NCBI GenBank assembly: GCA_903892045.1
Contig: CAITGX010000159.1
Coordinates: 1 to 48,565, forward strand
Reading direction: 5' to 3'
DNA length: 48,565 nucleotides
Source of the DNA: an uncultured Planctomycetota bacterium
Lineage (GTDB): Bacteria; Planctomycetota; UBA1135; GCA-002686595
This document shows positions 1 to 48,565 of this stretch, one piece after another; position 1 is the first letter of the stretch; the number at the start of each line of letters is the position of its first letter. Position numbers and translations under genes: made by a program. The notes below the pieces were generated by a model. The model did no database searches and was not told the DNA's origin. It was given only the letters and a program-made list of their open reading frames with translations.

Positions 1-1216
1 CGGTGAGTGCGTCGCAGGCGTACATCGCCAGCGGATCGTCGAGGCGCTCGCCGAGCCGGAAGGCCGGCTCCGCGACGGTCGGCCCAACGAGCACATCGAA
101 GTGCTCGAAGCACGCGACGAGCTCGTCGCGCAACAGCCTGCGCACGCGCGCCGCCTGCTCGAGCCATCGCTCCCGCTCGCCGTGCGACAGCGCGAGGGTT
201 CCGAGCAGCACGCGTCGCTGCGCCTCGCGGCCGAGGCCTGCGCCGCGCGTCGCGGCGATCGAGCCCTGCAGGCTCCCGTCACCGGATTCTCGCGTGCCGT
301 AGCGCAGGCCGTCGTAGCGCGCGAGGTTGCTGGCAGCTTCGCACGAGGAAATCAGCTGGTAGGCAGCGACGGCGTGGCGCGTGAGCGGGAGCTTCACGGG
401 CACGAGCTCGGCCCCGAGGACGCGCAGTCGGTCGAGTGCCGCCTCGATGCGCTCGCGCGTGCCGGCGTGCGTGACGAGCTCGAGCGCGTCGGACGAGATG
501 CCGACTCGCAGGCCGCGCAGGTGCTCGCGCGTCGGCTCTGCGGCGAGCGCCGGGAGCACGAGCGAAGTGGCGTCGCGAGTGTCGACGCCGCTGATGGCCG
601 CGAGCACGTGCTCGATGCGCTCGATCGAGTCGGCGATCACGCCGACCGTGTCGAGCGAGGACGCGAACGCGACCAGCCCATGGCGCGAGATGCGGCCGTA
701 GCTCGGCTTGAAGCCGCTCACGCCGCACAGCGCGGCAGGCTGGCGCACGGAACCGCCCGTGTCGGAGGCGAGTGCGAACGGGACGAAACGCGCGGCGACA
801 GCGGCGGCGCAGCCGCTCGACGAGCCTCCGGGGGTGCGCGAGAGGTCCCAAGGATTGCGCGTCGAGCCGAAGCTCGAGTGCTCTCCCGACGAGCCGAAGC
901 CGAACTCGTCCATGTTGCAGCTGCCGAGCGGGATCCCGCCCGCTTCGACGAGGCGTGCGAGCGCCGTCGCGTCGTAGGGTGGGCGATAGCCTTCGAGCGC
1001 GCGGCTCCCGGCGCTGGTCGCGCGCCCGCGCCAGCACAGGTTCGCCTTGACGAAGAACGGCACGCCGTGGAGCGGACCGCGCGGATGGCTCTCGCGATCG
1101 AGCAGGTCCGCGCGCTCGCGCGCACCGTCTTCGTCGACGTCGAGCAGGGAGCCCAGCTCCGCTTCGAGGGCCTCGATGTGCGCGAGCGCCGCCTCGACCG
1201 CCGCGCGCGCGCTCAC
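1..1216 (-). CDS. gatA: Asp-tRNA(Asn)/Glu-tRNA(Gln) amidotransferase subunit A (C-terminus off left edge)
   Basis: Minus-strand translation from GTG at 1216 reads VSARAAVEAALAHIEAL...GPLHGVPFFVKANLCWRG...GSCNMDEFGFGSSGEHSSFGSTRNPWDLSRTPGGSSSGCAAAVAARFVPFALASDTGGSVRQPAALCGVSGFKPSYGRISRHGLVAFASSLD, the amidase signature of GatA. The gene is missing from the ORF track because it has a GTG start and is truncated. Start overlaps the gatC stop (GTGA). Confidence 0.93.
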   Translation of the reverse strand, partial: MSARAAVEAALAHIEALEAELGSLLDVDEDGARERADLLDRESHPRGPLHGVPFFVKANLCWRGRATSAGSRALEGYRPPYDATALARLVEAGGIPLGSCNMDEFGFGSSGEHSSFGSTRNPWDLSRTPGGSSSGCAAAVAARFVPFALASDTGGSVRQPAALCGVSGFKPSYGRISRHGLVAFASSLDTVGVIADSIERIEHVLAAISGVDTRDATSLVLPALAAEPTREHLRGLRVGISSDALELVTHAGTRERIEAALDRLRVLGAELVPVKLPLTRHAVAAYQLISSCEAASNLARYDGLRYGTRESGDGSLQGSIAATRGAGLGREAQRRVLLGTLALSHGERERWLEQAARVRRLLRDELVACFEHFDVLVGPTVAEPAFRLGERLDDPLAMYACDALT

Positions 1217-1518
1217 CGGGCGCCTCCCAGCGCATCCGGAGCGCGGATCAGCCCGTCCAGCGCCGTGGCGGAGTTCGCGAGCAGCTCGCCGCGCTCGAGC
1301 GAGGGCGCCACGCGGTCGGCGCGCTCCGGGCCGGCTTCCACGGCGACGCTCCAGAGCGGCTCGACACCGCGGGTGTCGACGGTCCGCAGGCTCGACCAGG
1401 CGGCGAGCGCGCGCTCGAGGTCGCGGGCGAGCGCGGGCGCCTCGAACGGGTCGAGCGCGATGCGCGCGAGGGCGGCAGCGCGCTGCAGGCGCTCCTGCGA
1501 AGGGTCCGGCGGGGGCAT
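1213..1518 (-). CDS. gatC: Asp/Glu-tRNA amidotransferase subunit C
   Basis: 101 aa, MPPPDPSQERLQRAAALARIALDPFEAPALARDLERALAAWSSLRTVDTRGVEPL...; GatC-like and directly upstream of gatA. Confidence 0.88.
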   Translation of the reverse strand: MPPPDPSQERLQRAAALARIALDPFEAPALARDLERALAAWSSLRTVDTRGVEPLWSVAVEAGPERADRVAPSLERGELLANSATALDGLIRAPDALGGAR

Positions 1519-1613
1519 GGAAGCGCGGAGCGTAGCAGTCGCACGGCGCGATCGCAGGAGCCCGTGGCTGCGCCGCGCTTGCTCGCGCGGCAGCGCACGC
1601 TACCTTCCACGGC

Positions 1614-2228
1614 ATGGCATGCACGCTCGGCGCGGCGGAGCCCATCTCCCCGGACTGGACCACCCTCGGCTACGTGCTCGCGATCGTGGGCTGCGTGCTG
1701 CTCGCCAACGGCGTGCTGTTCCGCAACCCGCGCGCGCTGGTCGCCGAGCGTCTCGGACGCGGCCCCCAGCCCCTGCGGCGCATCCGCGACTTCGTGTTCC
1801 ACCGCGTACAGGTGGGCCTCGGTTTCCTGTACCTCGTCGCGGCCTTCGGGAGCCTCCTGTACGGTCGACTCGCGCCGACCGAGCTGCCCGGCGGCAGCGC
1901 GATGATGTGGGCCGGGGTCGTGCTCGTCGCGACGGTCGCGCTCGAGGTCGCGGGCTGGCTGTGGTCGGCGCACTCGCTGCGGATGCACGTGCGGCAGGTG
2001 CTGCGCGAGTCGCCCCCGGATTTCGAGACGGATCCGACGCTCGCGCGCGAGATCGGCGAGCTGTTCGGAGTCGAGTCGCGCGCGGACGAGACCGTGCAGT
2101 CCTATGCAGCGCGCCTGCGGCAGTCGCTGGGGATCGCGGCCGGAGCCCGGCCGACGGCGGGTGCGCGCGGCGAGCGGCTCGGTCGGCCCGTGGCCGGCTT
2201 CGGCGACGACGGCGACGACGAGAGCTGA
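1614..2228 (+). CDS. Hypothetical membrane protein (204 aa)
   Basis: Hydrophobic segments (LGYVLAIVGCVLLANGVLF, VQVGLGFLYLVAAFGSLLYG, MMWAGVVLVATVALEVAGWLW) and an acidic C-terminus; no family recognised. Confidence 0.65.
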   Translation: MACTLGAAEPISPDWTTLGYVLAIVGCVLLANGVLFRNPRALVAERLGRGPQPLRRIRDFVFHRVQVGLGFLYLVAAFGSLLYGRLAPTELPGGSAMMWAGVVLVATVALEVAGWLWSAHSLRMHVRQVLRESPPDFETDPTLAREIGELFGVESRADETVQSYAARLRQSLGIAAGARPTAGARGERLGRPVAGFGDDGDDES

Positions 2229-2305
2229 GCTCGCACCGTGGGGACGCCGGGCCAGCGGCGCCCTTTTTTCCCGCGACCAGCGCGTGCGCCGCACGACAGG
2301 GAGGT

Positions 2306-3199
2306 GTGGGACTGTCCTCCGGCGTCTTGGAACTCGGACGAGCGGCACTCGACGTGCTGTATCCGCCCCTGTGCTGGCTGTGCGGTCAGGATGCCCTGCG
2401 CTGCGACTTCGGACACGCGAGCGGCTGCGAGACGCACGTCCTGCCGGACGGGCCGCCGGGCGTCCGCTGTCCGATCTGCGCGCTGGAGATGGCGCCGTCG
2501 CTCGCGGGTGCGGAGCGCTGCGCGGCCTGCCGGCGAGAGAGCTTCGGTCTCGAGCGACTGATCGTGCTCGGCGACTACCGCAGGCAGCCGCAGCTGCGCG
2601 AGTGGGTGCTGGCGTTCAAGCACGGAGGACGGCCGGAGCTGGCGCGGCCGCTGGCAGCGGCGCTGGCGCGACGCGTGCGCACGCTGCTGCCCGAGGCGGG
2701 CCGCGGGAACCTGCTCGTCCCCGTGCCGCTGCATCGCTGGCGGCGCGTCGAGCGCGGCTATGACCAGTCCGCGCGGCTGGGGAGCGAGCTCGCGGAGGCG
2801 CTCGGGTGGAACTGCGCTCGCGCGCTGGCCCGCACGCGTCCCACGGTGGTGCAGGGAACCGCAGGTGCGACCTCGCGTTCCGCCAACGTGCGCGGGGCCT
2901 TCGGTCCGGAGCGCTGGCGCCCGCTCGCGCGTCGCGCGGTCGCCGAGGCCGAGCGCGTGTGGATCGTCGATGACGTCGTGACTAGCGGAGCCACGCTGCG
3001 CGAGTGTGCACGCGCGTTGCGGCGCTTGGGGGCCCGGCACGTGTCGGCCCTAGCCCTTGCTCGCGCCTCGTCCCGTTCCGCGGGAGGCGACGCCTTGGAG
3101 ACGACGGAACTCGAAGACGAGCCCGCTCTCTCGATCGAGACGTCGAGTCGCGAGGCCCTGTCGTCGAGAGGTGCATCGCTGGCGTCGGGTGGCGGTTAG
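2306..3199 (+). CDS. ComF-family protein / phosphoribosyltransferase (start uncertain)
   Basis: C-terminal part of ORF 101..3199: LDVLYPPLCWLCG...CPICALEM...CAACRRE...LVPVPLHRWRRVERGYDQSARL...VWIVDDVVTSGATLRECARALRRLGA. CxxC pairs and the PRPP motif fit ComF. GTG at 2306 or TTG at 2327 are candidate starts. Confidence 0.85.
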   Translation: MGLSSGVLELGRAALDVLYPPLCWLCGQDALRCDFGHASGCETHVLPDGPPGVRCPICALEMAPSLAGAERCAACRRESFGLERLIVLGDYRRQPQLREWVLAFKHGGRPELARPLAAALARRVRTLLPEAGRGNLLVPVPLHRWRRVERGYDQSARLGSELAEALGWNCARALARTRPTVVQGTAGATSRSANVRGAFGPERWRPLARRAVAEAERVWIVDDVVTSGATLRECARALRRLGARHVSALALARASSRSAGGDALETTELEDEPALSIETSSREALSSRGASLASGGG

Positions 3200-3209
3200 G
3201 CTCTCGGCG

Positions 3210-4430
3210 ATGAAGCCTGTGGAGACCTGCGACACCCTGTTCGTCGAACCGTTCGCCGGCATGGCCGGGGACATGTTCCTCGGCGCCCTGCTCGACCTCG
3301 GGGACCCGCGCTTCTCGCTCGAGCACCTGCGGGCCCTCGCGGCGGACCTTGTGCCCGGGGAAGCGCAGGTCGCGACGGAAAAGGTCTGGCGCGGGTCGCT
3401 GTCCGGGCTCGCGCTGGATGTGCGCACTCCGGAGCGGGGCACCCTGCCGCACCGCGGGATCGCCGACCTCGAGGCGCTGCTGGCGCGTTCCGCGCTGCTA
3501 TCGCCCGCCTCGAAGGAGCGCGCTCGCGCCGTGCTCTGGCGGATTGCCGTCGCCGAGGGGCGCGTGCACGGCTGCGCTCCCGAGGAGATCCACTTTCACG
3601 AGATCGGCGCTGTCGACACGCTCGTCGATGTCTGTGGGGCCGTGGATGCGCTCGAGCGCCTCGGCGTGCGGCGCGTGCTCGCCACGCCGCCGCTCGTGGG
3701 GTCTGGGACGGTGCGCTGTGCTCACGGCGACATGCCCGTGCCGGTTCCCGCGGTGGCCGAGCTCCTGCGCGGCCGCGCCCATCACATCGGAGGCGGCGGG
3801 GAGCGCCTGACGCCGACGGGTGCGGCGCTGCTCGTCGAGCTGGTTGCGGAGTTCGGCGATCCGGGCCCGTTCGTGGCGAGCGCGATCGGCTACGGCGCCG
3901 GCCAGCGCGACCCGCGCGAGGGTCCGCCCAACGTCGTGCGCGTGCAGCTCGGGCGCTCGGGAGCTGGAACCCCGCGGCCCGAGGTCTGGACCCTCGAGTG
4001 CAACCTCGACGACATGACGGGCGAGGAGCTGGGATTTCTCGTGCAGGAGCTGCGCGCCGCCGGTGCGCTCGAGGTCTGGACGAGCGCGGTCGCGATGAAG
4101 AAGGACCGCCCGGGAGTGGTCGTGGCGGCGCTCGCCCGCGCCAGCGCGCGCCCGGCGCTCGAGAGCGCGCTGTTCGCGCACTCGACGGCGCTCGGACTGC
4201 GCTGGACACGCAGCGAGCGCACCGAGTGCGAGCGCATCGATCTCGAAGTTCGCGTGGGGGAGCTCCGTGTGCGCGGCCAGCGACGGGTGCGACCCGGCGC
4301 CGATCCGCGCTCGCTCGACACGCGCGACATCGCGTTCGAGTATGACGATCTCGCGGCCCTGGCTCGCGCGCGCGGGATCGCGCTGCGCGCCGCCGAGCAG
4401 CTCGCGCGCGCGGCGTTCGCCAAGGCGTAG
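3210..4430 (+). CDS. larC: LarC-family nickel-pincer cofactor biosynthesis protein, single ORF
   Basis: MKPVETCDTLFVEPFAGMAGDMFLGALLDLG...GRVHGCAPEEIHFHEIGAVDTLVDVCGA...PVPVPAVAELLRG...LTPTGAALL...ECNLDDMTGEELGF is LarC-like. Confidence 0.9.
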   Translation: MKPVETCDTLFVEPFAGMAGDMFLGALLDLGDPRFSLEHLRALAADLVPGEAQVATEKVWRGSLSGLALDVRTPERGTLPHRGIADLEALLARSALLSPASKERARAVLWRIAVAEGRVHGCAPEEIHFHEIGAVDTLVDVCGAVDALERLGVRRVLATPPLVGSGTVRCAHGDMPVPVPAVAELLRGRAHHIGGGGERLTPTGAALLVELVAEFGDPGPFVASAIGYGAGQRDPREGPPNVVRVQLGRSGAGTPRPEVWTLECNLDDMTGEELGFLVQELRAAGALEVWTSAVAMKKDRPGVVVAALARASARPALESALFAHSTALGLRWTRSERTECERIDLEVRVGELRVRGQRRVRPGADPRSLDTRDIAFEYDDLAALARARGIALRAAEQLARAAFAKA

Positions 4431-4449
4431 CTGCGAGTCGGAGCCGACT

Positions 4450-4482
4450 TCGGCGCCGCGGGTGCGTCGCTCGCGGCGCCGG
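4450..4482. terminator. Candidate hairpin between convergent larC and panD
   Basis: CGGCGCCGCG-(ggtgcgtcgct)-CGCGGCGCCG perfect inverted repeat at 4451-4460/4472-4481; no clear U-tract. Confidence 0.35.
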
Positions 4483-4638
4483 CCGTCGATCGCGCTCGTG
4501 CGCTCCCGGGCGTCGAACCATCCGGCGAGGGAGCTGGCTGCGCCGTCCACCGCGATGCGAGCCGTCGCTCGGACCCGCGGGGCCCCCGAAACAGGACGGA
4601 CCGCCCGCTCGAGACGAGCCCCTCGTCGGCGGGTCGGC

Positions 4639-5028
4639 CTAGAGGTACAGCTCGCCCTCGAGCGCCCGTTCCTGCTCTTCGGGATCGTCGAGCTTGCGCA
4701 CGACCCGGTTACCTTCGCCGATCAGGAGCACGGTCGGCGTGCGCGGACGGTCGGTGGCCTCGAAGGTCATGATGATGACCTCGTCGCCCGGGCGGACGAG
4801 GTGCGCCGCGGCACCGTTGATGCAGATGCAGCCCGAGCCGCGCTCGCCGGGGATCGTGTAGGTCTCGAGCCGCGCACCGTTGGTGTTGTCGACGATCAGC
4901 ACCTTCTCGAACGGCAGCACGTCCGCCGCGTCCATCAGGTCGCGGTCGATGGTGATCGAGCCGACGTAGTCGAGGCGCGCCTCGGTGACCGTGGCCTTGT
5001 GGATCTTGGAGCGGAGGAAGAAGCGCAT
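4639..5028 (-). CDS. panD: Aspartate 1-decarboxylase
   Basis: 129 aa, [89 protein letters not shown]; the GSI...NGAAAH pattern is typical of PanD. Confidence 0.96.
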
Positions 5029-5072
5029 CGCGGGGCGAAGAGGGATACGACATCCGACCGGATCGGTAAAGC

Positions 5073-6203
5073 TCAGCGCGGCGGATCCTCGTGGGCCGCA
5101 TGGCTGCGCAGGCCGCGGGAGAGCCGCGCCAGTCCGTCCGCGAGGGCCCCCGGGTCCATGCCGTAGCCCAACCGCAGGTGGCCCGGAGCGCCGAAGTGCT
5201 CGCCGGGGACCACGCCGAGGCCCTCGGTCGCGGCGAGGTGGCGAGCGAGGGTGCGGGTGTCCGCGACCCCGCGGATGCGAGCGCAGGCGATGATGCCGTG
5301 CTCGGGCACGAGCGCCTCGACGCGCGGCTCCGACGCCAGCCAGCGCTCGAACACGGGGCGGCTCTCGGCCAGCACTTGCCGGTAGGGGGCGAGTAGAGCC
5401 TCGCGGCGGCGCAGGGCCAGCGTCGCCGCCCGCAGGCTGCTGGTCGGCAGGTCGACGTACTGCAGGAAGGTGGCGTCCTCGACGGCCTCGCGCTCGGCCA
5501 TGGCGGCCTCCCCGAGGACCACCCAGCCCACGCGCAGGGCGCCGAGCCCGTAGGCCTTGGTCAGGCTGCCGAGCGAGATCCCATGGCGCAGCTCGGACGC
5601 GGCGTGGAACGCTTCCCGGGCCGGCACGAACTCCTCGTAGATCTCGTTGCAGACGAGGTAGCCCCCGGCGCGTGCCGCGAGCTCGGCGAGCTCGGCCAGG
5701 TCGGCGGGGGAGGTGCGGACGCCGCTGGGGTTGTGGGGGCTCGAGAGGAACACGTGTCCGCGGCCCTCTCCGGCCAGAGCCTCCGCGACGGCCGCAGGCT
5801 CGAGCCTCCAGCCCTGCTCCAGGGTGCGACGGACCTCGATGACCTGCGCTCCCTCGCGGCGCGGCAGCACACGCAGCGGCTCGTAGGAGGGCACCTCGAC
5901 CGCGACCCGGTTGCCCGCTCCGAAGAGCGCCGCCGCGGCCACGCTCATCGCGCCGGTCGCGCCCGGCGTGACGAAGACCTGCTCCGGGTGCACGCGGAAA
6001 CGCCGCGCGAGCTCCGCCGCGAGCTCGGGCAGCGCGCGCGCGCCGCCCCACTCGAGCTCGAGCGCCGCGAGCTCGGCGAAGTGCCGCGGGTCGGCGGCCG
6101 CCATGCCCGACTGGGTCAGGCTCGCGGGCTGCGCCATGGCGTCCGTGCGCGCGAAGCGCATGTAGGGGAAGCCCGGTCGGCGCGGGGGAGTGAAGTCGCT
6201 CAC
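5073..6203 (-). CDS. PLP-dependent class I/II aminotransferase
   Basis: [35 protein letters not shown]...[14 protein letters not shown]...[11 protein letters not shown]...[19 protein letters not shown] includes the PLP-lysine region SLTKAYG. Confidence 0.9.
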
Positions 6204-6444
6204 GGCAGGTGGTCACGAGCCCTTGGGAAGCGCGTTCGAGAAGTGCGAAAAAGCGCTGTGGAACACGCCTCTTCCGATGGCTAGGATCGCGCCCGTTCTA
6301 GCACATTCGCCGCGCTCGCGGAGGTTGCTGGGACCCGCGGGAGCTCGAGCGATGCGCGCGCCGCGTCGCGAAGGATCCTGTCGATGTCCGAGGGGCTCTC
6401 CCGCGCGGGGAGTCGGGCACAACAAGCACTGGGATTGGCACCAC

Positions 6445-7791
6445 ATGAAGATCCACGGATCGCAGGTCCGAGGCTGGACCTCGTCGTTCTCGTTCGTCCT
6501 CTGCGCCACGGGCCTCGCGCTCGCGCAGCAGGGTTCTCCGCTCCCGAATCCCGCGAACACCGGCACGGCGAAGACGCCGACTGCGAGCAGCGCGACTGGC
6601 GCGAGTGCCTCGGGCACCGCGAGCGCCACCGCGACGCAGGAGACGCCGAAGTTCCTGCGCTACGTGCGCGCAGCGAGCGGTGGCGCGAAGGTGCGCAACA
6701 TCTACGACGCGCAGGGCGTCTCGATCGCCGAGCTCGAGGCCGGCACCGTGCTCGCCGTCTACGGCGAGCGCGCTGGCTGGCTCGAAGTCGAGTCGCCGGC
6801 GGGCTACTCGGTGTGGGTCTACGGCGAGTACCTGACGCCGACCACCGAGTCGGGCGTGCTGTCGGTCTCGGGCAACGACGTGCGCATGCGTCCGCTGCCG
6901 TCGTCCGGCGCGGAGAGCCTGCCGCTGCGTCAGCTGCTCCAGAAGGGCCAGAAGTTGCGCATGCTCGGCCGCAAGGACATGTCGAAGCCGCTGGCGGAAG
7001 ACTGGGTCAACGTCGGCTCGCCCGTCGGCACGCGCGGCTGGGTGGCGACGACCCAGACCGAGACGCTGCCTGCCGATCAGGACGGCGCGACCCTGTGGGG
7101 TGCGGCGGTGAGCGAGGCGCGCAAGCCGCTCACGGGCACTCCGATCACCGGCGCGACCGGAGCGGACACCGAGGCCACGACGGCGCCGTCGAACGCGAGC
7201 GTCACGACGGACTCGAAGAAGATCAGCGCCGCGCTCGCGGACGCCGACAAGCAGCTCGCCGCGGCCCGCAGCGCGCAGGAGCAGGGCGGCACGGCCGACT
7301 ACGACTCGGTCAAGGCCGCCTACGAGGCCGTGCTGGCCATGGGGCCGGGCGAGGCGACGACGAAGCTCGTCAAGGATCGCATCGAGCTGTGCAGCGCCTA
7401 CGCCGACGGCATCAAGCTCAGCGCGGAGCTCGAGCAGCAGAAGCAGTCGATCGACGCGGCCATGCGCAAGCGCCAGACGGAGATGGCCCGCGCGGCCCGC
7501 AGCCAGCCCTTCGACGGTCGCTTCGATGGCCGCGGCCGCATCGAGAAGGCCACGCTGCCCGGCGAGAGCCGTCCGGTGTACTTCCTGCGCTTCGGCGGCG
7601 AGCTCGTCGCCGAGCTCGGCTGCGCGAGCGGTCGCCTGAACTTCGCCGACTACCTCGGCTGCGAGGTCGGCTTCAACGGCACCGAGACGCGCGGCCCGAT
7701 CCGCAGCACGACGGCGGAGCTCAACCGCCCGCGCGCCTTCGAGGTCACGCGCCTCGAGGTGATCGCGGCGCCCGCGAAGGCCCAGCGCTAG
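6445..7791 (+). CDS. Secreted protein with two SH3-like regions
   Basis: Signal-like N-terminus MKIHGSQVRGWTSSFSFVLCATGLALAQQ; SH3-like repeats GAKVRNIYDAQGVSIAELEAGTVLAVYGERAGWLEVESPAGYSVWVYGEYL and GNDVRMRPLPSSG...VGTRGWV. Confidence 0.75.
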   Translation: MKIHGSQVRGWTSSFSFVLCATGLALAQQGSPLPNPANTGTAKTPTASSATGASASGTASATATQETPKFLRYVRAASGGAKVRNIYDAQGVSIAELEAGTVLAVYGERAGWLEVESPAGYSVWVYGEYLTPTTESGVLSVSGNDVRMRPLPSSGAESLPLRQLLQKGQKLRMLGRKDMSKPLAEDWVNVGSPVGTRGWVATTQTETLPADQDGATLWGAAVSEARKPLTGTPITGATGADTEATTAPSNASVTTDSKKISAALADADKQLAAARSAQEQGGTADYDSVKAAYEAVLAMGPGEATTKLVKDRIELCSAYADGIKLSAELEQQKQSIDAAMRKRQTEMARAARSQPFDGRFDGRGRIEKATLPGESRPVYFLRFGGELVAELGCASGRLNFADYLGCEVGFNGTETRGPIRSTTAELNRPRAFEVTRLEVIAAPAKAQR

Positions 7792-7800
7792 TTCGCTCGC

Positions 7801-7831
7801 GCGCGGGAGGATCGCTCCGCTCCTCCCGCGC
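7801..7831. terminator. Perfect 11-bp hairpin between the SH3 gene and the small Cys-rich ORF (terminator or attenuator)
   Basis: GCGCGGGAGGA-(tcgctccgc)-TCCTCCCGCGC; arms 7801-7811 and 7821-7831 are exact reverse complements; no U-tract. Confidence 0.5.
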
Positions 7832-7850
7832 CGCACTTCCCGCTCCTCCC

Positions 7851-8003
7851 ATGTGGCGCGCGATCGTCGACTTCTTCCGCCGCCTCGCGGCGCTCGGGCC
7901 CGCGGCCCCGCTGTGCGACTCGTGCAAGTGGGACTACGGCAGCGTGTGCAAGCGCCCCGAGCGTCCCAACGCCACGCGCTGCCCCGACTACCAGAAGCGC
8001 TAG
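7851..8003 (+). CDS. Four-cysteine microprotein (50 aa), function unknown
   Basis: MWRAIVDFFRRLAALGPAAPLCDSCKWDYGSVCKRPERPNATRCPDYQKR*; pattern C-x2-C-x7-C-x10-C-P-x-Y; ATG 48 nt before the first CxxC codon region, in the frame of ORF 6384..8003. Confidence 0.6.
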   Translation: MWRAIVDFFRRLAALGPAAPLCDSCKWDYGSVCKRPERPNATRCPDYQKR

Positions 8004-8025
8004 GGCCCGGCGCGGACGCGCTCGC

Positions 8026-10393
<2,368 letters not shown>

Positions 10394-10397
<4 letters not shown>

Positions 10398-11479
10398 GGC
10401 GCGCTCTCGCCCTCGGCGCGCAGGATCGCGGCGTCGACGCCGATCGCTGCGCAGCCCTCGGCGGTGATCATGCGACCGCGGCTGGTGCGCTCGAGGAAGC
10501 CGCAGCGCAGGAGGTGCGGCTCGAAGACTTCTTCGACCGTGTCCTCGGCCTCGCCGATCGCGGCCGCGAGCGTCTTGAGGCCGACGGGGCGGGCACCGTT
10601 GCGCGCGAGCACGGCGAGGATGCGGCGGTCCGTGTCCTCGAGCCCGAACTCGTCGACGCCCATGCGACGCAGCGCCTCGACGGCGTGCGCGGGCTCGGCG
10701 CGCGCGGCACCGGAGACCTGCACGAGGTCGCGTACGCGGCGCAGGAAGCGGTTGGCGATGCGCGGGGTGCCGCGGCTGCGCTCGGCGATCGCGCGCGCGG
10801 CCGCGGGCGAGATCGGCACCTCGAGGATGCGCGCCGAGCGCTCGAGGATGGCGACGAGGTCCTCGGCCGGGTAGGGCGAGAGGCGCTCGAGCAAGCCGAA
10901 GCGGCCGCGGAACGGCGCGGAGAGCAGGCCTTCGCGCGTCGTGGCGCCGACGAGCACGAAGCGCTCGAGCTTGAGCGGCAGGACGCGCGCGTTGGGGCCC
11001 TGGTCGAGGGTCAGGTCGACCGCGTAGTCCTCCATCGCGGAGTACAGGTACTCCTCGACGGCGGCGGGCACGCGGTGGATCTCGTCGATGAAGAGCACGT
11101 CGCCGCGCTTCAGCTGGGTGAGGATGCCGACGAGGTCGCGCGCGCGCTCGAGCGCCGGGCCGGTGGTGGAATGCAAGGTCGTGCCGAGCTCGATCGCGAC
11201 GAGCTTGGCGAGGCTGGTCTTGCCGAGGCCCGGGGGCCCGGACAGGAGCACGTGGTCGGGGGTGTCCTTGCGTGCCCGCGCGGCGGCGATGGCCACGCGC
11301 AGGTTCTCGAGCGTCTGGCGCTGGCCCACGAACTCGTCGAAGCGCTGGGGGCGCAGGGTGTTCTCGAACTCGAGCTCGGCTGCGCCCGGGGCGGTGCCGA
11401 GCAGGGCCTCGAGGCTCTCCGTGCGCAGCCCGTGGAACACGGACCCGCGGCCAGCCTCCGGACGCCCCTCTTCGCTCAT
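10394..11479 (-). CDS. ruvB: Holliday junction branch migration ATPase RuvB
   Basis: LRPQRFDEFVGQRQTLENLRVAIAAARARKDTPDHVLLSGPPGLGKTSLAKLVAIELG...VLFIDEIHRVPAAVEEYLYSAMEDY...LVGATTREGLLSAPFRGRFGL. Confidence 0.97.
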
Positions 11480-11487
11480 GGGGCATG

Positions 11488-11495
11488 AGCCTAGC
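11488..11495 (-). promoter_or_regulatory. Candidate -10 element (GCTAGGCT) 8 nt upstream of ruvB ATG
   Basis: Minus strand reads GCTAGGCTCATGCCCCATG. The same octamer or a variant precedes several other ATGs in this window. Confidence 0.4.
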
Positions 11496-11880
11496 GGTCG
11501 CCGGGCCCGGGTCGAAGGGCGATCCGAGGCCTTCCAGGCGGGGGCCGAGTGGGGTGTGCCCAGAGAATCTTGGGACGGGAGGGTGTCCGACCGGCCCTGC
11601 TTCGGTACAACCTGCACCTTGCAGAACTGCCTCCCCCCGCCCCGGCGGGGCTCCGGGGCCGGCGCTCCCCCTCGTTCCGCGCGTCGGAACGTCGCGGGAG
11701 AGCAAGACTGCCCTCCTCGGCCGCGCGCCGCGGGATGGCGAGCTTGTCGCCGGTCCGCTCGGCGCCCCCGCCCGTGACGGAGAGGAGCGGCGGAGCGCTG
11801 CTCGTGCGGCCGGCCTTCGGGGCTCGGGCGCAGCGGGCGGGCTCCGTTCCCGTCTCGTCCACCGATCTCACCGAACCTCG

Positions 11881-14800
11881 ATGCGTCGTCCCCTCCACTG
11901 GTCGATTGCCCTCGCACCGTTCGTGCTCGTCGCTTGCAGCGGCGGCTCTGGCTCCTCGTCGGGGGGGAACCTCGACCTGCGCGAGGTCTCCAACGGCTTC
12001 GGCCTGATGCTGCCCTACCAGGTACGCAAGGCCGATGCCCTCGGCAACCCGGGCACCGAAGTGGTGCTGATCCGCTCGATGGCGGACCTGACGGGCAACG
12101 TCACGCCGCTCAACCCGGTGCTGCCGGTCACCGAGTGGCCGGTCGAGGCGCGCCTGCCCAACGGCGACTCGGGCAACCACTACCTGTACGCCGAGTTCAG
12201 CCAGCCGATCGATGTCGCGAGCGTGCTCGACTCGGCCTCGACGGGCCAGTCGAACTACGGCCTCGTCGGAACGATCACGGTGCTCGCGCTCGACCCGGGC
12301 ACGGGCCTCTCGGTGCCGGTCGCCGGCCGGGCCTTCATCGACGGTCAGAGCTACGCGCGCCCGGACCCCAACAATCCGGCGCAGCTCGTGTTCGAGCGCT
12401 GGGTGCAGCTCGACGCCCAAGGCACGCCGCGCGCCACCGCGCTCGACATCGACGGCGATGGCCAGCCCGAGGGCCTCGGCTTCCCCGGTACCCAGACGGC
12501 CGTGGGCTTCGCGGGCGCCTCGAAGCTCGTGAGCCCGAACACGTTCGTGTTCGTCGTCGACAGCGACAACGACCTCTCGACCCACGAGCAGTTCCCGGCC
12601 AACCGCCAGATCAAGCTGCGCGCGACGCGCGCGGTGAAGTCCCAGAACGGCAAGCTGCTCGCCCAGCAGGTGGTCGCAAGCTGCACCGTCGGCAGCGACG
12701 CGATTGCGCCCGAAGTCGCGACGACGCCGCCGCCCAACGCGATCCCGGTCACGAGCCCGAGCCTCGGCGACGACCAGATCGATCCGCAGACGCCGATCCT
12801 CGTCGAGTTCACCGAGCCGCTGCAGCCCACCAGCGTCGGTTCGTTCCCGACCGTCGTCCCGCCGATCGTGAGCCCTGCGATCACGCTCGTCTTCGGACCC
12901 ACGAACCAGCAGACGCAGGTGCCCTACACCTGCGTGCCCGAGTCGGTCTACGACTTCTCGCGCTGGATCCTGACGCCCGCGTTCCCCTTCCCCGGCAACG
13001 GTCCCGCGACGCAGGCCTGCGGCACGTTCAATCGCGTCACGGTCAATTTCGTGGCCCAGCAGGTGCTCGACCTCGCGGGCAACACCAACTCGCTGGCGGC
13101 CACCACCGATTTCACCACGGGTGAGGGACCGGGCCTCGTCAACGCGCCAGTCGCCCCCGAGGCCGTCGTCGTCGGCCGCGTCGGCGCGTCACCGGGCCTG
13201 TCCGTGCTCGACCTCAACGGCTTCGGCCAGTCCACGGGTGACCCGCAGTTCGACTTCAGCTACCAGACCTTCCCCAAGGGCTGGTCGAACTTCCCCAACA
13301 ACCCGAACCTGATCCAGTACGGGCCGACGATGTACCCGCCGCTGTTCCCCGGCACCTGCACGGTGGACGGTGGTTCGGCGGGCGCGTTCACGCTGACCAA
13401 GGACTCGTCCCTCGACGACCTGCTGGTGCGTCCGCCGGTGATCACGTCGGTGGGGGAGATGGCCCTCGGCCAGTCGCTCGACCTCGTCTACCACAACGGC
13501 AAGGACTCGACGGGCTGCCGCTTCAACGGCGGCAACTTCTGTTCGATCAACGGCAAGAAGGTCATCCGCACGTCGTTCCAGACCAGCCAGACGATCGGAC
13601 CGCCGCTGCCCAACCAGGCCCCGGCCGCGATCGTCCCCGGCGGCGCCAATCCGATCTCGTTCGCTCCGCACCCCAACCCGCCGCCGCTGCGCTTCCCGCC
13701 CCTGTGCCTGCAGCCCTTCATCGGCGGCGAGGAGCCGACCTCGATCTACACCGCCACCGCGCCGCCCGCGGGCCTGGGCTTCGCCAACCTGCTCGTGCCC
13801 GGCAACCCGCTGCGCGAGTTCGACCGTCCGCCGACGGGCATCGGGGCCCAGTTCCAGAACGCCTTCTTCGAGGGACCGGACCGCGTGACGCTGACGAGCT
13901 CGGGCCCGTGCCTCGAGCACCAGTACCGCCAGCAGATCGGTCACTTCCTCTACATGCTCGACCGCGCGCGCCGCGAGGTCGTGGTGTTCAACTCCAACCG
14001 CATGACCGTGCTCGATCGCATCCCCTGCGCGGATCCGACCGACATCACGATGGCGCCGAACCTCGACTTCATCGCCATCTCGAACCAGAACGCGGACACG
14101 GTCACGTTCATCGACACCAACCCTGCCTCGGCGACGTTCCACAAGGTCGTCAAGGTCACGCAGGTCGGCCGTGGACCGCGCGGCATCGAGTGGGATCCGG
14201 GCAACGAGGACATCCTCGTGTGCAACGAGGAAGACGGCTCGGTCTCGATCCTCTCCGCGTTCACGTTCGACGTGCGCAAGACGATCTTCGGCAACCTCGA
14301 GCGTCCGTTCGACGTCGTGATCCTCCAGCGCCAGATCGGCTTCGGCTACAACCGCGCCGTCTACTTCGCGTGGATCCTCAACCGCAACGGCGACTTGACG
14401 ATCTTCGAGTCGGGTCCCAACGGCGTGAACGGCTGGGGCTACGACGACACGGTCGGCGTCGCGCCCTTCAACTTCGAGAACCCGAAGAAGCTCGCGCTCA
14501 ACTACGAGTTCGTCGGCGGGTCGGTGTGGATCCTCCACGAGAACCCGCTGAGCGAGACCGGCACGCCGACGGGCCAGATCGGCGGCGCGGTCACGCGCGT
14601 CGACATCGACAGCGGCGCCTTCGGCCTGCTGCCCCTCAACGGCTTCCAAGGTCAGGTCAACCCGCAGTTCCGCAACATGAGCCTCAAGGTCCGCACCTCG
14701 ATCGGGCCCAACGAGCTCACCGGCGTGCCTGTCGACCTGTGCTTCGACGAGCTCAACAACCTCGGGGCGTCCCAGAACACGCAGTCGAACTTCGGCGTGG

Positions 14801-15033
14801 GTCAGGGCATCCTGATCAACGGCAAGTCCGTGATCCGCAACGCCACCACGGCGGCGATCTTCCCCGACTACATGTTCCTCGCGGTTCCGACCTCGAGCGA
14901 AGGTCCGGGGGTGATCGACGTGATCTCGATGACGAGCGGCTACACCCGCTTCGACACGGACAAGTACCTGACGGGGGTGCAGTCGGTGCCGTGCTCCGGC
15001 GCGCGCTTCCTGTGCACGTTCTTCCGCCACTAG
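11881..15033 (+). CDS. Large lipoprotein with SbsA-like Ig region and beta-propeller-like repeats (paralogue 1, 1050 aa)
   Basis: Lipobox-type N-terminus MRRPLHWSIALAPFVLVACSGGSGSSSGG; PNAIPVTSPSLGDDQIDPQTPILVEFTEPLQPTSVG resembles Big_5/SbsA Ig; LYMLDRARREVVVFNSNRMTVLDRIPCADPTDITMAPNLDFIAISNQNADTVTFIDTNPAS...GRGPRGIEWDPGNEDILVCNEEDGSVSIL resembles YVTN-type propeller blades. Confidence 0.9.
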   Translation: MRRPLHWSIALAPFVLVACSGGSGSSSGGNLDLREVSNGFGLMLPYQVRKADALGNPGTEVVLIRSMADLTGNVTPLNPVLPVTEWPVEARLPNGDSGNHYLYAEFSQPIDVASVLDSASTGQSNYGLVGTITVLALDPGTGLSVPVAGRAFIDGQSYARPDPNNPAQLVFERWVQLDAQGTPRATALDIDGDGQPEGLGFPGTQTAVGFAGASKLVSPNTFVFVVDSDNDLSTHEQFPANRQIKLRATRAVKSQNGKLLAQQVVASCTVGSDAIAPEVATTPPPNAIPVTSPSLGDDQIDPQTPILVEFTEPLQPTSVGSFPTVVPPIVSPAITLVFGPTNQQTQVPYTCVPESVYDFSRWILTPAFPFPGNGPATQACGTFNRVTVNFVAQQVLDLAGNTNSLAATTDFTTGEGPGLVNAPVAPEAVVVGRVGASPGLSVLDLNGFGQSTGDPQFDFSYQTFPKGWSNFPNNPNLIQYGPTMYPPLFPGTCTVDGGSAGAFTLTKDSSLDDLLVRPPVITSVGEMALGQSLDLVYHNGKDSTGCRFNGGNFCSINGKKVIRTSFQTSQTIGPPLPNQAPAAIVPGGANPISFAPHPNPPPLRFPPLCLQPFIGGEEPTSIYTATAPPAGLGFANLLVPGNPLREFDRPPTGIGAQFQNAFFEGPDRVTLTSSGPCLEHQYRQQIGHFLYMLDRARREVVVFNSNRMTVLDRIPCADPTDITMAPNLDFIAISNQNADTVTFIDTNPASATFHKVVKVTQVGRGPRGIEWDPGNEDILVCNEEDGSVSILSAFTFDVRKTIFGNLERPFDVVILQRQIGFGYNRAVYFAWILNRNGDLTIFESGPNGVNGWGYDDTVGVAPFNFENPKKLALNYEFVGGSVWILHENPLSETGTPTGQIGGAVTRVDIDSGAFGLLPLNGFQGQVNPQFRNMSLKVRTSIGPNELTGVPVDLCFDELNNLGASQNTQSNFGVGQGILINGKSVIRNATTAAIFPDYMFLAVPTSSEGPGVIDVISMTSGYTRFDTDKYLTGVQSVPCSGARFLCTFFRH
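13243..13322 (+). repeat. 80-nt exact direct repeat, copy 1 (in lipoprotein paralogue 1)
   Basis: ccgcagttcgacttcagctaccagaccttccccaagggctggtcgaacttccccaacaacccgaacctgatccagtacgg, identical to 16749-16828. Confidence 0.97.
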
Positions 15034-15374
15034 AGCGCACGCTCGGCTGCTCGAAAGCGCACAGCGAGCCGCGCTCGGCTCTCGTTCTCCGGGCCCTGCC
15101 CTCCGCCCCACACCGGGTGGGGGCGGGGCCCGGGTCCTTGGGACTTGCTCGCCCGGGAATGCGGCTTGGCCGTCAGGGCTGGCACGGTGCTTGAGGGACG
15201 TGGATCGGCACGGCGTCTGTCGCGCTCCGGAGCCCCGCGGGGCAGGGGGCGCCGCGCCGCAGTCGGATGGAAAATTTGCGTGCATCCTCGGCGGGGTGGC
15301 TGACTAGACTACGCACCCCTTTTCGTGCGCGGCCGCGAGCGGCCCCCCTACAGACAGCGAGCGAACCTGATCCC

Positions 15375-18300
15375 ATGAAGCGACAGCTGGCATGGACCTT
15401 GGCGGCGTCCCCGGTGGTGTTCCTCTTTGCCTCCTGCTCTGGCGGAGGCAGTGGATCCTCGGGCTCGGCCTCCCAGATGGACCTCCTTGAGGTGTCCAAC
15501 GGCTTCGGCCTGATGCTGCCCCATCAGGTGCGCAAGGCGGACGCCAACGGCAACCCGACGGCCGAGCTGGTGCTGATCCGCAGCTTCGATGACCTGACGG
15601 GCAACGTGACCCCGCAGAACCCGATTCTGCCGGTCACCGAATGGCCCACCGAGGCGCGCCTGCCCAACGGCGATACGGGCAACCACTTCATCTACGCCGA
15701 GTTCTCCCAGCCGCTGGACATCGACTCCGTCCTCGATCCCTCGCCCGCGGGTCAGGCCAACTCGGGCCTGATCGGTCCGATCACGGTGCTGGCGCTCGAT
15801 CCGACCTCCGGCGAGTCGACTCCGATCCCCGGTCGCGCGTTCATCGGTGGCCGCACCTACGCGGGCATCGATCCCAATACGCCGGGGCGCCTGCTGTTCG
15901 AGCGCTGGGTCGAGCTCGACGTCAATGGCAAGCCCATCGCGGGCTCCGTCGACCTCGATGGCAACGGCGTCCCGGATGGCAAGGGCTTCCCCGGCACGGA
16001 GAGCACGATCGGCTTCACCGGCGCTTCGAAGCTCGTCAGCGACACCACCTTCGTGTTCGTCGTGGACTCCGACGGCGACCTCTCGACCCACGAACGCTTC
16101 CCGTCCGATCGTCAGGTGCGCCTGCGCGCCACGACGGCGCTTCGCGCGGTGAACCAGAACCAGCTGCAGCGTCAGGTCGTCGCGAGCGCGACGGTCGGGG
16201 CCGACGGGATCGCGCCGGAAGTGCTCACGACTCCGGCCCCCAACTCGATTCCGCTCACCAGCCCGAGCTTCGGCGACGTCGACGTCGATCCGCTGACCAC
16301 CATCCAGGTCGAGTTCACCGAGCCCGTCCAGCCGACGAGCGTCGGCTCCTTCCCGACCGTCCGCCTGCCGATCGTCAGCCCGGCGATCACGCTCGTGTTC
16401 GGGCCGGCGAACCAGCAGACGCAGGTGCCGTACACCTGCATGCCGCTCTCGGTCTTCGACCTCTCGAAGTGGGTGCTGACGACCCAGTTCGGCTTCCCCG
16501 GCAACGGTCCGGCCTCCCAGGGCTGCGGCACCTTCAACCGCGTCACGATGACGTTCGTGCCGGCGCAGGTGCGCGACTTCTCGGCCAATCGGAACACGCT
16601 CGGCGCGACGACCGACTTCACCACGGGTGAGGGGCCGGGCCTCGTCAACGCGCCGGTCGCCCCCGAGGCGATCCTCGTCGGTCGCGTGGGCGCGGTCCCC
16701 GGCATCTCGGTGATCGACCTCAACGGCTTCGGCCAGTCGACGGGCGATCCGCAGTTCGACTTCAGCTACCAGACCTTCCCCAAGGGCTGGTCGAACTTCC
16801 CCAACAACCCGAACCTGATCCAGTACGGACCGACGATGTTCCCGCCGCTCTTCCCCGGCACCTGCACGGTGGACGGCGGCTCGGCGGGCGCGTTCTCGCT
16901 GACGCGGGACTCGTCGCTCAACGACCTGCTCGTGCGCGCCCCTCTGATCACGTCCGTGGGCGAGATGGCGCTCGGCAACCCGCTCGACACCGTGTACCAC
17001 AACGGCAAGGACTCGACCGGTTGCCGCTCGGGCGGCGGCAGCTTCTGCGCCGTGACGGGCAAGAAGCTGGTGCAGACGGCGTTCCAGACCAACCAGACCC
17101 TCGGCCCGCCGACCGGCAACCAGCTCCCGGCCGCCCAGGTGCCCGGCGGTGCCAACCCGATCTCCTTCGCCCCGCACCCCAACCCGCCGGTGCTGCGCTT
17201 CCCGCCGCTGTGCCTGCAGCCCTTCATCGGCGGCGAGGAGCCGACCTCGAAGTTCACCATCGACCCGCCGCCGCCGGCTGGCAAGGGTCTGGGCTTCGGC
17301 AACCTGCTCGTGCCCGGCGACGCCCTGCGCGAGTTCTCCAACCCGCCCTCGGGCACGCTGGCCCAGTTCCAGAACGCCTTCTTCGAGGGCCCGGACCGTC
17401 CGATCGAGCTGACCTCGGGCGCCTGCCTCTCGTACATGTACCGCCAGCAGATCGGGCACTTCCTGTACATGCTCGACCGCGCGCGCCGCGAGGTCGTGGT
17501 GTTCAACTCCAACCGCATGACGGTCATCGAACGCATCCCCTGCGCCGACCCGACCGACATGACGATGGCGCCCAACCTCGACTTCATCGCGATCTCGAAC
17601 CAGAACGCCGACACGGTCACGTTCATCGACATCGACCCCTCGTCGTCGACCTTCCACCAGATCGTCAAGGTCACGCCGGTCGGTCGCGGCCCGCGCGGTC
17701 TCGAGTGGGATCCGGGCAACGAGGACATCCTCGTCTGCAACGAAGAGGACGGGTCGCTCTCGATCATCTCGGCGTTCACGTTCAATGTCCGCAAGACGGT
17801 CTTCGGCAACCTCAACGCGCCGTTCGACGTCGTGATCTCCCAGCGCCAGCAGGGCTTCGGCTTCCAGCGCAACGTGTACTTCGGCTGGATCCTCAACCGC
17901 AACGGCGACCTGACCCTGTTCGAGTCCGGTCCCAACGGCGTCAACGGTTGGGGTTACGACGACACGATCGGCGTCTCGCCGTTCTCGTTCGCGAACCCCA
18001 AGAAGATCGCGCTGAACTACGACTACCTCGGTGGTTCGGTGTGGATCGTGCACGAGAACCCGCTCACGATCGAGGGCGCTCCGAGCGGCCAGATCGGTGG
18101 CGCGATCACGCGCATCGACGCGGCCAGCGGCTCCTTCGGCGTCCAGCCGCTGGGTGGCTTTGCCGGCTTCATCAACCCGCAGTTCCGCGACCTGAGCCTC
18201 AAGGTCAAGACCTCGATCGGTCCCAACCAGCTGACGGGCGTGCCGGTCGACATCGTCTTCGACGAGCTCAACAACCTCGGTGCCTCGGCCAACTTCACCA

Positions 18301-18557
18301 CGCCCTACGGCGTCGGCTCGCCGATCCTCATCAACGGCAAGGCCGCGGTCCGTACGGGTGGTGGCGGTGCGACGCAGACCGTGTTCCCCGACTACATGTT
18401 CGCGGCCATCCCCAACTCGAGCGAGGGCCCGGGGGTCATCGACGTGATCGCGCTCACGAGCGGCTTCACGCGCTTCGACACGGACAAGTACCTGTCGGGC
18501 ACGCAGTCGATCCCCTGCGCCGGTGCGCGCTTCCTCGGCTCGTACTTCCGTCACTAG
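15375..18557 (+). CDS. Large lipoprotein, tandem paralogue of 11881..15033 (1060 aa)
   Basis: MKRQLAWTLAASPVVFLFASCSGGGSGSSGSASQMDLLEVSNGFGLMLPHQVRKADANGNPTAELVLIRSFDDLTGNVTPQNPILPVTEWPTEARLPNGDTGNHFIYAEFSQPLDI...; colinear with paralogue 1 to its C-terminus (GARFLGSYFRH versus GARFLCTFFRH). Confidence 0.92.
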   Translation: MKRQLAWTLAASPVVFLFASCSGGGSGSSGSASQMDLLEVSNGFGLMLPHQVRKADANGNPTAELVLIRSFDDLTGNVTPQNPILPVTEWPTEARLPNGDTGNHFIYAEFSQPLDIDSVLDPSPAGQANSGLIGPITVLALDPTSGESTPIPGRAFIGGRTYAGIDPNTPGRLLFERWVELDVNGKPIAGSVDLDGNGVPDGKGFPGTESTIGFTGASKLVSDTTFVFVVDSDGDLSTHERFPSDRQVRLRATTALRAVNQNQLQRQVVASATVGADGIAPEVLTTPAPNSIPLTSPSFGDVDVDPLTTIQVEFTEPVQPTSVGSFPTVRLPIVSPAITLVFGPANQQTQVPYTCMPLSVFDLSKWVLTTQFGFPGNGPASQGCGTFNRVTMTFVPAQVRDFSANRNTLGATTDFTTGEGPGLVNAPVAPEAILVGRVGAVPGISVIDLNGFGQSTGDPQFDFSYQTFPKGWSNFPNNPNLIQYGPTMFPPLFPGTCTVDGGSAGAFSLTRDSSLNDLLVRAPLITSVGEMALGNPLDTVYHNGKDSTGCRSGGGSFCAVTGKKLVQTAFQTNQTLGPPTGNQLPAAQVPGGANPISFAPHPNPPVLRFPPLCLQPFIGGEEPTSKFTIDPPPPAGKGLGFGNLLVPGDALREFSNPPSGTLAQFQNAFFEGPDRPIELTSGACLSYMYRQQIGHFLYMLDRARREVVVFNSNRMTVIERIPCADPTDMTMAPNLDFIAISNQNADTVTFIDIDPSSSTFHQIVKVTPVGRGPRGLEWDPGNEDILVCNEEDGSLSIISAFTFNVRKTVFGNLNAPFDVVISQRQQGFGFQRNVYFGWILNRNGDLTLFESGPNGVNGWGYDDTIGVSPFSFANPKKIALNYDYLGGSVWIVHENPLTIEGAPSGQIGGAITRIDAASGSFGVQPLGGFAGFINPQFRDLSLKVKTSIGPNQLTGVPVDIVFDELNNLGASANFTTPYGVGSPILINGKAAVRTGGGGATQTVFPDYMFAAIPNSSEGPGVIDVIALTSGFTRFDTDKYLSGTQSIPCAGARFLGSYFRH
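16749..16828 (+). repeat. 80-nt exact direct repeat, copy 2 (in lipoprotein paralogue 2)
   Basis: Identical to 13243-13322. Confidence 0.97.
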
Positions 18558-18594
18558 CAGTCGATTCCGGCGGCCCGCGCCGGAGTGTCGCTCT

Positions 18595-18637
18595 CCGCGC
18601 CCGTCTGGCCCCGCGTCAGGCGGGCGCGGTCTCTTTC
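18595..18637 (+). terminator. Rho-independent terminator downstream of lipoprotein paralogue 2
   Basis: CCGCGCCCGTCTG-(gccccgcgt)-CAGGCGGGCGCGG followed by TCTCTTTC: 13-bp stem with one G-U pair and a U-rich tail. Confidence 0.75.
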
Positions 18638-18675
18638 GGGCTCTGCGTGGGGGCGTGAGTCGGCTCCGGCGATGC

Positions 18676-18683
18676 GCTAGGCT
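18676..18683 (+). promoter_or_regulatory. Candidate -10 element (GCTAGGCT) 9 nt upstream of the menG/ubiE ATG
   Basis: gatgcGCTAGGCTcctcttcccATG; follows the 18595-18637 terminator, so this gene needs its own promoter. Confidence 0.45.
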
Positions 18684-18692
18684 CCTCTTCCC

Positions 18693-19379
18693 ATGCCCGA
18701 CCCGCGCGAAGTGCGCTCGATGTTCAGCCGCATTGCCGGTCGCTATGACCTGCTCAACCGGCTCCTGTCCGCCGGAATCGACCGTCGCTGGCGAGACCGC
18801 ACCGTGCGCCGCGCGGGGCCTCTGCAGGGGCGCCTGGTCGTGGATGCGTGCTGCGGCACTGGCGACCTGGCGCTCGAGTTTGCGGCTGCGGGCGCACGCG
18901 TCGTCGGCGTCGACTTCACGCCCGAGATGCTGCGGCACGCGGGCCCCAAGGCGAGCGCGCGCTCGCTTCCGGGCGTGTTCGTGCACGGTGACGCGATGCG
19001 CTTGCCGGTCGCCACGGGCGCTGCCGACGTGTGCAGCGTGGCGTTCGGCGTTCGCAACTTGGCTGACCCGGACCTGGGCCTGCGCGAGTTGGCGCGGGTG
19101 CTGAAGCCGGGAGGAACGCTGTTCGTGCTCGAGTTCAGCCCGCCGCCGCCGGGCCTGCTCGGCACGCTGTATCGCTTCTACTTCCTGAAGGTGCTGCCTT
19201 GGATCGGAGGCTTCATCTCCGGGGACCGCGAGGCCTATCGCTACTTGCCGCGCACCGTGTCCGCCTGGCCGGAGCCCGACGCGTTCCGGCGCCAGCTCGA
19301 AGGTGCGGGTCTCGTCAACTGCGGCTACGAGCGACTGACCTTCGGCATCGCGAGCCTGCACTGGGGAACGCGACCGTGA
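18693..19379 (+). CDS. ubiE: Demethylmenaquinone/ubiquinone C-methyltransferase
   Basis: MFSRIAGRYDLLNRLLSAGIDRRWRDRTVR...VVDACCGTGDLALEFAAAGARVVGVDFTPEMLRHA...VAFGVRNLADPDLGLRELARVLKPGG is the UbiE/MenG signature. Confidence 0.93.
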   Translation: MPDPREVRSMFSRIAGRYDLLNRLLSAGIDRRWRDRTVRRAGPLQGRLVVDACCGTGDLALEFAAAGARVVGVDFTPEMLRHAGPKASARSLPGVFVHGDAMRLPVATGAADVCSVAFGVRNLADPDLGLRELARVLKPGGTLFVLEFSPPPPGLLGTLYRFYFLKVLPWIGGFISGDREAYRYLPRTVSAWPEPDAFRRQLEGAGLVNCGYERLTFGIASLHWGTRP

Positions 19380-20191
19380 GCGCCGCGGCTGCGAGCGCGC
19401 GCGCACGCGCGGAGGTTGCGACGCCCACGCTCGCACCGACACGCAGCCTCTCGGTGGGGCTCGTGGCGATGGTGCCGCTGTTCGCGTGCTACGAGTTCGC
19501 GTTGCTCGCCGAGCCTCGCTCCGCCCGCAACTTCGGCGAGCTGTCCCTCGGGCTGCTGTTGCGTCCGTTTGGAACGCACGCGGACGCCGCACGCGCGATC
19601 GTGCTGCTGCTCGGCAGTCTCGTCGCGTTCCTCGTCGCGTCTCGCCGCAGCCGCGCGAGCCTTGGCTCCGACGTGGCGCGCGTGTTTCTCGAGGGTGTGC
19701 TCGCGGCGTGCGTGCTCGGGCCGCTGATGGTGATCGTCCTGCGCTCGCTGTCCGGTTACCTGCCGGTGCTCGATGCGTCGTGGGATCCGGGGCAGCCGGG
19801 GCCGGGGCTGGTCGACACGGCGCTCGTGTTCGGTGCGGGCGCATGGGAAGAACTCGTGTTCCGCGTGGGGCTGTACTCGTTCGTGTACTGGCTCGCGCTG
19901 CGCTTCCTCGCGGCCTTCGACGTCGGCGAACGCGTGGCGCGCGCGAGCGCCGAGGTGCTCGGCCTGTCGCTGTCGTCGCTGCTGTTCGCTGCAGCGCACT
20001 TCCAGCCCGTGCTGCGCCACTTCGGGCCCGGCGGTCGGCCCTTCGACCCAGCGCTCTTCACCTGGCTCGCGCTCGGCGGCGTGGCCATGGGACTGCTCTT
20101 TCGCCTGCGCGGTCCGGGCGTCGCTGCCTGGACCCACGGGCTCTTCAATGTCGCCCTGTGGATCGGTCTCGATCCGGACGTGATCTGGTGA
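19376..20191 (+). CDS. CPBP-family intramembrane protease (CAAX protease-like)
   Basis: GTG start overlapping the ubiE stop; hydrophobic helices with WEELVFR (EExxxR), LLFAAAHF (FxxxH) and HGLFN motifs. Confidence 0.85.
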   Translation: MSAAAASARARAEVATPTLAPTRSLSVGLVAMVPLFACYEFALLAEPRSARNFGELSLGLLLRPFGTHADAARAIVLLLGSLVAFLVASRRSRASLGSDVARVFLEGVLAACVLGPLMVIVLRSLSGYLPVLDASWDPGQPGPGLVDTALVFGAGAWEELVFRVGLYSFVYWLALRFLAAFDVGERVARASAEVLGLSLSSLLFAAAHFQPVLRHFGPGGRPFDPALFTWLALGGVAMGLLFRLRGPGVAAWTHGLFNVALWIGLDPDVIW

Positions 20192-20865
20192 GTCGCTACT
20201 TCGTCGGAATCACGGGTGGCAGCGGCCATCCCTACGCGATCGCGCTGATCCGCGCGCTGCTCGAGAACGGTCAGGACGTCGACACGTCGGTGACCGAGGC
20301 GGGCATCAAGGTGCTGCGGCACGAGGTCGGGATCGACCCCGGCGCGGAAGGGGCGAACCTCGGGCCCGCGCTCGCCGCCCACTTCCGCAAGGACTGGGGC
20401 GAGCGCCTGCGCGCGTTCCCGACCAAGGCGATCGAGGCGCCGCCTTCCTCGGGCACGGCGCTGACCGGAGGCGTGATCGTCTGCCCGTGCAGCATGGGCA
20501 CGCTGGCGCGCGTGTCGGTCGGCTTCAGCTCGAACCTGGTCGAGCGCGCGGTCGATGTGGCGCTCAAGGAGCGGCGCACGCTCGTGCTCGTCACGCGCGA
20601 GGCGCCCTATTCGCCGATCCACCTCGAGAACATGCTGCGCATGGCGCGCCTCGGCGCGGTGATCCTGCCGGCGAGCCCGGGCTTCTACCACCGGCCGCGC
20701 TCCCTCGAGGACCTCGTCGATCACGTGGTCGGCAAGATCCTCGACACGCTGCGCGTGCCGCACTCGGTCGGGGCGCGCTGGAAGGGCTTGCCGCCGCCGG
20801 ACGAGGACGCCGGCACGGGCGTGCCGCCGCCGCGCGATCCGCTCGCTCCGGGGGAACGCGCGTGA
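20188..20865 (+). CDS. ubiX: UbiX-family flavin prenyltransferase
   Basis: VSRYFVGITGGSGHPYAIALIRALL...GGVIVCPCSMGTLARVSVGFSSNLVERAVDVALKERRTLVLVTREAPYSPIHLENMLRMARLGAVILPASPGFYHRPRSLEDLVDHVVGKILD. Confidence 0.95.
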   Translation: MSRYFVGITGGSGHPYAIALIRALLENGQDVDTSVTEAGIKVLRHEVGIDPGAEGANLGPALAAHFRKDWGERLRAFPTKAIEAPPSSGTALTGGVIVCPCSMGTLARVSVGFSSNLVERAVDVALKERRTLVLVTREAPYSPIHLENMLRMARLGAVILPASPGFYHRPRSLEDLVDHVVGKILDTLRVPHSVGARWKGLPPPDEDAGTGVPPPRDPLAPGERA

Positions 20866-21728
20866 GCGGGGGCGTGGCGGCGTGGGGCCGCCTCGTCGCA
20901 TTCCGGCACTCGATCTTCGCGTTGCCCTTCGCGCTGCAGGGTGCTTGGCTCGCCGCGAACGGCGTGCCGGCGTGGACGAGCCTCGCGTGGATCGTGGTGT
21001 GTGCCGTCGCGGCGCGCACAGCCGCCATGGGCTTCAATCGTTGGCTCGATCGTCGCATCGATGCGCGCAATCCGCGCACGAAGGGGCGCGAGCTGCCCGC
21101 GGGCGTGCTTTCGGCGTCGGCTGTGCTCGCGCTCGTCGTGCTCTCGAGCGCCGTGTTCGTCGCCGCCGCATGGGCGCTCTCGCCCTTGTGCGGCAAGCTC
21201 GCGCTGCCCGTACTCGCGATCCTGTTCTTCTACAGCTTCACCAAGCGCTTCACGTGGCTCGCGCACGGCTTCCTCGGTCTCGCGCTGGGCATTGCGCCGC
21301 CAGCCGCGTGGCTCGCGATCGCCGGCGGCTTCGAGGGCGACTGGCGCACGCCGCTGGTGCTCGGCAGTGCGGTGCTGTGCTGGGTCGCGGGCTTCGACCT
21401 CATCTACGCCTGTCAGGACCGCGAGTTCGATGCCGCCGAGGGCCTGCACTCGATCCCGGCGCGCTTTGGAGCCGCGCGGGCGCTCGCGATGGCGCGCGTG
21501 CTGCACATCGTGACCGTGCTGCTCCTGTTCGTCGTCTGGCAGCGCGCGGACCTCGGCTGGATCTACCTCGCCGCGATCGCGCTCGCCGCGCTCCTGCTCG
21601 TCTGGGAGCATCGGCTGGTCTCGGCCGATGACCTCAGCCGCGTGGACATGGCATTTTTCACGCTCAACGGCTGGGTGGGGGTCGGATTGTTCGCCGGGCT
21701 GGCGCTGGACCGGGCCCTTCTGGCGTAA
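20862..21728 (+). CDS. UbiA-family prenyltransferase (4-hydroxybenzoate or futalosine-pathway MqnP type)
   Basis: GFNRWLDRRIDARNPRTKGRELPAGVLS and DLIYACQDREFDAAEGLHSIPARFGAARAL are the two Asp-rich motifs; multi-pass. GTG start overlaps the ubiX stop. Confidence 0.92.
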   Translation: MSGGVAAWGRLVAFRHSIFALPFALQGAWLAANGVPAWTSLAWIVVCAVAARTAAMGFNRWLDRRIDARNPRTKGRELPAGVLSASAVLALVVLSSAVFVAAAWALSPLCGKLALPVLAILFFYSFTKRFTWLAHGFLGLALGIAPPAAWLAIAGGFEGDWRTPLVLGSAVLCWVAGFDLIYACQDREFDAAEGLHSIPARFGAARALAMARVLHIVTVLLLFVVWQRADLGWIYLAAIALAALLLVWEHRLVSADDLSRVDMAFFTLNGWVGVGLFAGLALDRALLA

Positions 21729-21740
21729 AGTCTGCGCAGG

Positions 21741-22847
21741 ATGGCGAAGGAAGCGGATCCGCGCGCGGAGTGGTCGGGCTTCGTGACCGCGCTGCGCGGC
21801 TCGAAGGGGCTGGCGCCTGGCTACATGCTGCGCGGCGCGGAGCGCTGGTTCCGCGATCGCGCGGTGGACGCGCTGATCGAGCGGGCACGAGCGCTCGAGC
21901 ACGAGATCTGCCGTCATGACTCGAAGGATCCCGAGTTCAAGGCACAGTCGCTGCTCGACGACCTGTCGAGCACGGCGATGTTCGCCTCGCTGCGCCTCGT
22001 CGTGATCAGCGAGCCCGATGCGCTGCTCAAGAAGTCGGGCAGCTCCGAGTCCGCGCTCGCGCGCGCCATCCGTGGCTTCGTCGCGCGCCGTGGCGGCACG
22101 GTCGTGCTCGTCGGCGATGGACTGCGCGCGGACCTTGCCGTCGTGAAGGAACTCCAGTCTGCAGGTGGCGAAATGCGTTCCTTCCGCAAGCTGTACGAGC
22201 GGCCGCCGCCGTGGGCGCGCAACGCCGACCCGCGCAGCACGGAGCTGGTCGAGTGGCTGCTCGCTCGCTCGCGCGAGCGCGAGGTCAAGCTCTCCACGGA
22301 CCAGGCCGTGCTGCTGGCGCACGCACAAGGCAACGACCTCTCGGCGCTCGACGACCAGCTGGCGGCGCTCGCTGTGGGAGGCGCGGAAGCGCTCGCGCGC
22401 CTCTCGTCCACCGCGGCAGGCTCTCCCGGCGATGTCTGCGACGCGTTGCTCGCGGGCGAGACACCGCGCACGGTGCAGGCCGTCGAGACGCTCTTTTCGG
22501 GCGGCATGCGGCGCGAGAAGGACGGCGGGCGCGAGACGGACCAGAACGCGCTCGTGGCGATCCTGCTCGGCTACCTGCGGCCCAAGGTGCGTTCAGGACT
22601 CGCTGCGGCGGAGTTCGTGCGCGGCGGCATGACGCCGGAGGACGCGGCGGGGGAAGTCGGGATCACCGCCTTCGACAAGACGTTGCGCGCGGCGATCGCC
22701 AGCCGGCCGCCGGAGCAGTGGCGCAGCATGCTCGACGACCTGCTCGAGATCGAGCGGCGCTCGCGACAGGGCGGCGAGGTCGACGGCACCGACTTCGTGC
22801 GCCTCGCGTTGCGCTGGTCGCGCAAGGCCGCGGCCCGCGCGCGCTAG
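21741..22847 (+). CDS. holA: DNA polymerase III delta subunit
   Basis: YMLRGAERWFRDRAVDALIERA...LLDDLSSTAMFASLRLVVISEPDALL...LVEWLLARSREREVKLSTDQAVLLAHAQGNDLSALDDQLAALA is HolA-like; directly upstream of mutL. Confidence 0.75.
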   Translation: MAKEADPRAEWSGFVTALRGSKGLAPGYMLRGAERWFRDRAVDALIERARALEHEICRHDSKDPEFKAQSLLDDLSSTAMFASLRLVVISEPDALLKKSGSSESALARAIRGFVARRGGTVVLVGDGLRADLAVVKELQSAGGEMRSFRKLYERPPPWARNADPRSTELVEWLLARSREREVKLSTDQAVLLAHAQGNDLSALDDQLAALAVGGAEALARLSSTAAGSPGDVCDALLAGETPRTVQAVETLFSGGMRREKDGGRETDQNALVAILLGYLRPKVRSGLAAAEFVRGGMTPEDAAGEVGITAFDKTLRAAIASRPPEQWRSMLDDLLEIERRSRQGGEVDGTDFVRLALRWSRKAAARAR

Positions 22848-22858
22848 GATCTGCGCCG

Positions 22859-24676
22859 ATGTCGCACGAAGTCCCGTCCCGGCCCGCGATCGCCCAGCTG
22901 CCGGAGCTCGTCAAGAATCAGATCGCCGCCGGCGAGGTGATCGAGCGCCCGGCCTCGGTGGTGAAGGAGCTCGTCGAGAACGCGCTCGACGCTGGCGCCG
23001 CGCGCATTCACCTCGACCTCGAGGAAGGCGGCGTGGCGCTGATCCGCATCGTCGACGACGGCTGCGGCATTCCGCCAGCCGAGATCCCGCTCGCGTTCGC
23101 GTCGCACGCCACCAGCAAGCTCTCGGACGTCGCCGACCTCGACCACATCGCGACGCTGGGCTTTCGCGGCGAGGCGCTCGCCTCGATCGCCTCGGTCGCG
23201 CGCTGCCGCATGTTCTCGCGCGTGCGCGGCACGCCGCTCGGCGCTTCCGTCGAGGTCGAGGGCGGGCGCCTCGGCGAGATCCGCGAGAGCGGCGGCCCCG
23301 AAGGCACGCGCATCGAGGTGCGCGACCTGTTCTTCAACACGCCCGCGCGCCGGCGCTTCCTGAAGGCGACCGCGACGGAGCTTGGTCGCTGCCTCGACGT
23401 CGTGCAGCGCCTCGCGCTCGCGCAGCCGGGCGTCGGCTTCGTCGTCACGCACGACGGGCGCCGCGCGTTCGAGGTCGAGCCCGCGATGGACCTGCGCGCG
23501 CGCGTGCGTCGCACGTTCGGTGCCGAGCTCGCCGACGCGCTCGCGCCTGTCGAGGTCCGCGACGGCGACACAGTGCTCTCTGGCTTCGTGGCCCCACCGC
23601 GCTTCGCGCGCAACGACACCACGCGCCAGATGTGGTTCCTCAACGGCCGTCCGCTGCGCGACAAGATCCTCTCGCGCGTGCTCAAGGACGCCTACCGCGG
23701 CTTCATCGTCGACGGTCGGCAGTCGGTGGCGTTCCTGTCGCTCTCGATGGACCCCGCCAAGGTCGACGTCAACGTGCACCCGGCCAAGGCGGAGGTGCGC
23801 TTCCGCGACGAGCGGCGCATGTTCGGGTTCCTCGTCGCCAGCTTGCGCGCCGCGGTGTCGACGATCGACATGGCGACGCCGGGCGAGCGCATGATCGACG
23901 CGGCCCTGCGCCGCGAGCCCTCCGCGCCGGTCGCGCGACAGTTCACGCTGCCCGCGCCCGCCTGGGAGCCCCGGCCCGAGCCGCGGGAACGCGAGCTCCC
24001 CGTGCTCGTGCGCGAGCCGGCGCCGAGCCCTGCGTCCGCTCCCACGGCTCTCACGGCCAGTCCGGATCTGACGGTCGCGCCCGCTGCCACCCGCGCGCAG
24101 TCCGTGCGCGGACCGCTGCTGCAGGTGGGGCGCACCTACATCCTGCAGGCCACCGAGGACGGCTTCGAGATCGTCGACCAGCACGCGCTGCACGAGCGCC
24201 TGACGCTCGAGGACCTGAAGGCCGAGCTCGCGCGGGGAGCCGTCGAGGTCCAGCGTCGCCTCGTGCCGGAGCTCGTCGAGGTCGGCGGTGCTGCGGCTGA
24301 GCTCGTCGAGCCGCACCTCGAGGCGCTCGCGCGCATCGGGCTCCTGCTCGCGCGCTTTGGCAGCGGCACGATCGCCGTGCATGGCGTGCCCGCTCGCTTC
24401 CGCCGCGCGGATCCTGCCGCGCTCGTGCACGAAGTGATCGCGGCCGTCGAGCGCACGGGGGCTGCGCCGGGCGCGGAGGACCTGCTCGAGGAGATCCTGC
24501 ACCGCACCGCGTGCCGTTCGTCGGTGATGGCGGGCGACGAACTCTCGGAACTCGAGATGCGCTCCCTGCTGTCGCGGGCGCGCGAGGAGAGCAACTCGCA
24601 GACCTGCGCGCACGGACGACCGACGCGCGTGCGCTTCACGCTCGCCGATCTGGAGAAGGCCTTCTACCGCCGCTGA
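22859..24676 (+). CDS. mutL: DNA mismatch repair protein MutL (endonuclease-type C-terminus)
   Basis: IAQLPELVKNQIAAGEVIERPASVVKELVENALDAGA...DDGCGI...HATSKLSDVADLDHIATLGFRGEALASIASVA...FFNTPARRRFLK; C-terminal DQHALHERLTLE fits DQHA(x)2E(x)4E; CAHGRPT near the end. Confidence 0.97.
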   Translation: MSHEVPSRPAIAQLPELVKNQIAAGEVIERPASVVKELVENALDAGAARIHLDLEEGGVALIRIVDDGCGIPPAEIPLAFASHATSKLSDVADLDHIATLGFRGEALASIASVARCRMFSRVRGTPLGASVEVEGGRLGEIRESGGPEGTRIEVRDLFFNTPARRRFLKATATELGRCLDVVQRLALAQPGVGFVVTHDGRRAFEVEPAMDLRARVRRTFGAELADALAPVEVRDGDTVLSGFVAPPRFARNDTTRQMWFLNGRPLRDKILSRVLKDAYRGFIVDGRQSVAFLSLSMDPAKVDVNVHPAKAEVRFRDERRMFGFLVASLRAAVSTIDMATPGERMIDAALRREPSAPVARQFTLPAPAWEPRPEPRERELPVLVREPAPSPASAPTALTASPDLTVAPAATRAQSVRGPLLQVGRTYILQATEDGFEIVDQHALHERLTLEDLKAELARGAVEVQRRLVPELVEVGGAAAELVEPHLEALARIGLLLARFGSGTIAVHGVPARFRRADPAALVHEVIAAVERTGAAPGAEDLLEEILHRTACRSSVMAGDELSELEMRSLLSRAREESNSQTCAHGRPTRVRFTLADLEKAFYRR

Positions 24677-24686
24677 GCGCGCACGC

Positions 24687-25619
24687 TCAGGGCTTGAAGG
24701 TGTCCGGGACGAACGGGGCGCGCAGGCTGGCCGTCTTGAGGTACAGCCGCAGCTTGGCCTTCTCGGCGAACTGCCACGGCGAGCGCGTCAGGTCCGGCGG
24801 GAAGGTCTGCACATCGAACGGCACTTGGAAGCCGTCGATGGCCTTGTACTTGTCGAAGGCGAGCAGCGTCGCGCTCTCGTGCACCAGCGTGCCCTTGTCG
24901 TCCTCGGCCACGACGGCGAGACGCGGCAGCTTGGTGGTGGCGTCGAGCCCGATCCACGCGCGCACCTCGCGGCCCGTGCTGGACCCGTCCTTGCGCGCGA
25001 TGGCGAAGTCGGGGCTCACGAGGTCGAGCCACGCGAGGCCCTTGGCGCGCTCGAGCATCGACTTCGGCAAGGGGAACGGCGGGGCGTCGAGTACCGCGAG
25101 CGAGCGCAGCCGCAGGTTGCCGGCGTCGACGAGGTTCGCGAAGGTGCGCGCGATGTGCACGATCTGGTCGAGCTCCGCTCGGTCCTGCTCGTAGTCGATG
25201 CCCTGCAGGCGCACCTTGCGGCCCTCGCCGTCGACGAGCCAGTCTCCGTCGGGCCCGCGCAGGCGCCGGCGACCCTTGACCTCGAGGGAGGAGTCGACGA
25301 AGCCGGGCGCAAGGAAGCGGATGCGGCCGTCGTTGAAGTCGGCCTCGCCGCGTCCGCCGGCCTCCCAGCCGCGGGCGTCGAAGGTGAGCTCAAAGGTGCT
25401 GACCTTGGGCTGCGGCGTGGCCCCGCCGGTCGCGGCGCGCAGCGCGGCCCACAGCTCGCGCGCCTTCGGACTCGCGCTCTCCGGAACGGCACCCGGGACG
25501 AGCTCGGGGGGCTGCGCGGGCGCGACCTGCGGCGGCTGCGGCGCGGGCGCGGGGGCCGGGGCGGGATCCTGGGGCACGGCGAACGCGAGACTGAGGGCGA
25601 GCGACAGGAACTGGGTCAT
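24687..25619 (-). CDS. Secreted protein of unknown function with Pro/Ala-rich linker
   Basis: MTQFLSLALSLAFAVPQDPAPAPAPAPQPPQVAPAQPPELVPGAV...; signal-like N-terminus then a globular region with no recognised family. Confidence 0.7.
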   Translation of the reverse strand: MTQFLSLALSLAFAVPQDPAPAPAPAPQPPQVAPAQPPELVPGAVPESASPKARELWAALRAATGGATPQPKVSTFELTFDARGWEAGGRGEADFNDGRIRFLAPGFVDSSLEVKGRRRLRGPDGDWLVDGEGRKVRLQGIDYEQDRAELDQIVHIARTFANLVDAGNLRLRSLAVLDAPPFPLPKSMLERAKGLAWLDLVSPDFAIARKDGSSTGREVRAWIGLDATTKLPRLAVVAEDDKGTLVHESATLLAFDKYKAIDGFQVPFDVQTFPPDLTRSPWQFAEKAKLRLYLKTASLRAPFVPDTFKP

Positions 25620-25708
25620 GGTGGGTGGGGCAGAGCCTAGCAACCGCGGCCCGCTCCGGCGCCGTGGGGGCTGCGCCGGAGCACCGCTACGTGCGAAGAT
25701 CCGCCGCG

Positions 25709-26653
25709 GTGGAAGGAAAACAAGAATTGCGCGTGCTGCTCGGCGTGACCGCGAGCGGCAAGAGTGCGCTGGCGCTCGAGCTCGCCGAGCGCGCCGGGGC
25801 CGAGGTCGTGTCGATGGACTCGATGCTCGTCTACCGCGGCATGGACATCGGCACCGCCAAGCCGACCGCCGCTGAGCGCGCCCGCATACGCCATCACGGC
25901 CTCGATCTAGCGGCTCCGAGCGACGTCTTCACGGTCCAGCACTGGCTCTCGGCGACCGAGGTCGCGCTCGCGGACATCGCGGCCCGCGGCCGTCGCGCGC
26001 TGCTCGTCGGCGGCACGGCGTTCTACTACAAGGCGCTCGTCCACGGCCTGTTCGAGGGCCCCGAGGTCGATCCGGCGCTGCGTGCGAGCCTCGAAGAGCG
26101 CTATGAGCGCGAGGGCGCGCCGGTGCTGCACGCGGAGCTCGCGCGCGTCGATGCGCCTGCGGCCGCGCGCATCCACGCCAACGATCGCAAGCGCGTCGTG
26201 CGCGCGCTCGAGGTCTGGCACCAGAGCGGGCGTCCCCTGAGCGACTGGCAGCGCGAGTGGGGCTGGGACGGCTCGGGCGCGAACGAGCGGCCGCGGCGCG
26301 TGGTCGAGCTCGTGCCGGAACCCGAGCGGCTCGAGCAGCGCATCGTCGCTCGCACGGGCGCGATGCTCGACGCCGGTTGGGCCGCAGAGGCCGCCGTCGT
26401 GCGCGCGAGCGGAGGCTTCAGCTCGACGGCATCCCAAGCGCTCGGCTACGCCATCGCGCTCGAGCTGCACGACGGCCTCGTCACGCGCGAGCTCGCGCAG
26501 GAGCGCATCGCGCTCGCCACGCGCCAGTTCGCGCGCCGCCAGCGCACGTGGTTCCGCAAGTTCCGCGAGGCGCGCGCGGTCGCGGCTCCGGAAAGGCCGC
26601 AGGACCTCGCCGAGCGTGTCGACGAGGTCCTGCGCTGGTTCGATTGGGCCTAG
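25709..26653 (+). CDS. miaA: tRNA dimethylallyltransferase MiaA (GTG 25709 or TTG 25727 start)
   Basis: LRVLLGVTASGKSALALELAERAGAEVVSMDSMLVYRGMDIGTAKPTAAERARIRHHGLDLAAPSDVFTVQHW...LLVGGTAFYYKALVHGLFEGP. An AAGGAAAACAAGAA stretch before TTG 25727 is SD-like. Confidence 0.95.
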   Translation: MEGKQELRVLLGVTASGKSALALELAERAGAEVVSMDSMLVYRGMDIGTAKPTAAERARIRHHGLDLAAPSDVFTVQHWLSATEVALADIAARGRRALLVGGTAFYYKALVHGLFEGPEVDPALRASLEERYEREGAPVLHAELARVDAPAAARIHANDRKRVVRALEVWHQSGRPLSDWQREWGWDGSGANERPRRVVELVPEPERLEQRIVARTGAMLDAGWAAEAAVVRASGGFSSTASQALGYAIALELHDGLVTRELAQERIALATRQFARRQRTWFRKFREARAVAAPERPQDLAERVDEVLRWFDWA

Positions 26654-26654
26654 A

Positions 26655-26680
26655 GGCCCGCGGCGATCACTCGCCGGGCT
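26655..26680. terminator. Candidate hairpin between convergent miaA and a small lipoprotein gene
   Basis: GCCCG(cg)GCGA-tcac-TCGCCGGGC: imperfect stem with a 2-nt bulge in the 28-bp convergent gap. Confidence 0.35.
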
Positions 26681-26992
26681 TCACTCGCCGATCTTGAACT
26701 CGACCTGCGGCGGTTCCGGGCGGTAGGGCTTGAGCGGCGCCTGGGGCAGGAGCGGGTTGCTCTCGTTGGCGTTGATCAGGTGGCGGCGCAGGGTGGTCCC
26801 GATGCTGCCCATGTCCGAGCTGAGCTTCTGGAGGTAGGGACCATCCTTGCTCTGGCTGTAGCCCGCGAACTGGTAGCTCATCCGCGCCGGCACGCTGTTC
26901 AGGTGCCAGTGGTTGTTCTCGTAGGCGGGGGACGAGCAGCTGGCACCGAGGAGGCCGAGGAGCGCGAGGGCGCCGAGGGACAGACGCTTCAT
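26681..26992 (-). CDS. Small lipoprotein (103 aa)
   Basis: MKRLSLGALALLGLLGASCSSPAYENNHWHLNSVPARMSYQFAGYSQSKDGPYLQ...; lipobox LLGASC. Confidence 0.7.
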   Translation of the reverse strand: MKRLSLGALALLGLLGASCSSPAYENNHWHLNSVPARMSYQFAGYSQSKDGPYLQKLSSDMGSIGTTLRRHLINANESNPLLPQAPLKPYRPEPPQVEFKIGE

Positions 26993-27213
26993 GGGGCGGT
27001 GAGGTGGGGGTTGAGGTCGCTCTTGGGGAGTGGCCCGAGGGGGCGCGCTTCCAAGGGGGCTCGGGCGGCCGGGGGGCCGCCGAAGGGGACGCAGTATGGA
27101 CATGGCCGCTCCCGCCCGTCAAGTTGAGACCCCCGGGGTGTCCTCGCCGGGACAGTCGGGAGCCCCTCCTCGGGGGCTGCGAGCGGGCCAGAGCCACTTT
27201 CCAGAAGCCAAAG

Positions 27214-28479
27214 ATGCAGTACCAAGCCGTGCGCGGCATGCGCGACGTCCTCCCGGCCGAGATTCCCTTGTGGGAGCGGCTGGAGCACGAGGCCCGGCGC
27301 CTCGCTCGCGCCCATGGCTTCCGGGAGATCCGGCCGCCCTTGGTGGAGGAGACGGCCCTCTTTATCCGCTCCGTGGGCGAGGTTACCGACATCGTCGAGA
27401 AGGAGATGTTCTCGATGCAGAAGGGGGACGCGCACCTCACCCTGCGGCCCGAGGCCACGGCCGGCATCGCCCGGGCCTACCTCGAGGCGGGCTTCGACAA
27501 GAACGCGCCCCTGCAGCGGCTCTTCACCATCGGGCCGATGTTCCGCGGCGAGCGCCCGACCAAGGGCCGCGAGCGCCAGTTCACGCAGTTCGACGTCGAG
27601 TGCCTGGGCAGCCTCGATCCGCGCCTCGACGCGGAGTGCATCCACATGGCCGCGAGCTTCTTCGAGGCGCTCGGCATCGAGGGCATCGAGGTGCGCGTCA
27701 ACTCGATGGGCGACGGCGAGGACCGCGAGCGCTTCCGCGAGGCGGTCAAGGCCTTCGTCGCCGGACAGCTGGCGGAGCGCTGCGAGCTGTGCCGCTCGCG
27801 CTTCGAGCGCAACGTGCTGCGCGTGCTCGACTGCAAGACTCCGGCCTGCGTGGAGCTCAACAAGAAGGCGCCGGTGCTCGTCGATTTCCTCACGGACGCC
27901 AATCGTGCGCACTTCGACGCGGTGCGCTCGAGCCTCGTGGCGCTCGGTCGCAAGTCGGAGGTCGACACCGGCATCGTGCGCGGCCTCGACTACTACACGC
28001 GCACGATCTTCGAGCTGCACTACCCGCGCTTTGGCGCGCGCAGCGCGATGTGCGGCGGCGGCCGCTACGACCACCTGCTGCGCGACCTCGGCGGCAGTGA
28101 CCTGCCGGCGATCGGCTTCGCGATCGGCTTCACCGGCACGCTGATCCTGATGCAGGAGCTCGGGCTCGCGAAGGCCGTCGCTCCCGCGCCGATCGACGTC
28201 TACGTGGTGGCCGCGGGCGGCGGACTCGAGGCGCGCGTGCTCGCGCTGGCGCAGGCGCTGCGCGCGGGCGGACTGTCGGCGATCTACGACGTCGAGTCGC
28301 GCAGCGTGAAGTCGCAGTTCAAGGCGGCCAACTCGGGCGGGCACCCGCTCGTCGTCGTGCTCGGCGACGCCGAGCAGGCGGCCGGGACGGCGCAGCTCAA
28401 GGACATGCGCAACGGCACGCAGGAGCTCGTGCCGCAGGCCGAACTCGCGGCGCGCGCGCGCGCGCTGCTCGGGCGCTAG
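27214..28479 (+). CDS. hisS: Histidyl-tRNA synthetase
   Basis: AVRGMRDVLPAEIPLWERLEHEARRLARAHGFREIRPPLVEETALFIRSVGEVTDIVEKEMFSM...LTLRPEATAGIARAYLE...MFRGERPTKGRERQFTQFDVE...VRGLDYYTRTIFE. Confidence 0.97.
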   Translation: MQYQAVRGMRDVLPAEIPLWERLEHEARRLARAHGFREIRPPLVEETALFIRSVGEVTDIVEKEMFSMQKGDAHLTLRPEATAGIARAYLEAGFDKNAPLQRLFTIGPMFRGERPTKGRERQFTQFDVECLGSLDPRLDAECIHMAASFFEALGIEGIEVRVNSMGDGEDRERFREAVKAFVAGQLAERCELCRSRFERNVLRVLDCKTPACVELNKKAPVLVDFLTDANRAHFDAVRSSLVALGRKSEVDTGIVRGLDYYTRTIFELHYPRFGARSAMCGGGRYDHLLRDLGGSDLPAIGFAIGFTGTLILMQELGLAKAVAPAPIDVYVVAAGGGLEARVLALAQALRAGGLSAIYDVESRSVKSQFKAANSGGHPLVVVLGDAEQAAGTAQLKDMRNGTQELVPQAELAARARALLGR

Positions 28480-28483
28480 ACGC

Positions 28484-29152
28484 GTGGCCGAGTCCCGCCG
28501 AGAGGCCCGCTCGCTCGCGCACCTCGCGCGCGTCGGCGTCTACGGCGGCTCGTTCGATCCCGTCCACAACGGGCACCTGCACGTGGCGCGGGTCGCGCGC
28601 GAGCGCTGCGCACTCGACGCGATCCTGTGGGTGCCGGCCGCGCGCCCGCCGCACAAGCCGCACAAGCGCCTCGCGAGCGAGGCGGACCGGGTCGCGATGC
28701 TCGAGCTCGCGCTGGCGGGTGACGAGAGCGCGTGGATCTCGACGCTCGAGTACGAGCGCAGCGGCCCGTCGTACACCTTCGACACGCTGCGGGAGCTGCC
28801 CGCGCGCGCCGGACTGCGCCCCGACTGCCAGCTGTTCCTGCTGCTCGGGTGGGACAACTTGCGCGGGCTCGAGCGCTGGCACCGCGCCGCCGACGTGCTC
28901 GCGCTGGCGCAGCCGGTCGTGGTGTGGCGCGAGGGCGGCGACGAGGCCGTGCTCGCGCACCTGCGTGCCACGCTGCCGCCGCAGGCCTTCGCGCGGCTCG
29001 AGAGCGGTCTCGTGCGCGTCTCGCCGTCGCCAGAGTCCTCGACCGACGTGCGCGCGCGGCTCGAGCGCGGCGAGTGGCCTGTCGAGGCCGTGCCGGCGGC
29101 GGTGCTGGAATACATCCGCTCGCAGCGCGTCTATGGCGGCGGAGACGAGTAG
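28484..29152 (+). CDS. nadD: Nicotinate-nucleotide adenylyltransferase
   Basis: VGVYGGSFDPVHNGHLHVARVARERCALDAILWVPAARPPHKPHKRLASEADRVAMLELAL...GPSYTFDTLREL...LLLGWDNLRGLERWHRA...SSTDVRARLERG. Confidence 0.93.
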   Translation: MAESRREARSLAHLARVGVYGGSFDPVHNGHLHVARVARERCALDAILWVPAARPPHKPHKRLASEADRVAMLELALAGDESAWISTLEYERSGPSYTFDTLRELPARAGLRPDCQLFLLLGWDNLRGLERWHRAADVLALAQPVVVWREGGDEAVLAHLRATLPPQAFARLESGLVRVSPSPESSTDVRARLERGEWPVEAVPAAVLEYIRSQRVYGGGDE

Positions 29153-29157
29153 GGGAG

Positions 29158-30174
29158 ATGGACGCGACGAACGCAGTTCCGACACTGGTGGCGCTCGGCG
29201 CGAGCTTGCTCGCGGCGCTCGCGCTGGTCCCGTTCGCGCGCCGCGCGGGCTGGGTCGACGGCGGCGCGAGCGAGCGCAAGCGCGCTGTGGAGCCGCTGCC
29301 CCTGTGCGGTGGCGCGATCGTGCTCGCAGGCGTGCTCGCGGGCTGGGTCGCGATGGAGCTCGGCGGTCGAGCGCAGGCGGGCTTCGTGCCCGGCCGCGAG
29401 CTGCGCGAGTTCGTGTCCGCCGCGCTCGGGCGCGAGGTCACGCTCTGGCCGCTCGGAGCGTTGCTGCTCGCCTTCGCGATCGGAACGCTCGACGACCTGC
29501 TCGAGGACGGACTGCGTCCGGCGCAGAAGCTCGCGGGGCAGGCCGCGGTCGGCGTGGTGCTCGCGCTGCCCGTGGTGATGGCCGCGCCGCAGGATCCGCG
29601 CGCGTGGGCCGTGCTGGCGCTCGCGGTGCTCGCCGCGTGCGTGGCCCTCAACCTCGTCAACACGTTCGACAATGCCGACGGCGCCGCGAGCGGGCTCGGT
29701 TGCGCGGCCGCGCTCGGCAGCGCGCCCTTCTTCGCCGCCGCGCTCGCGGCCTTCCTGCCTTTCAACCTCGCGCGCCGCGGTCGCGCGCCGCGTGCGATCC
29801 TCGGCGATGCCGGCAGCCATGCGCTCGGCCTGCTGCTCTTGCTCGAGCCCGCCGCCTGGCCCGCGCTGGCGCTGCCGGCGCTCGACCTCGGCCGGTTGGT
29901 GCTCGTCCGCGCGCGCCTTGGCCGCGCGCCGTGGCAGGGCGACCGCCGGCACCTCGCCCATCGCCTGCAGGCGCGAGGTCTCGCGCCCGTGCAGGTCGCG
30001 CTGGTGCTCCTCGCCCTCTCCCTGCCCGCCCTGCTCCTCGGCTGGCCCGGAGTGCCGCTCGTCGCCGTCGGCTTCGCGCTGGCCCTGCGCTTCGCCCCCG
30101 CGCCTCTCGAAGCGCGTCCCGTTGCGTCCCCGGTGAGGCTCGGCCCCGCCTCGACCGCCGACGAGCGCGGCTAG
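29158..30174 (+). CDS. MraY/WecA-like glycosyl-1-phosphate transferase
   Basis: Multi-pass; IGTLDDLLEDGLRPAQKLAGQ, LNLVNTFDNADGAASGLG, ILGDAGSHALGL and DRRHLAHRLQARG match WecA/MraY family motifs. Confidence 0.85.
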   Translation: MDATNAVPTLVALGASLLAALALVPFARRAGWVDGGASERKRAVEPLPLCGGAIVLAGVLAGWVAMELGGRAQAGFVPGRELREFVSAALGREVTLWPLGALLLAFAIGTLDDLLEDGLRPAQKLAGQAAVGVVLALPVVMAAPQDPRAWAVLALAVLAACVALNLVNTFDNADGAASGLGCAAALGSAPFFAAALAAFLPFNLARRGRAPRAILGDAGSHALGLLLLLEPAAWPALALPALDLGRLVLVRARLGRAPWQGDRRHLAHRLQARGLAPVQVALVLLALSLPALLLGWPGVPLVAVGFALALRFAPAPLEARPVASPVRLGPASTADERG

Positions 30175-30177
30175 AGC

Positions 30178-30207
30178 TTGCCCGGGTGGGGGGGTGCTCC
30201 GGATAAT
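30178..30207 (+). promoter_or_regulatory. Candidate sigma70-like promoter upstream of the phosphoesterase/yidC cluster
   Basis: TTGCCC (30178-30183) - 18 nt - GATAAT (30202-30207), 5/6 match to TATAAT in very GC-rich DNA. Confidence 0.45.
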
Positions 30208-30266
30208 CCCCGCCCCTGTTGGAGCGGGCGCTGGAGCCTGGGCCGACCCTTGGGAACCGGCGCCCC

Positions 30267-31085
30267 GTGACGTACCCGCTGACTGCCCTCATCTCGGACC
30301 TGCACAGCAACCTGCCGGCGCTCACGCTCGCGATGCGGGATGCGCGCGAGCGGGGCGCGGCGCGCTTCGTGTGCCTCGGGGACGTGGTCGGCTATGGCGC
30401 GCGGCCGACGGAGTGCCTCGAGCTCGTGATCGAGGCCTGTGCGCCGCGCGAGGGTGCGCCCCGCGGACTGTGCCTGCAGGGCAACCACGAGGCGGCCGTG
30501 CTCTCCTCGGGCGAGGACTTCAACCCCAACGCCCGGCGCGCGATCGACTGGACGCGCGACCAGATCAACGCCGGCGGGTCGAGCGGGGAGCGGGCGCTCG
30601 AGTACTGGGACTTCCTCGGCGGGCTCGAGCCGCTCGTGGTCGAGGACGGCGCGATGTACGCCCACGGCAGCCCGCGCGATCCGGTGCGCGAGTACCTGTT
30701 GCCGCGCGACGCGCGCGACGGGGCCAAGATGCAGGCCAACTTCGACCGCATGCGCGCGCTCGATCCGGATGGGCGCTCGGGCGTGTGCTTCGTCGGTCAC
30801 AGCCACGTGCCCGGGATCTTCTACGAGGATGGTCGCTACTACCGTCCGCGCGGGACCGAAGGCCCCTACGAGCTCGGCAACCTCGCGCGCTGCCGCGCGA
30901 TCGTCAACGTCGGCTCGGTCGGCCAGCCGCGCGACGGCGACCGGCGGCTCTCCTACGCGCTCTTCGACGGCCACAACCTGACCTTCGTGCGGCTCGAGTA
31001 CGACGTCGCCACGGCGCAGGAGCACATCCGCGCCGTCCCGGAGCTGCCCGTGCACCTTGCCGATCGCCTCGCGCTGGGCCAGTAG
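30267..31085 (+). CDS. Metallophosphoesterase family protein
   Basis: ALISDLHSNLPALTLAMRDARERGAARFVCLGDVVGYGARPTECLELV...LQGNHEAAV...VCFVGHSHVPGIFYEDG...IVNVGSVGQPRDGD; all metallophosphatase motifs. GTG 30267 chosen over TTG 30219. Confidence 0.9.
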   Translation: MTYPLTALISDLHSNLPALTLAMRDARERGAARFVCLGDVVGYGARPTECLELVIEACAPREGAPRGLCLQGNHEAAVLSSGEDFNPNARRAIDWTRDQINAGGSSGERALEYWDFLGGLEPLVVEDGAMYAHGSPRDPVREYLLPRDARDGAKMQANFDRMRALDPDGRSGVCFVGHSHVPGIFYEDGRYYRPRGTEGPYELGNLARCRAIVNVGSVGQPRDGDRRLSYALFDGHNLTFVRLEYDVATAQEHIRAVPELPVHLADRLALGQ

Positions 31086-31138
31086 CGCGCTCCCGTCTCC
31101 CGAACAGCTTCCCCCCCTCGGAATCACCGCGAATCACC

Positions 31139-33106
31139 TTGGAAAAGCGCCTGCTCACTGCCCTCGTGCTCTCGACCGTCGTGCTGGTCGTGTGGCAGTT
31201 CTTCGCCCCCAAGCCGCCGGAACCTCCCCGTCCGCCGCTGCCGATCGAGGCCCCCGTCGACGCGGCGCGCGCGATCGAGGCGAAGGAGCCCAAGCCCGTC
31301 GACGACCGGCCGGTGCTGGGCGAGAAGGTGGGCGAGGAAAGCGAGCGCGCCCTGACGCTCGTGTTCGGTACGCCGGGCACCGCGGGCAGCTACCGCGCGA
31401 CGTTCTCGAACCGCGGCGCGCGCCTCACGGAGCTCAAGCTCGCGAACTTCTACGACCAGATCGGTCTCGACGCGGCCGCGCGAGCGGACGCGGCGCACTG
31501 GGTGACGCTGCTCGACTCCAAGCTCTCCGGCGGCAGCGCGACCGGCTCGCTGGCGTGGAAGAGCGAGCCTTCGAGCGTCGATCTCGAGCGCGAGCCGCTC
31601 GAGCGCGCGCTGTGGCGCATGCGCGAGATCGAGAACGGCGTCGAGTTCGACCTCGCGCAGGGCAGTGGCGTGCGCTGGATCAAGCGCGTGCGCTTCAACC
31701 CGGGCACGTACCGCGTCGACGTCGAGCTCGCGATCGAGAACCAGACGCTCGACGGCGCGCGGCGGCTCGGCTACGCGTTCACCCCGGCGGAAATCCTGCC
31801 GCAGGACTCGGCCGACAAGTTCTACGTCGATCCGCAGGCGATCGCCGCCGGTCGCACCAGCGAGGACCTGCCGCGGCGCGCGATGCTGCCCATCGCCCAG
31901 AGCGTGCCGCGCGACGACGCCGGGCGCGAGCGCGGCAACACCTTCGAGGTGCCGTTCGACGAGCTCTCGTTCGTCGGCGTGCACAACCACTACTTCGCCG
32001 TGCTCCTGCGCGGCGCGAACGACGTCACGCGCGCCTCGATGACGAGCGCGCGCTGGCGGCGCATGTACGACGACGCAGCCGGCCGCGCGAATCCGGAGAC
32101 GGCCCAGGAGCAGTGGAAGTTCGTGGTCACCGACGTGGTGATCGAGCTCGACCTGCCGCCGAAGGGCGAGACGCGCAGCTATCCCTACGCGCTGTACGCC
32201 GGCCCGAAGGACACGCAGGCGATGTACGCCGAGCACAAGGACTTCGAGGCGCTCGTCGACGGCGACATCGGCAGCTTCTGCGGCCTGTTCTCGCTCGCGG
32301 GCCTCGGCGCGGTGCTGGTCGGGATCCTGCGCTTCTTCCACGGGCTCGTCGGCAACTGGGGCGTGGCGATCATCCTGCTGACGCTCGCGGTGCGCCTCGT
32401 GCTGTATCCGGTCAACCGTCGCTCGCAGACGGCGATGGCGCGCTTCCAGAAGAAGATGAAGCGCTTCCAGCCCGAGCTCGACGCGATCAAGAAGCGTCAC
32501 GAGGACGACCCCGCCAAGATGCGCAAGCTGCAGCAGGAGCTGTTCGCGCGCGAGGGCCTCACCCCGCCGCTCGGCGGCTGCCTCCCGATGTTCATCCAGA
32601 TGCCGATCTTCTTCGGCCTCTACGCCTGCCTGCGGACGGCGTTCGAGCTGCGCCACGCGCCCTTCGCGCTGTGGATCGAGGACCTCTCCAAGCCCGACGC
32701 CCTGCTCACGATCTCGCTCGATACGCACCTGCCGCTCATCGGCGTGATCGAGTACTTCAACCTGCTGCCGATCCTGATGATCGTGCTGTGGATCTGGCAG
32801 CAGAAGCTGATGCCGGTCCCGACCGACGAGCAGGCGGCCAAGATGCAGAAGATGATGATGTGGATGCCCGCGATCATGGGCATCTTCCTCTACAACTACG
32901 CGTCGGGCCTCTCGCTCTACATGATCGTGCAGTCGGGCCTCGGCATCCTCGAGATGACCGTCGTCAAGAAGATCTGGCCGATCGACGACTCGCTCCCGCC
33001 CCCGGGTCAGGAGAAGAAGTCGTGGATGCAGAAGATGATGGCGCGCGCCGAGGAAGCGCAGCGCGCGGCCGAGGCCTCGCGCGGCAAGGGCGGCAAGCGC
33101 AAGTAG
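31139..33106 (+). CDS. yidC: Membrane protein insertase YidC (TTG start likely)
   Basis: LEKRLLTALVLSTVVLVVWQFFAPK...; periplasmic domain; NWGVAIILLTLAVRLVLYPVNRRSQTAMARFQKKMKRFQPELDAIKKRHEDDPAKMRKLQQELFAREGLTPPLGGCLPMFIQMPIFFGLYACLRTAFELRHAPF. Confidence 0.95.
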   Translation: MEKRLLTALVLSTVVLVVWQFFAPKPPEPPRPPLPIEAPVDAARAIEAKEPKPVDDRPVLGEKVGEESERALTLVFGTPGTAGSYRATFSNRGARLTELKLANFYDQIGLDAAARADAAHWVTLLDSKLSGGSATGSLAWKSEPSSVDLEREPLERALWRMREIENGVEFDLAQGSGVRWIKRVRFNPGTYRVDVELAIENQTLDGARRLGYAFTPAEILPQDSADKFYVDPQAIAAGRTSEDLPRRAMLPIAQSVPRDDAGRERGNTFEVPFDELSFVGVHNHYFAVLLRGANDVTRASMTSARWRRMYDDAAGRANPETAQEQWKFVVTDVVIELDLPPKGETRSYPYALYAGPKDTQAMYAEHKDFEALVDGDIGSFCGLFSLAGLGAVLVGILRFFHGLVGNWGVAIILLTLAVRLVLYPVNRRSQTAMARFQKKMKRFQPELDAIKKRHEDDPAKMRKLQQELFAREGLTPPLGGCLPMFIQMPIFFGLYACLRTAFELRHAPFALWIEDLSKPDALLTISLDTHLPLIGVIEYFNLLPILMIVLWIWQQKLMPVPTDEQAAKMQKMMMWMPAIMGIFLYNYASGLSLYMIVQSGLGILEMTVVKKIWPIDDSLPPPGQEKKSWMQKMMARAEEAQRAAEASRGKGGKRK

Positions 33107-33110
33107 CACC

Positions 33111-34427
33111 ATGGCGCGCCGGAGCACCATCGCGGCGATCGCATCGCCGCCGGGGCCCGGCGCGCGCGGCGTGATCCGGCTCTCGGGCCCGCGCGCATTC
33201 GAGTTCGTGCGCGCCTGCGCGCGTTTCGATGCGCCGGGCGCGCTCGAGGCGCGGGGAGCGTGGCGCGGTCGCCTGCACGACGGCGAGGGCGAGCAGCCTC
33301 TGATCGCGCTGGCGATGCCCGGGCCGCGCTCGTTCACGCGCGAGGACGTGTGCGAGCTGCACCTCCCGGGCTCGCCACCGCTGCTCTCGGCCGCTCTCGC
33401 GCGCCTCGTGGCGCTGGGCGCGGAGCTCGCGGCGCCGGGAGAGTTCACGCGCCGCGCGTTCGAGTCTGGGCGCATCGACCTGTCGCAGGCCGAGGGCGTG
33501 CTCGAGCTCGTGATGGCTCACGATGAGGCCGAGCGTCGCGCCGCGACCGCGCTGCTCTTCGGCGGGCTCTCGCAGCGGCTTGCGTCGCTGCGCGCGCGCC
33601 TGCTCGACGTGCGCGTCCTGTGCGAGGCGAGCCTCGACTTCGACGAGGCGGACACGGGCCACGTGCCGCACGAGGAGCTGCGCGAGCGGGCGGCGATCGT
33701 GGCGCAGGAACTCGAGGCCGCGCTCGGCTGGGAGCGCAGCCGGACGCGTCGTGCGCAGCGGCCGCGGGTGGTCCTCGTCGGCCAGCCCAATGCGGGCAAG
33801 AGCACCCTGTTCAACGCGCTCGTCGGCGGCGAGGCGCTCGTCAGCGAGCGCGCCGGGACCACCCGGGACGCGCTGCGCGGCATCTGGCGCTTGCCGACGC
33901 TGGACTGCGAGCTCGTCGACACGGCGGGCGAGAGCGAGGCGTTCCTCGCGCTGGCGGACGACCATCCCGATCGCGTGGCCCAGCGCATGGCGCAGCACGA
34001 GCGGCTCGCGGCCGACCTCGTCTTGCGGGTCTACGATGCGCGGGAAGCTGCGCCGCAGCGAGCGGAGGGCGAGCTGCTCGTGCGCGCCCAGAGCGACCGC
34101 GCGCAGGGCCCCGGCGACGGCCTCGCCACGAGCGCGCTCACGGGCGCAGGGCTCGGGGAACTCGGGACCGCGGTCGAGCGGGCGCTCTCCGAGCGACAGG
34201 CTGCCGCCGGCAGTGGTCGGGAGCTCTCCGAGCGGCACGGGGAGGCCCTGCGGCGCTCCCGGGAGCGGGTCCTCGAGGCGCTCGCCCTGCTCGACGCGCG
34301 GGGGCCGCTCGACCTCGTGGCGGAGTCCCTGCGGGCGGGGCTCGACGCCCTCGACGCGATCGAGGGCCACACCAGTCCGGAGGACGTGCTCGACGCCCTG
34401 TTCGCGCGCTTCTGCCTCGGAAAGTGA
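33111..34427 (+). CDS. mnmE: tRNA modification GTPase MnmE (divergent, degenerate G4 motif)
   Basis: TIAAIASPPGPGARGVIRLSG...LAAPGEFTRRAFESGRIDLSQAEGVLELV...VVLVGQPNAGKSTLFNALVGGEALVSERAGTTRD...ELVDTAGESE...; ends in LFARFCLGK. The usual NKxD position reads AQSD. Confidence 0.93.
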   Translation: MARRSTIAAIASPPGPGARGVIRLSGPRAFEFVRACARFDAPGALEARGAWRGRLHDGEGEQPLIALAMPGPRSFTREDVCELHLPGSPPLLSAALARLVALGAELAAPGEFTRRAFESGRIDLSQAEGVLELVMAHDEAERRAATALLFGGLSQRLASLRARLLDVRVLCEASLDFDEADTGHVPHEELRERAAIVAQELEAALGWERSRTRRAQRPRVVLVGQPNAGKSTLFNALVGGEALVSERAGTTRDALRGIWRLPTLDCELVDTAGESEAFLALADDHPDRVAQRMAQHERLAADLVLRVYDAREAAPQRAEGELLVRAQSDRAQGPGDGLATSALTGAGLGELGTAVERALSERQAAAGSGRELSERHGEALRRSRERVLEALALLDARGPLDLVAESLRAGLDALDAIEGHTSPEDVLDALFARFCLGK

Positions 34428-34472
34428 GCCCGGAGCGGGGGCGCAGCCGGTCGGACGGGGCTCCCCGCCCAG

Positions 34473-34488
34473 ACACAAGATGTTGTAG
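34473..34488. promoter_or_regulatory. Candidate NrdR box
   Basis: ACACAAGATGTTGTAG matches the NrdR-box consensus acaCwAtATaTwgtgt at 12 of 16 positions, 35 nt upstream of nrdR, and abuts a TAGGAT -10-like hexamer (34486-34491). Only one box is visible. Confidence 0.4.
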
Positions 34489-34523
34489 GATGGCCGCCCC
34501 CGAGGCCCCGCCGCCCTCCCCCG

Positions 34524-34994
34524 ATGAAGTGCCCGCGCTGCAAGCAGGACAACGACCGAGTCGTCGACTCGCGCGCCGCCCTCGAGGGAGCCTCGATCCG
34601 GCGCCGCCGCGAGTGCCTCGAGTGCTACCTGCGCTACACCACCTACGAGCGCGTCGAGGAGACGCCGCTGCGGGTGATCAAGAAGAACGGCGAGCGCGTG
34701 CGCTTCGAGCGCGATCGCGTGCTGCAGGGGATGATGCGCGCCTGCGAGAAGCTCCCGGTCTCGACCGAGGAGCTCGAGAAGGCCGCCGCGCGCATCGAGG
34801 CCCGCTGCCAGGAGGAGTACGACCGCGAGCTCCCGAGCTCCGTGATCGGCAACCTCGTGATGGAGGAGCTCAAGGGCCTGAATCAGGTCGCCTACGTGCG
34901 CTTCGCCAGCGTCTATCGCGAGTTCAAGGACGTGGCGCAGTTCCTCGACGAGTTGAAGCCGATCCTCGAGCAGCGCCGTCCGGAGGGCTCGTAG
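34524..34994 (+). CDS. nrdR: Transcriptional repressor NrdR
   Basis: MKCPRCKQDNDRVVDSRAALEGASIRRRRECLECYLRYTTYERVEETPLRVIKKNGERVRFERDRVLQGMMRACEKLPVS: Zn ribbon plus ATP-cone. Confidence 0.97.
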   Translation: MKCPRCKQDNDRVVDSRAALEGASIRRRRECLECYLRYTTYERVEETPLRVIKKNGERVRFERDRVLQGMMRACEKLPVSTEELEKAAARIEARCQEEYDRELPSSVIGNLVMEELKGLNQVAYVRFASVYREFKDVAQFLDELKPILEQRRPEGS

Positions 34995-34995
34995 G

Positions 34996-37071
34996 GTGCC
35001 GACGCGCGTGCGCAAGCGCGACGGTCGGGAGGTGCCCTTCGACGCGCGCAAGATCGATGCGGCCGTCTGCAAGGCCCTCGACGCGGTCGGGGAGGTCGAC
35101 CCCGGCTTCGCCGGTGAGATCGCCGGCGTGGTCACGCTCACGCTCGAGGGCCGTTACGGGGCGGACTCGCCGCCGGGCGCGGCGGTGCCGGGCATCGAGG
35201 AGATCCAGGATCTCGTCGAGCAGGCGCTGATCGAGCTCGGCCGTGCCAACGTCGCCAAGGCCTACATCCTCTACCGCGACCGCCGCGCGCGCGCGCGCGA
35301 GGCGCTGTCGGTGCACGACGGCGACGCGGTCGGCAAGCAGCGTGTCGAGGTGCAGGCCAAGGATCGCACCCAGCCGTGGAGCAAGGTGCGCATCGTGGCG
35401 GCGCTCATCAACGAGGCGCAGCTGCCGCGGGAGCTCGCGGAGAAGGTCGCCACGCGCGTCGAGGAGCGCGTGTTCGCCGCGCGCTGGCGGCAGGTCTCGA
35501 CGGCGCTCGTGCGCGAGCTCGTCGACAACGAGCTCCTCGACCTCGGGCTGTCGGCGGCGTTGCGGCGCCAGGTTTCCTACGGCCTGCCGAGCTTCGACCT
35601 GCGCAACGCGCTCGCGCACGAGGACGCGCCGCTCGATCCCGCGCGCGCGGCGCAGGGCGAGGAGCTCGCCGAGCGCGGGATCCACCAGCGCATCGCCGGC
35701 GACGTGCTGCGGCGCTTCGCCCTCAACGAGGTGCTCGGCGAGGAGAGCGCGCGCGCCCATCTCGCGGGCGACCTGCATGTGCTCGACCTCGGCCGCCCGC
35801 AGCAGGCGCTGTGGTGCTCGGTGCCGGCGACGCTGCTGCAGGCCGGCGGGGCGCAGGCCGACGCGCCCTACGACGTCCTCGACGAGCTCGCGCTCGTGGC
35901 GCGCGATGTCGCGCACGGGGTCGTGCTCGAGGATGCCTCGGCGCTGCTCGCGCCGCTGTGCGCGAGCTCGCGCGGGTCGGCGCTCGAGACGTGGTTGCGG
36001 GCGCTGTGCGCGTGCGCCGGTGCGGCCGGTCGCTCGCTCGACCTGCAGGTCGGCGGCGGTGGCGCGCGCTCGCAGGCGGCGACGGATCGCCTGATCGAGG
36101 CCCTCGCGGCGTTGCCGCACGTGGCGCTTCCGCCGCGGCTCTTCATCGATCACTCCGACCTCGCGCGCCGGCTCGAGGACCGTGGGGGGGATCCGGCTTA
36201 TCTCGCTGCGGTGGAAGCGCTGCTGCTCGCCGGGCGGCTGGTCCCGACCTGGGGCACCGACGCGGTGCAGTGCGTCGGGCCGGGCCTGCACCGCCACGCT
36301 CACGAGCGCGCGACGCTCGCCTGCGGCGGCGCGGTCGCGATCAACCTGCCGCGCATCGCGCTGCGCGCGGGACCGTGGCGCGAGGATCGCGTGCTCGAGC
36401 TGCTCTCGGGGGCCGCGACAGCGGCCGTGGATGCGCTCGCGGAGCTGGCGGCCTTCCAGCGGCGCACGCGCGGCTCGCGGCCGGGCGACCTGCGCGGGCG
36501 GCTCGCCTACGCGGTGACGCCCGTCGGCCTGCGCGAGGCGCTCGCGACGCTCGGTGACGGCGACGTGCGACCGGATCAGGGCGCGCGGCTGGTCGGTTTC
36601 CTCGCCGAGGCATTGCAGCGCGCGGGCGATGCCAAGCGGCTCGCCGTCGTGCTCACGCCCTACTTTGGCGAGCAGGCGCGCGCGCGCTTCGCGGAGCTCG
36701 ACGCCGCCTTGCCGCAGCACGCTCAGCGGCTGCTGTTCGGCGAGGCTGCGCCGGCGGCGTCGCGCGCTCCCTACGTCGTCGGTTATCGGCTCTCGCCCGT
36801 GCACGGGCGGACGCCGTGGTCGGCGGAGTCCGTGCTGCTGTCGACTGTCGAGGTCGGAGCGCTGCATCCCCTGCCCGAGGACACTTCGCGCGGCGGTCCG
36901 CTGTCGCTCGTCGAGTCCTGGCGGCGCTTCGATCGCCTGCGCGAGGATTCCGGCGAGCGCGAGCTCGCTCCGCAGTCCTCCGTCGTCACCCAAGAGTCCC
37001 ACCTGTTCGACCCCGAGATCCGCACCCCGGAACCGTCCGCGCGCGAGCGCGCGAGCGGCCCCACCCGCTGA
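34996..37071 (+). CDS. NrdD-like protein with two ATP-cone-like regions, apparently lacking the glycyl-radical/zinc C-terminus
   Basis: VPTRVRKRDGREVPFDARKIDAAVCKALDAVG... (ATP-cone); QPWSKVRIVAALINEAQLPRELAEKVATRVEERVFAARWRQVSTALVRELVDNELL (second cone-like region); HLAGDLHVLDLGRP, INLPRIAL and TPVGLREALATLGDG resemble NrdD. No RVxGY-type glycyl loop or Cys4 knuckle before the stop; smc starts 3 nt later. Confidence 0.75.
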   Translation: MPTRVRKRDGREVPFDARKIDAAVCKALDAVGEVDPGFAGEIAGVVTLTLEGRYGADSPPGAAVPGIEEIQDLVEQALIELGRANVAKAYILYRDRRARAREALSVHDGDAVGKQRVEVQAKDRTQPWSKVRIVAALINEAQLPRELAEKVATRVEERVFAARWRQVSTALVRELVDNELLDLGLSAALRRQVSYGLPSFDLRNALAHEDAPLDPARAAQGEELAERGIHQRIAGDVLRRFALNEVLGEESARAHLAGDLHVLDLGRPQQALWCSVPATLLQAGGAQADAPYDVLDELALVARDVAHGVVLEDASALLAPLCASSRGSALETWLRALCACAGAAGRSLDLQVGGGGARSQAATDRLIEALAALPHVALPPRLFIDHSDLARRLEDRGGDPAYLAAVEALLLAGRLVPTWGTDAVQCVGPGLHRHAHERATLACGGAVAINLPRIALRAGPWREDRVLELLSGAATAAVDALAELAAFQRRTRGSRPGDLRGRLAYAVTPVGLREALATLGDGDVRPDQGARLVGFLAEALQRAGDAKRLAVVLTPYFGEQARARFAELDAALPQHAQRLLFGEAAPAASRAPYVVGYRLSPVHGRTPWSAESVLLSTVEVGALHPLPEDTSRGGPLSLVESWRRFDRLREDSGERELAPQSSVVTQESHLFDPEIRTPEPSARERASGPTR

Positions 37072-37073
37072 CC

Positions 37074-40000
37074 ATGCGACTGCAACGCCTCGAACTGTTC
37101 GGCTTCAAGTCCTTCGCCGATCGCACGACGCTCAACTTCAACGACGCCTTCACGGGCATCGTCGGACCCAACGGCTGCGGCAAGTCGAACGTGGTCGACG
37201 CCGTGCGCTGGGTGCTCGGCGAGACGCGTCCGACGTCGATGCGCGGCGGCGAGATGACGGACGTGATCTTCAAGGGCTCGGTCTCGCGCCCGCCGATGAA
37301 CGTGGCCGAGGTCACGCTCGTGCTCGACAACACCTGCGGCACGATCGCGCAGCAGGGCTCGGAAGTGGCGATCACGCGCCGCGTGTACCGCTCGGGCGAA
37401 GGCGAGTACCTGATCAACGGCGAGCGCGCGCGCCTGAAGGACGTGCGCGACATGCTGTTCGACACCGGCCTCGGGAGCCGCGGCTACTCGGTGCTCGAGC
37501 AGGGCAAGATCGACGCCGCGCTCTCGGCCAACTCGCTCGACCGCCGCGCGATCTTCGAGGAGGCGGCCGGCATCAGCCGCTACAAGGTCAAGCGCAAGGA
37601 GACGGACGTCAAGCTCAAGCGCGTCGAGGCGGACCTCGTGCGCCTCGACGACGTGCTCAAGGAGCTCGGCAGCCGCGTGCGCTCGCTCAAGATCCAGGCC
37701 GGCAAGGCCGAGCGCTTCGTCGCCGCGCGCGACCTGTGGAAGGGCCAGCGCTCGCGCTACCTGAAGCACCGCCTGCACGAGGGGCGAAGCGCGCTCGCGA
37801 GCCTCTCGGAGCAGATCACGGCGCTCGAGGCGCGCTGCGAGTCGCTCAAGACCTTGCGCGCCGACGGCGAGTCGGACGTCAGCACCCGCGAGCGCGAGCA
37901 GGAGACCATCTCGGCCGAGATCGACCGTCTCTCGGGCGAGATCCGCCGACTCGTCGGCGAGGACAGCGAGTGCGCGGAACGCCAGCGCCAGCTCGAGTCG
38001 CGCGCCGCGGACCTGCGACGCAACTCCGAGGGCGAGGCGCGACGCGCCGAGGAGCTCGGGCGCGTCGTCGAGACGCGCAGCGCGGAGATCGAGGACGTGC
38101 GCACGCGCAAGGCCGCGATCGAGGAGCAGCTCTCGCAGTCGCGCAGCACCGCCGACGGCGAGCAGGTGACCCTGCGCGAAGCCCGCAACACCCAGCGCGA
38201 GCTGCGCGCCAACTGCGAGCGCCAGAACCAGATCGTGCTCTCGCACCTGAACGAGCGCACCGCCGCGCAGAACCTCGAGCGCACGATCGAGCTCTCGCGC
38301 CCGAGCTTGTCGGAGCGCCTGCAGCGCGCGCAGCTGCGCATGGAGGAGTCCGGCCGCGAGGTCGAGGTCCTGCACGGCGACCAGTCGGCCGCCGAAGGTC
38401 GCGTGATCGACGCGCAGAACGACCTCGGCGTGGCCGAGACGACGCTGCGCGACCTGCAGGCCGGCCAGCAGGCGCTCGAGCGCGAGGAGCAGGAGCGTCG
38501 CGCCGCGCGTTCCAAGCACGAGGTCGAGCGCGCGCGCCTCACCAGCCGCATCGACACGCTCAAGGACATGGAGCACGAGCGCTCGAGCCTCGAGGCGGGC
38601 GCGCGCGCGCTGCTCGAGGGCACGCGCCGCGGCCAGGGCCCGTGCGAACCCGCGCAGCTCAAGGGCCTCGTCGCCGACCACCTGCGCACGTCGACGCGCC
38701 TCGCGCGCGCCCTCGACGCGGCGCTCGGACCGGCGGCGCTCGGCCTCGTCACGGAGGATCCCGAGCTCGCCGGTCGCATGCTGCGCTGGCTCTCGGAGCG
38801 CAAGTCCGGCCAGGTGCGCGTGTACGTGCCCGGCGGCATCGGTGTGCGCGAGCAGGGCAAGCGCGACGCCGCGCTCGCGCCCTTCCCGCGTCTGCTCGAC
38901 GAGCTCGAATGCAGCGGCGGCTTCGAGCCGCTGGCGGCGCTGCTCGTCGGCGACGTGCTGGTGGTCGAGGAGCTCGAGCTGGCGATCGCGCTCGTGCGCG
39001 AGCACCCGCAGTGGCGCTTCGTCACGCCCGCGGGCGACCTCGTCAGCGCGGCCGGCGTGTTTGGCGGTCACCGCGAGGTGACGCAGGGTGCCGTCGGTCG
39101 TCGCGCGACCGCCGCGGAGTTCGCGCGCGAGCTCGAGGGCATCGAGAAGGCGATCCGCGAGGAGACGGCCGAGCTCGAGCGCATCGCGGGCGAGCGTCGC
39201 GTGGTGGCCGAGCGCCGCGCGCACGCGCAGTCGGAGTGCGACCGCCGTCGTCAGCAGCTGACGGACGCGCGGGCGCAGGCCCAGACGGCCAAGGCGCGCA
39301 TCGCGGACCTCAGCCGCGTCGCGGGGCAGCTCGCGCGCGAGCACGAGGCGATCCTCGCCGACCAGCGCCGCCTCGACTCGGAGCTCGCTGGCGCGCAGAA
39401 GCGGCATGCGACGGCCCAAGCCAACTTCACGCGCGAGAACGAGAAGCTCGCGGTGCTCGATGCCGAGCGCGTGGCGCTCGAGGCGCGCATCGAGACGCTG
39501 CAGTCGAGCGCCTCTTCGGCGGAGAGCATCGTGATCCGCCAGAACGCCGAGCTCAGCACGCTGCACGCGCGCGTGCGCGACCTCGATCGCGGCCTGTCGG
39601 AGGCCCGTGCCGAGCTCGAGCGCTCGACGCGGCTGTCGCGCGAACATGCGGAGGCCGCCGAGGCCGCGGTCGCCGAGGCCGCGCGCGTGCGCGTGCGCGG
39701 GGACGAGGTGCTCGTCGAGCGCGCGGCGGCCGAGGCGCGCTTCAAGGAACTGCGCGAGGCGGAGTCCGCCGGTCGCGAGGCCGTCAGCGTGTTCCGCGCG
39801 CGCGTCGATGCGGTGACGCGCGAGCTCGAGAGCCTCGCCGGCGAGCTGTCCGAGCGTCGCATGGACGCGCAGAAGATCGAACTCGTCGCCGCGGAGCTCG
39901 TCGTGCGCACGCGCGAGGACCTCGGCATCTCCGAGGCCGAGCTGCTCGAGGGCTTCGAGCCCGAGGCCGAGCTCGCGGAGGCCGGCGCCCTCGACGGGCT

Positions 40001-40835
40001 CGAGCAGGAAGTGGCCGAACTCAAGCGCGCGCTCGACGCCATCGGTCCGGTCAACACCGACGCCGTGGCCGAGCTCTCGGAGTCGCAGGCGCGCTTCGAC
40101 TTCCTCACGGGTCAGCGCAAGGACATCGAGGAATCCCGCAAGGTCCTCGCCGATGCGCTCGCGCACCTGAACCTCGAGAGCCAGCGGCTCTTCGAGCAGA
40201 CCTTCGAGGAAGTGCGCAAGCACTTCAACGACCTGTTCCGCCTGCTGTTCCAGGGCGGCAAGGCCGACCTCGCGATCGAGCAGGGCGTCGACCCGCTCGA
40301 GGCCGGCGTCGAGATCTCCGCGCGCCCGCCGGGCCGCGAGATGCTCCCGATCCGCATGCTCTCCGGCGGCCAGCGCACCATGACGGCGCTCGCGCTCCTG
40401 TTCGCGGTCTTCCGCGCCCGTCCGAGCCCGTTCTGCGTGCTCGACGAAGTCGACGCGGCGCTCGACGAGACCAATGTCGGTCGCTTCCTGAGCATGGTGT
40501 CGAGCTTCCGCGCCCAGTCGCAGTTCGTCGTCGTGACCCACAACAAGGGCACGATGGGGGCCTGCGACCGCCTGTACGGCATCACCATGGAGACCAAGGG
40601 CGTCTCGTCGTGGGTGTCCGTGCAGTTCCAGGACGTCGAGAAGTTCGTGCCGGAGATCACGAGCGGCGTGGCTCCGGACCCGACCGAGGCCGAGGAGCGC
40701 GGACCCGCGGTCGTGCCGCTCGCCGAGGAGGCGCTGCCGGAGTACGTGATCCATCCGGTGGCGGGCACGTCGGTCGCGGCCGAGCCGGAGCCCGCGCTCG
40801 AGCCGCTGCCCGAGACGATCGAGCCCGGAACCTAG
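37074..40835 (+). CDS. smc: Chromosome segregation ATPase SMC
   Basis: [50 protein letters not shown]...; coiled coils, hinge, C-terminal [44 protein letters not shown]. Confidence 0.97.
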   Translation: [1253 protein letters not shown]

Positions 40836-40939
40836 ACGATTCGCTCGCCCGAGGCGGGGGGCGGACCCTCGCCCGGGCGCGGTTCGGACCGGCGCCATGG
40901 ATTCGGCCGGCCACGTGCGCCGATAGGATGGCGATTCGC

Positions 40940-42604
40940 ATGGCCTCGCCGCGCCCGTTCCCGAGCCTCGCTGCGCTCGCCCTCGCCCTTGCGCCGGCTG
41001 CTCCCGCCGCTGTAGCGGTCCAGGAGCCTCGCTACCGCTCGTGCGAAGAGCTCGAGCGTGCCTTGGACGAAGCCGCCGTGCTCGAGGGCTCCCGGCTGCG
41101 CCGGCTCGAGCATGCAGGACTCGTCGCGGCGGGCGTGCGCGCCTTCGAGATCGCGACCCCCGGGCCGATCGAGGCTTCGCAGCGACCGACCCTGCTCGTG
41201 CTCGGAGGCTTCGACGGCATCTCGCTCGCCGGGTCCGAGGCCGCCGCGGCCTGCGCGCGCGCGCTCGGTGCGCCCGCAAGCCCGCTCGGGCCTGAGGTGA
41301 GCGTGGTGATCGTGCCCTGCGCCGCACGCGCCGCGCTCGTGCGCTATCTCGCGGACCAGCGTGGCGACGGCGGCGACGACACGCCGGTCGATCTCGACCG
41401 CGACGGCAGCGTCGACGAGGACGGCCCGGAGGACCTCGACGGCGACGGGCTGGTGCTCTCGATGCTGGTCGAGGATCCCGCCGGCGCGTGGGTGCTCTCC
41501 GACGACGACCGCTTCCTCGTGCCCGCGGGGCCGCTCGACGCGCCGCGGCTGTCGCTGCGTCCGGAGGGGCGCGACGACGACGGCGACGGGCGCTTCAACG
41601 AAGACGGGCCCGGCGGGGTGGCGCTCGAGCGCAGCTTCCCGCTCGAGCGACCGGCGGCGGACCCGAGCACGGGAGCGCTGCCGCTCTCGCAGCCGGCTGC
41701 GCGCGCGCTGGCGGATCTCGTGCTCGAGCGTCGTGTGTTCGCGGTGCTCTCGCTGCAGGGCTCGCACGGCCAGCTCGCCGGCCCCGGGGGCACGGCTTCG
41801 ATCGAGAGCTGGGCGGCACCCGACCGGGCGCTGTACGAGCTGTGCGTGCGCGAGTTCCGTGCGGCCACCTCGCGCGTGCAGGAGCAGCCGCTGTCGCGGC
41901 GCGCCGCGCGCCTGCGCGACGAGGGCGGCAGTGCGCAAGACTGGTTCGCGGTGGTCGGTGGCGCGCTCTCGCTCGAGCTCGCACCGTGGGGGCCGCGGGT
42001 GGCGCTCGCCGCGCGCGGTGCGGCCCTCGACGCGCGCTTCGTGCGCGAGACCGGCTCGGGGCCGCGGGCTCCGCTCGAGCGCGACCTGCGCTGGCGTCCG
42101 TACCTCGACGACGTCACGGGCGGCTCGGCGTTCGTGCCGTGGACCCCGCACCTGCTGGGCGGGACGCGCGTGCGGATCGGAGGCTGGAAGCCGTGGACCA
42201 TCGAGAATCCGCCGGCTGCGGACCTGCCGCGCGCGCTCGCGGGGATCGAGCGCTTCGCGCTCTCGCTCGCGGAAGGTGCGCCGAAGCTCGAGCTCGAGGT
42301 TCGGGCGGAGCGCGACGGGCGGATCGCGACGCTCCGCGCGCGCGTGCGCAACGTGGGGCGCCTGCCGACGTCGCTGGCGGCGCGTTCCGCCGTGCGCTCG
42401 ACGGGGGGCGTGACGCTCGAGCTCGCTCTCGAGGAGGGCCACGAGCTGCTCGCGGGCCGCGAGCTCGACACGCTGGGCACCCTGGCGGGCGGCGAGAGCT
42501 CCGTGGAGCGCGAGTGGATCGTGCTCGCACCCGAGGGCTCGGCGCTCGCGCTGCGCGCGACGGCCCCGTGGTGCAATCCCGTGCGCGTCGAGGTGCGACC
42601 GTGA
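40940..42604 (+). CDS. M14 carboxypeptidase-like protein with Ca-binding-like Asp repeats; metal site degenerate (start 40940 or 40928)
   Basis: MASPRPFPSLAALALALAPAAPAAVAVQEPRYRS signal; TLLVLGGFDGISLAGSEAAAACARAL in the HxxE position; VDLDRDGSVDEDGPEDLDGDGLVLSM; LERSFPLERPAADPSTGALPLSQPAARALADLVL resembles the M14 RNFP...SEPETRAL region. Confidence 0.6.
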   Translation: MASPRPFPSLAALALALAPAAPAAVAVQEPRYRSCEELERALDEAAVLEGSRLRRLEHAGLVAAGVRAFEIATPGPIEASQRPTLLVLGGFDGISLAGSEAAAACARALGAPASPLGPEVSVVIVPCAARAALVRYLADQRGDGGDDTPVDLDRDGSVDEDGPEDLDGDGLVLSMLVEDPAGAWVLSDDDRFLVPAGPLDAPRLSLRPEGRDDDGDGRFNEDGPGGVALERSFPLERPAADPSTGALPLSQPAARALADLVLERRVFAVLSLQGSHGQLAGPGGTASIESWAAPDRALYELCVREFRAATSRVQEQPLSRRAARLRDEGGSAQDWFAVVGGALSLELAPWGPRVALAARGAALDARFVRETGSGPRAPLERDLRWRPYLDDVTGGSAFVPWTPHLLGGTRVRIGGWKPWTIENPPAADLPRALAGIERFALSLAEGAPKLELEVRAERDGRIATLRARVRNVGRLPTSLAARSAVRSTGGVTLELALEEGHELLAGRELDTLGTLAGGESSVEREWIVLAPEGSALALRATAPWCNPVRVEVRP

Positions 42605-43869
42605 GCCTGCTGCTCGCCGCGCTCCTCGCGCTGGCGCAGGATCCCGCGCCGGCACCGCTGCCCGAGGAGGTGTCTGCGCCCGCGCCCGAGTCCGAAGGCT
42701 ACTGCACGCCCCGTCGGCTCGCGCTGCTGCTCGAGGAGCTCTCGACCAAGCATCCCGATCTCGTGCGGGTCGAGTCGCTCGGTCGCAGCGCGTCCGGGCT
42801 CGAGCTTCCGGTGGTCACCTTGGCGCGGCTCGAGGGCGATTCCCCGCGCTCCCGACCGGCTGTGCTGCTCGTGGCGGCCATCGGCCCCGAGGATCTCTTC
42901 GGCACGGAGCTCGCGCTCGCGCTGGTGCGCCAGATCGTGTCCGACGCGCGTCGCGAGGGAGCGGTGCGCGAGCTCCTTGGGCGGGTCGTCGTGCACATCG
43001 TGCCGTGCCTGAACCCCGACCTGCGCTCGCAGGCCATCGCGGCGCTCGACTCCGGCTCGCTGGCGCTGGCGCCGCGGCGAGTCGAGCTCGACTGCAACTT
43101 TCCCTCGGGCTGGGATCCCGTCGCGGAGGCGGGAGCGGGCCCCTATCCGCTGTCCGAACCCGAGTCGCGCGCACTGGCGGAGTTCCTGGTCGCGCGTCCC
43201 AACGTGTCGGCCTGTCTGCGACTGGTGCTGCCGGCGCCCGAGCAGGCCGTGGCGCACTCGTGGCCCGATGCGGACGTGCAGGTGCAGGGCGAGCTGTGTG
43301 GCGCGCTCGATGCCGGCGGGCTCGAGCGAATCGAGCGCGCGCCCGGCTCCTTCCTCAGGTTTGCCTACGGCGAGCGCGGCGCGTTCGTCGCCGCGCTGCA
43401 GTTTCCGTTCGAGCGCGGCAGCCCGCTCTCCTTGCCGCGCGTGTCGGAGATTCCGCGCCTCGCGCGCGGTGCGGTCGGTGGCGTCCTGCACGTCGCGCGT
43501 GCCTTGCCGCAAGTCGAGCTCACCGCTCCGGCGGTGGCCTCGCTGGCGCCTTCCCAGTGGAGCGTCGACCTCGAGCTCCACAATCGCGGCACCCTGCCGA
43601 GCGCGAGCGCCCGCGCGCGGGAGGTCGGGGTCGTCGGCGCGCCGGAGCTCGAGGTCATGGGCGCGCGGCTTGTGGCGGCGGCCGCGCTGTCCGCGGGCGA
43701 GGCGCGCTCGCTGCCGGTGCGCGGTGCACGCATCGCGCTGCCAGAACTCGGCGGCAGCGAGCGACTGGGGCTGCGCATCTTCCTGTCCGCGGACGCGGGC
43801 AGCGACGTGCGCATCGAGGTGCGTGCCCCGCGGGCCGGGAGCGCACGCGCCGACGCGCGGCTCGAGTAG
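42601..43869 (+). CDS. Second M14 carboxypeptidase-like protein, metal site degenerate
   Basis: GTG start overlapping the previous stop. GRSASGLELPVVTLARLEGDSPRSRPAVLLVAAIGPEDLFGTELALALV, VVVHIVPCLNPD, VELDCNFPSGWDP, GPYPLSEPESRALAEFLVARPN is an M14 scaffold. Confidence 0.7.
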   Translation: MSLLLAALLALAQDPAPAPLPEEVSAPAPESEGYCTPRRLALLLEELSTKHPDLVRVESLGRSASGLELPVVTLARLEGDSPRSRPAVLLVAAIGPEDLFGTELALALVRQIVSDARREGAVRELLGRVVVHIVPCLNPDLRSQAIAALDSGSLALAPRRVELDCNFPSGWDPVAEAGAGPYPLSEPESRALAEFLVARPNVSACLRLVLPAPEQAVAHSWPDADVQVQGELCGALDAGGLERIERAPGSFLRFAYGERGAFVAALQFPFERGSPLSLPRVSEIPRLARGAVGGVLHVARALPQVELTAPAVASLAPSQWSVDLELHNRGTLPSASARAREVGVVGAPELEVMGARLVAAAALSAGEARSLPVRGARIALPELGGSERLGLRIFLSADAGSDVRIEVRAPRAGSARADARLE

Positions 43870-43884
43870 GGCCCGAGAGGACGT

Positions 43885-44874
43885 TCAGCGTCGCGGCGCG
43901 AGGCGCTTCTCGAGCTCGGGCAGGGCTGCGAGAACGATGCGCGCGGTGATGGCGAGGCTCTGCTCGCTGCACTTGTCGAGCGTGTCCTCGTGCGTGTGCC
44001 ACCACGAATTTTCGGGGCCGTAGCTGAAGTCGATCAGGTCGAGCGCCGGGATGCCGACCTCGAGAAACGAGAGGTGATCGTCGGCGATCGCGTCGCGCGG
44101 ACCGTCGACGTGCGCAGCGAGTCCCTCGCGTCGCGCCGCGGCGAAGACGAGCTCGGACAGCCAGGCGGTCGAGTACGGGTCGCGGTGGAAGCGCAGGTCG
44201 CGGTCGCCGCACATGTCGAGCACGATGACCGCCTTGGTGCGCTCGCGCTCGTCGCGGACCTTGAGCTGCGCGGCGTGGTGTTTGCTCCCGTAGCGATTGT
44301 CGGGATCGATCCACTGCGGGCGCACGGCTTCCTCGCCGTCGACGAAGAGGAAGCGCAGCGCGATCGTGCGCGGGCCGGCGGCGGCGAGCCCGCGGGCGAG
44401 CTCGAGCAGCGTCGCCGTGCTCGAGCCTGCGTCGTTGGCGCCGACGAACGGGAAGTCCATGCGCTTCGTGTCGAAGTGCGACACGAAGATCACGAGCGGA
44501 GCCTGCGCGTCGCCGCCCTTGGCGTCGAGGTCCGCGTAGATGTTGGCGAAGTCCACCTCACCACGCGGGGTCGGTGCGCGGAATGGCTCGCGACGCGGCT
44601 CGAGGCCGGCCTTCTTCAGCTCGTCCTCGAGCCAGGCGCGCGTGGCGTCGAGAGCGGCGCTGCCGGCCGGGCGCGGGCCGAAGCTCAGCTGCTTCTCGAG
44701 GTCGCGCCACGCCCGGGCGGAGTCGAAGGTCACCGCCGGTGCGCCCGCCTGCTCCGAAGGAGCCGAGCTGGGAGCGGGCGCCGGTGCAACCGCCGGGTCG
44801 GGGCACGACGCGAGGCACGCGGCGAGGAGCGGAGCGAGGAGGAACGGCGCGAGGCCGCTGCGGCGGGGCGACAT
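43885..44874 (-). CDS. M28-family metallopeptidase / glutaminyl-cyclase-like lipoprotein
   Basis: LAPLLAACLASCPDP lipobox-like; LVIFVSHFDTKRMDFPFVGANDAGSSTATLLELARGL...LRFLFVDGEEA...RDAIADDHLSFLEVGIPALDLIDFSYGPENSWWHTHEDTLDKCS. Confidence 0.9.
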   Translation of the reverse strand: MSPRRSGLAPFLLAPLLAACLASCPDPAVAPAPAPSSAPSEQAGAPAVTFDSARAWRDLEKQLSFGPRPAGSAALDATRAWLEDELKKAGLEPRREPFRAPTPRGEVDFANIYADLDAKGGDAQAPLVIFVSHFDTKRMDFPFVGANDAGSSTATLLELARGLAAAGPRTIALRFLFVDGEEAVRPQWIDPDNRYGSKHHAAQLKVRDERERTKAVIVLDMCGDRDLRFHRDPYSTAWLSELVFAAARREGLAAHVDGPRDAIADDHLSFLEVGIPALDLIDFSYGPENSWWHTHEDTLDKCSEQSLAITARIVLAALPELEKRLAPRR

Positions 44875-45029
44875 GGGGCAGGCAGGGTAGCCCGCCTCGC
44901 CCCCGCGCTCCAAGGGGCTCGATGCGGAACGCATTTCCGGGCCCGCGACGCAAGACGGCGCGCTCCGGCGCCCGAAGAGACGTCCCGAAAGTCCCGCCGC
45001 GCCGACCCCGCGCGCGGGCCCACTGACCC

Positions 45030-47072
45030 ATGCACGAGCCCCGACCGTCCCTGATGGACTTGGCCCTGCGCGCGCAGGACGCCGAGCAGCGCCGCAAGCT
45101 CAGCTACGAAGGCAGCTTCGCGGACTACCTCGCCCTGCTCGAGCAGCGACCCGCGCTCGCGCGCAATGCGTTCCAGCGCATGGTCGACATGCTGGAGCAC
45201 TTTGGCTGCGAGCCGTCGCGCGAGCGCGGCGCGCGCCGGCGCTGGAAGCTGTTCGACGACCCGCTCGGTGGCGGGCGCGATGCCGTGTACGGGCTCGACG
45301 CGCGTCTCGAGGAGCTGGTGGCGACCCTGCGCGCCGCGGCGCGTGGGCTCGGTCCGGAGCGCCGCGTGATCCTCCTGCACGGTCCGGTGGGCTCCGCCAA
45401 GAGCACCATCGTGCGCCTGCTCAAGCGTGGCCTCGAGCACCACTCGCGCACGGACGACGGCGCGCTCTACACGTTTGACTGGGAGATCGACGGGGCCCGC
45501 ATCCCTTCGGCGATGCGTCAGGAGCCGCTGCTGCTCCTGCCGCGCGAGGCGCGTGCGGAGGTCGAGCGTCGCCTCAATCGCGACCTCGGCCGCGAATGGA
45601 CCCTGCGCATCGAGGGTGAGCTCGATCCAGTCTCGCGCTACTGGATGGGAGAGCTGATGCGCCGTCACTGTGGCGACTGGTCGCGCGTGATCGAGCACGT
45701 GCGCGTACGGCGCGTGGTGCTCTCGGAGGAAGAGCGCCTTGGCATCGGCACGTTCCAGCCGAAGGACGAAAAGAACCAAGACTCGACCGAGCTCACGGGC
45801 GACGTCAACTATCGCCAGCTCGCGGAGTACGGCAGCGACTCCGATCCGCGCGCCTTCAGCTTCGACGGCGAGTTCAACGTCGCGAATCGCGGGCTGCTCG
45901 AGTTCATCGAGGTGCTCAAGCTCGACGTGGCCTTCCTGTACGACCTGCTCGGCGCCTCGCAGGAGCACGCGATCAAGCCGCGCAAGTTCGCGCAGACCTC
46001 GATCGACGAGGTGATCCTCGGTCACACCAACGAGCCCGAGTACCGCAAGCTCGCGTCCAACGAGTTGATGGAGGCGTTCCGCGATCGCACGATCAAGATC
46101 GACGTTCCGTACAACCTCTCGGTCAAGGACGAGGCGCGCATCTACGAGCGCACGTTCCACGCCTCGCGCCTCAACGGACGCACGCTCGCGCCGCACGCGC
46201 TCGAGATGGCGGCACTGTGGGCCGTGCTCACGCGGCTCGAGGAGCCGCGACAGGGCGGCCTGAGCCTCGTCCGCAAGGCGCGGCTGTACGACGGCGAGAG
46301 CGTACCCGGTCACGGTCCCGAGATGGTCGCGGAGCTGCGTCGACAGGCCCCGCGCGAGGGACTCGGCGGCGTCTCGCCGCGCTACGTGCAGGATCGCATC
46401 GCGGCTGCGCTCGTCGGGGAGCGCACGACCGTGACGGCGCTCGACATTCTCGCCAGCCTCGAGAGCGGACTGTCGCACTCGAGCCTCGTCTCGAACGAGG
46501 AAACGCGTCGTCGCTACGCGCAGCTCGTCGGGCTCGTCCGCGAGGAGCACGAGCAGCTCGCGCGCGACGAAGTGCAGGCGGCGCTCGCGGCGGACGGCGA
46601 GGCGCTCGACCGGCTGTGCGCCAAGTACGTCGAGAACGTCCGGGCTCATGCCACGCGCGAGAAGGTGCCCGATGCGTTCGGACGGCCACTGGCCCCCGAC
46701 GAGCGCCTGATGCGCTCGATCGAGGAGAAGCTCGAGATCGCCGAGGCGCGGCGCGATGACTTCCGCATCGAGCTGCTCAACTTCGTCTCGCAGCTGCAGC
46801 GCGACGGTCGCACCTTCGAGTGGCGCTCGAACCGCAGGCTGCTGCGCGCGCTGGAGCAGAAGTCCTTCGAGGACGCGCGCGACTCGATCCAGCTCGTCAC
46901 CGGCGGTGCGGACGTGGTCGATCCCGAGGCGCGCGAGAAGCTCGCGCGGCTCCGGACGCGCCTGATGCGGCAGTTCGGCTACGACGAGCTCGCCGCGGAC
47001 GAGCTGCTCGCCTTGGTCTCGAGCCTGCTCGCGCGCATCGCGCCGCGAGCCCGCGGGCTGGAGGCCGCCTAG
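45030..47072 (+). CDS. prkA: PrkA/YeaG-family serine protein kinase
   Basis: [27 protein letters not shown]...GALYTFDW...[106 protein letters not shown]. Confidence 0.96.
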
Positions 47073-47075
47073 GCC

Positions 47076-48182
47076 ATGGATCGCATCGAGGCCGACCGCG
47101 CGCGCTTCCGCGAGATCGTTCGCGGGCGCATCCGCACCGACCTCGGGCGCTACCTATCGACGACGGAACTGCTGGCGCGCGTCGGCGAGCAGGCCGTCAG
47201 CGTGCCGATCCCGCAGGTGGAGCTGCCGCGCTTCGAGTTCGCTCCGTCGGGAGAGGAAGGCCCGGGCCAGGGCGGTGGAGCCCGCAACGAGAGCTCGTCG
47301 CCCCGCGGGGATGGCAAGGCCGGCGAAGGTGCCGCGGGCGACGTGCTCGGGCAGCACGCGCTCGAGGTCGAAGTCGAGCTCGACGAACTGGCGGATATGC
47401 TCGGCCGGGAGCTCGGCTTGCCGCACATCCAGCCGCGCGGGCGTCGTGAGCTCGAGAGCGAGGGTGCGCGTTACTCGGGCCTGCGCTCGCGCGGTCCGGA
47501 TTCGCTGCGCCATGCGCGCCGAACGTTCTCGGCGGCACTGCGACGGACCATCGCCTCGGGAGCATGGGACCCTGCGCAGCCGCGCGTCGTGCCCGAGAGA
47601 GACGACCTGCGCTTCCGTGCTCCTCGTCCGGCCCTGCGCCCCCAGAGCTCGGCGGTCGTGTTCCACATGATGGATGTGTCCGGCTCGATGGGGCGGGAGC
47701 AGAAGGAGATCGTGCGTCTCGAGGCGTTCTGGATCGACACGTGGCTGCGCAGCCAGTACCGGAACCTCGAGGTCGTGTACATCGTCCACGACGCTGCGGC
47801 GAAGCTCGTCGATCACGACACCTTCTTCCACCTGCGCGAGTCCGGTGGGACGCGCATCAGCTCGGCCTACGAGCTGTGCCTGCAAGTGATGCGGGAGCGC
47901 TATCCTCAGGAGCAGTGGAACGTGTATCCGTTTCACTACTCCGATGGCGACAACTGGTCGGCGCGTGACACCGAGCGCTGTGTCGAGCTGCTGGGCACGG
48001 AGCTGCTTCCGCGCGTCAACCAGTTCTGTTACGGGCAGGTGCGCAGCGCATACGGCTCGGGGCAGTTCAAGAAGGACCTCGATCTCGCGTTCGGCGCGGA
48101 TCCGCGGCTCGTGACGACGAACGTCGCCGAGCGCGGCGAGGTGATGTCCGCGATACGGGCCTTCCTCGGGAGTGGCCGCTGA
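47076..48182 (+). CDS. yhbH: YhbH/YeaH family (DUF444) protein with VWA-like region
   Basis: VVFHMMDVSGSMGREQKEIVRLEAFWIDTWLRSQYRNLEVVYIVHDAAAKLVDHDTFFHLRESGGTRISSAYELCLQVM; directly between prkA and spoVR. Confidence 0.94.
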   Translation: MDRIEADRARFREIVRGRIRTDLGRYLSTTELLARVGEQAVSVPIPQVELPRFEFAPSGEEGPGQGGGARNESSSPRGDGKAGEGAAGDVLGQHALEVEVELDELADMLGRELGLPHIQPRGRRELESEGARYSGLRSRGPDSLRHARRTFSAALRRTIASGAWDPAQPRVVPERDDLRFRAPRPALRPQSSAVVFHMMDVSGSMGREQKEIVRLEAFWIDTWLRSQYRNLEVVYIVHDAAAKLVDHDTFFHLRESGGTRISSAYELCLQVMRERYPQEQWNVYPFHYSDGDNWSARDTERCVELLGTELLPRVNQFCYGQVRSAYGSGQFKKDLDLAFGADPRLVTTNVAERGEVMSAIRAFLGSGR

Positions 48183-48565
48183 TGGGCGCGAAGCCGCAGC
48201 TCGCGCAGGCGCTTCCTCCGCACCTCTCGGGGTGGGCACGGCACATCGAGGAGGTGGCGCGTGGCCACGGTCTCGATTTCTATCCGCTCGAGTTCCACCT
48301 CGTCGACGCGTGCGACGTGAATGCACTCGCCGCGCTCGGTGGCTTTCCGGTGCGCTATCCGTCGTGGCGCTTTGGCATGGAGTACGAGCGCATCGAGAAG
48401 GCGCACGGCTGGGGCCTGAGCCGCATCTACGAGCTGGTGATCAACACCGATCCCGTGATCGCGTGGCTCGTGCGCTCCAACGCGGAGAGCGAGCAGAAGC
48501 TCGTCATGGCGCACGTCTGCGGACACGCCGACTTCTTCCGCCACAACACGTGGTTCGCCGATACG
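48182..48565 (+). CDS. spoVR: SpoVR/YcgB family protein (truncated at right edge)
   Basis: LSGWARHIEEVARGHGLDFYPLEFHLVDACDVNALAALGGFPVRYPSWRFGMEYERIEKAHGWGLSRIYELVINTDPVIAWLVRSNAESEQKLVMAHVCGHADFFRHNTWF. Confidence 0.96.
   Translation, partial: MGAKPQLAQALPPHLSGWARHIEEVARGHGLDFYPLEFHLVDACDVNALAALGGFPVRYPSWRFGMEYERIEKAHGWGLSRIYELVINTDPVIAWLVRSNAESEQKLVMAHVCGHADFFRHNTWFADT

Follow-up and report, generated by a model that had tools for sequence, protein, structure and literature searches.

The window, by which we mean the whole stretch of 48,565 nucleotides that was analysed, is from contig C159 of a 4.4-Mb Planctomycetota MAG (487 contigs, 91% complete). Downstream of mnmE, its forward strand carries nrdR (34524..34994), which encodes the 156-aa ribonucleotide reductase (RNR) transcriptional repressor with a Zn ribbon and an ATP-cone (TIGR00244, E 4.3e-58). 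This gene is followed on the same strand by an ORF of 691 aa (34996..37071, stop codon counted in), which starts with GTG and has no internal stops, and by the 5' part of smc (37074..37700, start of the gene alone), with its ATG at 37074. The ORF begins after a gap of 1 nt from the end of nrdR, as an earlier sequence-only reading had stated, and its stop codon lies 2 nt from the smc ATG, where that reading had given 3 nt. Based on the ORF, Pfam, hhalign, Foldseek and the catalytic columns, we annotated it as pseudo-nrdD, a class III RNR homologue that is very probably dead. A NrdR-box-like palindrome, ACACAAGATGTTGTAG, is located at 34473..34488, ~50 bp upstream of nrdR.

All features of the ORF lie on the + strand. 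It opens with an ATP-cone (35005..35289, 69 bits) that has the intact KRDG motif of an ATP-cone protein, followed by a second ATP-cone-like domain (aa 123-200, 35362..35595). A shortened NrdD-type barrel that lacks the catalytic residues spans aa 228-655 (35677..36960) and is supported by AlphaFold2, hhalign and Foldseek. It includes, by alignment, the finger loop at the radical-cysteine position (aa 427-433, 36274..36294), which reads VGPGLHR, as compared to SACCRL in active NrdD. The last residues (aa 656-691, 36961..37068) form an unstructured tail, with a dN/dS of ~1 and a pLDDT of ~30, in place of the Zn-Cys4 knuckle and glycyl loop of NrdD.

NrdD ancestry and loss of catalytic parts

Pfam identified the ATP-cone (PF03477) in two stretches of the protein (E 1.4e-24), and the profile match of the second (35362-35580) reached 25.9 bits against a cut-off of 25.8. 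Thus, both of the cone-like regions that the sequence-only reading had placed at the N-terminus were recovered. The second cone-like domain is common to Brocadia-type NrdD, with ~50% identity (hhalign E 7.4e-24). From the conserved cone motif, we infer that pseudo-NrdD may bind ATP or dATP.

Beyond the cones, a Pfam NRDD match to residues 228-274 was barely above the cut-off (E 3e-6), and a plain sequence search against solved structures mostly matched the cone, while a profile that included relatives matched the barrel of P. copri NrdD. The barrel alone (215-655) aligned with the Brocadia-type NrdD profile (hhalign P 97.5%, E 5.5e-12), more weakly when residues 215-254 were omitted (E 1.6e-7). 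The AlphaFold2 model of the 691-aa protein had a mean pLDDT of 77, with values of ~90 across most of the barrel and ~30 in the tail, and when it was compared with the PDB using Foldseek, the top 9 matches were class III RNRs without exception (best E 2.3e-15, TM ~0.43-0.55). Because the barrel-only hhalign comparison and the top Foldseek matches agree, the kinship with NrdD beyond the cones is not due to chance. These two results answer the structural comparison proposed with the sequence-only reading, and they trace the class III RNR-like motifs noticed there to an NrdD origin. The TM-scores are moderate, so the modelled barrel appears recognisable as NrdD but altered.

To assess the catalytic residues, we compared the columns of 32 family members with those of 20 active double-cone NrdDs, in which all of the tested catalytic columns were intact. 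The K, R and G columns of the cone motif were kept in 31, 32 and 32 of the 32 family members, respectively, and the Zn-Cys4 knuckle was absent from every one of them. Both Asn residues of the NxN flap, a substrate flap that is important in class III RNR (PMC11226230), were present in 20/20 active NrdDs and neither was found in the window genus, whose VGPGLHR finger loop also has no radical (thiyl) cysteine. One finger-loop Cys is kept in ~20 of the 32 family members, although its correspondence to the thiyl Cys is uncertain. The glycyl-loop column falls within the unalignable tail, and the family alignment contained no RxxGY motif at the C-terminus. Nor was an RxxGY loop encoded in any frame of 34000-39000, where the single regex match, RLVGF, is an internal barrel helix; as the sequence-only reading had argued, neither a glycyl-radical domain nor a frameshifted C-terminus is present. 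The Pfam Gly_radical model (PF01228) gave no match, which is uninformative for NrdD-type loops because it models PFL-type domains.

These comparisons show that the NxN flap, the radical cysteine, the zinc knuckle and the radical glycine have been lost, and that the activase gene nrdG is gone from the site. They also answer the proposal to examine Cys and Gly conservation in homologues, and the earlier suspicion of an altered catalytic site was well founded. No NrdG2 (TIGR02495) exceeded the cut-off in the window genome, which is 91% complete and in which the best match (E 8.6e-10) was below it, or among the window-order genomes sampled. Similarly, no stand-alone glycyl-radical domain was found in the window order. 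Judged by its sequence features, the 691-aa protein does not qualify as a functional class III RNR, yet it descends from that family; it is very probably a catalytically dead RNR relative.

Origin, selection and erosion at the nrdR-smc site

Intact double-cone NrdD (~820 aa) is encoded after nrdR in Candidatus Brocadia and other lineages, and anammox and other anaerobic Planctomycetota carry it at this same site. The gene order in Brocadiaceae is nrdR-nrdD-nrdG2-smc, and in window-type genomes pseudo-nrdD is followed directly by smc. Over the N-terminal ~270 aa, the window protein is 43-45% identical to Brocadia NrdD. Because intact NrdD occupies the same site and is ~44% identical over the cones, pseudo-nrdD is an in-place descendant of nrdD at an ancestral nrdR-nrdD-nrdG-smc site, not a duplicate. 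The sequence-only reading had called it an RNR paralogue and had asked which other RNRs the genome holds. Class I NrdA/NrdB and class II NrdJ are encoded (nrdJ is broken across two contig ends, C7 and C22 of G000), and no canonical NrdD was above the cut-off in the window genome or the window order, so the gene is an eroded in-place nrdD and not a paralogue beside a canonical one. The pairing of nrdR with pseudo-nrdD, another feature singled out for checking, is conserved in relatives. Since this adjacency is ancestral and inherited, it argues weakly for joint function, and a NrdR-specific function argued from adjacency was downgraded.

Of 61 related genomes, 41 encode a relative of the 691-aa protein, and the matches were open frames without internal stops. 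Five genomes of the window family (G005, G016, G026, G031 and G033) lacked the protein; they also lacked a detectable nrdR, so the whole locus is probably missing through genome incompleteness. Overall dN/dS between genus members was 0.08-0.36 (Nei-Gojobori). By region, it was 0.015-0.21 for the cones, 0.07-0.36 for the barrel and ~1 for the C-terminal tail; these values are approximate, as dS was simply estimated and is moderately high. These results show that the cones and barrel are maintained by purifying selection. The protein, which has lost its catalytic residues and is under purifying selection, is a pseudoenzyme.

A fragmented MAG of 487 contigs could be suspected of a sequencing or assembly truncation, or a frameshift, of an ordinary nrdD. 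However, independently assembled relatives at 92, 91, 85 and 69% identity share the same C-terminus followed by smc; evidence of truncation in close relatives was one of the refutations that the sequence-only reading had named. The same catalytic parts are missing from relatives across the family, including residues upstream of the missing region. Together with the dN/dS values, these observations rule out an artefact for all practical purposes.

The constraint on the protein has shifted from barrel to cones. When pairs were matched at ~45-65% identity in cone 1, their barrels were ~71-72% identical in active NrdDs versus 40% in the window family. The window-family barrel nevertheless has conserved stretches of its own, such as RAGPWRED and PVGLREAL.

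The sampled genomes can be arranged in an erosion series. Intact NrdD with nrdG (stage 1) is followed by dead proteins that still have an nrdG2-like gene alongside (f35, f73 and f19), by dead proteins of ~690 aa without an adjacent nrdG2 (the window family), and by shortened dead proteins with an open frame of ~555-610 aa (f5). At stage 5 (f6), a lone ATP-cone of 137-154 aa is encoded between nrdR and smc, with an ORF start that overlaps the end of nrdR by ~25-40 nt (L209 1970-2434; equivalents in L210, L213 and L214); the one lone cone tested with Pfam scored 24.8, slightly below the cut-off of 25.8. At stage 6, nothing recognisable was found between nrdR and smc in the f7 genomes. The lone-cone stage and the shift of constraint to the cones suggest that the ATP-cone may be the functional core of pseudo-NrdD.

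A quick cone-region tree, which was unrooted and had many open forks, grouped dead and living forms non-randomly; its row L131 is labelled dead but is merely cut by a contig end. Two forms, f55 (radical Gly replaced by Asp, RIADYF) and L086 (on a long, unsure branch), were placed among living forms. This placement points to more than one loss of activity.

Several other arrangements were observed in the phylum. Two loci, L084 and L085, encode NrdD-like proteins of full length that have Asp in place of the radical glycine (RIADYF); they keep the zinc cysteines and have lost the finger-loop cysteines. At L087 and L092, an NrdG2-like radical SAM gene comes immediately after a dead NrdD-like gene, although a glycyl loop was not detected in either genome. 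Genome G190 has a single-cone Thermotoga-type NrdD and a separate double-cone protein of ~500 aa (C35:43890-44657, C1:31621-33345).

In nine further NrdDs, all from other families (L070-L072, L074-L077, L079 and L080), every active-site and zinc residue tested is intact and the glycyl loop is replaced; no such loop was found elsewhere in the fetched loci of these nine. Seven of the nine genomes encode a stand-alone protein, in an open frame of ~105-220 aa, that ends in an NrdD-type loop (L158, L159, L166, L167, L170, L171 and L173). The other two, G283 (96% complete) and G203 (73% complete), may lack the domain through assembly gaps, although its true absence is possible in G283 given the completeness of that genome. 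All eight Brocadiaceae genomes sampled have an intact NrdD as well as the stand-alone domain (L156, L157 and L160-L165), and none of the 199 genomes sampled has the domain without NrdD. From its sequences, this arrangement resembles either a split class III RNR or a spare part of the GrcA type that has turned obligatory.

A possible nucleotide sensor and its rivals

The palindrome upstream of nrdR scored 28.1 bits, the best matrix match in the 48.5-kb window (next non-overlapping site, 12.6), a score that is partly circular because the matrix was built from nrdR-upstream sites including this one. A consensus scan showed that the palindrome is conserved upstream of nrdR in relatives; no clear second box was found there at the usual spacing. 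Among the nrdA upstream regions, which were not in the matrix (L186-L204), 10 of 19 scored above the 99% shuffle level, and several relatives have a second, weaker box-like site 31-32 bp away upstream of class I nrdA. This distance agrees with the published NrdR arrangement of two 16-bp boxes with a 15-16 bp spacer, and a single box upstream of nrdR has been predicted to bind NrdR weakly (PMC12051234). Because the boxes match the published two-box arrangement, NrdR probably regulates nrdAB as well as its own operon, pseudo-nrdD included, through these predicted sites.

We propose that pseudo-NrdD is a stable ATP/dATP-sensing scaffold. ATP or dATP would bind the first cone and alter the oligomeric state of the protein, as occurs in NrdD and NrdR. 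This change would tune RNR supply, most probably through joint action with NrdR, the repressor encoded alongside, which itself uses an ATP-cone as its sensor and seems to regulate both nrdAB and its own operon. Cone conservation and the lineages in which the cone alone survives favour a nucleotide-sensor role. That the pseudo-RNR acts as an ATP/dATP sensor with NrdR in particular is a leading possibility that falls a little short of an even chance; the explanation as a whole, a dead RNR and a sensor with NrdR, we hold, as a compromise, to be slightly on the probable side. Against it, the single box upstream of nrdR is predicted to be a weak NrdR site, f7 genomes have nrdR and no detectable pseudo-NrdD, so NrdR can work alone there, and the barrel, which a pure cone sensor does not need, is still conserved in the window family.

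The conserved barrel could instead mean that the dead subunit regulates a living RNR, NrdA or NrdJ, directly, by hetero-oligomerising through its cones or barrel. In class I and III RNRs, ATP-cones exert their effect through oligomerisation (PMC11226230), and the genome has both NrdAB and NrdJ along with a barrel kept under selection. However, pseudo-NrdD is retained whether or not a class I NrdA was detected in the genome, and the lone-cone stage has no barrel. We consider direct regulation unlikely, if the best of the rivals. Selection on the barrel (dN/dS well below 1) and its own RAGPWRED and PVGLREAL residues are also what would be expected if it had been repurposed to bind or act on a different ligand, the cones serving as an allosteric switch retained from NrdD. 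This is less likely again, because it is the barrel that evolves quickly between species, f5 proteins are shorter and those of f6 have no barrel at all.

The clear erosion series, with complete loss in f7, might suggest that pseudo-nrdD is a decaying, functionless relic. The dN/dS values of the cones (0.02-0.2) and the barrel (0.07-0.36), the open frames and a cone KRDG motif that is almost invariant over 32 sequences make this improbable. If the window protein were instead a working class III RNR that receives its glycyl-radical domain from a second protein, it would have apparent precedents in related members of the phylum, but in those split systems the other tested active-site residues are all intact and NrdG2 is usually above the cut-off. 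The window protein has lost its cysteines, flap and zinc site, and neither a stand-alone domain nor an NrdG2 above the cut-off was found; supply of the domain in trans was rejected for the window order and is scarcely credible for this protein. The sensor acting with NrdR remains our preferred reading. More broadly, we tentatively suggest, at less than even probability, that some Planctomycetota turned an anaerobic RNR into an ATP/dATP-sensing regulator working with NrdR, while other lineages split off its glycyl-radical domain.

Comparison with known systems

Regulatory pseudoenzymes are well known, and one derived from ribonucleotide reductase is apparently new. A search of open-access papers found no report of an RNR-derived pseudoenzyme, although earlier reports may exist elsewhere, and that literature held nothing on point concerning NrdD or ATP-cones in Planctomycetota or stand-alone glycyl domains for RNR. 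Because many stages, from working enzyme to lone regulatory domain, occur at one syntenic site, the gain-of-regulation hypothesis is directly testable. It is also relevant to the control of dNTP supply in lineages that have abandoned an anaerobic RNR. In addition, proteins of this kind may be mistaken for anaerobic RNRs in annotation, leading to wrong inferences on anaerobic growth.

With class III NrdD (the double-cone protein of Candidatus Brocadia; class structures PDB 8p23, 9d3x, 1h78 and 4coj), the window protein shares the site after nrdR, both cones, the barrel fold and the conserved INLPR and GLxE stretches. In contrast to NrdD, it has no NxN flap, radical cysteine, zinc-Cys4, radical glycine or nrdG, and its barrel has ~430 residues instead of ~550. 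NrdR is likewise an ATP-cone sensor, encoded in the same operon, whereas the window protein lacks the Zn ribbon, has no recognisable DNA-binding domain and begins directly with the cone. The trypanosome AdoMetDC prozyme (PMC5201418) is also a catalytically dead relative of a metabolic enzyme that has been kept by selection; unlike in that case, there is no living NrdD in the window genome, so any partner must be a different protein.

The stand-alone planctomycete proteins resemble GrcA/YfiD, a small autonomous glycyl-radical domain able to stand in for one that has been lost, as described for pyruvate formate-lyase (PMC12288474). They differ in having an NrdD-type loop (RIVGYFSRxxNWNKSK) and in being found solely in genomes with NrdD. 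Alongside the pseudo-RNR, this apparent split class III RNR would give the phylum a second new arrangement.
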